Assembly (NCBI GenBank): GCA_028284185.1
Contig: JANQSG010000002.1
Coordinates: 1-64,000, forward strand
Reading direction: 5' to 3'
From: Kangiella sp.
Lineage (GTDB): Bacteria > Pseudomonadota > Gammaproteobacteria > Enterobacterales > Kangiellaceae
Length of the DNA: 64,000 nt
In this document: positions 1 through 64,000 of the stretch, piece after piece
Numbering within the stretch: the first letter of the stretch is position 1
How the letters are laid out: every line of letters begins with the position of its first letter
Notes under the pieces: model-generated
What the model was told of the DNA's origin: nothing
What the model saw: the letters and a program-made list of their open reading frames with translations, nothing else
Database searches by the model: none
Program-made: the position numbers and the translations under genes

Positions 1-2
1 AT

Positions 3-77
3 GAAGGCTTACGATTTGCTATTCGTGAAGGTGGTCGTACTGTTGGGGCGGGTGTTGTTGCTAAAATCTTTGAGTAA
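3..77 (+). CDS. tuf: Elongation factor Tu, C-terminal 24 residues (partial)
   Basis: The reading frame open at the left edge ends in the classic EF-Tu tail (GLRFAIREGGRTVGAG, then VVAKIFE and TAA). EF-Tu delivers aminoacyl-tRNA to the ribosomal A site in a GTP-dependent way. Only the end of the third beta-barrel domain is present; the rest lies outside the window. Position directly before the S10 operon is the usual end of the str operon in gammaproteobacteria. A strong hairpin terminator follows at 125-150, so this gene is probably not co-transcribed with rpsJ by default. Confidence 0.97.
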   Translation, partial: EGLRFAIREGGRTVGAGVVAKIFE

Positions 78-124
78 GGTTTGCCTTATTTAAGATTTAA
101 CAAGCACTAAGCTAATGCCTTATT

Positions 125-150
125 AAAACCCTGCTTCGGCAGGGTTTTTT
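125..150 (+). terminator. Rho-independent terminator of tuf
   Basis: A 10-bp perfect stem (AAAACCCTGC with GCAGGGTTTT) closes on a UUCG tetraloop and is followed by more T residues. UUCG loops with a GC-rich stem are typical of strong intrinsic terminators. It ends the str operon transcript. Confidence 0.95.
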
Positions 151-152
151 AA

Positions 153-170
153 TGAGCTAAATTTAGCTCA
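153..170. repeat. Perfect 18-bp palindrome between tuf and the S10 promoter
   Basis: TGAGCTAAATTTAGCTCA is an exact dyad lying 3 bases after the tuf terminator and about 30 bases before the S10 promoter -35. It could be a second weak hairpin or a binding site for a dimeric regulator. Nothing in the sequence decides between these. Confidence 0.5.
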
Positions 171-201
171 GACAATAATATAAAGAATTTGCTGCAAAGC
201 C

Positions 202-230
202 TTGTGTTGTATGGTCTTTTCTCCTATAAT
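202..230 (+). promoter_or_regulatory. S10 operon promoter
   Basis: TTGTGT (202-207), a 17-base spacer and a perfect TATAAT (225-230) are followed by a GC-rich discriminator (GCGCGTCCC). GC-rich discriminators are characteristic of stringently controlled ribosomal promoters. The predicted start near 237 gives a leader of about 180 bases before rpsJ, similar in size to the E. coli S10 leader. Confidence 0.85.
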
Positions 231-315
231 GCGCGTCCCTTTGTAGGCGTCATTGCCACAATTAGGGTTGTTCTTGCGAAGCAATTTCTTCATAAGTTAT
301 TGATTTTGCTAACAA

Positions 316-386
316 CAGATTCGACTTGAGTCTGATAAATAAATGGCTACCGCACCCCTCACTGAAGTAGGGTGGAGCGGTTTTTT
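316..386 (+). promoter_or_regulatory. S10 leader hairpins, probable L4-type attenuator
   Basis: Two hairpins sit in the S10 leader. The first pairs 316-322 with 328-334 (CAGATTC with GAGTCTG, one G-U). The second pairs CCGCACCC (350-357) with GGGT (370-373) and GCGG (377-380), with a GGA bulge, and is followed at once by TTTTTT (381-386). In E. coli the S10 leader carries a comparable U-tailed hairpin where L4 promotes termination with NusA. The position and U-tail fit the same autogenous control; L4 binding itself is inferred. Confidence 0.7.
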
Positions 387-420
387 ATGTTCTTTAAATG
401 TTAATTAGGAGTTCTTTGCA

Positions 421-732
421 ATGGCAAAGCAACGTATTCGAATCAGATTGAAAGCATTCGATCACAAGTTGATTGACTTATCAACTTCAGAGATCGTGAA
501 CACTGCTAAGCGCACTGGTGCTCAGGTTAAAGGTCCTATTCCTTTACCAACTCGTAAAGAGCGCTACACCATCTTGATTTCACCACACGTGAACAAAGAT
601 GCGCGTGATCAGTACGAAATCCGTACGCACAAGCGTTTAGTAGACATCATTGAACCAACTGAGAAAACAGTTGATGCACTGATGAAATTGGATTTAGCAG
701 CGGGTGTTGATGTTCAAATTAGTCTGACTTAA
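421..732 (+). CDS. rpsJ: 30S ribosomal protein S10 (NusE)
   Basis: A 103-residue protein, the same length as E. coli S10, with the typical start [16 protein letters not shown]10 sits in the 30S head and also works as NusE, joining NusB in transcription antitermination; nusB itself is at 24476. The start is preceded by TAGGAG with good spacing. It is the first gene of the S10 operon, behind the promoter and attenuator-like hairpin at 202-386. Confidence 0.99.
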
Positions 733-789
733 GACTAGAACGAACACTCACTGAATTTGGGTTGATAACCATATAATTGAGGTTAAAAC

Positions 790-1422
790 ATGGCTATCGG
801 AATTGTAGGTATAAAACGTGGTATGACTCGTGTCTTCACTGAAGACGGTGTGTCTATTCCCGTGACCGTAGTAGAAGCCGATCCGAACCGCATCGCTCAG
901 TTGAAAACAACTGACGTTGACGGTTACGAAGCGGTTCAAGTAACTACCGGTACCCGTAAAGCAAACCGTATCACCAAAGCAGAAGCAGGCCACTTTAAAA
1001 AAGCGGGCGTGGAAGCTGGGCGTGGTTTGTGGGAGTTTCGTGTAGATACACTAGAAGGTTTTGAAGTTGGCGGCACTATTAATGTCGAAACTTTTGAAGC
1101 TGGCCAAAAGGTTGACGTAACTGGTACCTCTAAAGGTAAAGGTTACGCTGGCGCCATTAAACGTTGGAATTTCCGTGGACAAGACTCTACTCACGGTAAC
1201 TCGGTTTCTCACCGTGCTCCAGGTTCGATTGGTCAGAACCAAACGCCTGGTCGCGTATTCAAAGGTAAGAAAATGTCTGGCCACATGGGTGCGGAGCGCG
1301 TAACAGTACAAACTCTTGAAGTTGTACGTGTTGATGCGGAACGCAATTTGTTATTAATCAAAGGTGCCGTACCTGGCGCTACCGGCGGTGACGTGATTGT
1401 ACGTCCTGCTGAGAAAGCTTAA
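790..1422 (+). CDS. rplC: 50S ribosomal protein L3
   Basis: 210 residues, one longer than the E. coli protein. L3 is an early assembly protein that reaches toward the peptidyl transferase centre. The conserved [15 protein letters not shown] segment holds the glutamine that PrmB methylates in E. coli. A GAGG ribosome binding sequence lies about 7 bases before the ATG. The 57-base gap after rpsJ shows no terminator. Confidence 0.99.
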
Positions 1423-1439
1423 GCCTAAGGAGTTTAACT

Positions 1440-2042
1440 ATGGAAATTAGTTTAACAACTGGCGGCGCACTTGAAGTTTCTGAAGTGGCTTTCGGTCGTG
1501 AATTTAACGAGCCGTTAGTACACCAGGTAGTGGTTGCCTACATGGCAGCTGCTCGCGCGGGTACCCGTGCTCAGAAAAACCGTAGCGCTGTAAGCGGTGG
1601 TGGTAAGAAGCCTTGGAAACAAAAAGGTTCTGGTCGTGCTCGTGCCGGAACTATTCGTTCTCCAATCTGGCGTAAAGGTGGTGTGACATTTGCTGCACAA
1701 CCTCAAGACTACACCCAAAAAGTGAACAAGAAAATGTATCGCGGTGCAATCCAAAGCATCTTGAGTGAATTAGTTCGTCAAGAGCGTTTGATTGTAGTAG
1801 AAGAGTTTGCCGTTGAAGCTCCGAAAACTAAAGAGCTTGTGGGCAAACTTAAAGATTTAAACGCAAAAGAAGCTTTGATCGTAACTGATTCAGTTGACGA
1901 AAATTTATTCTTGGCTTCTCGCAATTTGCATAAAGTTGACGTTCGTGACGTTGACGGTATTGACCCTGTTAGCCTAATTGGTTTTGACAAGGTGGTTATG
2001 ACAGTTGCTGCGGTTAAGAAAATCGAGGAGAAATTAGGATGA
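1440..2042 (+). CDS. rplD: 50S ribosomal protein L4
   Basis: 200 residues (E. coli 201). The basic central loop with [14 protein letters not shown] lines the peptide exit tunnel; changes there give macrolide resistance in other bacteria. L4 is the autogenous regulator of the S10 operon in E. coli, so the leader hairpin at 350-386 is its likely target here. AAGGAG precedes the start. The stop overlaps the rplW start by 4 bases (ATGA). Confidence 0.99.
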
Positions 2043-2332
2043 ACCAAGAAAGAATCTTAAAAGTCCTAAAGGCACCTCACGTTTCTGAGAAAGCAACGAT
2101 TTTGGCTGAAACAAACAATCAGTTTGTTTTCAAAGTGGCAGTTGATGCGACTAAGCGCGAAATCAAAAAAGCAGTTGAAACGTTATTCGAAGTTGAAGTC
2201 GATTCAGTTCGTACTTTAAACGTTAAAGGTAAAACGAAGCGTTTTGGTATGGTGCAAGGTAAGCGTGCCAACTGGAAAAAAGCTTACGTTTCTTTGAAGC
2301 CTGGTCAAGATCTTGACTTTGTGGCTGAGTAA
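2039..2332 (+). CDS. rplW: 50S ribosomal protein L23
   Basis: 97 residues (E. coli 100), beginning [21 protein letters not shown]23 lies at the polypeptide tunnel exit and is the docking site for trigger factor and SRP. The ATGA overlap with rplD implies translational coupling. Confidence 0.99.
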
Positions 2333-2344
2333 GGAGAATAAGTC

Positions 2345-3172
2345 ATGGCAGTAATTAAAGCTAAACCAACTTCTCCGGGCCGTCGTTTCGTCGTTAAAGT
2401 CGTAAACGAAGACTTACACAAAGGTAAGCCTCACGCCGCTCTGTTAGAGAAGAAATCTAGAAATGGTGGTCGTAATAACAATGGTCGTATTACCGTACGT
2501 CACGTGGGTGGTGGTCATAAGCAACACTATCGTATTATCGACTTCAAGCGTAACAAAGATGCTATCCCAGCGACAGTTGAGCGTTTGGAATATGATCCAA
2601 ACCGCAGCGCACACATCGCATTAGTTTGCTATGCAGATGGCGAGCGTCGTTACATCATCGCACCAAAAGGTTTAAAAGCTGGTGCTCAGATTATTTCTGG
2701 TGATGCGGCGCCGATCAAAGCGGGTAACACTTTGCCAATGCGTAATATTCCAACCGGTACTGTTATCCACAACATTGAGTTAAAGCCAGGTAAAGGTGCA
2801 CAAATGGCGCGTTCTGCAGGTGCTTACGCTCAGTTGGTGGCTCGTGATGGTGCTTACGTTACTTTACGTCTTCGTTCTGGCGAAATGCGTAAAGTGTTAG
2901 CCGAAGGTCGTGCGACTATCGGTGAAGTCGGTAACTCTGAGCATATGCTTCGTAGCCTGGGTAAAGCTGGTGCCAAAAGATGGCGCGGCGTTCGTCCTAC
3001 GGTTCGTGGTGTAGCGATGAACCCGGTTGACCACCCACATGGTGGTGGTGAAGGGCGTACCTCTGGTGGTCGTCATCCTGTGTCTCCATGGGGTACACCG
3101 ACTAAAGGTAAGAAAACTCGTAAGAACAAGCGTACTGACAAGTTTATTGTCCGTCGTCGTAACAAGAAATAG
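2345..3172 (+). CDS. rplB: 50S ribosomal protein L2
   Basis: 275 residues (E. coli 273). L2 binds 23S rRNA near the peptidyl transferase centre and supports subunit joining. The near-invariant [14 protein letters not shown] segment near residue 225 includes the histidine implicated in peptidyl transfer. A strong AAGGAG precedes the ATG. The basic C-terminus ([16 protein letters not shown]) is normal for the family. Confidence 0.99.
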
Positions 3173-3183
3173 AGGACAGCATA

Positions 3184-3459
3184 GTGGCACGTTCATTAAA
3201 GAAAGGCCCTTTCATTGACCTTCACTTATTAAAGAAGGTTGAGGAAGCTGCGGCCTCTGGCTCTAAAAAGCCAATTAAAACATGGTCTCGTCGTTCTACC
3301 GTTTTTCCGGAAATGGTTGGTTTGACGATTGCCGTTCACAATGGTCGTCAACACGTACCAGTTTTCGTTACTGAAGACATGGTTGGCCACAAGTTAGGTG
3401 AGTTCGTTTTGACTCGTACCTACTATGGTCATGATGTTGATAAAAAAGCCAAGCGATAA
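3184..3459 (+). CDS. rpsS: 30S ribosomal protein S19
   Basis: 91 residues (E. coli 92), reading from a GTG codon: family members begin exactly at the residues encoded here ([11 protein letters not shown]), and no nearby ATG keeps that N-terminus. AGAGGA lies just upstream. S19 pairs with S13 in the 30S head near the A site. Confidence 0.98.
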
Positions 3460-3474
3460 GGCGAGGAGTGAAAG

Positions 3475-3807
3475 ATGGAAGTAGCAGCAAAATTGCGTAA
3501 TGCTAGCATCTCAGCACAGAAAATGCGTCTTGTAGCTGATCAGGTTCGTGGCTTACCAGTAGAAAAAGCATTGAACATTCTTGAATTCAGCCCTAAAAAA
3601 GCGGCTCGTTTAATCAAGAAAGTTCTTGAGTCTGCGATTGCAAACGCTGAGCATAACGAAGGTGCTGATATCGACGAATTAAAAGTTTCGACTATTTTTG
3701 TTGACGAAGCAGCTACCGCTAAGCGTATGCGTCCGCGCGCGAAAGGTCGTGGCGACCGTATCTTGAAAAGATCAAGCCACGTTACTGTAAAAGTATCGGA
3801 TAACTAG
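3475..3807 (+). CDS. rplV: 50S ribosomal protein L22
   Basis: 110 residues, identical in length to E. coli L22. The C-terminal hairpin ([20 protein letters not shown]) reaches into the exit tunnel beside L4. GGCGAGGAG precedes the start at good spacing. Confidence 0.99.
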
Positions 3808-3817
3808 GAGAGATAGT

Positions 3818-4519
3818 ATGGGTCAAAAAGTACATCCTAATGGTATCCGCTTAGGTATCGTAAAAAAGCACACCGCAACTTGGTATGCTGAGCGCGGCGA
3901 ATATGCGGACAACCTGGAAGGTGACATCACCATTCGTAACTGGTTGGTGAAAGAATTAAAGAGCGCTTCAGTATCGCGTATTGATATCGAACGTCCTGCG
4001 AAGGCAATCCGTGTGACTATTCACACTGCTCGTCCAGGTATCGTTATCGGTAAGAAAGGCGAAGATATTGAAAAATTACGCGCAAAAATTAGCAAAATGG
4101 CTGGCGTACCTGCTCAGGTTTCTGTTGAGCAAATTCGTAAGCCTGAGTTAGATGCCAAATTGGTTGGTGATAACGTAGCTCAGCAATTAGAGCGTCGCGT
4201 CATGTTCCGTCGCGCTATGAAGCGTGCGGTACAGAACGCTATGCGTGCTGGTGCAGAAGGTATCAAAATCCAGGTAAGTGGTCGTCTTGGCGGTGCCGAG
4301 ATTGCTCGTTCCGAGTGGTATCGTGAAGGTCGTGTACCTTTGCATACACTTCGTGCGAACATCGATTATGCACACTGCGAAGCATTAACTACTTACGGCA
4401 TCATCGGTATTAAAGTGTGGATTTTCAAAGGCGAAGTTCTTCCAGGTCAAGAAATTGTTGAACCTAAGGAAGAACGTAAACCTCGTCGTCGCAAAGCCGC
4501 ACCACGAGCTAAGAAGTAG
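3818..4519 (+). CDS. rpsC: 30S ribosomal protein S3
   Basis: 233 residues, as in E. coli. The KH domain GXXG-type loop is visible at [15 protein letters not shown] (around residues 70-84). S3 forms the mRNA entry channel with S4 and S5 and contributes helicase activity. The basic tail [16 protein letters not shown] is longer in charge than average but ordinary. AGGAGAGA precedes the ATG. Confidence 0.99.
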
Positions 4520-4531
4520 GGGTAGCGAATC

Positions 4532-4939
4532 ATGTTATTACCTAAAAGAACTAAATTCCGTAAGCAACACAAGCTTCGTAACCGTGGTTCTCAAACCATG
4601 AACGTAAGCTTTGGTGAGTTCGGATTAAAGGCAACTGGCCGTGGTCGTATGACAGCTCGTCAAATCGAGGCTGCTCGTCGTGCCATGACTCGTCACATGA
4701 AGCGTCAAGGTAAAGTTTACATCCGTGTATTCCCTGACAAACCAATTACTAAAAAGCCATTAGAAGTACGTATGGGTAAAGGTAAAGGTTCTGTTGAATA
4801 CTGGGTAGCGCAGATCCAACCTGGTCGCATGTTATATGAAGTAGAAGGTATTGATGAAGGTTTGGCACGTGAAGCATTTGCTTTAGCAGCGGCTAAATTG
4901 CCTTTCAAAACTACTTTCGTTAAACGTACGGTGATGTAA
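4532..4939 (+). CDS. rplP: 50S ribosomal protein L16
   Basis: 135 residues (E. coli 136). L16 is a late assembly protein contacting the A-site tRNA elbow. The [11 protein letters not shown] segment carries Arg80, matching the arginine that the oxygenase RoxA hydroxylates in E. coli. The stop overlaps the rpmC start by one base (TAATG). Confidence 0.99.
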
Positions 4940-5130
4940 TGAAAGCGACAGATTTGAGAGAGAAAAGCGTTGAAGAATTGAATGTGCAACTGGTTGAGTT
5001 GTTGCAGGAGCAATTCAAAAAGCGTATGGAAAAAGCAACTGGGCAGATGGAAGCGACACACGAAATTCGTGAAATTCGTCGTAACATCGCTCGTGTTAAG
5101 ACCATCATCAACCAGAAGGCAGGTTCATAA
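4939..5130 (+). CDS. rpmC: 50S ribosomal protein L29
   Basis: 63 residues, the E. coli length, a two-helix hairpin starting [15 protein letters not shown]29 lies next to L23 by the tunnel exit. It overlaps both neighbours by a single base, so translation is probably coupled across rplP-rpmC-rpsQ. Confidence 0.98.
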
Positions 5131-5387
5131 TGAGCACTGAATCAATTCAACGCACATTACAAGGCAAAGTCGTCAGTGACAAAATGGATAAATCCATTAC
5201 GGTTCTTATTGAGCGTCAGGTGAAGCACCCTTTATACGGTAAGTTCATTAAGCGTTCGACTAAGATCCACGCGCACGATGAGTCTAACGAGTGCAAAATG
5301 GGTGATGTAGTTAAGGTAGTTGAATGCCGTCCACTTTCAAAAACCAAGTCTTTTAAACTGGTTGAGATTGTAGAAAGCGCAAGCTAA
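5130..5387 (+). CDS. rpsQ: 30S ribosomal protein S17
   Basis: 85 residues (E. coli 84), an OB-fold primary 16S rRNA binder. The conserved [14 protein letters not shown] start and [13 protein letters not shown] segments are present. It is the last gene of the S10 operon; a weak terminator-like hairpin and the spc promoter follow. Confidence 0.99.
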
Positions 5388-5401
5388 TTAGCTCCATCGA
5401 A

Positions 5402-5433
5402 TAACCCCGAGTTGAGTTGTTTACTTGGGGTTA
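5402..5433 (+). terminator. Weak terminator-like hairpin at the end of the S10 operon
   Basis: TAACCCC (5402-5408) pairs with GGGGTTA (5427-5433) around an 18-base loop. A short T-containing tail (GGAATTTTAG) follows. The stem is modest and the tail poor, so only partial termination is likely and read-through into the spc operon is expected. Confidence 0.45.
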
Positions 5434-5460
5434 GGAATTTTAGAAATTTAATGGTATACT
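5431..5460 (+). promoter_or_regulatory. spc operon promoter (extended -10)
   Basis: TATACT (5455-5460) is preceded by TGG, giving an extended -10 (TGnTATACT). A poor -35 (TTAGGA, 5431-5436) lies 18 bases upstream. The transcript would start near 5467 in a GC-rich stretch. A small hairpin pairs CGCGC (5463-5467) with GCGCG (5475-5479). E. coli has its spc promoter at this same place, between rpsQ and rplN. Confidence 0.7.
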
Positions 5461-5498
5461 CTCGCGCCATTTTAGCGCGGGTTTAAGCGGAGAAAACC

Positions 5499-5867
5499 AT
5501 GATCCAGATGCAATCAATGCTAGACGTAGCCGATAATTCAGGCGCTCGTCGAGTAATGTGTATTAAAGTGCTGGGTGGTTCGCATCGTCGTTATGCTAAC
5601 GTCGGCGACGTTATCAAGGTGAGCGTAAAAGAAGCGATCCCACGCGGTAAAGTTAAAAAAGGTGACGTATTGAACGCGGTTGTTGTTCGTACACGCAAAG
5701 GCGTACGTCGTCCAGACGGATCTTTGATCAAGTTTGACGGTAATGCGGCTGTGATGTTGAACAGTAACCTACAACCAATTGGTACTCGTATTTTTGGACC
5801 TGTAACCCGTGAATTGCGTGGCGACAAGTTCATGAAGATCGTATCGCTTGCACCTGAAGTATTGTAA
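5499..5867 (+). CDS. rplN: 50S ribosomal protein L14
   Basis: 122 residues (E. coli 123), with the conserved [27 protein letters not shown] start. L14 forms an intersubunit bridge and binds the silencing factor RsfS. It is the first gene of the spc operon. GCGGAG stands before the ATG. Confidence 0.99.
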
Positions 5868-5880
5868 GAGAGATAAGATC

Positions 5881-6198
5881 ATGCAAAAGATTAAGAAAGA
5901 CGACGAAGTCATCGTAATCGCAGGCAAAGATAAAGGTAAACGCGGTACTGTTAACCGTGTATTGCCAAATGGCCGCGTGATTGTTTCAGGCATCAACTTG
6001 GTTAAGAAACACCAAAAGCCAAGTCAAGGTGCTGACGGTATGCCTGTTGAGGGCGGTATCGTAGAAAAAGAAGCAGCGTTGGATTTATCAAACGTAGCGA
6101 TTTATAACCCTGAAACTGGCAAAGCTGACCGTGTTGGCATCAAAGTTGAAGATGGTGAAAAATCTCGCTTCTTTAAGAAAACTGGTGAAGCGATTTAA
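5881..6198 (+). CDS. rplX: 50S ribosomal protein L24
   Basis: 105 residues (E. coli 104). The start is the ATG at 5881 ([10 protein letters not shown]), which has AGAGAG upstream and the family N-terminus. An in-frame ATG at 5848 would add 11 residues inside rplN and was rejected. The KOW motif ([17 protein letters not shown]) is clear. L24 starts 50S assembly. Confidence 0.98.
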
Positions 6199-6243
6199 TC
6201 GCATCACAGTCAATAAAGTTTATTTTAAACAGGTAATTTTAAG

Positions 6244-6783
6244 ATGGCGAAACTGCACAACTTTTATAAAGAGACTGTAGTAGACCAACTTCAAGAGAAG
6301 TTTGGTTTCAAGTCAGTTATGCAAGTCCCACGCATTACCAAGATCACATTGAACATGGGTCTGGGTGAAGCTATTGCGGACAAGAAAATACTGGAGCACG
6401 CAGTCAATGATATGACCGCAATCTCAGGCCAAAAGCCAGTGGTAACTAAAGCCCGCAAATCTGTTGCTGGCTTCAAGATCCGTGATGGCTATCCAATTGG
6501 CTGCAAGGTAACCCTGCGCGGTGAGCGTATGTGGGATTTCCTTGAGCGTTTCATTTCTATTGCGATTCCTCGTATTCGTGACTTCCGTGGTTTAAATCCT
6601 AAATCATTTGACGGTCGCGGTAACTATTCTGTAGGTATCAAAGAGCAAATCATTTTCCCTGAAATTGATTATGACAAAGTTGATAAAATTCGTGGTATGG
6701 ATATTACTATCACTACAACTGCAGCTAACAATGAAGAAGGACGTGCTCTATTAGATGCGTTCAACTTCCCGTTAAAATCATAA
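6244..6783 (+). CDS. rplE: 50S ribosomal protein L5
   Basis: 179 residues, as in E. coli. L5 binds 5S rRNA with L18 and contacts the P-site tRNA and S13. Recognised by [11 protein letters not shown] and the C-terminal [20 protein letters not shown]. The 45-base gap from rplX is the longest inside this operon but shows no terminator. Confidence 0.99.
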
Positions 6784-6794
6784 AGGAGCGCGCA

Positions 6795-7100
6795 ATGGCT
6801 AAAACATCTATGGTTCAGCGCGAACTAAAGCGCACTAAAACTGTTGCTAAATTCGCAGCAAAACGTGCGGAGCTTAAAGCGATTATTAACAACCCACAAT
6901 CTTCAGAAGAAGAAGTGTGGGAAGCACAGGTTAAATTGCAAAAGCTACCACGTGATGCAAGTCCTGTACGTCAACGCAATCGTTGTCGTGTCACGGGTCG
7001 TCCTCACGCTTACTTACGTAAATTCGGTCTTTGCCGTAATAAATTACGTGAGCACGCGATGAAAGGTGACGTACCTGGTTTAGTTAAAGCAAGCTGGTAG
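6795..7100 (+). CDS. rpsN: 30S ribosomal protein S14 (zinc-independent type)
   Basis: 101 residues, the length of the E. coli long form. The CxxC pairs of the short zinc-binding type are absent; the segment [28 protein letters not shown] carries only single cysteines. S14 binds late in the 30S head. AAAGGAGCG precedes the start. Confidence 0.98.
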
Positions 7101-7115
7101 TCGGGAGAATAGATC

Positions 7116-7508
7116 ATGAGTATGCAAGATCCTATTGCAGATATGTTGACTCGTATTCGTAATGGCCAAGCTGCTGCGAAAAAAAGCGTAAACATGCCTG
7201 CTTCAAAATTAAAAGCGTCAATTGCGCAAGTATTGACGGATGAAGGTTTCATTTCTGGTTATAGCGTTTCTGATGAAGTAAAAGCGACTATGACAGTGGA
7301 ATTGAAATATTATCAAGGTCGTCCAGTAATTGATGAGTTGAAGCGTGTTAGTCGTCCAGGTCTACGTATTTATAAGAAAGTAGACGAGTTACCAAAAGTA
7401 ATTGGCGGCTTAGGTGTTTCAATTATTTCAACTTCAAAAGGTGTCATGAGCGATCGTGCTGCGCGTAAAGCGGGTCACGGTGGTGAAGTCATCTGCACTG
7501 TAGCGTAA
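7116..7508 (+). CDS. rpsH: 30S ribosomal protein S8
   Basis: 130 residues as in E. coli, ending [16 protein letters not shown]8 is a primary 16S binder and, in E. coli, represses the spc operon by binding mRNA near rplE. Whether an S8 site exists before rplE here was not resolved. Confidence 0.99.
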
Positions 7509-7520
7509 GGGAGTTTAAAG

Positions 7521-8051
7521 ATGTCACGTGTAGCAAAAAGCGCTGTATCTATCCCTTCAGGTGTTGATGTAAACATCAAAGATGGCGTGATCAGTGTTAA
7601 AGGTTCAAAAGTAACTCTTGAACAAGCATTGCACCAGGACGTAGCGATTAAAGTTGAAGATGGCGAAATCACTTTCGCACCTTCAGAAACTGCTACTGGC
7701 TGGGCAATGGCGGGTACTTTCCGTTCACTCGTTAACAACATGGTTGTTGGCGTAACTGACGGTTTCGAAAAGAAACTGCAGTTAGTGGGCGTTGGTTACC
7801 GTGCTAATGTTCAAGGTAAGAAAGTTAACTTAACCCTGGGTTTCTCACATCCTGTGGTTCACGAAGTTCCAGAAGGTATTACGGTAGAAGCACCTTCACA
7901 AACCGAACTTGTGATCAAGGGTGCGGACAAGCAGGTCGTTGGCGAAGTGGCGGCGAAGATCCGCGCTTATCGTCCACCAGAGCCTTATAAAGGTAAAGGT
8001 GTACGTTACGTTGACGAACACATTGTTCGTAAAGAAGCTAAGAAGAAATAG
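7521..8051 (+). CDS. rplF: 50S ribosomal protein L6
   Basis: 176 residues (E. coli 177), two repeated beta/alpha domains, with the C-terminal [16 protein letters not shown] motif. L6 lies near the factor-binding region by the sarcin-ricin loop. AAGGGAG precedes the start. Confidence 0.99.
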
Positions 8052-8064
8052 TAGGGCTTAAGAG

Positions 8065-8418
8065 ATGGAAAAGAAAATTCAACGTATTCGTCGTGCGACT
8101 AAAAGCCGCGCGAAAATGCACGAGTTAGGTGCTAACCGCCTGGTCGTGAACAGAACGCCTCGTCACATTTACGCTCAAGTAATTTCTGGCGAAAACGGTT
8201 CTGTGCTTGCAAGTGCTTCTACTGTTGAGAAATCAGTTCGCGGTGACGTGAAATACACTGGTAACATCGAAGCAGCTAAGCAAGTTGGCACTCTAGTAGC
8301 AGAGCGTGCTTTGGAAGCGGGCGTAAAGCAGGTTGCTTTCGACCGTAGTGGTTTCAAATATCATGGCCGTGTGCAGGCATTAGCTGATGCGGCTCGTGAA
8401 AAAGGCTTACAATTCTAA
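8065..8418 (+). CDS. rplR: 50S ribosomal protein L18
   Basis: 117 residues as in E. coli. L18 carries 5S rRNA into the 50S with L5. The [22 protein letters not shown]-terminus is diagnostic. Confidence 0.99.
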
Positions 8419-8429
8419 GGTGACGACAA

Positions 8430-8933
8430 ATGGCTAGAGAAGTAGAAAATCAAGAAGGTTTAGTTGAGAAATTAGTCAACGTAAACCGTGTTGCTAAAGT
8501 AGTTAAAGGTGGTCGTATCTTCGGTTTCACGGCTTTGACTGTTGTTGGTGATGGTAAAGGTAAAATCGGTTTCGGTCGTGGTAAGTCGAAAGAAGTTCCA
8601 ACTGCTATTCAAAAAGCAATGGAGCAAGCTCGTCGCAACATGATCCAGGTAGATTTAAAAGACGGCCACACTTTGCAACACCCAATTAATGCTCGTCACG
8701 GTGCCTCTAAGGTCTATATGCAACCGGCCTCTGAAGGTACTGGCATCATCGCTGGTGGTGCAATGCGTGCGGTATTCGAAGTGCTTGGCGTACAAAACGT
8801 TTTAGCGAAAAGCGTGGGCTCTACAAACCCGATTAACATCGTTCGTGCAACGGTTAACGGTTTGAAGCAAATGTCTTCTCCAGAAGCGATGGCGTCTAAG
8901 CGTGGCAAAACGGTAGAAGAGATTTTGGATTAA
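8430..8933 (+). CDS. rpsE: 30S ribosomal protein S5
   Basis: 167 residues as in E. coli. The N-terminal dsRNA-binding-like domain ([21 protein letters not shown]) holds the loop where spectinomycin resistance changes occur. It is accuracy-related, with S4. Next gene starts 4 bases on. Confidence 0.99.
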
Positions 8934-8937
8934 GACG

Positions 8938-9123
8938 ATGGCTAAGAAAATGATGAAAGTAACGCAGACGCGTTCTAGCATTGGCCGCTTAAAGGCACAC
9001 AAAGCGTGCTTAACTGGCTTGGGCTTGCGTCGCATCGGTCATACGGTTGAAGTTGAAGATACGCCTTCAACTCGCGGTATGGTAAACAAAATTTACTACA
9101 TGGTTAATGTAGAAGGGGAGTAA
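8938..9123 (+). CDS. rpmD: 50S ribosomal protein L30
   Basis: 61 residues (E. coli 59), with [19 protein letters not shown] and the [11 protein letters not shown] turn. A small 50S protein, non-essential in some bacteria. Closely packed between rpsE and rplO. Confidence 0.98.
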
Positions 9124-9127
9124 GATC

Positions 9128-9574
9128 ATGCGTTTAAATACATTGATGCCAGCTCCTGGTAGTAAGAAAAAAGCCAAGCGTGTTGGTCGTGGTATCGGTT
9201 CTACCGATGGTAAGACTGCGGGTCGTGGTCACAAAGGTTTGAAGTCGCGTTCAGGCGGTAAAGTGAAAATTGGTTTCGAAGGTGGTCAAATGCCTTTGAA
9301 GCAACGCTTACCAAAGTTCGGTTTCACTTCACGTAAATCTTTGGTATCGGCTGAAGTTCGTTTAGGCGAATTGGCTAAAGTTGAAGGTGAACTAGTTGAT
9401 ATATTGAGCTTGAAAAAAGCAGGTCTTATCACTAATAACATCCAAAACGTTAAAATCATGTTGTCTGGTAGCATTGAGCGTGCGGTTACCGTTTCTGGCG
9501 GTATTCGTGTGACTAAAGGTGCTAAAGCAGCTATCGAAGCGGCTGGCGGCAAAGTGGAAGAGGCTAACAGCTAA
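9128..9574 (+). CDS. rplO: 50S ribosomal protein L15
   Basis: 148 residues (E. coli 144), glycine- and lysine-rich at the N-terminus ([22 protein letters not shown]). It stabilises 23S rRNA domain packing. The stop overlaps the secY start by one base, which couples production of the translocon to ribosomal protein synthesis, as is usual in bacteria. Confidence 0.99.
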
Positions 9575-10914
9575 TGGCTTTAAATCCACAACAATTAGCG
9601 AAAAGCGGTGGTTTATCGGAGCTCAAGCAGCGTTTGTTGTTTGTGCTTCTTGCTATTGTGGTATTCCGTATTGGATCTTTTATTCCGGTTCCAGGGGTTA
9701 ACGGTAAAGTCTTAGCGGACTTCCTGGCTCAACAAACCGGTATTTTCGATCTGTTTAACGTATTCTCAGGGGGGGCGCTGGAGCGTGCTTCGGTGTTTGC
9801 ACTGGGTATCATGCCGTACATTTCGGCTTCGATTATCATGCAAATCATGAGTTACGTGCATCCACCATTAAAGGAACTGAAGAAAGAAGGCCAGGCAGGT
9901 CAGCGTAAAATTAATCAATATACGCGTTATTTTACAGTGCTTTTAGCGACCGTTCAGGCGGTTGGTATGTCAACCCAATTGCCGGCAATGATTCCAGGTT
10001 TAGTGGATAACCCTGATCTGTCCTTCTACTTTGTGGCTGTGGTAACTTTGGTGACTGGTACCATGTTCTTGATGTGGTTAGGTGAGCAAATCACTGAGCG
10101 TGGTATTGGTAATGGTATCTCTATCATTATCCTGGTAGGTATCGTCGCAGGACTGCCGCCATCGATCGCACAGATGTTTACTGAAGCCTATAACGGCGAG
10201 CGTAACATCCTGGAAGTATTAATCTTCGCCATCTTTGCTCTAGCGGTGATCTACTTCATCGTGTGGGTAGAGCGTGCCATGCGTCGTATCACCATTAACT
10301 ACGCCAAACGCCAACAAGGTAATAAGGTTTTTGCTGCCCAAAGCAGTTACTTGCCATTAAAAGTGAATATGGCAGGTGTAATTCCAGCGATCTTCGCCTC
10401 TAGTATCGTTTTGTTCCCAAGTACTTTCTTGTCTTGGTTCTCGACCGGTTCTGGCGAAGTCACCTGGTTAACCACTATGGCGCAGAACCTACAGCCTGGT
10501 AAACCTGTCTATATGCTGATTTACGCAGCGGGTATTATTTTCTTTGCGTTCTTCTATACCGCATTGACCCAAAATCCGCGCGATACAGCTGAGAATTTAA
10601 AGAAACAAGGGGCATTCATTCCTGGTATCCGTCCAGGTCAACAAACTGCTGGCTATCTTGATAAAGTAACGACACGTCTTACTTTCTGGGGTGCGCTTTA
10701 CATGACCGCAGTCTGTTTGTTACCTGAATTTCTGATCTTGTTCTTTAATTATCCGTTCTACTTCGGTGGAACATCACTACTGATTATTATTGTTGTTGCC
10801 ATTGACTTTATGGCTCAGGTGCAAGCGCACTTGATGTCACAACAGTATGACTCAGTTTTAAAGAAAGCGAATCTTCACAAACAAGGCCCTGACGGTCGTG
10901 TTCGTGGACGCTAA
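9574..10914 (+). CDS. secY: Protein translocase subunit SecY
   Basis: 446 residues (E. coli 443), ten hydrophobic helices expected for the translocon channel. Family signatures include [13 protein letters not shown] in the second helix region and the cytosolic loop [13 protein letters not shown]. SecY forms the inner-membrane pore with SecE and SecG; SecA pushes substrates through. It sits between rplO and rpmJ as in most gammaproteobacteria. Confidence 0.99.
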
Positions 10915-10931
10915 GCGTGTTGGAGTAACAA

Positions 10932-11045
10932 ATGAAAGTTCGTGCTTCTGTTAAAAAAATGTGCCGTAACTGTAAAGTGATTCGTCGTCACGGTGCAGTT
11001 CGTGTTATTTGTACTGATCCACGTCATAAGCAACGTCAGGGTTAG
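10932..11045 (+). CDS. rpmJ: 50S ribosomal protein L36 (zinc-binding form)
   Basis: A 37-residue gene found by reading: [15 protein letters not shown] to RHKQRQG, ending TAG. The zinc ribbon ligands are Cys11, Cys14, Cys27 and His32, so this is the Zn-containing C+ paralog. Position directly after secY is the standard one. TGGAG before the start is a good ribosome binding site. The alpha operon promoter follows. Confidence 0.97.
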
Positions 11046-11058
11046 TGGTTTTTATTGG

Positions 11059-11087
11059 TTGATTTTTGCGCTTTGAGGGGCTAGAAT
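11059..11087 (+). promoter_or_regulatory. Alpha operon promoter
   Basis: TTGATT (11059-11064), exactly 17 bases, then TAGAAT (11082-11087), followed by a GC-rich discriminator ACGCGCCC. This is a good sigma-70 promoter with the stringent-type discriminator. The leader to rpsM is only about 43 bases, shorter than the E. coli alpha leader that folds into the S4-binding pseudoknot, so S4 control here may differ or be absent. Confidence 0.8.
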
Positions 11088-11136
11088 ACGCGCCCTTTCA
11101 AAGCTTGCTTAATCAAAAATTTAGGAGAAATTGTTA

Positions 11137-11493
11137 ATGGCTCGTATAGCTGGTATTAACATTCCGGTACATAAGCATGCTGAGATCGCATTGACCGCTA
11201 TCTATGGTATCGGTCGTCCTCGTGCACAGAAAATCTGTGCTGATGCAGGGGTTGAACCATCTGCAAAGATCAAAGATTTGAACGAAGACCAAATTGAGAA
11301 TCTAAGAAACGAGGTGAGCAAATTTACCGTTGAAGGTGATTTGCGTCGCGAAATCAACATGAATATTAAACGTTTGATGGACTTGGGTTGTTTCCGAGGC
11401 ATTCGTCATCGTCGTAACTTGCCACTACGTGGTCAACGTACGAAGACTAACGCCCGTACCCGTAAAGGTCCACGCAAACCTATTAAGAAATAA
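11137..11493 (+). CDS. rpsM: 30S ribosomal protein S13
   Basis: 118 residues as in E. coli. The ATG at 11137 gives the family start [14 protein letters not shown] and is 8 bases after AGGAGA; an in-frame TTG two codons upstream was rejected. S13 contacts P-site tRNA and L5. The basic tail [17 protein letters not shown] is typical. Confidence 0.98.
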
Positions 11494-11510
11494 TTTAGGT
11501 ATTATTAAAC

Positions 11511-11900
11511 ATGGCTAAATCACCTCGTACTACGAAAAAGAAAGTCAAAAAGCATGTTGTTGATGGTATGGCGCATATTCACGCATCATTTAACAATACC
11601 ATCATCACCATCACAGATCGCCAGGGTAATGCTCTTTCATGGGCAACGGCTGGTGGTTCTGGCTTCCGTGGTTCACGTAAATCTACTCCATTTGCTGCCC
11701 AGGTTGCGTCTGATCGCGCGGCGCAGGTAGTTAAAGAAATGGGTATGAAGAATGTTGAAGTATTTGTTAAAGGTCCTGGACCCGGTCGCGAGTCTGCGGT
11801 GCGTGCATTAAACGCTGCAGGTTTCAAGATCACTAACATTACTGACGTGACACCAATCCCTCATAACGGTTGTCGTCCGCCTAAAAAGCGTCGCGTGTAA
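11511..11900 (+). CDS. rpsK: 30S ribosomal protein S11
   Basis: 129 residues as in E. coli, with the invariant [16 protein letters not shown] terminus. S11 forms part of the platform and the Shine-Dalgarno cleft. No strong purine-rich ribosome binding site is visible in TTTAGGTATTATTAAAC, apart from AGG. Confidence 0.99.
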
Positions 11901-11924
11901 CCAAGAGCTTAACGGGAGTTAACA

Positions 11925-12545
11925 ATGGCTAGATATTTAGGTCCAAAGTTAAAATTGTCGCGTCGTGAAGGTGTTGACTTAGGTCACAAATCAGGCGTTC
12001 GTGCAATTGAGACTAAATGTAAAATCGAAACTAAACCAGGTCAACACGGTGCCGGTCGTGGTCGTTTATCTGATTATGGTTTACAGTTACGCGAAAAGCA
12101 AAAAGTACGTCGTATCTACGGTGTATTAGAGCGTCAATTCCGTAACTACTACAAAGAAGCAGATCGTCTTAAAGGCGCTACAGGTGGTAACTTGCTGCAG
12201 CTTTTAGAATCTCGCTTGGATAATGTGGTTTACCGCATGGGCTATGCTGCGACTCGTGGCGAAGCTCGTCAATTGGTAAGCCATAAAGCAATCCTGGTAA
12301 ATGGTAAATCCGTAAACATTCCTTCTTACGTGGTTAAGGCGGAAGATGTGGTTTCTGTGCGTGAAAAATCAAAAAAGCAAGCACGTATCGTGGCTGCTTT
12401 GGAATTGGCTGCACAGCGTGATAAGCCAGAATGGATTGAAGTTGATGCCAAGAAGATGGAAGCTACTTTCAAGCGCCAGCCAGATCGTTCTGAGCTTGAT
12501 GCCAGCATCAACGAAAACCTGATTGTGGAGCTTTACTCGAAGTAA
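11925..12545 (+). CDS. rpsD: 30S ribosomal protein S4
   Basis: 206 residues as in E. coli, with an S4 RNA-binding domain ([30 protein letters not shown]). S4 nucleates 30S assembly, and in E. coli represses the alpha operon. The zinc-free form is indicated because the N-terminus lacks a CxxC knuckle. Two hairpins follow before rpoA. Confidence 0.99.
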
Positions 12546-12566
12546 TCCATAAAGGTTTGATGCGCC

Positions 12567-12646
12567 AAAGCCTGAGAGTTTTTACTATCAGGCTTTTGTG
12601 CGTTTAAGAATAATATTTAAAGCCGTTATTTTATAACGAATTTTTT
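12567..12646 (+). terminator. Two tandem terminator-like hairpins between rpsD and rpoA
   Basis: Hairpin 1: AAAGCCTGA (12567-12575) with TCAGGCTTT (12588-12596), 12-base loop, then a T. Hairpin 2: CGTTAT (12624-12629) with ATAACG (12633-12638), TTT loop, then AA and six T (12641-12646). Both look like weak intrinsic terminators inside the alpha operon. They may set the ratio of alpha subunit to S4, but that is inference. Confidence 0.5.
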
Positions 12647-12667
12647 AATCCTTAGAAGAGGGATATT

Positions 12668-13648
12668 ATGTCAGCTACTGAATTTCTAACTCCGCGTCAG
12701 ATCAAGGTTGAATCTAACGAAGGTACTAAAGCTCGCGTAATTTTGGAGCCTTTTGAGCGTGGTTTTGGACACACTTTAGGTAATTCTTTACGTCGTATTC
12801 TATTGTCATCAATGCCTGGTGCGGCGGTAACTGAAGTTGAAATCGACGGCGTTCTTCACGAGTATTCAGCGATTGAAGGGGTTCAAGAAGACGTAATTGA
12901 TATCCTTTTGAACTTAAAAGGTTTGGCCGTGCTTCTAGAAGATAAAGAAGAAGCGACTTTAACTTTGCAAAAGAAAGGTGAAGGCGTAGTAACTGCTGCT
13001 GATATTGAAGAAGTTGCCGGTGCCGAAGTTGTCAACAAGGATCACTATATTGCGACTTTGAATAAAGGCGGTGCTTTAAGCATGCGTATCAATGTTCGTC
13101 TAGGTCGTGGTTATGAACCATCAAACACGCGTAAGTTGCCAGAAGGCGAAGATAAACCAATCGGTGTTTTACATGTAGATTCTTCTTTCAGCCCAATGAA
13201 AAAAGTTTCTTATACTGTAGAGGCAGCGCGTGTAGAGCAACGTACTAACTTAGATAAATTAGTATTGGACTTAGAAACTAACGGTACTATCGATCCTGAA
13301 GAAGCAATTCGTCGCAGCGCGACTATTCTTCAAGAGCAATTGGCTGCATTCGTTGACTTAAAAGACGAGAAACAAGCTGAGCCAGAGAAAGAAGAGCCAG
13401 AAGTTGATCCAATTCTATTACGTCCTGTGGATGATTTAGAGTTAACAGTACGTTCTGCAAACTGTTTAAAAACTGAGAATATCCATTACATTGGTGATTT
13501 GGTACAACGCACTGAAGTTGAACTTCTAAAAACGCCTAACTTAGGTAAGAAGTCATTAACTGAAATCAAAGACGTATTAGCTTCTCGTGGCTTGTCTTTA
13601 GGTATGCGTTTAGAAAATTGGCCACCGTCAAGCATCCTTGAAGGTTAA
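12668..13648 (+). CDS. rpoA: RNA polymerase alpha subunit
   Basis: 326 residues (E. coli 329). The N-terminal dimerisation domain (about 1-235) contains [19 protein letters not shown]. An acidic linker ([15 protein letters not shown]) leads to the C-terminal domain, where [12 protein letters not shown] carries the arginine that binds promoter UP elements. It starts after AGAAGAGGG. A terminator-like hairpin follows, so rplQ may be transcribed separately. Confidence 0.99.
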
Positions 13649-13681
13649 TAGTTAGGGTAATTGATAACCAATAAAATTGAT

Positions 13682-13711
13682 AAGGCTCTAATTGTTTAGA
13701 ACCTTGTTTTT
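13682..13711 (+). terminator. Terminator-like hairpin after rpoA
   Basis: AAGGCTCTAA (13682-13691) pairs with TTAGAACCTT (13696-13705) apart from one C-A mismatch, with a TTGT loop and a GTTTTT tail. It lies 34 bases after the rpoA stop and would separate rpoA from rplQ, which are contiguous in E. coli. Confidence 0.65.
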
Positions 13712-13775
13712 AACGAAATAATTTTCAATTTGATGATTGTTTCAAAGCGGTAAAACATTAGTTTTACTTTATCAA

Positions 13776-13956
13776 TACTAAGTGAGACAGTTTACTTAGT
13801 AGAAGGCTTAGGAAAATTCGCTCGAGTAGGAGGCAAAAGTTTTAAGAGCTCGCGGAGTTTAGTATCCTAAATGAGCAAGCGAAGAAAGCTTTTAACAAAC
13901 TAATCGACGAATTTGGCAAGCCGTTTTAGTATTCCCAGTACTATAGTAGGCTGGGA
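13776..13956 (+). ncRNA. Candidate structured RNA or long leader between rpoA and rplQ
   Basis: The 331-base gap has no ORF but much potential structure. A perfect 8-bp hairpin pairs 13776-13783 with 13794-13801. A long-range stem pairs GGCTT (13805-13809) with AAGCC (13918-13922) and AAATTCG (13814-13820) with CGAATTT (13908-13914). Inside it AAAAG (13835-13839) can pair with CTTTT (13889-13893), GCTC (13848-13851) with GAGC (13873-13876), and TTTAG (13858-13862) with CTAAA (13867-13871) on a TATC loop. TTAGGA (13808-13813) could instead pair with TCCTAA (13865-13870), which would compete. A last hairpin (TCCCAG 13933-13938 with CTGGGA 13951-13956) stands just before the rplQ ribosome binding site. 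It may be a regulatory leader or a separate RNA; no known family was recognised. Confidence 0.4.
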
Positions 13957-13979
13957 TTAAATAGAGTGAGGAACTCAAT

Positions 13980-14378
13980 ATGCGTCATCAAAAGTCAGGC
14001 CGTAAATTAAATCGTAACAGCTCACACCGCAAAGCTATGTTCAAAAACATGACTGCGTCATTAATTGAACATGAGTTAATTCGTACAACTTTGCCAAAAG
14101 CAAAAGAATTACGTCGTGTTGCTGAGCCACTAATTACTTTAGCGAAAAAAGATACAGTTGCTAACCGTCGTTTGGCCTTTGCCCGTATCCGTAACAATGC
14201 TGCAGTAGCAAAGTTATTCGCTGAGTTAGGTCCTCGTTACCAAGAGCGTCCAGGTGGTTATTTACGTATTTTGAAGTGTGGTAACCGCCCAGGTGACAAT
14301 GCTCCAATGGCCTACGTTGAATTAGTAGATCGCCCAGTGGTTGAAGAGGACGATTTTGAAGAAGAAACTGAAGAGTAA
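13980..14378 (+). CDS. rplQ: 50S ribosomal protein L17
   Basis: 132 residues (E. coli 127), starting [17 protein letters not shown]. The acidic tail ([11 protein letters not shown]) is a modest extension. L17 lies by the tunnel exit. GTGAGGA is the ribosome binding site. Unlike E. coli, 331 bases separate it from rpoA. Confidence 0.99.
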
Positions 14379-14408
14379 TCCTCAATTATCTTTAATAAAG
14401 TACTTCAG

Positions 14409-14436
14409 AAAAAGGCCAGCAATGCTGGCCTTTTTT
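14409..14436 (+). terminator. Rho-independent terminator of rplQ
   Basis: AAAAAGGCCAGC pairs with GCTGGCCTTTTT around an AAT loop, followed by another T. This is a strong terminator closing the ribosomal protein region. Confidence 0.95.
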
Positions 14437-14557
14437 ACTATTCTTGGTTCTTGTTGTATGTTGACTTTAGAAAATCCTAATAAATCTTCGTTAAAATAGC
14501 TTAAAAAGATATGTTTTATAAAATTTATGCTTTGTGCATTTAAATTATAATATTTTA

Positions 14558-14710
14558 TTAGCCTGCAGTAATGACTGCGCCTTCTTTATGTATTTTATAC
14601 TTTATTTCTTTATCTTCCTTATTTCTTCGCTTTTCAATTCTCGAGCGTAACTCTTTGATATCTTTAGCTTTTGTTTGCAACTTTACTTTAGTATAAATAT
14701 CAGTACTCAT
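14558..14710 (-). CDS. 50-codon ORF, unknown function
   Basis: An ORF found by reading the - strand: ATG at 14710, TAA at 14558, 50 residues starting MSTDIYTKVKLQTKA. It is very rich in Lys, Arg, Glu and Asp and should form one long amphipathic helix (KDIKELRSRIEKRRN). GAGAG lies about 10 bases before the ATG, a usable ribosome binding site. It starts 57 bases after the stop of the membrane protein gene at 14768-15850 on the same strand, so the two may be one unit. No family recognised. It could be chance, though the composition and ribosome binding site favour a gene. Confidence 0.5.
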   Translation of the reverse strand: MSTDIYTKVKLQTKAKDIKELRSRIEKRRNKEDKEIKYKIHKEGAVITAG

Positions 14711-14767
14711 AATTAAAACTCTCTCTGTATATCCATATAGAACATAAATTATAACAAAAGTGCAAAA

Positions 14768-15850
14768 TTATGCACAAAATTGTCTAAGTCGAATTAATCG
14801 ACCAATTATCGCTACAAATGGTTCTAAGCATGGAATAAATATTTGGCTATCCATATTTCCTGAACTTAAAAGATTCGTATGGTCAGAATGAACATTCATA
14901 ATGCCATATTTCTCACCATCTAACTCTATTTTAAAGGATAAGAAGCTTTTGATATTTTTATTTTTACTGCTTAAAAAATAATTCGTAACTTCATCTAATA
15001 CTTGTGATTCGTAATAACAGTTATCAATAATCCATTCATTAAGATATTCAACGTCAGAACAAAGATAATAGAAGTCATCACTTTGAAAAGTGTAGGGAGC
15101 TCCTGGTAGGGTATTCTGTTTATTGTTTATTTCTTGTAATTGCCATAATGGAAAGCATAGTCGATGAGGTAAGTTATCATCAGAAGTATTTTCTATGTCA
15201 GATCTAGTTGATAACTCGTTTAATAAAACTAAAATACCTTCAAGGTTTTCAGATCCTACTTTCCCAAAGAACATAGGTGTGAAATTATTTTTTTCTAAGT
15301 AGTCAGATATGGATTCTTCTGTCGTTTTTATATCAAACTTTTTCTCAATTGATGCCAGTTCAGCAAATAACATTATGTTTATGCCATAGATAGAGTCCTT
15401 ACTTTTGCTTTCATAAAAGCTTATTACGTCTAATATTGAGTCTAGAACAGAACGAATATTCAGCTCCAGGTCTTCAGTTGTTAACATTTGACTCTTTGCA
15501 TTATCTTCACTCCTTAACAAGATGCTATGGGAGTCTTTAAAATTATCCCTAAACCTACTCATGAAGCCATCTATGGGCATTGTTGTAATAAGATCTTCAA
15601 GTCTCTTTGTAGTATTCTTAAATTTATTAGACGCATATTTTGCTCTGATACCTATGCCGAGCGCTGAAAGTAAAAGTAAAGCCCAAAATAAAAAAGCACT
15701 CCAGCTCCAACCAGTAAGATTAGTTAAAGTTAATGGAAATGAATTTTTTATGTTATCGGCAAATACTGAACCAAGCATGCCCGTAATAGCTGCTATGATA
15801 GTTACAATTACTAAATAAGCGGGCTTTAAAGAAATGTGTTCCTTGTCCAT
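14768..15850 (-). CDS. Two-helix membrane protein with a GAF-like C-terminus, unknown function
   Basis: 360 residues. Two hydrophobic segments at about 11-31 and 50-68 with a short periplasmic loop place the rest (about 290 residues) in the cytoplasm. The last 60 residues (KYGIMNVHSDHTNLL then PCLEPFVAIIGRLIRLR) resemble the end of a GAF sensor domain, where a strand is followed by a long helix. No catalytic motif is seen. It may be a membrane-anchored sensor with no output domain. Base composition is more AT-rich than the ribosomal block. The 50-codon ORF lies downstream. A recognised family could not be assigned. Confidence 0.8.
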   Translation of the reverse strand: MDKEHISLKPAYLVIVTIIAAITGMLGSVFADNIKNSFPLTLTNLTGWSWSAFLFWALLLLSALGIGIRAKYASNKFKNTTKRLEDLITTMPIDGFMSRFRDNFKDSHSILLRSEDNAKSQMLTTEDLELNIRSVLDSILDVISFYESKSKDSIYGINIMLFAELASIEKKFDIKTTEESISDYLEKNNFTPMFFGKVGSENLEGILVLLNELSTRSDIENTSDDNLPHRLCFPLWQLQEINNKQNTLPGAPYTFQSDDFYYLCSDVEYLNEWIIDNCYYESQVLDEVTNYFLSSKNKNIKSFLSFKIELDGEKYGIMNVHSDHTNLLSSGNMDSQIFIPCLEPFVAIIGRLIRLRQFCA

Positions 15851-15905
15851 GGTTAAATGATCCTTAAATTATGATTTTATAACTTTATAGTTATAAAATA
15901 TCTTA

Positions 15906-16532
15906 CTAGTTTCTAACGTGCAATATATAACCTTCAAATTTTTTCGGTTCAGTGCTGTACCATTCTAAAAACTCGGTATTAAAGTGTTTTTCACACAGTT
16001 CTACCAAATCATAAAAGGGCTGTCTGCCTGGATCGGCGAATACTATATCTTTAACACCAGCCTTAAAAGCACGCTTTATTAATTTAAAATGTATATCGGT
16101 AAACTGTTCCCAGAAACAAATATCGGCACCAAAAATTAATTCCTGTGATGCCAGGTCTTTTTGAGTTAATTTCTCAAAGCTTTTTTGTAGTGTGGAAACT
16201 TTAACTTTATTAATATCAGCCTGGGCTTCCAGGTATGGAAAAACCTCGTTATCCAAATCAACACCAGTTACCTTACAGTCGACATTTTCAGCACAAAAAA
16301 TACTGGCAGGGCCCCAACCACAACCAAGCTCCATCACGGTTTTATTAGGGCTTAGCAAATGCTTATGTAAAAAATAATCCATGATCAAAAAACTCGAATT
16401 CCAGGTTTTATGACCATGTACGCTTGGACTAAAACTATGGTTCAGTTCTTTAATCACAGGATGTTTGTTTTCTAGCAAGAAGATCCCATAGGCCTGGAAT
16501 AAATATTCTTCCGGTTCTGTGACTTGTGGCAT
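15906..16532 (-). CDS. SAM-dependent methyltransferase, possibly protein-lysine type
   Basis: 208 residues. Motif I (VMELGCGWGPASIF) and the following acidic VTGVDLDNEVF are the SAM-binding pattern of class I methyltransferases. The later GADICFWEQF occupies the place of motif IV. The layout resembles bacterial relatives of the METTL/FAM86 lysine methyltransferases, but the substrate is not evident. It ends close to the YkvA-like gene upstream (8 bases between them), so they are probably co-transcribed. Confidence 0.8.
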   Translation of the reverse strand: MPQVTEPEEYLFQAYGIFLLENKHPVIKELNHSFSPSVHGHKTWNSSFLIMDYFLHKHLLSPNKTVMELGCGWGPASIFCAENVDCKVTGVDLDNEVFPYLEAQADINKVKVSTLQKSFEKLTQKDLASQELIFGADICFWEQFTDIHFKLIKRAFKAGVKDIVFADPGRQPFYDLVELCEKHFNTEFLEWYSTEPKKFEGYILHVRN

Positions 16533-16540
16533 AAGTTTAT

Positions 16541-16951
16541 TTAAGCGTTGTTATTGGTTGGTTTCGGTTTATTAAAAAGTTTGCTCAGTTTCTCTTGAGC
16601 CAGTTTAACATGTTCTTCTTTAATCGAGTTAGTTACGCTGGAAAAAGCCAGGGCTAAAGCGCCCAGGTCATCCATCCATCCGCCAGGCAAAATATCCGGA
16701 ATTAGATCCAGTGGTAAAATAAAGTAGCCTAGAGCGCTGATAATAATACTTTTATGTTTGGTGGGAGTATCAGGATCTTGCAGGCAGTAATACATAATTA
16801 GTGATTTTTCTATGGCTTCTTTACCTATCTTAATGGCAAATTGTTTACACTTTTGCCAAAAGGATTCATCGGAATAATATTCTTTATAGTCCTGATTACC
16901 GATCTTCAAGGTTTCCGAGGTTGTTTCTTGAGTACTTGGATTTTTCTGCAT
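16541..16951 (-). CDS. YkvA family (DUF1232) membrane-associated protein
   Basis: 136 residues. The DUF1232 core KHKSIIISALGYFILPLDLIPDILPG is unmistakable, with the conserved Pro-Leu-Asp-Leu-Ile-Pro-Asp turn between hydrophobic helices, then DDLGALALAF. The family is widespread and of unknown role. It starts divergently from the CDF transporter at 17023. Confidence 0.88.
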   Translation of the reverse strand: MQKNPSTQETTSETLKIGNQDYKEYYSDESFWQKCKQFAIKIGKEAIEKSLIMYYCLQDPDTPTKHKSIIISALGYFILPLDLIPDILPGGWMDDLGALALAFSSVTNSIKEEHVKLAQEKLSKLFNKPKPTNNNA

Positions 16952-17022
16952 GATAACTCCAAAAAAGTTGTTACTTGCCTATAATGAGGCTTATCCCCCT
17001 GATTTTCAAACAAGGAGTTGTG

Positions 17023-17934
17023 ATGGCGTATCGACACTCACATGAGCACCCACATGACCACTCTCACAAAGTGTCTGCTGCATCCAAAAAAGTCTTGTTG
17101 CTGGCCCTGATTATTACGGGTATTTTCATGTTAGTTGAGCTGATAGGGGGCTTGTTATCGGGTTCTTTGGCATTAATTGCCGATGCTGGCCATATGTTGA
17201 CTGATACCGGAGCTTTGCTAATGGCATTTGCGGCAGTTTTATGGAGTTCCAAAGCTGCTGATTCCCAACACACCTATGGTTATGGTCGCTTACAAGTGTT
17301 AGCGGCATTTACCAATGGCATTATTCTAATAGTGCTAACCATTTGGATCTTGATTGAGGCCATTGGTCGTTTTCAAAATCCACAACCTATCGAGAGTCTA
17401 ACCATGTTTATAGTTGCGGTTATAGGCTTAGTGGTAAATATTATTGTATTCAGGCTGCTGCATGGCTCGAGTGACGAAAATATTAATATTCGTGGTGCCA
17501 TGCTGCATGTATTAGGCGATTTACTGGGATCAGTTGGAGCTATTTTAGCCGCCATGTTAATTTACTGGAGGGGCTGGTTGTGGGCTGATCCTTTGCTATC
17601 GATTTTAGTATCATTATTGATTCTTCGAAGTGCCTGGCAGCTGATCAAAGATTCCTCACATATTTTGCTAGAAGGGAAACCACCCAAAATTGATGTAAAT
17701 CAAGTGAAGCAACAGCTTAAAGCGGTCGAGGGTGTTATTGATGTGCACCATATTCATGCCTGGAGTATCAATGAACAAAGTATCATTATGACTTTACACG
17801 CGCTTATTGATGGTAAACAGGAACAGTCTGAAATTCTGGATGCTATAAATGCGCGTTTATACGATGAATTTGGAGTTGAACATAGCACCATTCAATTGGA
17901 GCCTGGGCAATGTCAGGCTCCAGATTGTGAATAA
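17023..17934 (+). CDS. Cation diffusion facilitator, zinc/cobalt exporter
   Basis: 303 residues from the ATG at 17023 (MAYRHSHEHPHDHSHK), chosen because AAGGAG lies 5 bases upstream; an in-frame ATG at 16975 has none. The histidine-rich N-terminus and six membrane helices are typical. The two metal-site motifs are visible: ALIADAGHMLTDTGA in helix 2 and HVLGDLLGSVGA in helix 5 (HxxxD). It exports Zn2+ (or Co2+, Cd2+) in exchange for H+. The closest relatives by layout are ZitB/CzcD; the exact metal is inferred. The end of the gene contains a perfect 8-bp inverted repeat. Confidence 0.95.
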   Translation: MAYRHSHEHPHDHSHKVSAASKKVLLLALIITGIFMLVELIGGLLSGSLALIADAGHMLTDTGALLMAFAAVLWSSKAADSQHTYGYGRLQVLAAFTNGIILIVLTIWILIEAIGRFQNPQPIESLTMFIVAVIGLVVNIIVFRLLHGSSDENINIRGAMLHVLGDLLGSVGAILAAMLIYWRGWLWADPLLSILVSLLILRSAWQLIKDSSHILLEGKPPKIDVNQVKQQLKAVEGVIDVHHIHAWSINEQSIIMTLHALIDGKQEQSEILDAINARLYDEFGVEHSTIQLEPGQCQAPDCE

Positions 17935-17941
17935 CTGATGG

Positions 17942-18493
17942 TTATTGTACTTCGGTGAGGAAGTTTTTTTGGTGTTCGTAACTGTTTAAAGAATGTGCCA
18001 GTTTGTGTTGTAACTCCTGAATGGATTTTGAGCTAGCAGCATGTTGTTGCACCAGATTATCAGCAGCATCGGTATATTTGGATAAAGTCTCCGTTAAACC
18101 CAATAACTGCTTATGGCTAAAATGAATATTTTTTTTCAGGATATGCTTTTTACAAAAATCTACAAACTCTTCTTTTTGATAAGGTGCTGTGAAGAAGTTC
18201 TCGATCCCTTGTCGATAAACCCATTCGCGGAGCGAAGTGCTATCGCTGGCAGAATAAACGCAAACTTGGGTTTTTGCATGAATGGAGCGTTTTATTTTTC
18301 TAGTCGCTGGATAACCCAAAGCATTATTTAAAGCAATAGCAACCATCCCTAAGTCATTTTTTGCTTCAGCGATAATAGCATCTGCTTCTTGACTTGTGGT
18401 AACGTATTCAAGTTGACAGCCAGCAAGCTTTAATTCCTTTAAAGTCTCTGCTAAATAATTTTTTTCATCATCCAACAAAAGTATTTTTTTCAT
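17942..18493 (-). CDS. Receiver-like domain protein with degenerate phosphorylation site
   Basis: 183 residues. The N-terminal 115 residues fold like a response-regulator receiver: KILLLDDEK carries the acidic pair (Asp8, Asp9). The aspartate expected after strand 3 is Ala54 (in VAIALNNALG), and the conserved Lys of the KP motif is Ala103 (FTAPYQKEEF). Phosphotransfer is therefore unlikely; it may be a pseudo-receiver. Residues 120-183 are a helical tail with no DNA-binding domain. It is convergent with the CDF gene, 7 bases apart. Confidence 0.8.
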   Translation of the reverse strand: MKKILLLDDEKNYLAETLKELKLAGCQLEYVTTSQEADAIIAEAKNDLGMVAIALNNALGYPATRKIKRSIHAKTQVCVYSASDSTSLREWVYRQGIENFFTAPYQKEEFVDFCKKHILKKNIHFSHKQLLGLTETLSKYTDAADNLVQQHAASSKSIQELQHKLAHSLNSYEHQKNFLTEVQ

Positions 18494-18613
18494 GGATTAC
18501 AGAGAGTTAGTTAAAATAAATGTAGCGTTACTCTAACATTGTTGAGAAGAAATGAATGAAAATATTTTGCAAAAAAATGTTAAAAAATTTGTAATCTGTG
18601 AGGTAAAGCAACT

Positions 18614-19222
18614 TTGCTAAAAAAAACGTTAAAAATTTCGACAACCCTTATATTGAGCAGTTTACTCATAAATTGTTCGGTATTTCAGCCAGCAAATGTT
18701 GATGATTTGTGTAGTGTGTTAGCGGACGAAGACTGGTATGAAGCGGCCCTCGATTCACAACAAAAGTGGGGAACTCCTATACATGTGCAACTGGCGATTA
18801 TGCACCAGGAGTCCAAGTTTGAGCATGATGCTCAACCTCCACGCAAATGGTACCTGGGCTTTATTCCAGGTTCGCGGCCGTCGGATGCTTATGGTTATGC
18901 ACAAGCTCTGAAATCAACTTGGGAAACCTACATTAAAGCAACCGGTAATTCTGGTGCCGATAGGGACGACTTTGAAGACGCGATGGATTTCATTGGTTGG
19001 TACACCGCTACCAGCCATAAAAAACTGGGAATCTCAAAGTGGGATGCGCGTGAGCAGTATTTGGCTTATCACGAAGGTTGGGGTGGCTACAAAAAGCGGA
19101 CTTATACAAAAAAAGCTTGGTTAACCAAAGTGGCCGATAAGGTTAAAGCACGTTCTTTGCTTTTCTCAAAGCAGTATAAAGGCTGTCGCCGTCAGCTCGA
19201 AGCAAATAGAGGTTGGTGGTAA
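18614..19222 (+). CDS. Lipoprotein with lytic transglycosylase (SLT) fold
   Basis: 202 residues from a TTG codon preceded by GAGG at about 10 bases. A signal peptide ends in LLINC (Cys21), a lipobox with Asn at -1, which is uncommon. The catalytic segment IMHQESKFEHDA carries Glu66, followed by SDAYGYAQALKSTW, the GxxQ-type SLT motif. Lytic transglycosylases cut the glycan strands of peptidoglycan. The C-terminal LAYHEGWGGYKK is seen in this family. No operon partner. Confidence 0.85.
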   Translation: MLKKTLKISTTLILSSLLINCSVFQPANVDDLCSVLADEDWYEAALDSQQKWGTPIHVQLAIMHQESKFEHDAQPPRKWYLGFIPGSRPSDAYGYAQALKSTWETYIKATGNSGADRDDFEDAMDFIGWYTATSHKKLGISKWDAREQYLAYHEGWGGYKKRTYTKKAWLTKVADKVKARSLLFSKQYKGCRRQLEANRGWW

Positions 19223-19341
19223 TTTTAAGTGTGCTTCTTGAGCAGTTTTTTGTAGTGAAATAGACGGGCAATTCAACAAACAATCGGTTAAAATAGCAGC
19301 ACTTTAATTCATTAGTATTATAAATAATTCCGAGGTTTTTC

Positions 19342-20595
19342 ATGTTGGGCAATACCACTTCGTTAAAAGAATTTGATCCTGAATTAGTAGCTTCCATGGA
19401 ATCAGAGCAAAAGCGTCAGGAAGAGCATATTGAATTGATCGCCTCTGAAAATTATACCAGTATGCGCGTGATGCAGGCGCAAGGCTCGGTTTTAACCAAT
19501 AAGTATGCCGAAGGTTATCCCGACAAGCGTTATTATGGTGGCTGTGAATATGTGGATGTGGCTGAAAAATTGGCTATTGAGCGCTTAAAAGAATTATTTG
19601 GCGCTGATTATGCCAATGTACAGCCTCATTCTGGTTCACAGGCTAATGCCGCAGTTTATATGGCACTGGTAAAGCCCGGCGATACTATTTTAGGCATGAG
19701 CTTATCGGATGGTGGTCATTTAACGCACGGCTCTAAAGTGAATTTCTCAGGTAAAATTTACAACTCGGTTGAGTATGGCGTGGATGAAAATGGTTATATT
19801 GATATGGCCAATGTGGAGGCTTTGGCGCTTGAGCATAAGCCGAAAATGATTGTTGCAGGCTTTTCAGCTTATTCGAGAATAGTGGATTGGGCAAAGTTTC
19901 GTGAAATTGCCGATAAAATTGGAGCCTATTTGTTTGTGGATATGGCACACGTAGCTGGTTTGATTGCTGCGGATGAGTATCCAAATCCGGTTCCCTATGC
20001 TGATGTGGTCACTTCGACTACGCATAAAACTTTGGCTGGCCCGCGCGGTGGTATTATTTTGGCTAAGTCCAATCCTGAATTAGAAAAAAAATTAAATTCA
20101 GCCGTGTTTCCAGGCGGTCAAGGTGGCCCATTAATGCATATTATTGCAGCTAAAGCGGTGGCCTTTAAAGAAGCCTTAAGTGATGAATTTAAAACTATGC
20201 AAAAGCAGGTTAAGGTCAATGCTAAAGCGATGACACAAGTATTCATGCAGCGTGGTTATAAAATCGTCTCTGATGGCACTGATAATCACTTGTTCCTGAT
20301 TGATTTAATCGACAAAGATATTACTGGTAAAGATGCCGAGGCAGCTTTAGGTGCTGCTAATATTACGGTAAATAAAAACACAGTACCGAATGAACCGCGC
20401 TCGCCTTTTGTCACTTCTGGGTTGCGTATGGGCACGCCAGCAGTTACTACGCGTGGCTTTAAAGAAACGGAAGTAACAGAACTCGCTGGCTGGATCTGTG
20501 ATATTTTGGATGATATTGCAAATCACAATATAATCGACTCGGTAAAAACTAAAGTATTGGAATTGACCGCGCGCTATCCGGTTTATAAGATCTAA
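19342..20595 (+). CDS. glyA: Serine hydroxymethyltransferase
   Basis: 417 residues, the E. coli length. It interconverts serine and glycine with tetrahydrofolate, supplying one-carbon units. The PLP lysine lies in [14 protein letters not shown], and the N-terminal [10 protein letters not shown] is conserved. CGAGG precedes the ATG. It heads the cluster glyA-nrdR-ribD; nrdR starts 30 bases later with no terminator between. Confidence 0.99.
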
Positions 20596-20625
20596 TTGAT
20601 AGCGAGCTTATGACAAGGAGCCACT

Positions 20626-21081
20626 ATGCATTGTCCATTTTGTGCTAACCCTGACACCAAAGTGATTGATTCACGCCTGGTTGCTGATGGCAGTCAGGTG
20701 CGTCGTCGTCGCGAGTGTTTGTCTTGTGAAGAACGGTATACTACTTTTGAAGCAGCAGAATTGGTGATGCCTAAAGTGGTTAAATCTGATGGAACGCGAG
20801 AACCTTTTAATGAGGATAAATTGCGTGCCGGTTTAACTAAAGCGGTGGAAAAGCGTCCGGTGGGTGTGGAAGCGCTGGAAGCTGCTATCAATAAAATTCT
20901 TTCCTATTTACGAGCCTTGGGTGAACGTGAAGTTTCCACACAAGTGATCGGTGAACAGGTCATGTCAGCTTTAAAAGGCTTGGATAAAGTTGCTTATGTA
21001 CGTTTTGCTTCGGTGTATCGTGACTTTAAAGATGTGCAGGCTTTCCGCGAAGAAATTGATAAGCTGGAAAGTGATAAATAG
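20626..21081 (+). CDS. nrdR: Transcriptional repressor NrdR
   Basis: 151 residues (E. coli 149). A zinc finger uses Cys3, Cys6, Cys31 and Cys34 (MHCPFC and [10 protein letters not shown]), followed by an ATP-cone domain. NrdR represses ribonucleotide reductase operons by binding NrdR boxes. Family neighbourhood (glyA upstream, rib genes downstream) is the usual gammaproteobacterial one. GACAAGGAG precedes the start. Confidence 0.98.
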
Positions 21082-21093
21082 CTTTTAATCATA

Positions 21094-22191
21094 ATGAACT
21101 TTTCTCGCCAAGATTCGGCCTTTATGGCCCGAGCGATACAAGTTGCCAAGCGTGGTTGGTTTACCACCCGAGCTAACCCCAGAGTTGGTTGTGTGATAGT
21201 TAAGGATAATCAAATCATAGCCGAAGGCTGGCATCGAAAACCTGGTCTGAATCATGCAGAAATAAATGCCATTGAAAATGCTCAAGAAGAGGTAACTGGT
21301 GCCACGGCTTATGTCACGCTAGAGCCTTGCTCACACTTTGGTCGCAAACCGCCTTGCTCGCTGGCTTTGGTTAAAGCTGGAATAAAGAGGGTGGTTTGTG
21401 CGATGCAGGATCCCAACCCAATGGTATCCGGTCAGGGCATTGAAGATTTGAAAAAAGCAGGCATTAAAGTAGAAGTTGGTTTAATGCAGCAATCAGCAGA
21501 AGCCTTAAATCCGGGTTTTATTAAACGCATGAAAACCGGCTTACCGCGAGTGGTGGTGAAATCGGCGATTAGTTTAGATGGCAAGATTGCAATGGCCTCA
21601 GGTGAAAGCCAGTGGATCACGAGCAAGGCTGCACGAGCCGATGTACAGAGACTGCGTGCCGAAGCTGGCGCTATTATTACAGGTTCTGGCACTGTGATCA
21701 GCGATGATCCTTCAATGAATGTGCGTGAAGTGGAGTTTTTACGAGATAAATTTTTTGAGCAGCCATTAAGAGTTATTATTGATTCACAACATTTGGTTGA
21801 GTCGAGCGCTAAAATTTTTCAGCAGGAAGGCAGTAGTTGGTTGGTCAGTGGTGACTGGTCGTCAAAAGAGTATCCGGCAAGCGTTAACCAAGAACTTGTT
21901 GGGTTAACTGATTCGGGCAAAATTGATTTGTATGAACTTTTGTTAAAGCTGGCAGATCAGGGTGTGAACGATGTATTAATTGAGGCTGGTGCCGGCTTGG
22001 CGACGGCTTTTATCGAGCAAAAACTAGTGGATGAATTAGTGGTTTATATGGCGCCTAAATTAATGGGATCAGATGCCCAATCCATGTTGACCTTGCCATT
22101 TAGTGAAATGGCCCAATCTAAGGAATTAGAATTATTGGATTTAAGACAACTGGATTCCGATCTAAAACTAAATTATAGGTTTAAAGATTAA
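21094..22191 (+). CDS. ribD: Bifunctional riboflavin biosynthesis deaminase/reductase
   Basis: 365 residues (E. coli 367). The N-terminal deaminase domain binds zinc through His54 (NHAEINAI), Cys79 and Cys88 (EPCSHFGRKPPC). The C-terminal reductase domain (from about 150; VVKSAISLDGKIAMASG) uses NADPH. It performs steps two and three after GTP cyclohydrolase II. The stop is directly followed by the ribE ATG. Confidence 0.98.
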   Translation: MNFSRQDSAFMARAIQVAKRGWFTTRANPRVGCVIVKDNQIIAEGWHRKPGLNHAEINAIENAQEEVTGATAYVTLEPCSHFGRKPPCSLALVKAGIKRVVCAMQDPNPMVSGQGIEDLKKAGIKVEVGLMQQSAEALNPGFIKRMKTGLPRVVVKSAISLDGKIAMASGESQWITSKAARADVQRLRAEAGAIITGSGTVISDDPSMNVREVEFLRDKFFEQPLRVIIDSQHLVESSAKIFQQEGSSWLVSGDWSSKEYPASVNQELVGLTDSGKIDLYELLLKLADQGVNDVLIEAGAGLATAFIEQKLVDELVVYMAPKLMGSDAQSMLTLPFSEMAQSKELELLDLRQLDSDLKLNYRFKD

Positions 22192-22827
22192 ATGTTTACT
22201 GGAATTATCGAAGCGACAGGCACTATTGAAAAAATTGAGCCAAGTCAGTCGAGTGACCCTGATAAAAAAGATGATGCCAAGTATTATTTTAATACAGGAA
22301 AACTGGAACTAAGCGATGTAGCGTTAGGCGATAGTATTGCTTGTAATGGGGTTTGCCTGACCGTGATTGAAAAGCTGCCACAAGGATTTGTTGCAGATGT
22401 TTCTATAGAGACAATTCGAGTGACTCAATTTTCGGATTATCAGAAAGGTCAGCCCATTAATTTTGAAAAAGCCATGTTGCCGACCACTCGCTTCGGCGGC
22501 CATATGGTTTCAGGGCATGTGGATGCGATTGGCGAGGTGGTAGCGATAGAGGATGCGGCACGCTCGATCCAATATCAAATTCAGGCACCACAGGATATTT
22601 TGCACTATATCGCCATTAAAGGTTCTATTACGGTGGATGGTATTAGCTTGACGGTTAACCAGTTAAAAGATGATCGCTTTTATCTGAATTTAGTGCCGCA
22701 TACCTTGCAGGAAACCATGGCCGATAGTTACCAGGTTGGCACTAAGGTGAATTTGGAAATAGACCTGGTGGCGCGTTATTTAGAACGACTTATGACCATA
22801 AACAAACAAGCCGAAACAAAAGGCTAG
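22192..22827 (+). CDS. ribE: Riboflavin synthase alpha chain
   Basis: 211 residues. Two tandem lumazine-binding barrels are visible: MFTGIIEATGTIEK at the start and MVSGHVDAIGEV near residue 100. It dismutates two 6,7-dimethyl-8-ribityllumazine molecules to riboflavin. This gene is called ribC in E. coli. No gap from ribD. Confidence 0.97.
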   Translation: MFTGIIEATGTIEKIEPSQSSDPDKKDDAKYYFNTGKLELSDVALGDSIACNGVCLTVIEKLPQGFVADVSIETIRVTQFSDYQKGQPINFEKAMLPTTRFGGHMVSGHVDAIGEVVAIEDAARSIQYQIQAPQDILHYIAIKGSITVDGISLTVNQLKDDRFYLNLVPHTLQETMADSYQVGTKVNLEIDLVARYLERLMTINKQAETKG

Positions 22828-22832
22828 TGAAA

Positions 22833-23945
22833 ATGAAATTAAACACTATCGAAGAAATTATTGAAGATATTCGTCAGGGCAAAATGGTCATCCTAATGGA
22901 CGATGAAGACCGTGAAAATGAAGGCGATTTAGTCATGGCGGCTTCACAAGTCAGGCCTGAAGATATTAACTTTATGGTCAGTTATGCGCGCGGTTTGGTG
23001 TGCTTGCCAATGACAGAACAGCGTTGTCAGCAACTCAATTTGCCCTTAATGTCGAATCATAATGGCGCTAAATTCAGTACCAATTTCACTATTTCAATAG
23101 AAGCAGCTGAAGGTGTAACCACTGGTATTTCTGCAGCTGATAGAGCCAAGACCATTCAGGCGGCGGTTGCTGCAGATGCTAAAGCTGCTGATATTGTACA
23201 ACCAGGGCATATTTTCCCAATTATGGCGCAACCAGGCGGAGTTTTAAATCGTGCAGGTCATACCGAAGCCAGTTGCGATTTAGCACGTATGGCAGGGTTT
23301 GAAGCGGCGGCTGTGATTGTGGAAATTTTAAATGAAGACGGTACTATGGCGCGTCGTCCTGATCTGGAAACTTTTGCGCAAAAGCATAATTTAAAAATAG
23401 GTACTATTGCTGATCTTATTGAATACCGTTCCACTAAGGAAAAGTCTGTTGAAAAAGTGTCAGAATGCCATTGGCCAACCGAACATGGCGATTTCCGTTT
23501 ACATACTTACCAAGATTCCATCGATGAGCAAATCCATTTTGCTTTAGTTAAAGGTCAGCCTGAGCAAAAAGATTCTGCACTGGTTAGAGTGCATCTGGCT
23601 AATAATTTAGGTGATTTATTGGAAGCGCAGCGCGGTAAAAAATCCAACTGGTCATTGGCCGCAGCTATTGAGCGGATTGGCAAAGAAGGCGAGGGGGTCG
23701 TTGTGGTACTTGCCAATAAAGAATCGAATGGTGAATTGTTGAAAAAAATTCGTCAGTTTGAACAGGAAGATAAAGGTGAAGCTTTAACCCAGGAGCAAAA
23801 ACGACAAAAGAAACGCACCGTTGGCATTGGCTCACAAATTTTGGCCGATTTAGGAATTCATAAAATGCGTTTGCTTAGTTCGGGTTCTCAATACACTGGC
23901 CTGGCAGGTTATGGTTTAGAAATTATAGAGAATATATCTGAGTAA
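22833..23945 (+). CDS. ribB: DHBP synthase fused to a degenerate GTP cyclohydrolase II-like domain (RibBX type)
   Basis: 370 residues from the ATG at 22833, 5 bases after the ribE stop; a GTG at 22827 would overlap ribE and was not preferred. Residues 1-200 are 3,4-dihydroxy-2-butanone 4-phosphate synthase, with the DEDRENEGDL acidic loop and HTEASCDLARMAG. The C-terminal half aligns with GTP cyclohydrolase II, but the zinc cysteines are missing: where RibA has SECLTGD and CDCG this protein has LANNLGD and no cysteine. That half is therefore probably catalytically dead, as in RibBX proteins. A separate RibA would be needed elsewhere in the genome. Confidence 0.93.
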   Translation: MKLNTIEEIIEDIRQGKMVILMDDEDRENEGDLVMAASQVRPEDINFMVSYARGLVCLPMTEQRCQQLNLPLMSNHNGAKFSTNFTISIEAAEGVTTGISAADRAKTIQAAVAADAKAADIVQPGHIFPIMAQPGGVLNRAGHTEASCDLARMAGFEAAAVIVEILNEDGTMARRPDLETFAQKHNLKIGTIADLIEYRSTKEKSVEKVSECHWPTEHGDFRLHTYQDSIDEQIHFALVKGQPEQKDSALVRVHLANNLGDLLEAQRGKKSNWSLAAAIERIGKEGEGVVVVLANKESNGELLKKIRQFEQEDKGEALTQEQKRQKKRTVGIGSQILADLGIHKMRLLSSGSQYTGLAGYGLEIIENISE

Positions 23946-23987
23946 ACTTCGGCCTATAATGCTACAGGCGAATAGAGCGAAAATGTT

Positions 23988-24464
23988 ATGAGCAACTTTA
24001 AATTAGATTTTTCAGACACGCAGTATCAAGCCGGCCGTATTGCTATTGTGCATGCGCGTTTTAATGAACCATTGATCAATATGATGATTGATGGTGCTAA
24101 AGCGACATTGGCTGAACTTCAAGTACCGGACGATGCGATCGAGTTATTTAATGTTGCGGGTGCTTATGAGTTGCCTTTTGCTGCGCAGCAGGTTGCCAAA
24201 AGCAAAGAGTTTGATGCCATTATTGCTATCGGTGTGGTGATTAAAGGTGACACGCCACATTTTGATTTTGTCTCGGGTGAGTCGAGTGCTGGTTTGATGC
24301 GCGTATCATTGGATGAACAAATCCCTATTATTTTCGGTATTTTAACCACTAACACCGAAGTGCAGGCTGAGGAACGCGCTAATCCTGTCAAAATGAATAA
24401 AGGTGGTGAAGCAGCGGCCACCGCAGTTGAAATGATTAACTTGAAAATGGCTTTAAAAGGTTAA
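23988..24464 (+). CDS. ribH: 6,7-dimethyl-8-ribityllumazine synthase
   Basis: 158 residues (E. coli 156). The active-site GDTPHFDFVSGESS carries the catalytic His. It condenses the RibB product with the RibD pathway pyrimidine, and assembles as a 60-mer capsid or decamer in relatives. nusB follows after 11 bases, the usual order. Confidence 0.98.
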   Translation: MSNFKLDFSDTQYQAGRIAIVHARFNEPLINMMIDGAKATLAELQVPDDAIELFNVAGAYELPFAAQQVAKSKEFDAIIAIGVVIKGDTPHFDFVSGESSAGLMRVSLDEQIPIIFGILTTNTEVQAEERANPVKMNKGGEAAATAVEMINLKMALKG

Positions 24465-24475
24465 GAGGATTATTC

Positions 24476-24898
24476 ATGAGTTTTAAACCATCTATGAGAC
24501 GCAAAGCTCGCGAATATGCGATCCAGGCCATTTATCAGTGGCAAATGACGGGCAATCCTCTGCATGATATTGAGGCTCAGTATTTAGGTACCATGAATGC
24601 CAAAAAAGTCGATACCCAATATTTTCAAGAATTATTTATGGGGCTGCTTACGGATCTGGATACGGTTGATCAACAACTTGAGCCGGCCCTGGATCGGGAT
24701 ATTGAGGATATTGACCCGATTGAAAGGGCGGTTATTCGATTATCAGCTTTTGAGTTAAAAAACCGTATCGATATTCCGAAAAAAGTAGTGATCAATGAAG
24801 GCATTGAGTTAGCCAAAACCTTCGGTGCTACCGATGGCCATAAGTTTGTCAATGGTGTCCTAGATAAAATCAGCAAAAACTTAAGACCGCACGAATAA
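24476..24898 (+). CDS. nusB: Transcription antitermination factor NusB
   Basis: 140 residues (E. coli 139), all-helical, starting RRKAREYAIQAIYQWQ. NusB binds boxA RNA together with S10 (rpsJ at 421) to prevent premature termination in rRNA operons. Its place after ribH is conserved across proteobacteria. Confidence 0.98.
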   Translation: MSFKPSMRRKAREYAIQAIYQWQMTGNPLHDIEAQYLGTMNAKKVDTQYFQELFMGLLTDLDTVDQQLEPALDRDIEDIDPIERAVIRLSAFELKNRIDIPKKVVINEGIELAKTFGATDGHKFVNGVLDKISKNLRPHE

Positions 24899-24913
24899 GT
24901 GTGACCTTGATCA

Positions 24914-25873
24914 ATGGCTGAGTTTAATCTTATTCAAAATTATTTTAATTTCGAACAAGATTTGTCGAAATCGGTAGTTAAGGCTATTGGTGATGATTGC
25001 GCCATTTTAGATATCCCTAAAGGACGGCAACTGGTTACTTCTACTGACACTCTAATTTCGGGAGTGCATTTCTTCGATAATATTGATCCTGCTGATCTGG
25101 CCTATAAAGCTTTAGCGGTTAATGTCAGCGATTTACTGGCGATGGGTGCCAAGCCTTTAGCTTTTACTTTAGCCATTTCCTTACCCGGTATTAATGCAAG
25201 TTGGCTTGAGGCTTTTAGCCAATCCTTGCAACAAGCTGCGCAGAATTTTTCCATTAATTTGATTGGTGGTGATACTACACAAGGTTCATTGTCTATTACT
25301 ATTACGGTTTATGGCACGCTCAAAAAAGGTAAAGCCGTATTAAGAAATGGCGCTCAATTGGGTGATGATATCTGGGTAACTTCAACACTTGGTAGTGCTC
25401 GTAGCGCCCTCAAATTGCACAATAAAGATAGTTTATCAGATGAGCAAAAGCTTTTATGGCAAAAGTTAATCAGGCCGCAAATACCTTTTAAATTTGCTAA
25501 GAGACTAAATAAATTTGCCACTGCAGCGATTGATTTGTCCGATGGTCTGCTGGCTGATTTAGGTCATATTATGGTGCAAAGTCAGCTAGGTGCCAGGCTG
25601 ATGGTTGAGACCTTACCTTTAGAGGAAGCGCTAATTGAGCAAGAAGGTATTGGGCAGGCACGCCAATACGCGTTAGCCGGCGGCGATGATTATCAACTGT
25701 GTTTTACTGCCCATAAAAAGTACCGAAAAAAGATTTTGTACCACGCTGAAAAAACACAAACTCAAGTAACTCGTATTGGCAAAATTATTGAACAGGGTTA
25801 TCAGGTATTGCTTAATGGTGAGCCATTGGCGATTACTGAGAACAGTTGGCAGCACTTTCAGGCAAACTTATAA
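24914..25873 (+). CDS. thiL: Thiamine-monophosphate kinase
   Basis: 319 residues (E. coli 325). It phosphorylates thiamine monophosphate to the active diphosphate. Signatures: KAIGDDCAILDIP, the metal-binding STDTLISGVHF, VNVSDLLAMGAKP and the substrate loop DLSDGLLADLGH. The stop abuts the pgpA start with no gap. Confidence 0.98.
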   Translation: MAEFNLIQNYFNFEQDLSKSVVKAIGDDCAILDIPKGRQLVTSTDTLISGVHFFDNIDPADLAYKALAVNVSDLLAMGAKPLAFTLAISLPGINASWLEAFSQSLQQAAQNFSINLIGGDTTQGSLSITITVYGTLKKGKAVLRNGAQLGDDIWVTSTLGSARSALKLHNKDSLSDEQKLLWQKLIRPQIPFKFAKRLNKFATAAIDLSDGLLADLGHIMVQSQLGARLMVETLPLEEALIEQEGIGQARQYALAGGDDYQLCFTAHKKYRKKILYHAEKTQTQVTRIGKIIEQGYQVLLNGEPLAITENSWQHFQANL

Positions 25874-26359
25874 ATGGTGTCATTGAATAAAACAGTCTTG
25901 ACCGATCCGATTCATTTCCTAGCCTTTGGGTTTGGCTCCGGGTTGTTACCCAAAGCTCCAGGTACCTGGGGAACACTGGTTGCGATTCCAATCTGGTATT
26001 TTTTGGCACAATTGGATTTAACTTATTATTTAGTCGCTACTGTAGTTTTTAGTGTCATTGGCATCTGGTTGTGCGGCGCCAGTTCAAAAAAACTGGGAGT
26101 ACATGATCATGGTGGCATCGTTTGGGATGAAATTTGTGGTTATTTAGTAACCATGATTGCTTTGCCTGTTGCTTGGTATTGGGCTTTAGCAGGTTTCGTA
26201 CTATTCCGCTTTTTCGATATTATCAAGCCCTGGCCAATTAAGTGGTTGGATAAAAAAGTTAAAGGTGGCTTTGGAATTATGCTTGACGATCTGATCGCGG
26301 GCGTTTTTGCTTTGGTTCTTCTACTGCTGGCGCAATTGGCTTTAGTTTATTTCAGCTAA
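25874..26359 (+). CDS. pgpA: Phosphatidylglycerophosphatase A
   Basis: 161 residues with several hydrophobic segments. Signatures: [28 protein letters not shown] and [12 protein letters not shown], with acidic residues for Mg2+. It removes phosphate from phosphatidylglycerophosphate in the inner membrane. The last 18 bases overlap the convergent dxs gene. Confidence 0.97.
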
Positions 26360-28183
26360 AATCGCTGCTTTGGTTAAATGAATACGTTGAAATAAATCTT
26401 TGGTATCACCATGCTCGATAAAGCGATCGGGTAACCCTAGATTTTTGACTTCGACTTGAATATCATTTGCTAAAAGAAATTCATTAACCGCACTGCCAGC
26501 TCCGCCCATTACGGCATTTTCTTCTAGTGTAATCAATAGGCTATGATTGGCAGCTAATTCTTTAATCAATTCTTTATCCAGCGGTTTCACAAAACGCATA
26601 TCGGCAACCGTGGCATTGATTTCTTCAGCAGCTTCTAAAGCCAATTGAACCATAGAACCAAAAGCTAGAATAGCAACTTTCTCACCCTGTTTTCTAACGA
26701 TACCTTTGCCAATTTCAAATGTCGTAAAGGCTTTTTCCGGCTCAATACCTGCGCCCATACCACGTGGATAACGAACGGCGGCTGGCCCTTGATATAAATA
26801 ACCCGTATATAAACACTGGCGACATTCATTTTCGTCACTGGGTGCCATAATCAACATATTGGGAATACAACGTAGGTAGCTTAAATCGAAAGCGCCATTA
26901 TGCGTTGCGCCATCGCCGCCAACCAGACCAGCACGATCAATGGCAAAAAGTACATCCAGATTTTGTAACGCTACGTCATGAATTAATTGATCATAACCGC
27001 GCTGTAAGAAGGTTGAGTAGATAGCACAAACTGGCTTTAAGCCTTCACAAGCTAAGCCTGCAGCAACCGTCACCGCGTGCTGTTCGGCAATACCGACATC
27101 GTAATAACGTTCGGGATATTCTTTGGAAAAACGGATCAGATCGGAACCTTCGCGCATGGCCGGAGTGATCCCGACCACTCTGTCATCTTGCGCTGCTATA
27201 TCACATAAAAAATCGCCAAAAATATTGGAATAGGTTTTGGGTTTTTTGCCTTTAGGCAAGTTGATATCTTTGGGATCGAAAATGGGTACCCCATGATAGG
27301 CAATAGGATCATTTTCCGCCGGTTCATAGCCTTTACCTTTGCGCGTAACAATATGCAAAAATTGTGGGCCATTCAGGGTTTTGATGGTTTCCAAAGTGTT
27401 CAGTAAAGTTGGCAAATCATGGCCATCAATCGGCCCGATATAATGAAAGCCCAGTTCTTCAAACAGAGTGCCTGGCAATAACATGCCGCGCATATGTTCT
27501 TCGGCACGGCCAACAAAGTCTGATAGCGGTTTAATGCCATGTAGTGCTTTTTTGCCAGTTTCGCGAACTCTTTGGTAGAAGCGTCCAGCCAGTAGTTTGG
27601 CCAGATATTTATTCATGCCACCGACATTTTCTGAAATTGACATTTCATTGTCATTCAGCACTACTAGCATATTGGCATCGGTATCCGCAGCATGATTCAT
27701 GGCTTCAAAAGCCATGCCGCCGGTTAAAGCGCCATCGCCAATGACTGCGATGCAATGGCGATCTTCGCCTTTTTGCTTGGCTGCAAGTGCCATCCCTAAA
27801 GCGGCGCTGATCGAAGTGCTGGAGTGGCCCACGGCAAAAGTATCGTATTCGGACTCTGTGCGCACCGGAAAAGGGTGCAGGCCATCGGTTTGGCGAATGG
27901 TCGCTAATTGATCGCGGCGACCAGTTAAGACTTTATGTGGATAAGCCTGATGGCCAACGTCCCAAACAATACGGTCATCCGGTGTATTAAAAACATAATG
28001 CAGTGCCAGTGTTAATTCAACCGTGCCAAGACCTGCGGCAAAATGGCCGCCACATGAACTGATGGTATCAATCAAGTATTGACGTAATTCATCGGCTAGG
28101 GGCAATAACTGTTCCTGTGCCAATTCGCGTAATTGAATTGGTGACTCGATGGATTGCAAAATTGGGTAAGACTGATCGCTCAT
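26342..28183 (-). CDS. dxs: 1-deoxy-D-xylulose-5-phosphate synthase
   Basis: 613 residues (E. coli 620). It makes DXP from pyruvate and glyceraldehyde 3-phosphate with thiamine diphosphate and opens the MEP isoprenoid pathway. The TPP motif is [17 protein letters not shown] through LNDNEMSIS. The next domain carries [19 protein letters not shown]. Third gene of xseB-ispA-dxs. Its tail overlaps pgpA by 18 bases on the opposite strand. Confidence 0.99.
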
Positions 28184-28207
28184 GAAGTTGCTGTAATACT
28201 GATTCGG

Positions 28208-29140
28208 CTAATGCTGTCGGTTAATAATGTATTGTGCCAATTGGGCTAGTGGGTCGCTATTGTACGGTAACTGTTGCAAGGCTTGTAGCGCCAATTGCAA
28301 TAAATCCTGTAATTTTTGTTTCGAACCTTCTAAACCAAGCAGCGCAGGATAGGTGTTTTTATCATTTTCCTGATCGGAACCTTGCGGCTTGCCCAGAGTT
28401 TCTGTATCGGATTCAATATCCAGAATATCGTCTTTAACCTGGAAAGCCAGACCGATGGCATCGGCGTATTGGCTTAAGGCCTGATGATGTGCTGGCTTGA
28501 TATTGCCAGCCATCATGGCGCCTAATAAAACACTGGCTTTGATCAAGGCGCCGGTTTTCATGCGGTGCATATTTTCCAAAGTTTCCAGGCTAATCACGCT
28601 ATTGGTTGATTCCAGATCAATGGCCTGGCCGCCACCCATGCCCAATGAACCGCTGGCTTTGGCCAACAAGCTTATCATTGCCGTTTGCTGTGGCCTGGCC
28701 TGTTCGGATAATTCGGCATTGGTCAAAATCTCAAAGGCATAAGTATGTAGGGCATCGCCTGCCAAAATCGCGGTAGCTTCATCAAAAGCAATATGGCAAG
28801 TGGCTTTACCACGACGTAAATCATCATCATCCATCGCCGGCAAGTCGTCATGCACCAGCGAATAGCAATGAATACATTCAACTGCTAGTGCCGCTGCATC
28901 TAAATCCTTGAGTTGAGCGCCAAGCGCTTGTCCTGTGAGATAAACCAGCAAAGGGCGAATGCGCTTGCCACCATTTAAAGCTGCGTAGCGCATGGCTCGA
29001 TGCAGTTTTTTGGGCTCTATATGTTCATCGGGTAGAGATTGAGTTAAAAGTTGCTCAATATGCTTTTGCCAATGATTAAGTGCTTGTTGAATGCTGATTT
29101 CGGAGGTCGCAGTTTCAGCAAAAGAAGTTCTAGAATTCAT
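28208..29140 (-). CDS. ispA: Farnesyl diphosphate synthase (geranyltranstransferase)
   Basis: 310 residues from the ATG at 29140, 7 bases after the xseB stop. A TTG at 29164 would overlap xseB and add eight residues, and was not chosen. Both aspartate-rich motifs are present: VHDDLPAMDDDDLRRGK and QVKDDILDIESD. It condenses IPP with DMAPP and GPP to FPP, feeding ubiquinone, undecaprenyl and other isoprenoids. Confidence 0.97.
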   Translation of the reverse strand: MNSRTSFAETATSEISIQQALNHWQKHIEQLLTQSLPDEHIEPKKLHRAMRYAALNGGKRIRPLLVYLTGQALGAQLKDLDAAALAVECIHCYSLVHDDLPAMDDDDLRRGKATCHIAFDEATAILAGDALHTYAFEILTNAELSEQARPQQTAMISLLAKASGSLGMGGGQAIDLESTNSVISLETLENMHRMKTGALIKASVLLGAMMAGNIKPAHHQALSQYADAIGLAFQVKDDILDIESDTETLGKPQGSDQENDKNTYPALLGLEGSKQKLQDLLQLALQALQQLPYNSDPLAQLAQYIINRQH

Positions 29141-29147
29141 AAACAGG

Positions 29148-29375
29148 CTAATCTTCGCTGTCAAAAAGCTCTTCTTTGCCGTTCATTAAAATGGTCACTT
29201 TTTGTTCAGCTTCGGCCAAATGTTTTTGGCATTGGCGTGATAATTTAACGCCTTTTTCAAAGATTTTCAGCGCTTCATCCAATGGTAAGTCGCCATCTTC
29301 TAGCTGATCCACGATGGATTCCAATTCCGCTAGTTGGCTTTCAAAATTATTCTTCTTGTTAGCGCTGCTGGCCAT
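29148..29375 (-). CDS. xseB: Exodeoxyribonuclease VII small subunit
   Basis: 75 residues (E. coli 80), one helical hairpin: FESQLAELESIVDQLEDGDLPLDEALKIFEKG is diagnostic. XseB oligomers bind the XseA catalytic subunit, which is not in this window. First gene of the xseB-ispA-dxs cluster, as in E. coli. Confidence 0.97.
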   Translation of the reverse strand: MASSANKKNNFESQLAELESIVDQLEDGDLPLDEALKIFEKGVKLSRQCQKHLAEAEQKVTILMNGKEELFDSED

Positions 29376-29587
29376 AAAAAACGTCTCACGCGATAAGGTC
29401 TAAATCAATCCCTTATTGTCTCTTATTCAGCAATAAAAGGGAAGAGAAGCACATAATGCCATATATCGGGACAATTTACGGCAAACGGCTGGCAAAAGCT
29501 GTCGCACTTGCTTGTAAATACCGCTAAAATCCCTATCTAAATTACACCAATAGGTGTATTACAAAATATCAAAGTAAGAGCAAGCGA

Positions 29588-31252
29588 ATGAGCGAAACGG
29601 TAAAGTACACGGATTTTATCCGCAACATCATTGATAAAGACCTAGCTGAAGGTAAAAATGAAGGGCGAGTTCATACCCGCTTCCCACCCGAACCAAACGG
29701 TTATCTGCATGTGGGGCATGCTAAATCTATCTGCTTAAATTTTGGTATTGCTGAGGATTATCAAGCTCAAAATGCTTTATGTAACTTGCGCTTTGATGAC
29801 ACCAATCCGGAAAAAGAAAGCGAAGAATTTGCCAAAGCCATTCAGGAAGATGTTAAATGGTTAGGCTTTGAGTGGCACGGTGAAGTGTGCAATGCTTCCG
29901 ATTATTTTGAAGATTTATACGGTTTTGCCAGGCAACTGATAGAGAAAGGCTTAGCCTATGTGGATGAGTCTCCGGCTGAAGAAATTGCCAAAAACCGCGG
30001 TAATTTCCAAACGCCAGGCACCGAAAGCCCCTATCGTAATCGTCCAGCGACAGAAAGCCTGGATTTATTCGAGCGGATGCGGGCTGGCGAGTTTGCTGAT
30101 GGGCAAATGGTATTACGTGGCAAGATCGACATGAGTCATCCCAATATGCTAATGCGCGATCCGGTTTTGTATCGTATCAAAAGAATGCACCATATTAAGA
30201 CTGGTGATAAGTGGTGTATTTATCCGATGTATGATTTTACTCATTGTATTTCGGATGCTTTGGAAGCAATTACTCACTCCTTGTGTACTCTGGAATTTGA
30301 GGTCAATCGTCCTCTGTATGACTGGGTATTGGATAATCTGGATATTCCAGCACGCCCCTATCAATACGAATTTTCGCGCTTGAATTTGGCCTATACCATT
30401 ACTTCCAAGCGTAAACTGACTCAACTGGTGGAAGAAAAACTGGTGGATGGTTGGGATGATCCGCGGATGCCGACTATTTCAGGCATGCGTCGTCGTGGTT
30501 ATACGCCGGCTTCTATTCGTAATTTCTGTAAGGCGGTGGGTATTTCCAAAGTTAATAGTGTTACCGATATGACGTTGCTGGAAGATAATGTGCGTCAGGA
30601 TTTGGACTCGACCGTTGAACGCCGTATGGCAGTGTTGGATCCGATCAAGGTCATTATTACCAATTATCCGGAAGACAAAGAAGAAATGCTGGCGGGCAAG
30701 AATCACCCCAAAAATGATGAGATGGGCACTCGCACCTTGCCGTTTAGTCGTGAGCTTTATATCGATCGTGCTGATTATCGAGAGTCTGCTAACAAAAAAT
30801 ACAAACGTTTGGTTAAAGATGGCGAAGTTCGCTTGCGAAATGCCTATGTAATTCGAGCTAATGACGTGAGCCTGGATGAAAGTGGTGAGATTAAAGAGCT
30901 TTATTGTACCTATGATCCGGATACTTTGGGCAAGAATCCCGAAGGTCGAAAGGTTCGTGGCGTTATCCACTGGGTTTCAGCCAAGCACGCAAAACCAGCT
31001 TCAATTCGTATGTACGACCGTTTATTTAAAGTGGATAATCCAGGTGCTATGGATAACTTTCTGGATGCTTTAAACGAAAATTCTTACAGTGAGCTAACCG
31101 CGATGGTGGAAGCCAGTTTGGCGGAGACCGAACCTGAAACTCGCTTCCAGTTTGAACGCGAGGGTTATTTTACCGCCGATCGTTATGATTACTCTAAAGA
31201 TAAATTAGTGTTTAATCGTACTGTGACCTTACGAAATTCTTGGGTTGATTAA
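29588..31252 (+). CDS. glnS: Glutamine--tRNA ligase
   Basis: 554 residues, matching E. coli in length. Class I signatures: [17 protein letters not shown] holds the HIGH-type motif and [10 protein letters not shown] the KMSKS-type motif. The protein has the GlnRS-type C-terminal anticodon-binding region ([14 protein letters not shown]-like segment). It attaches glutamine to tRNA-Gln directly. The 212-base gap upstream holds its promoter region, but no convincing -35 and -10 pair was found. A terminator follows. Confidence 0.98.
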
Positions 31253-31263
31253 GTCTTAAAATC

Positions 31264-31292
31264 AAAAAGCCCATCGAAATGACGGGCTTTTT
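31264..31292 (+). terminator. Rho-independent terminator of glnS
   Basis: AAAAAGCCC pairs with GGGCTTTTT, with the loop CATCGAAATGA further able to pair CAT with ATG. T-rich tail. Located 12 bases after the glnS stop. Confidence 0.9.
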
Positions 31293-31474
31293 GGTCTGAC
31301 TAAACAAATTACTTTTTACTAACTAGAAGATAGAAATTATGACAATGATTTCTATAGGCTTAGTAAAGAGTTTTTAAGAAAAGTTCACAATTAATAAAAA
31401 TTTTATTGAAACTTTGATTTTTGAGGTTACTCTAACTTTATATAATTTACTGCAATACCAATAAGTACCTATCT

Positions 31475-33307
31475 ATGAAAACCTTACTGAAATGGCTCAT
31501 TTGGCTGTTCGCAGGCTTGTTAGTTTTAGCCACCATTACCGTTGGCATAGCTTTGTTTGTATTCGATAGTGATAACTTGAAAGCACGAGCAACAGAGCTT
31601 GTTAAAGAAAAAACCAGTGCCAATCTCACCATTGGCCAGGATTTATCGCTAAAACTGTTCCCCTGGCTAAAAGTCGAGTCAGGTGATATCAGATTATCGA
31701 ATCCCAAAGGTTTTAGTAATAACCTCAATGCATTAGAAGTAGCTAAACTCAGCGCCAGTATCAAGTTGATGCCTTTATTTAAAGGTCAAATCGAAATCGG
31801 TGACATTGAGCTGGATAACAGCAAACTGAATTTGATCCGGGATCGAAAAGGGCGTTCCAACATTGATGTACTTTTGACTCACGCTAAAAATAGTCAGCCA
31901 CAAGCCGCAGGAGAAGCCGAAACCGATATTGCCAATTTAAGTATTAGTCGTATTGTGCTGAATGATTTTGCATTGAATCAGTACAGCCCAAGAGGAAAGC
32001 TGACACAAAGTTTTGCTTTGGCCGCATTTGAGATTAATAACTTTGCCTTTGATCAATGGACGCCAATAGCGGCCACAGGCGAGTTTAAAAGTGGCAGCGG
32101 TAAAACGGAAGCCAAATGGCGACTTAACAGTTCAGTGAAAGTTGACGCTAAAGGTAAAAAAATTGAATTACGCTCAATTGATGCGGTGATGAGTGAAATT
32201 AGCAATAAACTCAAGCATTTAGAATTAAGTGGTAATAGCACCATTGACCTGAACAATCAAAATACTCAAGTAACGCATCAAGGCCAATTAGTGGTAGATA
32301 AACAGTCTTTTGAATTAAAACTGGATGGCACTTTTAGTACCTTTAAAGATATTAATCTACAATTAAATACCGATACACTGGATCTGTCTCCCTGGTTAGC
32401 AACGACTGAGAGTGAAAATAATCCAAAGGCTGACGAGCCTTTGGATACCAAACCGATTGCGGACTTTTTGAAAACGGCACGGATTAAAGGCCAATTGCAG
32501 GCCAATCAATTAACCGCCAATAAAATTGCCTTGCAGCAGGTTTCTGCCAATTTATCCAATAAAGGCGCGACTTTATGGTTGAAACCTTTTAAAGCCAAAG
32601 CTTTTAAAGGCGATCTGGAAACTATCGCCAGTATCAATTTTGCCGCTAAGCCATTGGCACTTTCAATTCAACCGACCATGCAAAAAATTGAGGTGGGCGA
32701 ACTGCTCAGCCAGTTCTTTGAGCTCGAACGTTTATCCGGTTTAGGTGATTTGAGCTTAAATATGCGTACTCAGGGTTTGGGTTTGAAACCGATGCTGCAA
32801 AATCTGTCTGGAAAGGGTGCTCTCAATTTATCCGATGGTGCTTTGATGGGCCTGGATTTGAATAAATTGATTGAATCGGGTATTAGTTTGCAATTACTGG
32901 AAGGTAAAAATGCCTATAAGGGCAAAACCACTTTTGCTAGCTTGAAAGGGGATGTTAATGCCAATAAGGGCTTGATTCAATTGAAAAATTTAGCTTTGCA
33001 ATCACCTTTATTTGACTTGACCGGACAGGCCTCGACGGATGCCAATGATGAATCTTTGGCGGGTCATTTCAAGTTGCAGTTAAAAGGGGTTTTGAAACAA
33101 AAGCTTGAGCAAAAATATCCGCAATTGGCAGGTATGGATTTACCTTTTGAATTAAAGGGCTCTTGGGCTGAACCTCGACCTAATATCGACTTTGAGTCTT
33201 TGCTGAAAGCAAAATTCAAGTCTAAAATTGATAAGCAAGTGGAAGATAAGAAAAAAGAACTTGAGGATGAGTTAAAGAAAAAACTTTTTGATAAAATTAA
33301 ATTTTGA
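31475..33307 (+). CDS. AsmA family protein
   Basis: 610 residues. An N-terminal membrane helix (about 7-30, WLIWLFAGLLVLATITVG) anchors a large periplasmic beta-rich domain. The AsmA start KLFPWLKVESGDIRLSNPKGF and the C-terminal AsmA-like repeat region (LQSPLFDLTGQAS, DLPFELKGSW) are clear. Such proteins bridge the periplasm and are linked to phospholipid transport to the outer membrane. The tail KKKELEDELKKKLFDKIKF is highly charged. AsmA itself versus a paralog cannot be decided from sequence alone. Confidence 0.9.
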   Translation: MKTLLKWLIWLFAGLLVLATITVGIALFVFDSDNLKARATELVKEKTSANLTIGQDLSLKLFPWLKVESGDIRLSNPKGFSNNLNALEVAKLSASIKLMPLFKGQIEIGDIELDNSKLNLIRDRKGRSNIDVLLTHAKNSQPQAAGEAETDIANLSISRIVLNDFALNQYSPRGKLTQSFALAAFEINNFAFDQWTPIAATGEFKSGSGKTEAKWRLNSSVKVDAKGKKIELRSIDAVMSEISNKLKHLELSGNSTIDLNNQNTQVTHQGQLVVDKQSFELKLDGTFSTFKDINLQLNTDTLDLSPWLATTESENNPKADEPLDTKPIADFLKTARIKGQLQANQLTANKIALQQVSANLSNKGATLWLKPFKAKAFKGDLETIASINFAAKPLALSIQPTMQKIEVGELLSQFFELERLSGLGDLSLNMRTQGLGLKPMLQNLSGKGALNLSDGALMGLDLNKLIESGISLQLLEGKNAYKGKTTFASLKGDVNANKGLIQLKNLALQSPLFDLTGQASTDANDESLAGHFKLQLKGVLKQKLEQKYPQLAGMDLPFELKGSWAEPRPNIDFESLLKAKFKSKIDKQVEDKKKELEDELKKKLFDKIKF

Positions 33308-33380
33308 TTAAACCCTTTACGCTTAAGTCACATCTTATAAGAAACGCAACACAAAATAGTGACAACAGAAGGTTATAGAT

Positions 33381-34145
33381 ATGAATAAAGTAAGTTTTTT
33401 AGCAGTTTCATTGGTGGCACTCAGTTTGCCTTTGACTGCGCTGGCCGATGCGAAGAAAGACTTTTCACAAAGCTACGATTTTGATAGTCGCGGTAGCATC
33501 CGAGTAGAAAATGTCAATGGTAATATTGAAATCGAAGGTTGGGATAAGCAACAGATTTCTTTGGAATATACCATTACCGCTGATGATGAGGATGATTTAG
33601 AGCGGGTAGACGTGGAGGTGGATGCTTCCAGTTCTCGCTTTACGGTGGATGTCGAATATCGCCAAAAGAAAAGCTGGTTTGGCTGGGGTGGCGGTAGTTC
33701 CGGTCAAGTGGAATTTCGCTTGAAGGTTCCGCATCAGGCAGTTTTGAAAATGATTGACTCGGTTAATGGTAATATCGCTATTGAAGAGGTTGTCGGTGAA
33801 ATTAAAGCAGAAACCGTCAATGGCAAAATTGTCATTGAAAATGCAGGTAACGATGTATCTACGGATACGGTTAACGGCGATGTGAAAATTGTGATGGATC
33901 GTTTTAGCGGCGATCAGCGCATCCGGGCCGAGAGTGTGAATGGTGATATTGTAGTTTATTTACCGGAAAATCAAGGCTTTAGATTAACTGCTGAAACCTT
34001 AAATGGTGATTTATCTAATGACTTTGGTATCGAAGTGGATGAAGGCAAATATGTCGGCGCCGATATGGATGGTAGCTATAAAGACGGCAATGCACGTCTG
34101 AATTTCGATACGGTGAATGGCGATATCGATGTGAAAAAACGTTAA
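33381..34145 (+). CDS. DUF4097-type exported beta-solenoid protein
   Basis: 254 residues with a signal peptide (cleavage after LTALA, about residue 22). The mature part repeats a VNGDI or VNGNI unit at least seven times (VENVNGNIEIEG, DSVNGNIAIEE, ETVNGKIVIE, DTVNGDVKIV, ESVNGDIVVY, ETLNGDLSND, DTVNGDIDVK). This forms a beta-helix-like stack. The role of the family is unsettled. It starts 73 bases after the AsmA gene, so it may share its transcript. Confidence 0.9.
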   Translation: MNKVSFLAVSLVALSLPLTALADAKKDFSQSYDFDSRGSIRVENVNGNIEIEGWDKQQISLEYTITADDEDDLERVDVEVDASSSRFTVDVEYRQKKSWFGWGGGSSGQVEFRLKVPHQAVLKMIDSVNGNIAIEEVVGEIKAETVNGKIVIENAGNDVSTDTVNGDVKIVMDRFSGDQRIRAESVNGDIVVYLPENQGFRLTAETLNGDLSNDFGIEVDEGKYVGADMDGSYKDGNARLNFDTVNGDIDVKKR

Positions 34146-34166
34146 GCAAAAATTTTCCAGAGTACA

Positions 34167-34194
34167 AAAAAGGCTTCCAGTAGGAAGCCTTTTC
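34167..34194. terminator. Bidirectional terminator between the DUF4097 gene and rpoD
   Basis: GGCTTCC (34172-34178) pairs with GGAAGCC (34183-34189) on an AGTA loop, flanked by A residues on one side and T residues on the other. It serves both the + strand gene ending at 34145 and the - strand rpoD ending at 34207. Confidence 0.92.
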
Positions 34195-34206
34195 TTTGTG
34201 TGCTGA

Positions 34207-36051
34207 TTATTCGTCTAAATAGGTACGAAGCTTTTCAGAGCGGCTGGGGTGACGCAGTTTACGTAAAGCCTTAGCTTCGATCTGACGAATACGCTCACGG
34301 GTAACGTCAAACTGTTTACCCACTTCTTCCAGCGTATGATCAGTATTCATATCAATACCAAAACGCATTCTTAAGACTTTTGCTTCACGTGCGGTTAAAC
34401 CTGCCAAAATATCATTGGTGACTTCTTTTAAGCTTTCGCCCGTTGCTGCATCCACCGGAGAATCAATGGTGGTGTCTTCAATAAAGTCGCCTAAATGCGA
34501 ATCTTCATCATCACCAATTGGAGTTTCCATTGAAATGGGCTCTTTGGCAATTTTCAGCACTTTGCGGATCTTGTCTTCCGGCATATCCATGCGTTCAGCC
34601 AACTCTTCCGGCTGAGCCTCACGTCCCATTTCCTGCAACATTTGGCGTGAAATACGGTTCAATTTGTTGATCGTCTCGATCATATGTACTGGAATACGAA
34701 TAGTTCTGGCCTGATCCGCAATGGAGCGGGTAATGGCCTGACGGATCCACCAGGTGGCATAAGTCGAGAACTTGTAACCACGACGGTATTCGAATTTATC
34801 CACTGCCTTCATCAAGCCAATATTGCCTTCCTGGATCAGATCAAGGAATTGCAAACCTCGGTTGGTATATTTTTTGGCAATCGAAATCACCAAACGTAAA
34901 TTCGCTTCCACCATTTCTTTTTTGGCGCGACGGGCTTTGGCTTCACCAATCGACATTTCACGATTGGCTTCTTTAATTTCAATAACCGATAAACTACAAC
35001 TCTCTGCAATCATTTGCAGTTTACGCTGTGCTTTTTCGATATCTTCTGCATATTCAGCCAGCACTTCGCTGTACTTGGCTTCCTTCTTTAAGTGACCTTG
35101 TAGCCATTCAGGATTGGTCTCAGAGCCAGAGAAGGTGGAAATAAAGGTTTTTCTGGGCATTCTTGAGCGATTTACCGCCATTCGCATAATAGCGCGTTCT
35201 TGCTCACGAATTCCTTCCATTTTTAGGCGCAGATTAATTACCAGGAAATCAAACATTCTTGGCGAAAGGCGGATCTGCATAAATTGCTCTTTCATCGTGT
35301 CCAATTGCTTGATAGCCGATTTGTGCTGACGCCCGTATTTTTCTACTGCCTTAACAGTTTTGTTGTACTGCTTTCTTAATTCTTTAAAGCGAGCAGCAGC
35401 TTCTTCCGGATCAGGACCAGTATCGACTTCTTCTTCCGAATCTTCATCGTCCTCAGCTTCATCGTCATCTGAATTTTCAGCTTCTGCTAATTTGGCTGCT
35501 TCAGATTCTTCCTGCACAAACTCTTCTTCTTCACCGTCGGTAAAGCCTGTCAAAATGTCAGTTAAACGCGCTTGCTCATTTTCATAAAGCTCGTACTCTT
35601 GCAGCAACAAGCGAATTGTATCCGGATAATTACCAATGGCAGAAAGAACCTGCTTCAGGCCTTCTTCAATACGCTTGGCAATATCAATTTCGCCTTCGCG
35701 GGTTAATAGCTCAACCGTACCCATTTCACGCATGTACATACGTACTGGATCAGTAGTGCGGCCAAATTCGCTGTCAACATTGGCTAAGGCTGCTGCTGCT
35801 TCCTCGGCAGCTTCTTCATCAGTGACCGAGTCATCGTTTAAAACTAACTCATCGGCATCCGGCGTTGATTCAAAAACCTGGATACCCATGTCATTGATCA
35901 TGCGGATAATATCTTCAATTTGTTCAGGATCAACAATATCTGGAGGTAAGTGATCGTTCACTTCAGAATAGGTCAAATAGCCTTGCTCTTTGCCTCGAGC
36001 GATCAACAATTTCAGTTGTGATTGCCTTGATTGAGTCGAATTCTCTGACAT
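34207..36051 (-). CDS. rpoD: RNA polymerase sigma-70 factor RpoD
   Basis: 614 residues (E. coli 613). Region 1.1 opens the protein ([18 protein letters not shown]). An acidic non-conserved region follows region 1.2 ([12 protein letters not shown] to [13 protein letters not shown]). Region 2.4 is [19 protein letters not shown], and region 4.2 is [31 protein letters not shown]. It is the housekeeping sigma factor, last gene of rpsU-yqeY-dnaG-rpoD, with its own promoter in the gap before it. Confidence 0.99.
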
Positions 36052-36132
36052 TGATGTACCTGTTGGTTGTTTCTGACTAGTTACTAAAAAGCGCTAAAAT
36101 TATGCTGAAAATAATAATAGCGCAAACCCCTA

Positions 36133-36162
36133 ATTATACAGGCCTTGCAGTTATTTCAGCAA
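36133..36162 (-). promoter_or_regulatory. Internal promoter for rpoD
   Basis: On the - strand TTGCTG (36162-36157), an 18-base spacer and a perfect TATAAT (36138-36133) lie in the dnaG-rpoD gap, about 80 bases before the rpoD start. Internal rpoD promoters are also known in the E. coli operon. Confidence 0.7.
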
Positions 36163-36187
36163 GAACTAGTTGTAGTCTTTGTGCGGA

Positions 36188-37984
36188 TTATTTTTGCCCT
36201 TTTGCCAGTAATAACAGCTGCTGGAACTCCGCTTTTTCGGCACTGGTCAAACTTTTGTTGCTGGCTTTTTGCTGCAAAAAATCTAACCGGCTATTCCTTG
36301 CTTCGGTTAGTAGCTTTGCCATGCAGTCATTAAGTTCCTGCGCTTCCTGCCCTTTGATACGCGCTTCCCGCTCGATCATTGCCATTTCTGCTAGGCGTGG
36401 ATAGAGCTTATCCTGGCGCCAGAATTCGAGCAGGGCACCACTGGTTAAATTGGGATTTTGATGAATAATTTCAAGCAGTTTATGTAGGATTTTGGGGCCA
36501 GTCTGATTCAAGCTTAAGAGCCAATCGTAACCATCAATTGTTAACCCAAGTTGCGGTTCTTGTAATAATAAAGTAATGGCTAACTGTATGCTTTTATTGA
36601 CTTTTTTCTGACTAACAGCTTTTGTTCTGGCCATTTGTTGTGGATTTGATACGGTTTGTACCGGGCTTTGAGAGTTCGCACTTGATTGGCTAACCAGGCT
36701 ATCCAGCTTGTCAGGCGCTATGCCACTGGTTTCAGCTAGGGCTTGTGAGAACAGCTGGTGATAAATCGGATCGGTAATTTTATCCAAATAAGGTTTCGCC
36801 AGATGTACCAGTTGACCGCGACCAGAAACCGTTTTCAAGTCAACTTGCGCAGATAAATGTTTTAACAGGAAATCAAAAATAGGTTCAGATTGTTCGATGA
36901 GCTTAGTAAATTGTTCTTTGCCTACTTTTCTGACCATCGAATCGGGATCTTCGCCATCGGGCAAAAACATTAATTTAATGTCACGACCTTCACGAAGTTG
37001 CGGTAAACCATGCTCTAAAGCTTTCAAAGCAGCTTTGCGACCAGCTTTATCGCCATCAAAACACAAAACCAGTTCGCGACTGGTACGGAACAACTGTTGT
37101 AAATGACTGGCAGTAGTAGCAGTCCCCAAAGTGGCTACTGCATTAGTAATACCAAATTGTGCTAAGGCTACTACATCCATATAGCCTTCAACGATTAAAA
37201 TTCGAGCCAAATTACGATTGGCCTGGCGTGCCTGATAGAGACCATACAACTCATTGGACTTATGGAAAATTGGCGTTTCTGGCGAGTTTAAATATTTGGG
37301 TTCACCATCACCCATGACTCTTCCGCCAAAAGCGATAACACGGCCTCTTTTGTCCTTAATTGGAAACATAATTCGGTCACGAAAACGATCATAAACGCGA
37401 GCAGCATCGCCTTCTTTTTGGATCAGCATGCCACAGTCAATCAGTTGTTGTTTCAATTTTGGGTTTTGCGCGAAGCTACCAAAGAGTTTTTCCAATGAAT
37501 CCCAGGCATCGGGTACGAAACCTAAGCCAAACTGTTTGGCAATCTCACCACTTAACCCTCTGTTTTTTAAGTAGTTTACGGCTTTTTGGCCACTCGGTGT
37601 ACGTAGCTGTTGTTGATAAAAATTGGCAATTTTTGTCATTAAGTCATATAAAGAATTATCAATCTTTGGACGATTATCATTGCCAACTTCGCGAGGCACT
37701 TCCAGGCCTAAGCTGGAAGCCAATTCTTCTACCGCATCGGGAAATTCCAGACGATCATATTCCATTAAAAAACTGATGGCGTTGCCATTAGCACCACAGC
37801 CAAAACAATGATAAAACTGTTTGCTTTGACTGACATTAAAAGAAGGAGTTTTTTCACCATGAAAAGGGCAGCAGGCTTTGTAATTGGCGCCCGCTTTTTT
37901 TAAAGGCACACGCGAGTCGATCAGATCAACAATATCGACCCGGTTAAGTAAATCTTGAATAAAGTGCTGTGGAATTAATCCCAT
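36188..37984 (-). CDS. dnaG: DNA primase
   Basis: 598 residues from the ATG at 37984 (MGLIPQHFIQDLL); a TTG five codons earlier is in frame but does not fit the family start. The zinc-binding domain has CCPFHGEKTPSF and CFGCGANGNAISF. The TOPRIM core is ILIVEGYMDVVAL and LCFDGDKAGRKAALKA. The C-terminal helicase-binding domain is present. It makes RNA primers for lagging-strand synthesis. Confidence 0.97.
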   Translation of the reverse strand: MGLIPQHFIQDLLNRVDIVDLIDSRVPLKKAGANYKACCPFHGEKTPSFNVSQSKQFYHCFGCGANGNAISFLMEYDRLEFPDAVEELASSLGLEVPREVGNDNRPKIDNSLYDLMTKIANFYQQQLRTPSGQKAVNYLKNRGLSGEIAKQFGLGFVPDAWDSLEKLFGSFAQNPKLKQQLIDCGMLIQKEGDAARVYDRFRDRIMFPIKDKRGRVIAFGGRVMGDGEPKYLNSPETPIFHKSNELYGLYQARQANRNLARILIVEGYMDVVALAQFGITNAVATLGTATTASHLQQLFRTSRELVLCFDGDKAGRKAALKALEHGLPQLREGRDIKLMFLPDGEDPDSMVRKVGKEQFTKLIEQSEPIFDFLLKHLSAQVDLKTVSGRGQLVHLAKPYLDKITDPIYHQLFSQALAETSGIAPDKLDSLVSQSSANSQSPVQTVSNPQQMARTKAVSQKKVNKSIQLAITLLLQEPQLGLTIDGYDWLLSLNQTGPKILHKLLEIIHQNPNLTSGALLEFWRQDKLYPRLAEMAMIEREARIKGQEAQELNDCMAKLLTEARNSRLDFLQQKASNKSLTSAEKAEFQQLLLLAKGQK

Positions 37985-38080
37985 CGAATGGCTATACAAT
38001 CATAAATTGTGGCTATCATAGCAGAGCCATCTAGAATTAAAAATTGCCAGGAGAAAATTGTTTAATAGGACCAGGGTGTC

Positions 38081-38539
38081 TTAGGAAAGACGAGCTTTGA
38101 TTTTACCACTGACAGGGCCCATATCGGCACGGCCTTGAAGTTGTGGTTTCAGCATTCCCATAACCTTGCCCATATCGCGAATGGATTCAGCGCCAGTTTT
38201 GGCAATGGCATCTTCAATCAATTGCTCAATTTCGGCTTCAGTTAGAGGTTGGGGAAGAAATTCTTGCAGGACTGCAATTTCGGCATGTTCCACATCCGCC
38301 AACTCTTGGCGACCTGCTTCTTCATACATTTTGATCGATTCACGCCGCTGTTTCACCATTTTGTCTAAAATGGCCAGAATCGCCGTATCATCCAGTTCAA
38401 TACGCTTATCAACTTCTATCTGCTTAATCGCAGCCAGCGCCAAACGAATAGTGGTCAAACGTGCTTTATCTTTCGCACGCATGGCCTCTTTCATGGCATT
38501 ATTGATAGTGTTTTTTAACTCTGACATGGATTGGGACAC
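38081..38539 (-). CDS. YqeY/GatB C-terminal-like protein
   Basis: 152 residues from a GTG at 38539, chosen because AGGA lies 6 bases upstream; the ATG at 38527 has none at useful distance. GatB/YqeY domain: IRLALAAIKQIEVDKR and AEIAVLQEFLPQPLTEAE, ending MGKVMGMLKPQLQGRADMGPVSGKIK. The family may bind tRNA or act beside amidotransferases, but its role is unknown. It sits between rpsU and dnaG, a common arrangement in proteobacteria. Confidence 0.93.
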   Translation of the reverse strand: MSQSMSELKNTINNAMKEAMRAKDKARLTTIRLALAAIKQIEVDKRIELDDTAILAILDKMVKQRRESIKMYEEAGRQELADVEHAEIAVLQEFLPQPLTEAEIEQLIEDAIAKTGAESIRDMGKVMGMLKPQLQGRADMGPVSGKIKARLS

Positions 38540-38581
38540 GGCAATTCCTGTGCTAGCTTAAGTTATTGAAAACTAAAGCTA

Positions 38582-38797
38582 TTAGTACAAGCGAATGCGA
38601 CGAGCGTTTTCGCGAGCAACTTTTTTCGCAGCACGCTTAACCGCAGCAGCTTTTTCACGTTTACGAACAGATGTTGGCTTCTCGTAGTATTCACGCTTAC
38701 GAACTTCCGCCAAAATACCTGCTTTTTCACATGAACGCTTGAAGCGACGCAATGCAACGTCAAATGGCTCGTTGTCTTTTACTCTTACGCTTGGCAT
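38582..38797 (-). CDS. rpsU: 30S ribosomal protein S21
   Basis: 71 residues as in E. coli, starting [22 protein letters not shown]21 binds near the anti-Shine-Dalgarno end of 16S rRNA. AGGTGA lies 6 bases before the ATG. First gene of the rpsU-yqeY-dnaG-rpoD operon. Confidence 0.98.
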
Positions 38798-38898
38798 TAA
38801 AAATCACCTAACCTTTAAATAGTGTTTAAATAATAAAATCAATAGTTTACTCGTGTTTCAGGCACTAAAATAGCTCTCCTGACAACAAGAGGGCGGGA

Positions 38899-38927
38899 AT
38901 TTTAGCTATTTTTCGAGCAAAAAGCAA
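38899..38927 (-). promoter_or_regulatory. rpsU operon promoter
   Basis: On the - strand TTGCTT (38927-38922), exactly 17 bases and TAAAAT (38904-38899) are followed by a GC-rich stretch (TCCCGCCC), the discriminator type of growth-rate-controlled promoters. It lies about 100 bases before rpsU. Confidence 0.75.
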
Positions 38928-39016
38928 AGAATCTAAGGCTAAAAGCAGGATTTTTAAGGAATACTGTTTCAGCGTAAGTTGGGATCTCTAAAAAGTGGCG
39001 TGGTGGCCATTGAAAA

Positions 39017-39040
39017 TATTCCAACCTCCGTTGGAATGAC
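39017..39040 (-). repeat. 24-base palindromic element, copy 1
   Basis: On the - strand the element reads GTCATTCC, a variable 10-base centre, then GGAATA. The centre (AACGGAGGTT) keeps arm pairing to the flanks by compensatory change relative to the two perfect copies. It lies in the 575-base gene-free spacer 38798-39372, whose other content is the rpsU promoter and the three further copies. Confidence 0.7.
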
Positions 39041-39103
39041 ACCCGGCGCCGCTCAAAGGCATGAGCCAATCCCTAAAGGTATCATTCTCCATTTTCTAAC
39101 CGT

Positions 39104-39127
39104 GTCATCCCAGCGAAGGCTGTGATC
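39104..39127 (+). repeat. 24-base palindromic element, copy 2 (decayed)
   Basis: Reads GTCATCCCAGCGAAGGCTG then TGATC on the + strand: same length and ends as the other copies, with several mismatches that weaken the hairpin. Opposite orientation to copy 1. Confidence 0.6.
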
Positions 39128-39274
39128 TTTGGAAAGTCAAATGTAATGCCAAAAGTGCAGAAGTCATGGCATAAGATTTCAAACTCCCTAAAGGGACTTC
39201 CAAAAGTCGTTTGTTCGAATGAAAAACTACAATGACTCGCTAAATAGTAGCAACTCTATTAAAATCGCTACATC

Positions 39275-39298
39275 GTCATTCCCGCGCAGGCGGGAATC
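39275..39298 (+). repeat. 24-base palindromic element, copy 3
   Basis: Starts GTCATTCCCGC and ends GCGGGAATC; TTCCCGC and GCGGGAA pair on a GCAG loop. It is the exact reverse complement of copy 4 across a 33-base spacer, so the pair can also form a 24-bp stem. This sequence resembles the widespread GTCATTCCCGC-type REP elements of proteobacteria. Confidence 0.85.
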
Positions 39299-39331
39299 CA
39301 TTAGATCTTAACGTATTGATATTAGGTATTA

Positions 39332-39355
39332 GATTCCCGCCTGCGCGGGAATGAC
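39332..39355 (-). repeat. 24-base palindromic element, copy 4
   Basis: Exact reverse complement of copy 3, ending 17 bases before the tsaD start. A weak promoter-like pair (TTAACG 39308-39313 and TAGATT 39330-39335, 16 apart) lies in the spacer and the first bases of this copy, so the element may supply or block tsaD transcription. That is inference. Confidence 0.85.
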
Positions 39356-39372
39356 AACCGAATAAGACTTGT

Positions 39373-40392
39373 ATGAAAATCCTCGGTATTGAAACCTCTT
39401 GTGATGAAACCGGAATCGCTATTTATGATAGCGAGCAGGGGATTATTGCCGATGCACTTTACTCGCAAGTTGAGCTGCATGAAGAATATGGTGGGGTGGT
39501 ACCTGAACTAGCATCGCGCGATCATGTGCGTAAAGCGATTCCTTTAATCAAGCAAGTTTTAATTGAAGCTAATTGCACGAAAGATGATATTGATGCCATT
39601 GCCTATACCAAAGGCCCTGGTCTGATTGGTGCTTTGTTTGTAGGTGTGGGTGTAGGCCGCAGTCTTGCCTATGCCTGGGATATTCCTGCCATTGGCGTAC
39701 ATCATATGGAAGGGCACTTGTTAGCGCCTTTGTTAGAAGATGATAAGCCGGATTACCCTTTTGTGGCTTTGCTGGTTTCTGGCGGTCATACGCTATTGGT
39801 CGATGTACAAGGCTTGGGTGAATATCAAATTTTAGGCGAGTCGATTGACGATGCGGCGGGCGAAGCTTTTGATAAAACCGCCAAAATTATGGGCCTGGGT
39901 TATCCTGGTGGACCTGCTTTAGCTAAGCAGGCTGAAAGAGGACGTGCAGGCATTTATAAATTACCGCGGCCAATGACTGATCGTCCTGGCTTGGACTTTA
40001 GTTTCAGTGGCCTCAAAACCGCTGTAGCTACTTTATACAATAAATCTGATAAATCTGAACAAGAGCTGGCCGATATTGCTTATGCTTTCCAGGAAGCAGT
40101 GGTAGATACCATTTTTATCAAGTGTCGTCGCGCACTTGAGCAAACTGGCCATAAGAGGTTAGTTGTGGCGGGAGGTGTCAGTGCAAATACCGTATTGCGT
40201 CAAAAGCTAACACAATTGCTCGAATCCAAAGGTGGCCAAGCTTATTATCCCAGACCTAAATTTTGTACCGACAATGGCGCCATGATCGCTTACGCGGGTT
40301 ATGCTCGTTATCAAGCGGCACTTAATGGTCGTGGTGAATTTGAAGAGCCAGCCATTTGTGCCAAGCCCAGATGGCCGATTGAGGATTTGTAG
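39373..40392 (+). CDS. tsaD: tRNA N6-threonylcarbamoyladenosine transferase TsaD
   Basis: 339 residues (E. coli 337). It transfers the threonylcarbamoyl group to A37 of ANN-decoding tRNAs, with TsaB and TsaE. The metal-binding HHMEGHLLA and nucleotide-binding LVSGGHT and [12 protein letters not shown] motifs are intact. It is divergent from rpsU, the classic neighbour. No terminator before the convergent gene at 40394. Confidence 0.99.
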
Positions 40393-40393
40393 T

Positions 40394-40909
40394 TTATTTT
40401 GGGTAGTTAAATTTTCGTCTTAACAAGTTAGAACATAAAAATTTCTTATGTTCTTTTGATGGAAGCTTACCTGCGGAATCTCTGGCGTAAGCCATGCATT
40501 TATCAATAAAGTACGCTAAGTCCATTAGATATTGCTCAGCATTTTTACCCTTTAAACCCTGATTAATTCGAACGATTTTTAAATCTTTACTCTTATATTG
40601 GTCAATGCAGATTGGATATGGATACTCTTCATTAAGCTCAATATCCGCACTAAAAGCTTGCCCTTCAATCAACCACTCTTGCTGATGAAAATCTTTTTTT
40701 CTAGTTAATCCTTTTAGATTTTTTAATGCATTATCCAAGCCTGTTTTAGTAGCAGGATTACAGCGATATTTCAAATGCTTTTGTGCGCAAAGAATAAAAT
40801 ATACTTGCAACTTAGCTGCTTTTTTCAGAAATTCTTCTTCATTACTTTGCCGCATAAATTTGAGCATTTCATATGGATTATTGCTCTTATTCCACTCTGC
40901 CTGATCCAT
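40394..40909 (-). CDS. Hypothetical protein
   Basis: 171 residues, soluble. The start DQAEWNKSNNPYEMLKFMR resembles a short N-terminal motif (W, then P..ML) found in unrelated proteins with planctomycete-type repeat-companion domains. Five cysteines are scattered through the middle and end, not in paired knuckles. No domain was recognised and no operon partner is evident. It is convergent with tsaD with only 1 base between stops. Confidence 0.7.
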   Translation of the reverse strand: MDQAEWNKSNNPYEMLKFMRQSNEEEFLKKAAKLQVYFILCAQKHLKYRCNPATKTGLDNALKNLKGLTRKKDFHQQEWLIEGQAFSADIELNEEYPYPICIDQYKSKDLKIVRINQGLKGKNAEQYLMDLAYFIDKCMAYARDSAGKLPSKEHKKFLCSNLLRRKFNYPK

Positions 40910-40996
40910 TTGTTTTATAGTTAAGTGTTTTGTTTCGCTTTGATTATAGCACTCTAGTACTTCATGTCAGAAAGGATTGATGTATTAGACTTGTAG

Positions 40997-41176
40997 TTAC
41001 CCCATCCAAAAACCTTTACGGTGCGATACACCTAAGGTTTTAGTGCAGTTAGGGCAAAAGTAGATAAAGCGTTTACCTAAGGTGGTTTTGACTTCCTGAT
41101 AAGCTAGCTCTGAAATCTTTGCTTTACAGTGTGGGCAACTAGGGTTTATATCATTTCTTTCTTTGGCTTGTATCAT
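40997..41176 (-). CDS. Small zinc-ribbon protein
   Basis: 59 residues, found by reading: ATG at 41176, TAA at 40997. A perfect AAGGAG lies 7 bases before the ATG, strong evidence for a real gene. The protein has two CPxC knuckles (SCPHCKAK at about 14-17 and FCPNCTK at about 41-44) and ends VSHRKGFWMG, so it should bind one zinc like a rubredoxin-type ribbon. Function unknown. Confidence 0.85.
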   Translation of the reverse strand: MIQAKERNDINPSCPHCKAKISELAYQEVKTTLGKRFIYFCPNCTKTLGVSHRKGFWMG

Positions 41177-41261
41177 CTAAAGACTCCTTTGTAGGAAGCT
41201 ATATTGTTATAACTCCCTGAGCGCAGGTTTATTCCATAAAACCGATAATAGGGATGTAAAA

Positions 41262-42452
41262 TTATTGGCTATGGCTTTCTTTTAAACTGAATTTAAGAAT
41301 TAAAAAGCCGGTTATGCCGGATAGCAGTGAGCCGATAATAATACCAAGTCGTTCGTCAAATAATAGGTTAACGCCAGTCTCTTCAAAGGCCAGTGAACCA
41401 ATAAACAAACTCATGGTAAAGCCGATGCCGCACAGTGCTGAGGTTCCTAACAGGTGCGGTATGCGCATGGAGTTTGGCAATTGGATAAGTCCAATTTTGA
41501 TGGCTATCCAGCAGAGGCCAAAAATGCCAATAATTTTCCCTAAAAATAAGCCGAGGGTAATACCAATGGGTACACTATGGGTTAGTTGTTCGATTCCTAC
41601 TCCGGATAAATTAATACCAGCATTGGCAAAGGCGAAAATTGGTAAAATAGCAAAAGCGACAATCTGATGAAGATCGTGCTCTATGGTTCTGAGTGGCGAT
41701 ATTTGGGGCTCATCTTTTGAACGCATGGGAATAAACATTGCGATAATGACCCCGGCCAGGGTGGCATGCACACCAGATTTTAAAGTGGCAACCCACATAA
41801 TAACCCCGATCAAAATATAGGGGCTTTTATGGCAAACATTAAATCGATTTAGGGCAAAAAGTATTGGGATACAGAGTCCCGCGAATAGTATCGCTTGAGC
41901 CGAGATATTGGAGGTATAAAACAGAGCTATGATAATAATGGCTCCGATATCATCGAAAATGGCCAAAGAAGTTAAAAATATTTTTAGCGAGGTTGGTACT
42001 TTAGAGCCCAGTAGCGAAAGCACGCCTAAAGCAAAAGCAATATCCGTTGCTGCAGGAATGGCCCAGCCTTTGATGGCAATAGGGTCATTATGATTAAAAT
42101 AGAGGTATATCAGTGCCGGAACCAGCATTCCGCCTATAGCCCCAACTGCGGGCAACATAATATTTTTTTTATCGGACAGTTCGCCTTCTAATACTTCTCT
42201 TTTCAATTCGAGACCAACCAGAAAGAAGAATATAGCCATCAGACCATCGTTAATCCACAGCAGTAATGGTTTGGCAATTTCCAAAGCGCCCACCTTGACT
42301 TCAACTGGTGTTGATAGCAGTAGCTCATATTGATCGTAGAAAGGACTGTTAGCGAGAATGATCGCCAATATAGCGGCTATAAACAATAAAATGCCGCCCG
42401 CTGATTCGAGCCTTAAGAATTGATTGATAAAAGAAGGTTTAGAATTACTCAT
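41262..42452 (-). CDS. nhaA: Na+/H+ antiporter NhaA
   Basis: 396 residues (E. coli 388), with about twelve membrane segments. The ion-binding aspartates are in [16 protein letters not shown], the DD pair of helix [18 protein letters not shown] gives the helix IV Asp. NhaA exports Na+ in exchange for H+ at alkaline pH and high salt, fitting a marine lifestyle. Single gene. Confidence 0.98.
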
Positions 42453-42527
42453 TCAGATAAAAATGTTATGCACAATCCTTAAATATACTAAATAAATTAA
42501 AAAAGAGTGAAGTAAAATAGAAAAAAT

Positions 42528-43121
42528 TCATGTTTTTTTATCAGTTATTTTTCTTTCGGTCCCCAGCCATAGCCTTTTTATATTGGATCTATGGCGCCAA
42601 ATCAGCATCAAAGACATGGCAAAGAGTGGAAAAAAATACTTTTTATCAATATAAAAGCCAAAAGCTGATACCGCTAAACTCGAGAGTATCGAGGCCAAAG
42701 ACGAATAACGGCTAAAAAAAGCGGTAATGAGCCAGGTGGCGAGTCCATACAACAGCAAAATAGGCGATAGCGCAAGCAAAGCGCCAAAATAAGTAGCCAT
42801 GCCTTTGCCGCCTTTGAAGTTAAAATACAAAGGGTAGAGGTGACCAATAAAAGCCATAAAGCCGACCCAGCCTAAATTTCGATTGTGCAGCTCTAATGCA
42901 TAGCCGATCAAAATCGGGATCACTGCTTTTAAAATATCGCCAATCAAAGTAAATAACGCAGCTTTTTTCCCGCCTAATCGTAGGACATTAGTAGCGCCTG
43001 GATTGTGCGAGCCAAATTCGCGTGGGTCGGGCAAATTCATAATACGGCAGACGACCACTGCGCTGGATATAGAACCCGTCAGATAGGCTAAAATTAATAA
43101 AGCAATAGTCGGCAGATCCAC
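42528..43121 (-). CDS. plsY: Acyl-phosphate:glycerol-3-phosphate acyltransferase PlsY
   Basis: 197 residues (E. coli 205), five membrane helices. The signatures GSHNPGATNVLRLGGKKAA and GHLYPLYFNFKGGKGMAT are intact. It makes lysophosphatidic acid from acyl-phosphate at the inner membrane. Divergent from folB, as in E. coli and most relatives. Confidence 0.98.
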   Translation of the reverse strand: MDLPTIALLILAYLTGSISSAVVVCRIMNLPDPREFGSHNPGATNVLRLGGKKAALFTLIGDILKAVIPILIGYALELHNRNLGWVGFMAFIGHLYPLYFNFKGGKGMATYFGALLALSPILLLYGLATWLITAFFSRYSSLASILSSLAVSAFGFYIDKKYFFPLFAMSLMLIWRHRSNIKRLWLGTERKITDKKT

Positions 43122-43239
43122 CTGTTTTCCCTTTGGCTATTGGTCATATTTATTATGAAATTTATTAAGCTCTTTATAACAAATTCAGCCAGATTTGCTA
43201 TCCTATGACACACATTTCGTAAAAAATAATGAGAAAAGC

Positions 43240-43596
43240 GTGGATATTGTTTTTATTGAGGATCTAAAAGTCGATACGGTGATTGGTATTTATGACTGGG
43301 AGCGTCAAATTCGACAAACTATTAGCATTGATTTGGAAATGGGGCATGATATCCAGCAAGCTGCCAAAGAAGATGCCATTGAGCATTGCCTTGACTATAA
43401 ATCCGTAGCCAAGCGTATTATCGGTTTTGTGGAAGCGGCGGAATATCAAACGGTAGAAACTTTGGCGGAAAAAATTGCTGAAATTGTTCGCACAGAATTT
43501 GCTGTGCCCTGGTTGCGCTTAAAGTTGAGTAAGCCCGGCGCAGTTCGCGGCTCGAAAAATGTAGGCGTTTTGATCGAACGTGGCTCAAAAAGTTAA
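43240..43596 (+). CDS. folB: Dihydroneopterin aldolase
   Basis: 118 residues from the GTG at 43240 (reads VDIVFIEDLKVDTVIGIYDWER), which fits the family N-terminus and has GAGA a few bases before; an in-frame TTG at 43195 would add 15 unrelated residues. E. coli FolB is 122. The enzyme splits dihydroneopterin for folate synthesis. The stop overlaps the folK ATG by one base. Confidence 0.94.
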   Translation: MDIVFIEDLKVDTVIGIYDWERQIRQTISIDLEMGHDIQQAAKEDAIEHCLDYKSVAKRIIGFVEAAEYQTVETLAEKIAEIVRTEFAVPWLRLKLSKPGAVRGSKNVGVLIERGSKS

Positions 43597-44111
43597 TGGC
43601 AACTATCTATATCAGCATTGGCTCTAATCAAAATGCGGAACAGCAAATTCGCTATGGCGTGAAACGTCTGCATGAAATGTTTTCGGCTTTGCAATTATCC
43701 AGTGTCTATGAGTCCGAAGCAGTGGGGTTTGATGGTGATAATTTCTTGAATTTGGTGGCTAAGGCTAAAACCCAATTGACCGTTTCCCAAGTAGATCAAG
43801 CTTTTAAGCGTATCGAAACAGCTGCGGGGCGGCGGCGTGATGTGCCGAAGTTTAGTGATAGAACTTTGGATATTGATTTGCTGTTGTATGATGATTTGGT
43901 TTGTGCCAAACCGATTAAATTACCGCGTGGCGAAATCTTAAAACATGCTTTTGTCTTATTGCCATTGGCAGAGATTTCTCCTGAATTAAAGCACCCAGTG
44001 AGTAATCTGTCTTATCAAGATTTATGGCATCAGTTTGATAAAAAAGAACAACAAAAGTTGTGGTCTATTGATTTTGATTGGCAAGGACCTAATTTTAAGG
44101 GAGCGCAATAA
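43596..44111 (+). CDS. folK: HPPK, 6-hydroxymethyl-7,8-dihydropterin pyrophosphokinase
   Basis: 171 residues (E. coli 159). The pyrophosphoryl-transfer region RRDVPKFSDRTLDIDLLLYDD is the diagnostic HPPK motif. It follows folB with an overlap of one base and the stop abuts the reductase gene. The chain folB-folK is the standard pterin branch of folate synthesis. Confidence 0.97.
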   Translation: MATIYISIGSNQNAEQQIRYGVKRLHEMFSALQLSSVYESEAVGFDGDNFLNLVAKAKTQLTVSQVDQAFKRIETAAGRRRDVPKFSDRTLDIDLLLYDDLVCAKPIKLPRGEILKHAFVLLPLAEISPELKHPVSNLSYQDLWHQFDKKEQQKLWSIDFDWQGPNFKGAQ

Positions 44112-44819
44112 ATGGCGGTAGCGTTAGTTACAGGTGCGGCGATTCGTTTGGGTAAAGCCATTGCTTTGCAATTGGCTCAAGACGGTTATGATATAGCGCT
44201 CCATTATCATGGCTCTGAGCAAGAGGCTAAACAAACCGCTCAACAAATAGTGCAGTTAGGCCGTAAGGTTAAGTTAATAAAAGCTGATTTAGCTGCTCTT
44301 AAGCAAGCTTCTGAAGTAATTGAACAGGCCTCTTTGTTAGGTGAGCTGAAAGTTTTAATCAATAGTGCTGCTATTTTTCCTGATAATGACACTATTGATG
44401 ATGATTTGGGCCATTGGGATTTGGTGATGAATCTTAATTTAAAAGCTCCTTTATTATTGTCACAGGCTTTTGCCAAAAGTTGCTCAAGTCAGAGCCATAT
44501 TATTAATATCCTGGATGCACGGACTCACGCTCCGGCAGGTGATCATCTGGTTTACCGCCTTTCCAAAGCCGGCCTTTGGCATTTAACCGAAAGTCTGGCT
44601 AAAGCATTAGCACCGAATGTTCAGGTTAATGGTTTGGCGCTGGGTGCTATTTTGCCACCACCAGGTGCTGATGATTTGCACTTCAAACGCATGGCTAATC
44701 AGATCCCTTTAAAAAGAACTGGTTCGCCAGAAGACGTTGCACAGGCGGTGTCTTTTTTGATTGCGCAAGAGTTTATTACCGGCGCTATATTACCGATTGA
44801 CGGTGGTGAATTTCTCTAA
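44112..44819 (+). CDS. Short-chain dehydrogenase, probable pteridine reductase
   Basis: 235 residues. The Rossmann start VALVTGAAIRLGKAIA lacks the third Gly spacing of typical SDRs but is found in FolM/PTR1-like enzymes. Catalytic Tyr and Lys are in VYRLSKAG, and NSAAIF and the C-terminal TGAILPIDGG fit the family. Position after folB-folK supports reduction of dihydromonapterin or dihydrofolate. FolM in E. coli does this; the assignment here is by context. Confidence 0.85.
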   Translation: MAVALVTGAAIRLGKAIALQLAQDGYDIALHYHGSEQEAKQTAQQIVQLGRKVKLIKADLAALKQASEVIEQASLLGELKVLINSAAIFPDNDTIDDDLGHWDLVMNLNLKAPLLLSQAFAKSCSSQSHIINILDARTHAPAGDHLVYRLSKAGLWHLTESLAKALAPNVQVNGLALGAILPPPGADDLHFKRMANQIPLKRTGSPEDVAQAVSFLIAQEFITGAILPIDGGEFL

Positions 44820-46045
44820 TGGCACTGCCTGAATTTTGTCAAGACTTCGATGCTTATCAGCAATATATTCACGACTATTGTCAGCAACTTAAATTAGAAA
44901 AGCCACAGCCAGATGCTGTAAAGAATAGTCTGGCACTGGCCCAGAAAGTGGCTGTCAGAATTGCTCAGGAAGGCGCTGTGCCATTTGAAACATTTATGCA
45001 AATGGCGTTATATGAACCTGGATTAGGTTATTATTCCTCAGGCAATCAAAAATTTGGCGCAGGCGGTGACTTTGTTACGGCACCTGAAATTTCCCCTTTA
45101 TTTGCCCAGACTTTTGCTAATCAATTTACCCAGATTTTTCCTGAGCAACCTTACCATATTCTTGAGTTGGGTGCTGGCTCAGGGATTTTTGCAGTGGAAT
45201 CTCTATTGCAGCTGGAAGCATTAGAAAATTTGCCTGAGAACTATTTCATTTTAGAGGTTTCGGCGGAACTGCAAGCACGTCAAAAATACTTGTTAAATGA
45301 TAAGGCTAGCCATTTAGCAACAAGGGTACAATGGTTAACAGAGTTGCCCCAAAATTTTGCGGGTATAGTCTTTGCTAACGAAGTGGTGGATGCTATTCCA
45401 TGTCAGCGCTATCGAAAAACTGACGCTGGTTTTGAGCAGGCCAATATCTCAGTTAATGCTCAGGGGTTTCAGTGGCAATGGCAAGCAACTGAATTAAGCT
45501 CTGACATAGATGCTGGCCTAATGCGGCAATGGCCTGGTGGTTATCTATTTGAATACCGGTCAATGGCTGCTGGCTGGTTGGAAAGCCTCATTGAAGCTGT
45601 AGCTACAGGCGTTATCTTTTTGGTGGATTATGGTTATTCTCAAGCTGAGCTCTACTCGCCATTAAGAACTCAAGGCACTTTGCAGAACTATTATCGTCAT
45701 CATAAACACGAAAACCCTTTGCAACTGATTGGTTTGCAGGATATCACCGCCTCGGTGGATTTTACCCAGCTGGCTCTGGCGGCTGATAATCAGAATGCTC
45801 AAATATTGGGTTATGCCGAGCAGGCTATGTTTTTGATGGGGGCAGGTTTGGAGCAATTGGCGCAACAAAAGATGGAGCAATTGCAGGCTTCTGATACAAT
45901 GCCTGTCATGAAAATTGGCCAGCAATTAAGACAACTATTAATGCCTGATGAAATGGGACAAAGTTGTAAAGTGATGGCCATTGGCAAAAATTACCCGAAA
46001 GATTTACAAGGCTTTACTTTAAATAATCAATTACACCAACTATGA
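44819..46045 (+). CDS. MidA-family SAM-dependent methyltransferase
   Basis: 408 residues. The family start YYSSGNQKFGAGGDFVTAPEISPLFAQTF is decisive (the NDUFAF7/MidA family), followed by LELGAGSGIFAVE. Eukaryotic NDUFAF7 methylates an arginine of a complex I subunit; the bacterial substrate is unknown. It starts one base before the reductase stop and ends overlapping the next gene by 4 bases. Confidence 0.92.
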   Translation: MALPEFCQDFDAYQQYIHDYCQQLKLEKPQPDAVKNSLALAQKVAVRIAQEGAVPFETFMQMALYEPGLGYYSSGNQKFGAGGDFVTAPEISPLFAQTFANQFTQIFPEQPYHILELGAGSGIFAVESLLQLEALENLPENYFILEVSAELQARQKYLLNDKASHLATRVQWLTELPQNFAGIVFANEVVDAIPCQRYRKTDAGFEQANISVNAQGFQWQWQATELSSDIDAGLMRQWPGGYLFEYRSMAAGWLESLIEAVATGVIFLVDYGYSQAELYSPLRTQGTLQNYYRHHKHENPLQLIGLQDITASVDFTQLALAADNQNAQILGYAEQAMFLMGAGLEQLAQQKMEQLQASDTMPVMKIGQQLRQLLMPDEMGQSCKVMAIGKNYPKDLQGFTLNNQLHQL

Positions 46046-46305
46046 ATAAATGTTTAGGCCTTTTGGGCACTGTCTTACTGTTTATATTGCCGCAAACTGC
46101 CTGGGCCGCGGACGATAAACTGCCCTGGTGGGGAGTGATTTTATTGGTATCGAGTATTTCTACTTTGATCTCGTCCTGGTTGGTTTGGCGCAATAAAAAA
46201 CTGGAAACTTTTACCGAAAAAGCCATGGGTTTTGGTGCCTGGTTTTGGTTTATTATTTTTATCCAGGTTATGGTGTATGGCTTTTACCTCTGGTTCACCA
46301 AATAG
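46042..46305 (+). CDS. Small membrane protein, unknown
   Basis: 87 residues. A signal-like hydrophobic start (cleavage probable after AWA, residue 22) precedes two membrane helices (about 30-48 and 68-85). The acidic spacer and Trp-rich ends (PWWGV, AWFWF) are ordinary for small inner-membrane proteins. ATGA overlap with the MidA gene suggests co-translation. No family recognised. Confidence 0.75.
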   Translation: MNKCLGLLGTVLLFILPQTAWAADDKLPWWGVILLVSSISTLISSWLVWRNKKLETFTEKAMGFGAWFWFIIFIQVMVYGFYLWFTK

Positions 46306-46344
46306 GCAGTGGAATAAAATTTTACAACGATAAGAAATTATTTT

Positions 46345-47169
46345 ATGGATACGTTACAAGCAATTTTTTTAGCACTGGTGCAAGGCTTAACTGAATTTTT
46401 ACCAGTATCCAGTTCAGCCCATTTGATCTTGACCTCAAAAATTTTGGGTTGGCAGGATCAAGGCCTGGCCTTTGATGTGGCGGTGCATGTAGGTACCTTA
46501 ACAGCGGTGCTGATCTATTTTAGAAAAGAAGTAGTAGAAATGATTAGTGCCTGGTTTGGCTCTACCTTTAAAGGTAAGCATACAGCAAACTCGCGATTGG
46601 CCTGGGCGGTGATTTTAGGAACCATTCCTGTGGGTTTGTTTGGTTTGTTTCTGGAAGCTTTCGATATCGTGGATAATTACTTAAGAGCCATTCCGGTAAT
46701 TGCCACAACGACTATTGTTTTCGGTTTGTTATTAGCGCTAGCCGATAAAAAATACAAAAAAGTACAAGCTGAAAAACTAAAAGATGAATATCAATTATCC
46801 TGGAAAGATGTAGCCATGATTGGTGGGGCCCAAGCCTTAGCATTAATTCCAGGAACTTCTCGCTCCGGCGTAACCATGACTGCCGCCGCACTATTGGGTT
46901 TTACTCGAACTGCCGCTGCTCGTTATTCTTTCTTGCTTTCTATTCCCGCAATCCTGCTACCTGGTGGCTTAAAAGGTTATCAACTCGTCAGCGATGGCGC
47001 ACACTTTGATTGGAGTTTCTTGATTTTAGGCGTCATTGTTTCTGCTATTAGCGCTTTGGCCTGTATCCACTTATTCCTTAAGTGGCTTGAAAAGATCGGC
47101 TTTATGCCTTTTGTTTGGTATCGATTGGCGTTAGGGATTGGCTTGTTTATTTTGTTTTTCTTGAGTTAA
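46345..47169 (+). CDS. uppP: Undecaprenyl-diphosphatase
   Basis: 274 residues (E. coli 273). Signatures: [13 protein letters not shown] and [16 protein letters not shown]. It recycles the undecaprenyl lipid carrier for peptidoglycan synthesis; its loss gives bacitracin sensitivity in E. coli. No terminator is evident; the next feature is the attC-like site at 47241. Confidence 0.98.
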
Positions 47170-47240
47170 TTTAACTCTTCATTCTATTTCAATGCCTTCA
47201 CTCTTATAAATATAATAATTGTAAAGAATTTTATCAAAGT

Positions 47241-47314
47241 GCCTAACGCTTCAATAATCGGTGCGGCTTTTTGCTGCGTCCGGCATCGGCGCGTAGTTAA
47301 TTGACTTGTTATGC
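47241..47314 (-). other. attC-like integron recombination site 1
   Basis: On the - strand the site begins GCATAAC and ends GTTAGGC, matching RYYYAAC (imperfect) and GTTRRRY. The inner arms TCAATTA and TTATTGA pair at 6 of 7 positions; a GC-rich centre with a run of A residues forms the rest. The stop codon (TAA) of the gene at 47309-48580 lies inside GCATAAC, a position common for cassette genes. It is 74 bases long. Assignment rests on the conserved boxes and architecture, not on a model search. Confidence 0.72.
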
Positions 47315-48580
47315 ATTTGAGTCATGGTAGATATCAAATACGTAGACACGAACTTGAATTAACCGACTATCATCGTCTTTAGACATAAATTCGTAGTGCC
47401 ACTCCCCTTCACCAATATCTTTTATGTGCTTTTTAAACCGAGGATGAGACTTCAATGTTTCTGGTGTTTTCTCCAGGAGATCGGTGAACTTTTTATTATG
47501 CTTATTAAATATAATGATAGAGGCCTTACAGTCTCTCCAAGTAAGGTAACCAAGAAGTTGATCTATGGCTTTGCTTAACTCAGAGGCACCTCTCCATACC
47601 TTACACTCAGCGATGAATGCTGCTCTATTATCGCTTTCAATTTTTATATCTGTTTTCCCTAACTTCCTGAATGCTTCGCCGGCGGCTGCACCTTTATAGT
47701 GCCCATTTAAATGGGCAAGAATTATGTCTCGCAGCTCTTCTTCATCGTGAACGGCGTAAGTTTTTGGTGTTGCCTCAAAGGTTGCGCCTTCATGTCGTAT
47801 AACTGAGAGAATATGTTCATAATCATCTACTGTTATTCCTGGCTCTGCCGCATATCCAGATTGGGGTGGCGGAGGTAAAGGTTTCACCAGTTTTTTCTTA
47901 ATATCAATAGGCTTAAAACTAGGTGCAGATCCATTTCTTTTCATTGGGATATTTAGAAAGTCAGCAAGTCTGTCGTGTTTATTTAATCTTTCTCTTCTAG
48001 CTTCTACAAGTCTTCTGACATTGACTTCAAGTGTGTCATTATGCCCCTTAATCTGTGACGACTGGCCATTAATATAAAAGCGAACCCCATCAAGGACATT
48101 ATCAAGATGTGTTTTTATTTGCTGTTGAGGATCGTCAGCGGGTTGTTGAATGACAATATCAAGATAGCCAACACCATCCCTATTAGGTGATCGAATATCT
48201 CCATGCGGAATAGTTGACCTCCACTGGTTTGGCTTTAATTGCCATAACGAAGGGTCTCCCGTATATGGAATTGATATGACCACCTTAATCCCTGGCACCA
48301 TTATTGGGCCACTGTCACCAAAAGGGTTTCGGCTTCTATTATGGCTTACGTCAACTCTCACTTCTTGCTGAACCATTTCGGCTTTATCTTCATAAAGTTC
48401 TAATGGACTAACATATAAATCATTCACAATGTGGGCTACCAGATCATCAATGGGAGTTGCCAAAAATTGATCTTGATTAATAGCATCAACTTTATCTTTG
48501 GCTGATTTGGCGTAATGATCTAGAGTCGCACTCAAATCGTCATCCCAAAATAAAGTGTTTTCCCTGCCTCTTCTATACAT
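47309..48580 (-). CDS. Cassette protein with C-terminal PD-(D/E)XK nuclease-like domain
   Basis: 423 residues, no membrane segments. Residues 1-215 are of unknown fold, with a beta-rich middle (VPGIKVVISIPYTG; VGYLDIVIQQP). A proline-rich linker (KPLPPPPQSG, about 233-242) separates a C-terminal domain of about 170 residues. There EEELRDIIL, then Asp311 (GKTDIKIE), Glu325 and Lys327 (FIAECKVWRG) and Gln341 (AIDQLLGYL) follow the pattern of PD-(D/E)XK nucleases, as in Mrr-type restriction enzymes. The gene sits directly before an attC-like site on the same strand, so it looks like an integron cassette. A defence role is plausible but unproven. Confidence 0.8.
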   Translation of the reverse strand: MYRRGRENTLFWDDDLSATLDHYAKSAKDKVDAINQDQFLATPIDDLVAHIVNDLYVSPLELYEDKAEMVQQEVRVDVSHNRSRNPFGDSGPIMVPGIKVVISIPYTGDPSLWQLKPNQWRSTIPHGDIRSPNRDGVGYLDIVIQQPADDPQQQIKTHLDNVLDGVRFYINGQSSQIKGHNDTLEVNVRRLVEARRERLNKHDRLADFLNIPMKRNGSAPSFKPIDIKKKLVKPLPPPPQSGYAAEPGITVDDYEHILSVIRHEGATFEATPKTYAVHDEEELRDIILAHLNGHYKGAAAGEAFRKLGKTDIKIESDNRAAFIAECKVWRGASELSKAIDQLLGYLTWRDCKASIIIFNKHNKKFTDLLEKTPETLKSHPRFKKHIKDIGEGEWHYEFMSKDDDSRLIQVRVYVFDIYHDSNA

Positions 48581-48606
48581 TTACTTTTAGACTCCGTGTT
48601 TATGCA

Positions 48607-48714
48607 TAACATAGTAATATATAAATTTAATTGTAACAGCTTAATTTATAAGAACATATTTTTGAAGTGTCAGTTTTATGGATATTTTGAGGATTATCGG
48701 ATTCCTTAATTCCT
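48607..48714 (-). repeat. Imperfect direct repeat of about 107 bases, copy A
   Basis: About nine in ten positions match copy B at 49276-49382 by eye. On the - strand both copies begin near GGAATTAAGGAATC and end ACTATGTTA, after which the sequences diverge. That end is a GTTATGC here, a core-like box, and GTTAATT in copy B. The repeat holds the 3' half of the 60-codon ORF at 48627-48809. Confidence 0.85.
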
Positions 48715-48809
48715 CCAAATTCAATATAAGGAAACTCAGAGCCATTGATTGAAATGGTGTGAGCTATTGAGTTCAAGAAACTTTCTAATCTAGCAACAGC
48801 AAGCGACAT
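48627..48809 (-). CDS. 60-codon cassette ORF, unknown function
   Basis: The ATG lies in the core box (GTTATGT) of the attC-like site at 48806-48867, and the ORF continues MSLAVARLESFLNSIAH to KLSCYN. Cassette ORFs often start at or near the core like this. The C-terminal half falls in the repeat; copy B encodes a related stretch (KESANPQSIYKTD against KESDNPQNIHKTD) but with an in-frame stop just upstream. No domain recognised and no separate attC follows, so expression is doubtful. Confidence 0.4.
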   Translation of the reverse strand: MSLAVARLESFLNSIAHTISINGSEFPYIEFGGIKESDNPQNIHKTDTSKICSYKLSCYN

Positions 48810-48867
48810 AACGCCTCAAACAGAGGTGCGTGCTTTTTGCGCATCCAGCTGCTTTGATTTGTTAAAT
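48806..48867 (-). other. attC-like integron recombination site 2
   Basis: On the - strand the site begins ATTTAAC (a perfect RYYYAAC) and ends GTTATGT. Inner boxes TCAAA and TTTGA pair; a GC-rich centre with a run of A sits between. Length 62 bases. The upstream gene at 48816-49262 reads through it and stops in the TTTGA box. Confidence 0.72.
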
Positions 48868-49262
48868 GGATCATAACCCCGAACCCAAATATGATAAAAA
48901 GCAACTGCAATTAAAATTAGTGTGAACATTGTAAACCAAAAACCCTCAGTATCTGCCTCGTAACTTACATCACCTGTTTTGTCATAAGTGATTGATAACA
49001 TCATAGGTGATGAAAAGTTATTAGGAATTAACCAATATGAGCGTTGAACCTTACTTTTTGTAACTCCTCGATAAGTAGTAGATTGGGAGCTATACCCAAC
49101 AAGAACGCCGCTATAATTAGGGTAAGCATTACCAATTATTTCTCTATCTTGATGCCAATTAGCAAATTGCCCAACAAGAGCTAAAACTGGTACTAATAAT
49201 AGAAAGATAGGTAATGAGTATTTAAAAAGTACCCACATTATTTTGAAATATAACTTCATCAC
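48816..49262 (-). CDS. Membrane protein cassette, unknown function
   Basis: 148 residues with a hydrophobic N-terminal segment (about 10-33) and a second near 109-125, and a loop of about 75 residues between (SSQSTTYRGVTKSKVQRSYWLIP). The last 18 codons (DPFNKSKQLDAQKARTSV) lie inside the attC-like site, ending at the TGA of its TTTGA box. AGGTG stands just before the ATG. No family recognised. The gene has the layout of an integron cassette. Confidence 0.7.
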   Translation of the reverse strand: MMKLYFKIMWVLFKYSLPIFLLLVPVLALVGQFANWHQDREIIGNAYPNYSGVLVGYSSQSTTYRGVTKSKVQRSYWLIPNNFSSPMMLSITYDKTGDVSYEADTEGFWFTMFTLILIAVAFYHIWVRGYDPFNKSKQLDAQKARTSV

Positions 49263-49275
49263 CTATCTACTCAAT

Positions 49276-49382
49276 TAACATAGTAATATAAATCCTATTA
49301 TAACAGCTTAATTTATAAGAACGTATTTTTGAAGTGTCAGTTTTATAGATGCTTTGAGGATTAGCAGATTCCTTAATTCCTT
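49276..49382 (-). repeat. Imperfect direct repeat of about 107 bases, copy B
   Basis: See copy A at 48607-48714. It starts about 40 bases after the cca stop on the - strand. An in-frame stop lies just before its ORF segment, so it is a 3' fragment without a start. The region 49263-49418 holds nothing else. Confidence 0.85.
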
Positions 49383-49418
49383 TTAATTGAAATTAGAAAT
49401 ATATTATTTATTAGCAGG

Positions 49419-50645
49419 TTAGTATTTAAACTCTGCTTTTGCAGCCTTAATAAGTTTTGTTCTAGCCAGGTCTATAGCTTCTCCTAGTTTTTTCCCTGCA
49501 TATCCTTTCTCAATTAAAGCTTGGGTATCTATATCTTTAGAAGCTTGGTAGCATTGCCAAAGCAATTTACCTTGCTTATAAATCTTATCTTCATTATACA
49601 GTCGACCATTAAAGTCGGCTTCGCAGCTAATAATAAATTGTTTAAGAAGTTCTGGATTACGATAGGCCTTAAGAGCTTTTAAGACTTTTAAAATAGTATT
49701 AGGGCGCAGTTCAAACATTTTATGACAATGTAAGTGATAACGAGAAACCTGCACCGCGAGTTCTTGATAGTCTTTAGGAATTCTTAAGCGTTTGCAGACG
49801 GTTTTGATTATAGGTACGCCAGTTGATTCATGACCTTTATGACGTGGCCATTCGCTTTTTGGTGTGGTGCCCTTGCCTAAGTCATGGAATAGGGCGGCAA
49901 ATCGAACGATCGGATCTTTAGTTTTTTTAGCTGCTTGTTCTAATACCATCATGGTATGGATTCCAGTATCGATTTCCGGATGCCACTGTGCTGGATTAGG
50001 AATTCCCCAAAGTTTATCTAGTTCGGGGATTAAAACTTTTAACGCACTACATTCTCTTAAAACTTCAAAGTAAACCCAGGGTGATTCAGTTTCCAGTGCT
50101 CTTTGGGTTTCCTGCCAGACTCTTTCCGCGGTGAGTTCCGCAATTTCCGATTGAGCGAGCTCTGTCATCAACTGCAAAGTTTCATTGGCAACATTAAACC
50201 CTAGATGATGAAAACGTGCTGCAAAACGTGCGACTCTTAAAACTCTTAAGGGATCTTCGGCAAAGGCTGGCGATACATGCCGTAGAATTTTTTTCTCAAG
50301 ATCCTGTTGGCCGCCATGAGGATCGATAATGCTGCCATCAGTGTCTTGGGCCATAGCATTGATGGTTAAGTCGCGGCGGATTAAGTCATCTTCCAGAGTA
50401 ATAGCAGCCGAAAAATCCACTGCAAAACCCTTGTAGCCTTTGCCGGACTTTCGTTCGGTTCGAGCCAGCGCATACTCTTCGCCGGTTTTAGGATCGATAA
50501 AGACCGGAAAGTCTTTGCCCACTTCCTGAAAGCCGGCATCAAGCATCTGTTGTGGGGTGGAACCAACCACCACATAATCACGGTCTTTTATCGGTAAGCC
50601 CAGTAACTTATCACGGACCGCGCCGCCCACCAGGAAAATTTGCAT
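49419..50645 (-). CDS. cca: CCA tRNA nucleotidyltransferase
   Basis: 408 residues from the ATG at 50645 (MQIFLVGGAVRDKLLGL); an upstream in-frame start at 50684 does not fit the family. E. coli is 412. The enzyme adds or repairs the tRNA 3' CCA end. Nucleotidyltransferase motif: VVVGSTPQQML with RDYVV. The C-terminal HD domain (FHDLGKGTTP) gives the phosphohydrolase activities seen in E. coli. It borders the putative cassette cluster. Confidence 0.97.
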   Translation of the reverse strand: MQIFLVGGAVRDKLLGLPIKDRDYVVVGSTPQQMLDAGFQEVGKDFPVFIDPKTGEEYALARTERKSGKGYKGFAVDFSAAITLEDDLIRRDLTINAMAQDTDGSIIDPHGGQQDLEKKILRHVSPAFAEDPLRVLRVARFAARFHHLGFNVANETLQLMTELAQSEIAELTAERVWQETQRALETESPWVYFEVLRECSALKVLIPELDKLWGIPNPAQWHPEIDTGIHTMMVLEQAAKKTKDPIVRFAALFHDLGKGTTPKSEWPRHKGHESTGVPIIKTVCKRLRIPKDYQELAVQVSRYHLHCHKMFELRPNTILKVLKALKAYRNPELLKQFIISCEADFNGRLYNEDKIYKQGKLLWQCYQASKDIDTQALIEKGYAGKKLGEAIDLARTKLIKAAKAEFKY

Positions 50646-50735
50646 CGAGTTTGCCTGTGTCATTGAGTATGAATGCTTTTGCACTTGCTATTAAGATAAC
50701 TCATAATAGGCTCAGAGCAATAGCAAATATTCCTG

Positions 50736-52415
50736 ATGTACAACGATTTTTTCGGCTTAAAAGAAACGCCATTCACCATTTCTCCCGATCCGCGTTATTT
50801 ATTTATGAGCGAACGGCATCGTGATGCTTTGGCACATTTGCTGTATGGCATAGGCGAAGGCGGTGGATTTGTGTTGTTAACGGGGGAAGTTGGAACCGGT
50901 AAAACCACCGTTTGCCGTTGTTTATTGGAGCAACTACCACAAAAGGTGCGCCTGGCTTATATTCTTAATCCCAAGCTTAACTCCGTTGAACTGATGGCGA
51001 CTATGTGTGATGAGTTGGGTATTGAATACGCTAAGGGTGAAAACAGCCTTAAAACTTTTACCGACTTATTAAGTAATTATTTGCTGCAGGCTCATGCAAA
51101 TGGCCTCAACACGGTTTTGATGATCGATGAAGCGCAAAACTTGAGTGTGGATGTGTTGGAACAAATTCGCCTTTTGACCAATCTGGAAACCAATCAGAAA
51201 AAACTGCTGCAGATTATTTTAATCGGCCAGCCTGAGTTGCAAGAATTGTTGGCAAAAAAAGAATTACGTCAGTTAGCACAAAGAATTACCGCTCGCTATC
51301 ATCTGCGACCTTTATCCCTTGTTGAAAGCAAAGCTTATTTAGAACATCGACTACGCATTGCCGGGGTTAATCGACCAATTTTTACCAATAAGGCGGTGCA
51401 GCAGATCCATAAGGCCAGTCAGGGTGTACCTCGATTAATTAATGTCATTAGTGATCGTGCTCTGTTGGGTGCCTTTTCCGAGAATCAGCATAAGGTGAAT
51501 GATAAAACCGTATTGAAAGCCGCGGATGAGGTGTTGGGTAGAAAGTCGAGCCATTCTGTTGCAACGCAAAAATCAGCCAGGTCATGGACTCAATGGTTAC
51601 CAGTAGCGGTGTTGCTTCCAGTATTGTTGCTCGCTTGGTATGGGTTCCAACAGTATCAAAACCGGCAAGCAGCGGAAAAACAACAGTTATTGGTGGAGCA
51701 AGCCGCGGAGCGACAGCAACTTAAGCAACAATTAGAAGCTGCGCAAAAGGAAATGCAAAACAAGCTCAATGAACTGACTCCTGAAAAAATGGCTAAAGAG
51801 TTTTGGAACAGGCAAAGCTGGGATCGTAACGGAATGCTGGCGTCACAGAATCTGCTGGCTTTGTGGGGGCTAAAGTTTGTGCCCTATCAGTCGGGTGATG
51901 CCTGCCAGTTTGCGCTGAATTATGGCCTTGAGTGTGATCGTGGAACTGCCGACTGGTCTTTTTTACAAAAATTAAATCGACCAGTCAGCTTGAAGTTTCA
52001 AGCAGGAACTACAGGAAGTTTTTGGGGTGTTTTGACGGCTTTAAATGCCGAACAGGTGACTTTACAGTTTGGTGCTAATAAAGTCGAAATAGCTAAAGAA
52101 AAACTGAATCCAATTTGGACGGGCGAATATCAACTGTTCTGGAAAAAGCCTTTGGGTATGACAGAATCGATCAATCTTTGGAATCGAGGTAGTGCGGTTA
52201 ATTGGTTGTTAAGCTCGATTGAAACGATTGATGGTGCGGCACCGAAAACCAGCCAATACAATAGTGCAGTTCAAGCCTGGGTGACTTCTTTTCAGGAAAA
52301 TCATGGCTTAATTGCCGATGGGGTAGTTGGAAAACATACGGTCATGATGATCAATAACCTGACGGTGGAAAATATTCCGCAGTTGAGTTTGCAGGCAACT
52401 GCCGGGGGGCGCTGA
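50736..52415 (+). CDS. gspA: GspA/ExeA-type AAA ATPase with peptidoglycan-binding domain
   Basis: 559 residues. The start MYNDFFGLKETPFTISPDPRYLFMS is typical of ExeA. Walker A GEVGTGKTT and Walker B VLMIDEAQNL are intact. A membrane helix (about 286-303) leads to a C-terminal PG-binding module (VQAWVTSFQENHGLIADGVVG). In Aeromonas ExeA with ExeB helps the type II secretin assemble through peptidoglycan. gspB follows with a one-base overlap. Confidence 0.95.
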   Translation: MYNDFFGLKETPFTISPDPRYLFMSERHRDALAHLLYGIGEGGGFVLLTGEVGTGKTTVCRCLLEQLPQKVRLAYILNPKLNSVELMATMCDELGIEYAKGENSLKTFTDLLSNYLLQAHANGLNTVLMIDEAQNLSVDVLEQIRLLTNLETNQKKLLQIILIGQPELQELLAKKELRQLAQRITARYHLRPLSLVESKAYLEHRLRIAGVNRPIFTNKAVQQIHKASQGVPRLINVISDRALLGAFSENQHKVNDKTVLKAADEVLGRKSSHSVATQKSARSWTQWLPVAVLLPVLLLAWYGFQQYQNRQAAEKQQLLVEQAAERQQLKQQLEAAQKEMQNKLNELTPEKMAKEFWNRQSWDRNGMLASQNLLALWGLKFVPYQSGDACQFALNYGLECDRGTADWSFLQKLNRPVSLKFQAGTTGSFWGVLTALNAEQVTLQFGANKVEIAKEKLNPIWTGEYQLFWKKPLGMTESINLWNRGSAVNWLLSSIETIDGAAPKTSQYNSAVQAWVTSFQENHGLIADGVVGKHTVMMINNLTVENIPQLSLQATAGGR

Positions 52416-53113
52416 TGTCCTATATTTTAGATGCGTTGAAAAAGAAAGAAAGCAGTAATGAGCAGTCAGTGCCGGATATTTCCAGCCAGCATTACCATAC
52501 TGAGTTTGCAGAAGATAACACCGGATTGTCACCTATTGTCTGGATTGTGTTTGTTGTACTGGTGGTAGCAATCATTGCTTATTTAGCTTATCAATTTGGT
52601 CAATCGGCAAATTCAGAACCAGTAACCCCTATTGCAATTAATGATGATACTTTAGAAAAAGTCAGCCCTGTTAAAGTCAGTAAAACTTTATCAAAAGCAA
52701 ATGGACAGTCATCAACCAATGAATTAAAAGTTGAGTCAGTACCGATTGAGGTTGGAACCGCAGTGGTTGAAAAAGTTAAGCGATCCTCAAAAATCCAAAC
52801 CAGGCAAGTTACAGATAGTTCCAGGGTGGTGCAGGGTACCGATGCGCAATTGCCAGCAACTGCTCAGAATCCGGCAGTATCCACTCCTGAACTAATCGAT
52901 AATAATTTATCGGCTTTGCCCAAAATACGTTATAGCAGCCATGTGTATGCGGATAGCCCTCAAGATCGTTTTGTTATGCTTAATGGCAGGACTTATGGTA
53001 TTGGTGAAAGCCTGGCTAATGGTGTGAAAATTGAAGATATTCTAGAAGATAATCTTTTGGTTAATTATCGTGGTAAAACTTATAAGATCCCGTCACTAAC
53101 CGATATTAATTAG
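52415..53113 (+). CDS. gspB: GspB/PulB-type type II secretion accessory protein
   Basis: 232 residues. It starts MSYILDALKKKESSNEQ, the GspB family motif, has one membrane helix (about 40-60, IVWIVFVVLVVAIIAYLAYQFG), and ends in a GspB C-terminal domain (FVMLNGRTYGIGESL, LVNYRGKTYKIPSL). It forms the GspAB complex. No other type II secretion genes are in this window. Convergent with rsmF, 3 bases apart. Confidence 0.93.
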   Translation: MSYILDALKKKESSNEQSVPDISSQHYHTEFAEDNTGLSPIVWIVFVVLVVAIIAYLAYQFGQSANSEPVTPIAINDDTLEKVSPVKVSKTLSKANGQSSTNELKVESVPIEVGTAVVEKVKRSSKIQTRQVTDSSRVVQGTDAQLPATAQNPAVSTPELIDNNLSALPKIRYSSHVYADSPQDRFVMLNGRTYGIGESLANGVKIEDILEDNLLVNYRGKTYKIPSLTDIN

Positions 53114-53116
53114 TAA

Positions 53117-54550
53117 CTAATTTAGCTGACTAAAAGAACCATCTCGCACCAGTTCACGGGGTAAGTTATTTTTAATCCGATTGGATATTTTTTTACCAAG
53201 ACCAATGGGTTTTTGCTGGTAACTTAATAATATTTCAGCGGATAATTCTGAAGTTAAATTGTCAGGATAAATATCTTTGCCTAGATAAAAGTCTCGCGTT
53301 TCTTCTGCTGATAAATCTAATCGGTTTTTTTTAAATTCTTGGCCAAATGCTATGGCTGCTTGATGTTCCAGACGAAATCCTTTTTTATGGCTTTCGGCCA
53401 GTTTAACCCCCATCCGATCCATTTTGATTTTGCCAATTAAAGATTCGATATTTACAGGAAAATACCAGAGCTCATTCTTGCGTTGCCAAATTTGATCTTT
53501 GATAGTGCTTAATGACCAGGCGAAATGTTGGCAGTATTGTTCGAAAGCTTGAAGATTTTTTCTATCTATCGGTTCAAATGGAAAGAATCTATTATCGGTT
53601 TCTGGAGTTGTTTTTGCTGAATTGGCAACCTTCTTAAAGCAAGCTACAAAAAAGCCTTCGCTATCAAAAATTTGTGGATATATGTGCAAATAACCTTCAG
53701 GAGTTAGTGCTTTTTCGGCGCCATCAAATAAAGTTCCTAAAGAAAAAATTTCTACTTCTTTACCAAAATTATCCAATAAATGTTGGCAAACATATTGGTT
53801 TTCTTCTTTGGATAAGGTGCAGGTGGAATACACCAGGCTACCGCCAGGTTTGAGTGCTTTAAATGCTGATACAATTAGTTCCTTTTGTAATTGTGACATC
53901 GAAAGCACCGAGTCCAATGACCAGTGTTCAAGCGCATCCTGATCCTTGCGTACGGTGCCTTCGCCACCACAGGGCGCATCCAATAAAATGGCATCAAACT
54001 GTTCAGGCGTTCTGTCACCGAAAATACGCCCATCGGCGTGAGTTAAACAAACATTACTAACGCCACAACGCTGAATATTGGAATAGAGTCCTTTTAGACG
54101 TGATGAAGATAATTCATTGGCGACAATCAAACCCTGGTTTTGCATTAAAGCGGCAATTTGTGTGGTTTTTGAGCCAGGAGCGGCTGCTATATCCAATACC
54201 ATTTGCGGGTTTGGGTTGGCCGCAAATAAAGCGGTTACGGGCAACATGGAGCTGGCTTCCTGGATATAAAACCGGCCTTGTTGATGGTCAATAAAGTTAC
54301 CTAAACCTGGCGGCAAAGCTTTAATTTTTTCGTTAATCCAGTAACCATTTTCAGCCCAGGTAATGGGTTCTAGCTTATAGCCAGCACCTTGCCAGGTTTT
54401 AACTAATTGTTGTTTATTGGCAATAAGATCATTAATGCGAATAGAACGGCGTAATGGTTTTTGACAATGCTCAATAAATTGCTCTAAAGCTTCGCTCTTA
54501 AGCCCTTGCTGAGATATATGTTGAATAAAGTCGGGCGAAATTTTTGCCAT
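53117..54550 (-). CDS. rsmF: 16S rRNA (cytosine-1407 C5) methyltransferase RsmF
   Basis: 477 residues (E. coli 479). The SAM site is MVLDIAAAPGSKTTQIAALM. The two catalytic Cys lie in DAPCGGEGTVRKD and YSTCTLSKEENQ. A PUA-like C-terminal half (about 300-477) binds RNA. Assigned by similarity to YebU and length. Confidence 0.92.
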   Translation of the reverse strand: MAKISPDFIQHISQQGLKSEALEQFIEHCQKPLRRSIRINDLIANKQQLVKTWQGAGYKLEPITWAENGYWINEKIKALPPGLGNFIDHQQGRFYIQEASSMLPVTALFAANPNPQMVLDIAAAPGSKTTQIAALMQNQGLIVANELSSSRLKGLYSNIQRCGVSNVCLTHADGRIFGDRTPEQFDAILLDAPCGGEGTVRKDQDALEHWSLDSVLSMSQLQKELIVSAFKALKPGGSLVYSTCTLSKEENQYVCQHLLDNFGKEVEIFSLGTLFDGAEKALTPEGYLHIYPQIFDSEGFFVACFKKVANSAKTTPETDNRFFPFEPIDRKNLQAFEQYCQHFAWSLSTIKDQIWQRKNELWYFPVNIESLIGKIKMDRMGVKLAESHKKGFRLEHQAAIAFGQEFKKNRLDLSAEETRDFYLGKDIYPDNLTSELSAEILLSYQQKPIGLGKKISNRIKNNLPRELVRDGSFSQLN

Positions 54551-54591
54551 AGAATTGTTGAGACAAACACAAAATTTTTATGAGATTGTAT

Positions 54592-54621
54592 AAAAAAGGC
54601 GTTAGTCTTGCCACTAACGCC
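54592..54621 (-). terminator. Rho-independent terminator of putA
   Basis: GGCGTTAGT pairs with ACTAACGCC on a 6-base loop, and on the - strand a run of T residues (54597-54592) follows. It closes the putA transcript. Confidence 0.92.
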
Positions 54622-54657
54622 CCAATGTTAGTTGAATGTTAGCTGGTTTTGAAAAAG

Positions 54658-57600
54658 TTATTCATCATCACCTAAAGAAAGTAAAGTCGCATTACCACCA
54701 ATCGCTGCCGTATTGTTAGTGCGCGTATGTTCGGTAGCAAAACGATGCAAATAATGTGGGCCACCAGCTTTCGGGCCAGTACCCGACAGGCCTTGACCAC
54801 CAAATGGCTGAACACCAACAGTTGCCCCAATCATATTGCGATTAATATAAACATTACCCACTCGAACACGCTTATCAATATAAGTTGCGGTTTTTTCATT
54901 GCGCGAATGAATACCAAGAGTTAAACCATAGCCATAGTTATTGATTTCAGCAATAACTTTATCCAGCTCTTTGGCTTTATAAGTCACCAGATGCAAAATC
55001 GGGCCAAACCACTCTTGAGTTAAATCATTAATCGAATCAATTTTAAAAGTGCTTGGTGCAATAAAATGACCATCGGCCAAGTCTTCGGGCATTGGCGTTT
55101 CCGCGATCAATTTACCCGCAGCTTTTAATTCTTTGACGTGCGAAAGTAATTCTTGCTGAGCAGCTTTATCAATCACTGGCCCTAGATCAGTTTTTAGCAA
55201 AGTTGGATTGCCAATTTTAAGTTCTTGCATAGCGCCGGAAAGCACTTCAATAATACGCGGTGCTATATCTTCCTGCACATAAAGCAAACGAAGTGCCGAG
55301 CAACGCTGGCCAGCACTGGTAAAGGCCGAATGAATAACATCTTCAATAACTTGTTCAGGAAGCGCTGAGCTATCCACGATCATGGCATTTTGACCACCCG
55401 TTTCGGCGATTAATGGTGCGATCACGCTATCACGCGCTGCCAAAGTACGATTGATGGTATGGGCGGTATCGGTTGAACCAGTAAAGGCTACCCCTGCAAT
55501 GCGTGGATCGGAAAGTACGGTTTTACCAAAGGTTGAACCGCGACAGGGTACAAAATGCAATACGCCTTTCGGTATGCCTGCTACATGCATTAATTGCACT
55601 GCACGGTAGGCTACCAGAGTGGTTTGATCGGCTGGTTTAGCTAGAACTGTATTACCTGCCACCAGGGCGGCTACTACCTGGCCGGTAAAAATGGCCAATG
55701 GAAAGTTCCAGGGACTGATACAAGCAAAAACACCACGACCTTGTAAATACAGGTCATTGGATTCACCTGTTGGCCCTGGTAAAGTCACTTCTTCAGCAAA
55801 ATCTTCACGTGCCCGGTTAGCATAGTAACGACAAAAATCCACCGCTTCACGAACTTCGTCGATACCGTCTTGTAATGTCTTACCGCCATCACGGCTACAC
55901 AAAGCAATCAACTCATGTTTATTGGTTTCAAAGCTATCGGCAATCTTATCCAGAATAGCTGCGCGCTTTTCTGCAGGAGTCATATCCCAGGCAATAAAAT
56001 TTTCTTTAGCGATGGTTAGAGCTTCTAATGATTGTTTTTCATCGGCTTTATGTTTGCTGCCCACTAGGTGTGATTGGTCATAAGGACAATAGATGTCTTC
56101 TTTAGTAGATTGTGGCTCCTTACCATTAATAATTGGTTTGGCATGCCATTGTTTATCCAGAAAGCTTGCAACTTTTGAGGTGAATGGAGTAATTTCACTA
56201 TTAATGTGTAAATTGGTGCCTGAAGAATTTAGACGTGCCCGTTTTCCCTCTTTAGCATAAATTTCCGGTGGTAATGGAATTCGGTTGTTATGTAGGGTTG
56301 GATATTCTCTTAATAGGATTGCTGGATGTTCAACCAGGTCAATCACTGGAGTATTTTTATCCACCAATTGATGCACGAAAGAGGTATTTGCACCATTTTC
56401 CAGCAAACGGCGAACCAGGTAGGGAAGCAGATCTTTATGGTTGCCTACTGGTGCATAAATACGGCAACGCAAGCCAGGGTATTGTTTTAAAACTAGATCA
56501 TAAAGTACCTCACCCATACCATGTAAGCGTTGGAATTCAAAATCACGACGTTCACCTGCCATTTGCATAATACTAAAAACGGTTTGTGCATTATGGGTAG
56601 CAAATTGTGGGTAGAAACTGGATTGGGTGTTTAAAATGTATTTGGCACAAGCCAGGTAGGAAACATCCGTCGCAGCTTTACGGGTATAAACTGGATAGCT
56701 TGTCAGGCCTGCCTGCTGTGACCATTTAATTTCAGAATCCCAGTAAGCACCTTTCACCAATCGTAGCGGAATTCGGCGATCATGTTTTTGCGCTAAAGCA
56801 TTTAACCAGCCAAGTACTGGCAGGGCACGTTTGGAATAGGCCTGTACCACCATACCAAAGCCATCCCATCCCTGGCAGATTTCAGAGGCAAATACCGCTT
56901 CAAAGATCTCCAGGGACAGCTCCAGGCGATCCGCTTCTTCGGCGTCAATGGTAATAGCTACGTCTAAATCTCGAGCTTGCTTGGCTAGAGTTTTAACGGT
57001 GGTTACCATTTCCGTTAACACCCGATCTCTTTGCCCAACTTCATAGCGCGGATGGAGTGCAGATAATTTAATCGAAATACTGGGTGCTAATTGCCCATCC
57101 TGGGTTTTGACTGCACCAATTTCAGCAATGGCTTTGCTATAGGCTTCGAAATATTTACGTGCATCATCAGCGGTAAAGGCTGCTTCGCCCAGCATATCAA
57201 AAGAATGGGTATAACCTTTATCCACACTTTTTTGACCACGTTTTAGTGCTTCATCGATACTACGGCCCAGGACGAATTGGCGGCCCATAATTTTCATAGC
57301 CTGATTCATGGCATTACGAATCACCGGTTCGCCAAATTTAGAAATCAAACCGCCTAGCATGGTATCCGGTTTACCGTCGCCATCCTGATCCACATCGACA
57401 ATTTTGCCAGTTAACATCAAGCCCCAGGTAGAAGCATTTACCAGCATGGATTCACTTTCACCGGCATGCTTTTTCCAGTCAGCAGTACTTAGTTTGTCAC
57501 GAATCAGTGAGTTGGCTACTTTGGAATCGGGAATACGCAATAAGGCTTCCGCTAAACACATTAAAATCACACCTTCTTTAGTGCTTAGGCTGTATTGTTG

Positions 57601-57828
57601 TAAAAAAGCTTCAACTCCTTCTTTGGATCTGCCACTGGCACGAATTTCCTCGACTAGCTCTGAAGCTTGTTTGGTGATTTGATTAATGGTGCTTTGATTG
57701 GGAGTTGCTAATTGTAGCAACTCTTCCAAATATGCAGACTCGTTCACCTGATAATTATCAGTGATAACTTGTTGCCACTGCTCTAATGAGAGCGCTTCTT
57801 GTTTAAGAATTTCACTAGCTTTAAACAT
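54658..57828 (-). CDS. putA: Bifunctional proline dehydrogenase / P5C dehydrogenase PutA
   Basis: 1056 residues. The proline dehydrogenase half (to about 480) has RLVKGAYWDSEIKWSQQAGL. The aldehyde dehydrogenase half (from about 530) has ISPWNFPLAIFTGQ, ETGGQNAMIVDSS and the catalytic Cys in SAGQRCSALR. The enzyme oxidises proline to glutamate at the membrane, channelling P5C. The N-terminal ribbon-helix-helix DNA-binding domain of E. coli PutA (1320 residues) is absent, and the C-terminus is short, so this is not an autorepressor. Confidence 0.98.
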   Translation of the reverse strand: MFKASEILKQEALSLEQWQQVITDNYQVNESAYLEELLQLATPNQSTINQITKQASELVEEIRASGRSKEGVEAFLQQYSLSTKEGVILMCLAEALLRIPDSKVANSLIRDKLSTADWKKHAGESESMLVNASTWGLMLTGKIVDVDQDGDGKPDTMLGGLISKFGEPVIRNAMNQAMKIMGRQFVLGRSIDEALKRGQKSVDKGYTHSFDMLGEAAFTADDARKYFEAYSKAIAEIGAVKTQDGQLAPSISIKLSALHPRYEVGQRDRVLTEMVTTVKTLAKQARDLDVAITIDAEEADRLELSLEIFEAVFASEICQGWDGFGMVVQAYSKRALPVLGWLNALAQKHDRRIPLRLVKGAYWDSEIKWSQQAGLTSYPVYTRKAATDVSYLACAKYILNTQSSFYPQFATHNAQTVFSIMQMAGERRDFEFQRLHGMGEVLYDLVLKQYPGLRCRIYAPVGNHKDLLPYLVRRLLENGANTSFVHQLVDKNTPVIDLVEHPAILLREYPTLHNNRIPLPPEIYAKEGKRARLNSSGTNLHINSEITPFTSKVASFLDKQWHAKPIINGKEPQSTKEDIYCPYDQSHLVGSKHKADEKQSLEALTIAKENFIAWDMTPAEKRAAILDKIADSFETNKHELIALCSRDGGKTLQDGIDEVREAVDFCRYYANRAREDFAEEVTLPGPTGESNDLYLQGRGVFACISPWNFPLAIFTGQVVAALVAGNTVLAKPADQTTLVAYRAVQLMHVAGIPKGVLHFVPCRGSTFGKTVLSDPRIAGVAFTGSTDTAHTINRTLAARDSVIAPLIAETGGQNAMIVDSSALPEQVIEDVIHSAFTSAGQRCSALRLLYVQEDIAPRIIEVLSGAMQELKIGNPTLLKTDLGPVIDKAAQQELLSHVKELKAAGKLIAETPMPEDLADGHFIAPSTFKIDSINDLTQEWFGPILHLVTYKAKELDKVIAEINNYGYGLTLGIHSRNEKTATYIDKRVRVGNVYINRNMIGATVGVQPFGGQGLSGTGPKAGGPHYLHRFATEHTRTNNTAAIGGNATLLSLGDDE

Positions 57829-57862
57829 GATTGTTGAGACTCTTATGGTAAATCCAAAAAGA

Positions 57863-58441
57863 TCAACGCCAGCCAGAGCGTTGACGACGACTATAAATAG
57901 TGCGGGTAATAAACCAGGCGATAAGCATACTGATTAAAACCGTAATAGCACCCGAATAAAATACATCTTTACGGAAACGTGATTTTTGCAGATCTGCTTG
58001 TTGACTTAATTGATCAACCTGATTTTCCAACTCGGAAACTTTTAGTTGTAATTGTTCATTTTGAGCTGTGATCGTATTTTTATCACTTAATTGTTGATTC
58101 AAATTGGTAGCTTGCTGTTCTAGACGATTGTTGTTTTGAATGGCTTCTTGGTATTGAGCCAAAACGGTTTTCTTATTGCTAACAAATTCAGTTTTGATCC
58201 AGCCGGTTTTTTTACCGCCTTTAATTCTAACTTGAGAAGTTTTATTGGCGGTATCAGTTTGCAAAACTTCTATTGGGGTACCAGCACGTAAACTGCCGAT
58301 AACGCGGTATCGATTAGTTGGGCCGCTCCTCAGGGTCACGCCAATTTCGTCAGAAACATAAGCCTCAGCAGCTATTAAAGTGCTATTAAACGATAATGAG
58401 GAAAGTGTCAAAAATAATAAAATGAAAGTGTTTCTAAACAT
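57863..58441 (-). CDS. SH3-domain and coiled-coil membrane protein (YgiM-like)
   Basis: 192 residues from the ATG at 58441, preceded by AAGGG at 7 bases; an earlier TTG at 58459 is in frame but poor. A signal peptide (to about residue 24), a bacterial SH3 domain (GVTLRSGPTNRYRVIGSLRAG), a coiled coil (EQLQLKVSELENQVDQLSQQ) and a C-terminal membrane helix follow in that order. This matches the TIGR04211 family that includes YgiM. It may hold to the cell wall; precise role unknown. Confidence 0.9.
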   Translation of the reverse strand: MFRNTFILLFLTLSSLSFNSTLIAAEAYVSDEIGVTLRSGPTNRYRVIGSLRAGTPIEVLQTDTANKTSQVRIKGGKKTGWIKTEFVSNKKTVLAQYQEAIQNNNRLEQQATNLNQQLSDKNTITAQNEQLQLKVSELENQVDQLSQQADLQKSRFRKDVFYSGAITVLISMLIAWFITRTIYSRRQRSGWR

Positions 58442-58508
58442 AAGCATCCCTTGAAGCAATTGCTTAAATAAGAGGGCAAGTATATAGCAGGGAAAAGGTT
58501 GGGGGAAG

Positions 58509-58534
58509 AGGTGATCAGCCTTGACTGACCACCT
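58509..58534. terminator. Hairpin downstream of pit
   Basis: AGGTGATCAG (58509-58518) pairs with CTGACCACCT (58525-58534), one G-U, loop CCTTGA. On the + strand T residues follow (58534-58537); on the - strand, the direction of pit, the tail is C-rich. It may end pit transcription, though the U-tail is poor. Confidence 0.45.
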
Positions 58535-58587
58535 TTTGAACCAGTTGTGTTTTTAGCTAATGTTTGATTCGAAAGTTAGTTAAAAAA

Positions 58588-59865
58588 TTAGCTAAACAGT
58601 GCCTTAAAGATGTAGAAGAAAATAATCGACAAGAAGGCACCAGCAGGCAAGGTAACCACCCAGGATACAAAGATATTACGCACTACGCCTAAGTTTAGTG
58701 CTGCAATACCACGCGCCATACCCACACCTAATACCGCGCCTACCAGAGTTTGAGTAGTCGAAATAGGCAAGCCAGCACCGGAAGCAATGATGACGGTTGA
58801 GGCCGCTGCTAATTCGGCGGCAAAACCACGACTTGGCGTCAGGTGAGTGATTTTGGTGCCGATAGTGCGCATTACGCGGCTACCCAATACAATCAGACCA
58901 ATTACGATACCGATAGCACCGATTAATAAGATACGAGGATCAACCGCAGCTTTGGCTGCAATTTCGCCCCCATTATTGATAACACTTACGATTGCTGCCA
59001 ATGGGCCAATGGCATTGGCTACATCATTTGAACCGTGAGCAAAAGCCATACCACAAGCGGTCACTACCATTAATACGGCGAACACTTTCTCAACCGAAGC
59101 GAAGTGATAATCCTTGTCTTCTTTTTTGTCCACTTTAATACGTTGAATCACGATAAAACCGATAGTCGCAATCACTAAACCGATGATTGCAGCGTACATA
59201 TAAGTTTCGCCCATAGAAAGCTTAACGCCTTCGTCTTTAAATACGTGCTTCAAGCCTTTCATAATAGTTACTAAAGCAATCACAAAACCAGCCAGGAACA
59301 TATAAAAGGGAACATAACGCTTAGCATTTTCAAATGGCTTGTCGGTATTTAAAATTAGTTTTTGTACGCTCATCACGATAAGGAATGAAATAACCCCCGC
59401 AAGCATTGGGGTAATTACCCAGGAACCCACGATAGAGCCAACTTTCCCCCAGCTAACGGCATCAACACTAACGCCAACTGCAGCGAAACCAACAATCGCG
59501 CCAACGATAGAATGAGTGGTGGATACCGGCCAACCAAATCTAGAAGCGATTAATAGCCAGATACCAGCCGCTAACAGGGCTGCCATCATGCCGAATACCA
59601 GGAATTCAGGTTGATCCATGAAGAAGTTGGCGTCAATAATGCCTTTACGGATGGTTTTGGTAACTTCACCGCCAGCCAGATAAGCACCAGCAAACTCGAA
59701 AATAGCAGCTACTATAATCGCTTGCTTTAACGTTAACGCTTTAGCACCAACGGAAGTTCCCATTGCATTGGCTACATCATTCGCACCAATACCGAAAGCC
59801 ATCAAGAAACCGAATGCCACCGCGATCCAGATCATGGTGTCAGCATTTTGTAAAATAAAATCCAT
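58588..59865 (-). CDS. pit: Low-affinity inorganic phosphate transporter Pit
   Basis: 425 residues, ten or so membrane helices in two halves. The paired PHO4-family motif appears as MAFGIGANDVANAMGTSVGAK near the start and as MAFAHGSNDVANAIGPLAA in the second half. SRFGWPVSTTHSIVG and LPISTTQTLVGAVLG are the matching repeats. It carries metal-phosphate in symport with H+ or Na+. Its DUF47 partner starts 11 bases upstream, and both share the candidate PHO box promoter. Confidence 0.97.
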   Translation of the reverse strand: MDFILQNADTMIWIAVAFGFLMAFGIGANDVANAMGTSVGAKALTLKQAIIVAAIFEFAGAYLAGGEVTKTIRKGIIDANFFMDQPEFLVFGMMAALLAAGIWLLIASRFGWPVSTTHSIVGAIVGFAAVGVSVDAVSWGKVGSIVGSWVITPMLAGVISFLIVMSVQKLILNTDKPFENAKRYVPFYMFLAGFVIALVTIMKGLKHVFKDEGVKLSMGETYMYAAIIGLVIATIGFIVIQRIKVDKKEDKDYHFASVEKVFAVLMVVTACGMAFAHGSNDVANAIGPLAAIVSVINNGGEIAAKAAVDPRILLIGAIGIVIGLIVLGSRVMRTIGTKITHLTPSRGFAAELAAASTVIIASGAGLPISTTQTLVGAVLGVGMARGIAALNLGVVRNIFVSWVVTLPAGAFLSIIFFYIFKALFS

Positions 59866-59876
59866 GATGCTTCCCC

Positions 59877-60551
59877 TTAACGTGCAATGGTCATTTCTAA
59901 ACGCGAACCAACGCTTTGCGCACTGTCCGCCAAGTCACCCAGTTGCTGGATCACTTTGTACATAAACATAACGTGAACTGGTGGTAAGTCATTTTCCTGT
60001 TCGAAAATAGCTAACAGCAAGCCACGTTGCAGATCATCGGTGTCATTTTCGATCTTATCGAGCTTGTCAATCATTTCCTCAACCAGACTGGCTTCACGTC
60101 CACGAAAGCCTGTTGCCAACAGTTCATCCAACTCACTAATAGCTTTATAGGCTTGTTTGGAAGCATCAATCGAACGTTCAACCAAAGTCATTAGTTGCTC
60201 GGTCACGTTTGTAGGAAATTGCATTTTACGACCATAAACTACCCCTGAAATATCGCGGGCAATGTTAGCAATTTTGTCCTGTTTACTTAACAGCGCCAAT
60301 AAATCGGTACGAGCTACCGGCAAAAACAAGCCTTTCGGCAGGTGCATGCGCAAATGATGTTTTAGTTCATCCGCTTCATTTTCCAGCTGGCGGATATTAT
60401 TTTTTATATCTTCAGCAGCTTGCCAATCGCCTTGAATGGTTGCTTTAAAGAATTTTTTGAGCTGTGATGCACATTCATGCACCTTTGCCATATGATCCTG
60501 CATCGGACGAATTGGCGAGGATGCAAAGACATCAAGAATTGAGTTTGCCAT
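59877..60551 (-). CDS. DUF47-family Pit accessory protein
   Basis: 224 residues, all-helical and PhoU-like (TIGR00153 family). Signatures: ASSPIRPMQDHMAKVHEC and LENEADELKHHLRMHLPKGLFLPVAR. In other bacteria the orfA-pit pair moves together and the first gene helps or regulates Pit. It is the first gene of the pair. A PHO box candidate lies before it. Confidence 0.93.
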   Translation of the reverse strand: MANSILDVFASSPIRPMQDHMAKVHECASQLKKFFKATIQGDWQAAEDIKNNIRQLENEADELKHHLRMHLPKGLFLPVARTDLLALLSKQDKIANIARDISGVVYGRKMQFPTNVTEQLMTLVERSIDASKQAYKAISELDELLATGFRGREASLVEEMIDKLDKIENDTDDLQRGLLLAIFEQENDLPPVHVMFMYKVIQQLGDLADSAQSVGSRLEMTIAR

Positions 60552-60602
60552 AATTACCCCATTTTAATGATATGAAATCGGCCTAACAAAAAAACGGCCG
60601 CC

Positions 60603-60636
60603 ATTCTAGCACGGAAATATGAAACATTTGTTACAG
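60603..60636 (-). promoter_or_regulatory. Candidate PHO box and promoter of the DUF47-pit operon
   Basis: On the - strand CTGTAACAAATGTTTCAT (60636-60619) shows two 7-base half-sites 11 bases apart, each matching 5 of 7 positions of the PhoB consensus (CTGTCAT). TAGAAT (60608-60603) lies exactly 10 bases downstream. That is the spacing seen between PHO boxes and -10 boxes in E. coli phoA. There is no good -35, consistent with an activator site in its place. The start codon is about 50 bases further on. Confidence 0.6.
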
Positions 60637-60752
60637 TTGGTGTAACACTATACCTTAATTATTTAAGAATGTGTCACTCATGATAAAGATTGGCAATTAG
60701 GTGGTGGATCTGTACACTTAGAGCACTATGGGGAGAGGCTATTAAGGCATCT

Positions 60753-62249
60753 ATGTCGCTAGAACTAGAAATTAAACTCGCCGCGAATCCAGAGCAAATA
60801 AGTCAAATAAAACAATGGCTTAGTGATTTTTCAGAACAGTCTTTGGAGTGGCAGAGAAGTGAGCTGATAAACACTTATTACGATACCGAAAATCATCGCT
60901 TGCGTGAGATGAAAATTGGCTTGCGTACCTCTCGTGATGGTGAGCGTTATATCCAGTCTGTGAAGTCGGAAGGGCGAGTAGTTGGTGGGCTTTATCAAAG
61001 AAATGAATCTGAGGCGGATATTTCTAATGCCAGCTTGGATATACAACAAGTGGAAGATCCTTATTTACTGATCCTGTTAGAGGAAGCGGAAGAGGAAGAT
61101 GGCCCTTTTAAGGCTTTGTTTCGAGCCGAATTTGAGCGTCAACATTGTTTGTATCATTTTCAGGATTCCGAGATTGAAATATTACTGGATACGGGTGAAG
61201 TGTCTCATAAGGGTGAAAAAAACCTTGTTTGTGAGGTAAGACTGGCCTTAAAAACAGATGATGCGAACCATATTTTTGACTTGACCCGGCAGCTTATAGA
61301 AGAGTTTTCACTGATTTTATCAGCTGAAAGTAAAGCCGAGATTGGTTACCGCTTAAGCTCCGATCAAACCAGATACCTTAAACGTCTCGATGTTGTGCCA
61401 TTAACCGCCAAATCTCCAGCCGAAGGTTCATTTGAAACCATTGCTTATTACGGATTGGCCCATTGGCAACATTACATCAAATTGGTAAAGCAGGAATTGA
61501 AGGTTGAATATTTTTTGCAATTACACCAGGTGCTACTTTATATGCAGCACCTGTATGCGGTGTTTGCTCCATTAATTCCACGTCATTCGCTTTCTGAAGT
61601 TAGAGCTGATTGGCGGGAGATCACGCAAAATCTTAGTAAAGTTCAAACCGTTGCATCACAGCTTAATTGGTTAGCAAATGCCAAAATGTATGACTTTTCC
61701 TACGAAGAGTTGCACGAACAAGAGGCAAATTTGCAACAACGCTTTGAACAAGAGGGGCAAAATTTTGTCCATTACCTTTTAAGTTCAAGTTATAATCTGA
61801 AGTTGTTGCATTTTAGTCAGTGGCTGTACTCTAAAGAATGGCGAGAAGAAATTAGAGAATCACATAAACAGCAGCTGCAAAAAGAGATATTTCCTTTTGC
61901 AATCAAACAGTTACAACATCAAATGTTGGATATCAATCGCCAGTTTAAAGTTCAGGAAGAATTGCATGATGAAGACTATGTAAGTTATTTGCCAAAGCTC
62001 TATCGGACCTTAGATATTGGTTTATTTTTTGGAAGCCTGTTTGATAGCAAGAAAAGGATGACATTTCGACAAAATTGGGTTGATTTAGTTGCTAATATTG
62101 AACTTTTCAAACAATTGGATTATGTGCGAAAATCATTGGAATCAGTTGGAAAAGAAGATCTACGGCTAGAGGAAACAAAAGAAGAAATTTTGCAAGCGCT
62201 TTTTAAGTTGAGAAGTAAAGCGTTTGAACAAAATCCTTATTGGAATTAA
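60753..62249 (+). CDS. CYTH-CHAD triphosphatase (YgiF-like)
   Basis: 498 residues from the ATG at 60753 (MSLELEIKL), preceded by AAGG at 6 bases; a longer in-frame start at 60690 was rejected. The CYTH domain begins with the ExExK motif (Glu4, Glu6, Lys8) that binds the triphosphate. The C-terminal half is a helical CHAD domain (from about 215). E. coli YgiF hydrolyses inorganic triphosphate with Mg2+; the same is expected here. Starts divergently from the DUF47 gene. Confidence 0.92.
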   Translation: MSLELEIKLAANPEQISQIKQWLSDFSEQSLEWQRSELINTYYDTENHRLREMKIGLRTSRDGERYIQSVKSEGRVVGGLYQRNESEADISNASLDIQQVEDPYLLILLEEAEEEDGPFKALFRAEFERQHCLYHFQDSEIEILLDTGEVSHKGEKNLVCEVRLALKTDDANHIFDLTRQLIEEFSLILSAESKAEIGYRLSSDQTRYLKRLDVVPLTAKSPAEGSFETIAYYGLAHWQHYIKLVKQELKVEYFLQLHQVLLYMQHLYAVFAPLIPRHSLSEVRADWREITQNLSKVQTVASQLNWLANAKMYDFSYEELHEQEANLQQRFEQEGQNFVHYLLSSSYNLKLLHFSQWLYSKEWREEIRESHKQQLQKEIFPFAIKQLQHQMLDINRQFKVQEELHDEDYVSYLPKLYRTLDIGLFFGSLFDSKKRMTFRQNWVDLVANIELFKQLDYVRKSLESVGKEDLRLEETKEEILQALFKLRSKAFEQNPYWN

Positions 62250-62325
62250 AAGTACACAGGAAAAGCGTATCAAAAAGCTGTTATCTCAAATTACGGCTAA
62301 ACTGTTGGATTTTGCTAAGTTTGGC

Positions 62326-64000
62326 ATGAGCTCCGATCATTATCCCATATCGGATATTTTGCATGTGCAAATGGTTTTTATTTTTGCGGCCAGTGGGATT
62401 TTACTGAGTAGCCTATTTGGTGCTTTCTATTGGTATCTAGGGCTTCATTTTGTTGCAGCCGTAATTTTCATTTGTATTATCGTTATTTTAGCGGCACTTT
62501 ACTTTTTAGGTAAATATCATTGGGCAGAGCAGGTTGCCCACCTAATGATTATCCTGTTTCTAATTATTTTAAGCGTTGCCAATTTACAACTGGGCGGTTT
62601 TGATAACCCTAATGATGCCTGGTTTATGGTCGTTGTGGTAATTGGTGGTTTGCTGCTAAAACGTGGCTCGGTCTGGTTTTATGCTTTGATAACGCTGGCG
62701 ATTATTCTGAGTTTTTATCTACTGAAAGTTTCAGGCATGGAATTTCCAAAACGATTACCACCAGAACAGCTGGATTTTATCAGTTTGGCTAACCGTATAG
62801 GTTCCATTATCACTATTGTGGTGTTGATTTTGTTATTTCGTTATGAAAGGGCGATGCGTGAAAAAGGCCTGAATGAAAACGAACAGAAATTGTATCAACT
62901 GGCCAACTATGATCGTTTGACCGATTTGCATAACCGAACTTATTTTGCGGAACTTTTTGAGCATCAAATTCGTCAACAAAAACATGGCCAGCAGGCATTA
63001 CTCTTTATAGATCTGGATTCATTTAAAGTGGTCAATGATAATTTTGGTCATAATATAGGCGATGAATTGTTACAACGGGTGGCTGAGCGCTTCAGGGATC
63101 AATTAAGTGATAAAGATATTATTTGCCGGCATGGTGGTGACGAGTTTTTAGTGATGCCTGAATCCAAAGGTTCTAAAGGTGGTATAGAAAATTTGTGTGT
63201 CAATTTAATCAATGCTTTGAATAGCTCTTTTGCTATTAAAGAACATACGTTACACGTTGGTTGCAGTATTGGCGTTGCTTATTATCCAGAGCATGGTCAT
63301 GATTATTTGTCTTTGCTAAGGGCGGCTGATATTGCGATGTATCGAGCCAAGACTCAAGGCAGTGAACAGTTTCAGATTTATAATGATTCCTTAGCTAAGG
63401 AACTTCATAACAAAAATCAATTGGCATTGGATTTACGTAAGGCTATTGAGCAGGGTGAATTATCACTGGTCTATCAACCTAAAATCAGTTTAACTACTCA
63501 GGATGTAGTGGGTTATGAAGCATTGGTGCGTTGGCGTAATAAAAATGGTGAGGATATTGAGCCGAGTGTTTTTATTTCGATTGCAGAAGAGTTTTCTTTA
63601 GTCAATAAACTGGGTGAGTGGCTGGTAAGTTCTGTTTGTAAACAACTGCGCCTTTGGAGAAAAGAAAATCAGTCAATAAAGAAGATCGCCATCAATATTT
63701 CAGCCAAACAATTATTACGCTCAGATTTTGTGACAGAAATTGTTCGTATAACCAACCAATATGATTTGGATGCCAGCGTTTTGGAATTGGAGTTGACGGA
63801 AAGTGTATTTATCGAATCTTCTGAAGATACACTGCGAAAGCTTAATAAATTAAGTGATTTAGGCTATAGCCTGGTGATCGATGATTATGGCACTGGTTAT
63901 GCCTCACTAGGTTATTTAAAGCGCTTTCCAGTTTCGGGACTGAAAATTGATAAATCCTTTATTGATGAGATTCTAGACAGTGAGCAGGATAGAACCATAG
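62326..64000 (+). CDS. GGDEF-EAL cyclic-di-GMP protein, 3' truncated by the window
   Basis: Partial; 558 residues visible. The first in-frame ATG is at 62326, but the frame is open back to a TTG at 62224 inside the preceding gene, so the exact start is uncertain. Several hydrophobic helices (about 20 to 170) form a membrane sensor. The GGDEF domain has the intact motif in RHGGDEFLVMP with FIDLDSFKVVND. The EAL domain begins at YQPKISLTTQ with EALVRW and DDYGTGYASLGYL. Both catalytic signatures look intact, so synthesis and degradation of c-di-GMP are both possible. The EAL domain is cut off at 64000. Confidence 0.93.
   Translation, partial: MSSDHYPISDILHVQMVFIFAASGILLSSLFGAFYWYLGLHFVAAVIFICIIVILAALYFLGKYHWAEQVAHLMIILFLIILSVANLQLGGFDNPNDAWFMVVVVIGGLLLKRGSVWFYALITLAIILSFYLLKVSGMEFPKRLPPEQLDFISLANRIGSIITIVVLILLFRYERAMREKGLNENEQKLYQLANYDRLTDLHNRTYFAELFEHQIRQQKHGQQALLFIDLDSFKVVNDNFGHNIGDELLQRVAERFRDQLSDKDIICRHGGDEFLVMPESKGSKGGIENLCVNLINALNSSFAIKEHTLHVGCSIGVAYYPEHGHDYLSLLRAADIAMYRAKTQGSEQFQIYNDSLAKELHNKNQLALDLRKAIEQGELSLVYQPKISLTTQDVVGYEALVRWRNKNGEDIEPSVFISIAEEFSLVNKLGEWLVSSVCKQLRLWRKENQSIKKIAINISAKQLLRSDFVTEIVRITNQYDLDASVLELELTESVFIESSEDTLRKLNKLSDLGYSLVIDDYGTGYASLGYLKRFPVSGLKIDKSFIDEILDSEQDRTI

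Follow-up and report, generated by a model that had tools for sequence, protein, structure and literature searches.

The locus between cca and uppP raises the question of whether two gene cassettes lying between core genes, with no integrase beside them, are a stranded array or a working part of an integron whose integrase is located elsewhere. In the window (the whole 64,000-nucleotide stretch of Kangiella sp. DNA analysed here) an initial annotation had described two attC-like sites on the - strand, and both are found with the positions and boxes that it gave. The observation is thus confirmed, and its interpretation as an integrase-less cassette cluster is partly supported and incomplete. 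The annotation overlooked a 106-nt direct repeat (48619-48724 and 49286-49391, 87% identity), which is attI. With the repeat recognized as attI, the locus reads on the - strand as cca, attI w1, the 148-aa cassette, its attC, a short ORF, attI w2, the PDC-S54 cassette, its attC, and uppP. Core genes here and below were named by recognising their translations, unless otherwise supported.

49419..50684, - strand: cca (left flank); ORF with an orthologue in 19/19 genus relatives, named by recognition and orthology with no family search
49276..49391, - strand: attI copy w1, lying 28 bp past the stop codon of cca; core G/TTA at the 49276 end
48816..49262, - strand: cassette 1 ORF, 148 aa; hydrophobic segments by eye
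48806..48867, - strand: attC of cassette 1; 39.3 bits, E 2.4e-7 (model R1)
48627..48809, - strand: 60-aa ORF; start in the attC core, runs into attI w2
48607..48724, - strand: attI copy w2, within the array; core G/TTATGC at the 48607 end
47309..48580, - strand: cassette 2 ORF, 423 aa, PADLOC PDC-S54; profile match E 5.9e-131
47241..47314, - strand: attC of cassette 2; 28.2 bits, E 1.4e-4 (model R1)
46345..47169, + strand: uppP (right flank); ORF beside cca in 19/19 relatives, named by recognition and orthology

Both sites score well as attC. A covariance model (R1), trained only on other genomes (11 attC sites from intI-linked arrays of four members of the genus), gives them the two top scores in the window, and the next-best place on either strand reaches 11.9 bits (E 1.7). 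Among the 13 R1 matches with E≤1 in the same genome they rank second and seventh. When the bottom strands are folded as free DNA, 3 of 500 shuffles are at least as stable as the attC at 48806-48867, and 111 of 500 are at least as stable as that at 47241-47314; the fold of this weaker site does not exceed shuffles in stability, which counts against it. A scan for boxes and folds was noisy and was superseded by the covariance model. The stop codons of ORFs 48816-49262 and 47309-48580 fall within the attC sites, as had been proposed. Two further places resemble the attC at 47241-47314. The last attC of the intI-linked array (L004:377-433), which was not scored by R1, has by eye the same ends and a shorter middle, and G000:C5:46415-46479 (L078:4416-4480), which immediately follows the first ORF at a different place headed by attI, matches it at 76%.

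The 148-aa protein of cassette 1 has no family match and no relative among the other 19 genomes of the genus, and the gene for the 423-aa protein of cassette 2 is carried by 0 of 60 relatives. High attC scores are joined to cassette genes that are not found in relatives, the opposite of the low scores with conserved synteny that would have spoken against a cassette cluster. The 60-aa ORF (48627..48809) also has no family match and is probably not a gene of its own. Elsewhere in the window, positions 11060-11169 are an ordinary Alpha operon ribosome binding site (RF00140).

The repeat is identified as attI by its match to the region just in front of the genome's own intI. Copy w1 is 80% identical to this native attI over 110 nt and copy w2 85% over 111 nt, and counterparts stand in front of intI in three other genomes of the genus (G010, G004 and G017). 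In front of each window cassette, therefore, stands a copy of the native attI, ~110 bp long, that ends at the core G/TTA, and the first cassette is preceded by a homologue of the intI-proximal attI as in an integron. A profile seeded with both copies matches w1 at 7.9e-21 and w2 at 6.8e-25. Copies elsewhere also end at the core, mostly ATG/TTA, and diverge beyond it. In the longer of these, homology extends for ~255 bp back to a TTTGACT box; the intI start lies ~237 nt before the core in the intI-linked copies, which places this box just inside intI.

Promoter-like boxes occur within both window copies, at CTGACA 49340-49335 and TATAAA 49317-49312 in w1 and at CTGACA 48673-48668 and TATAAA 48650-48645 in w2, each pair matching at 10 of 12 positions. 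Boxes of at least 10/12 are present in 13 of 33 attI copies and in 2.0% of shuffles; at the looser limit of at least 8/12 the figures are 31 of 33 and 53.8%. The boxes of the native attI match at only 7 of 12 positions.

No integrase had been seen near the cluster, and this holds for the ORF list of the window and for its contig: C1 carries no intI over the cut-off, and w1 has no intI next to it. It does not hold for the genome, which has an intact intI on contig C7 (G000:C7:12636-13601; 378.6 bits against a cut-off of 265) that aligns over nearly its full length with V. cholerae IntI4. This gene has its own attI and array, with a long run of - strand genes with attC-like ends leading from it towards the contig start. 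The CALIN reading stands in so far as the cluster contains at least two attC sites in one place, core genes on either side and no integron integrase nearby (the sole match over the cut-off in the genome is that on C7). What it leaves out is the two attI copies, and the cluster is one of several attI-led modules in a genome with an intact integrase.

An attI model (R2) was trained on 33 copies, including 9 of the 11 dispersed copies of this genome, and 45 of its 131 matches, with E above 1e-3, were left out before counting. The 86 matches with E≤1e-3 fall in 20/20 genomes of the genus. Counting as native every copy with a full-length intI no more than 25 kb away on its contig, 80 of the 86 are non-native, with 11 in the genome of the window and one to eleven per genome. 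The model also recovers natives outside its training set, those of G005 and G011, at E≤1e-3; matches beside intI in G018 and G015 appear at E≤0.05, and none was found beside intI in G016. With stricter filters, R2 matched 7 of 119 genomes of the order, all seven of them of the genus, and 0 of the 112 others.

The attC sites away from intI follow these copies. Within 5 kb downstream of a dispersed attI and on the same strand lie 44 of the 66 non-native attC sites (0.33 expected); the rest comprise one upstream, one on the opposite strand and 20 near no attI. Counted from the attI side, only 39 of the 86 matches are followed within 6 kb by a scored attC. This is true for five of the 11 dispersed copies of the window's genome (w1, w2, C5:149.6k, C7:49.3k and C30), and a sixth (C5:47.1k) has an attC only by the 76% match to the window attC described above. 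One copy in this genome is flanked by murA and a gene for a DegS-like protease and comes with an attC and a cassette encoding an HNH protein; others lie behind mnmE and beside the gene of a 395-aa oxidoreductase. At G000:C27:268 an attI runs off the contig end and at G000:C25:1532-1600 an attC stands near the beginning of a contig; the two may be parts of a single platform divided in the assembly.

Integrase genes are less widespread than the platforms. An intI over the cut-off is present in 9/20 genomes of the genus; the remaining eleven nevertheless have platforms, so exchange in these is past or the gene has been missed. In the 1.5 kb upstream of dispersed attI copies, tblastn for intI gave chance-level matches only. 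Queries from the N-terminus of intI gave one stub, on C27 of the window's genome, at E 0.007, where the control strand reaches E 0.037. Stubs of 178 codons (G018:C5), 20 codons (G007, at cca) and 11 codons (C27) lie beside attI. The longest of these, G018:C5:45636-46088 (L075), is a second, truncated intI (~178 codons) next to an attI match and an attC. Its genome has a full-length intI as well, on C22.

The core genes claimed as flanks are neighbours in all 19 relatives, 17 with cca and uppP within 1.5 kb of each other and two (G007 and G016) within longer loci. In G007 the interval is itself a platform with a different cassette, consisting of intI codons 1-20, an attI 81% like the native attI of G016, an ORF for a 777-aa protein and an attC that scores 30.7 bits. 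The 777-aa protein (L139:3090-5423) has no PADLOC or Pfam match; by eye, its stretch IIEAKSQ is nuclease-like. The other intervals inspected contain different ORFs or little room, and neither the attC nor the attI model matches in them. In the nearest species, with 80% cca identity, the interval is not alignable by eye, and no exact empty site was found.

Whether cassettes have been exchanged at such places was addressed by comparing orthologous platforms, grouped by flanking genes on one or both sides at ~65-99% protein identity (the upstream side of the G009/G004b grouping by DNA). First ORFs of at least 70 aa were compared by blastp (E≤1e-5) in seven groups with 16 pairs, and 0 of the 16 pairs share a first ORF. 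Some later ORFs are common to orthologous platforms, such as a 126-aa protein behind mnmE (70%). The most informative pair is that of the closely related species G010 and G012, where flank identity is 95.3% as far as the core and returns at 93.5% beyond the arrays, while the arrays themselves, of 2761 and 1352 nt, are unrelated. The flank of this platform has no intI in G010, and that of G012 is its homologue. Unrelated arrays on the same intI-less flank imply that exchange continued after any local intI had gone, and this pair is the best argument for continued exchange in trans. At a second platform of these genomes homology is lost 6 nt past the core, and the flanks are ~1000 and ~700 nt apart; the G012 intI locus is without the stretch that carries intI in G010. 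Within an array of G010 (L137:3167-3209; G010:C1:245866-245908), an attI fragment follows the cut-off first box of an attC, similar to Delta-attI.

The cargo of cassette 2 ties the window to integrons outside the genus. The 423-aa protein matches PDC-S54, a candidate phage defence family by its PADLOC profile, over essentially its full length (residues 3-419 on positions 3-408 of 410), and has 16 relatives in genome contigs. The closest, at 91% and 93% identity, come from Nitrincola sp. A-D6 and an Oceanospirillaceae MAG. In both of these the gene lies between attC sites, and in Nitrincola it is an ordinary integron cassette. DNA shared with these homologues begins at the G of the w2 core and ends within the first box of the attC. 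The interior of the attC is unlike both, and the window attC (47241-47314) shows an 85% match to the attC of a different cassette from the Oceanospirillaceae MAG (L160). In an alignment of ten PDC-S54 homologues the motifs GKTD and FIAECK are invariant, and this suggests a nuclease of the PD-(D/E)XK type. No relevant solved structures were found for PDC-S54. Among 69 hand-picked ORFs downstream of attI copies, PADLOC and Pfam searches gave a methyltransferase, an ApaLI-like restriction enzyme, AbiTii, PDC-S64 and others; no enrichment of cargo is claimed, since the set includes apparent flanking core genes (L21, OTCase).

We favour, with a probability of roughly 0.75, the reading that the cluster belongs, as one platform among several, to a dispersed chromosomal integron, in which one integrase serves many attI platforms in trans. 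The integrase on C7 would recombine cassettes at each attI copy, and the promoter boxes within attI, as predicted from sequence, may express the first cassette of each platform, giving many 'first positions' per cell instead of one. The attI copies, the attC sites, the exact junctions and the differing content at inherited places can be read from the DNA itself; from these we infer that IntI acts on the dispersed copies, the junctions being consistent with attI x attC recombination. The platforms probably go back to additional copies of the intI-attI region, the intI part of which has since been shortened or lost. The stubs of 178, 20 and 11 codons fit such decay of extra integrons, and the position of w2 within an array, together with the Delta-attI-like copy in G010, fits attI copies riding on cassettes.

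The same stubs of decreasing length could mean that each platform was once a complete integron which exchanged cassettes in cis and later lost its intI, leaving a frozen, attI-headed CALIN, and loss or translocation of the integrase is the accepted origin of CALINs in the account given in PMC11389934. The unrelated arrays of G010 and G012 on a 95% identical, intI-less flank argue against frozen relics, as do the chance-level intI matches upstream of the dispersed copies, and we regard this alternative as unlikely; taken as an account of how the platforms arose, it can be reconciled with a dispersed integron.

It is far less credible that IntI placed the cassettes at a chance genomic site of the attG type. 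Such insertion does exist: attG is named in PMC12901181, and a 2024 paper by Loot reportedly deals with it. It needs no attI, yet both cassettes are preceded by more than 100 bp of attI, further clusters at places common to several species are headed by this attI as well, and the target of cassette 2 is the attI-like w2, whereas an attG target is neither attI nor attC. We attach least weight of all to the idea that an unrelated promoter or MITE-like repeat chances to precede the cassettes. The sequence is indeed repeated and has promoter-like boxes, but nearly all copies end at G/TTA, other genomes have the same sequence next to intI, the repeat is joined at the core G by a cassette that also occurs in other integrons, and no common terminal repeats are seen by eye at the left end.

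A dispersed integron resembles several described systems and coincides with none of those compared. In the portions of PMC9024848 and PMC11389934 that bear on this, integrons are described with one attI adjoining intI, and CALINs chiefly as arrays that have decayed or become displaced. The clusters described here are like CALINs in having two or more attC sites with no intI nearby, in principle mobilisable in trans (PMC11389934, in part); they differ in being headed by attI copies with promoter-like boxes, and many modules have a single scored attC, below the two-attC threshold given in PMC9024848. The C7 locus, with intI, attI and a long array in one place, is like a sedentary chromosomal integron, which lacks extra attI platforms scattered over the genome. 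In Xanthomonas, with intI at ilvD, CALINs similarly occupy conserved places away from intI, but passages of PMC12444791 on those clusters describe no attI. Delta-attI-type cassettes of class 1 and 2 integrons likewise have an attI sequence within an array and away from intI, and sections of PMC12901181 report that this sequence recombines; there a truncated attI replaces the attC behind a gene, whereas here attI copies precede cassettes at many chromosomal places. Searches of the open-licence literature, mostly at the level of titles and abstracts, found no title on dispersed attI platforms.

For the genus as a whole, it seems fairly probable that there is a distributed integron with one integrase (lost in some species) and, in each genome, one to eleven attI platforms that stand alone at inherited loci, where cassettes are exchanged in trans and many first positions are expressed at once. 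If this is true, islands with a single attC, too few for the usual detection threshold, may be functional slots for cassettes, and there would be an explanation for the conserved places that some CALINs occupy. The action of IntI in trans on chromosomal attI copies becomes directly testable. One genome could then express many cassettes at the same time, candidate defence genes included.
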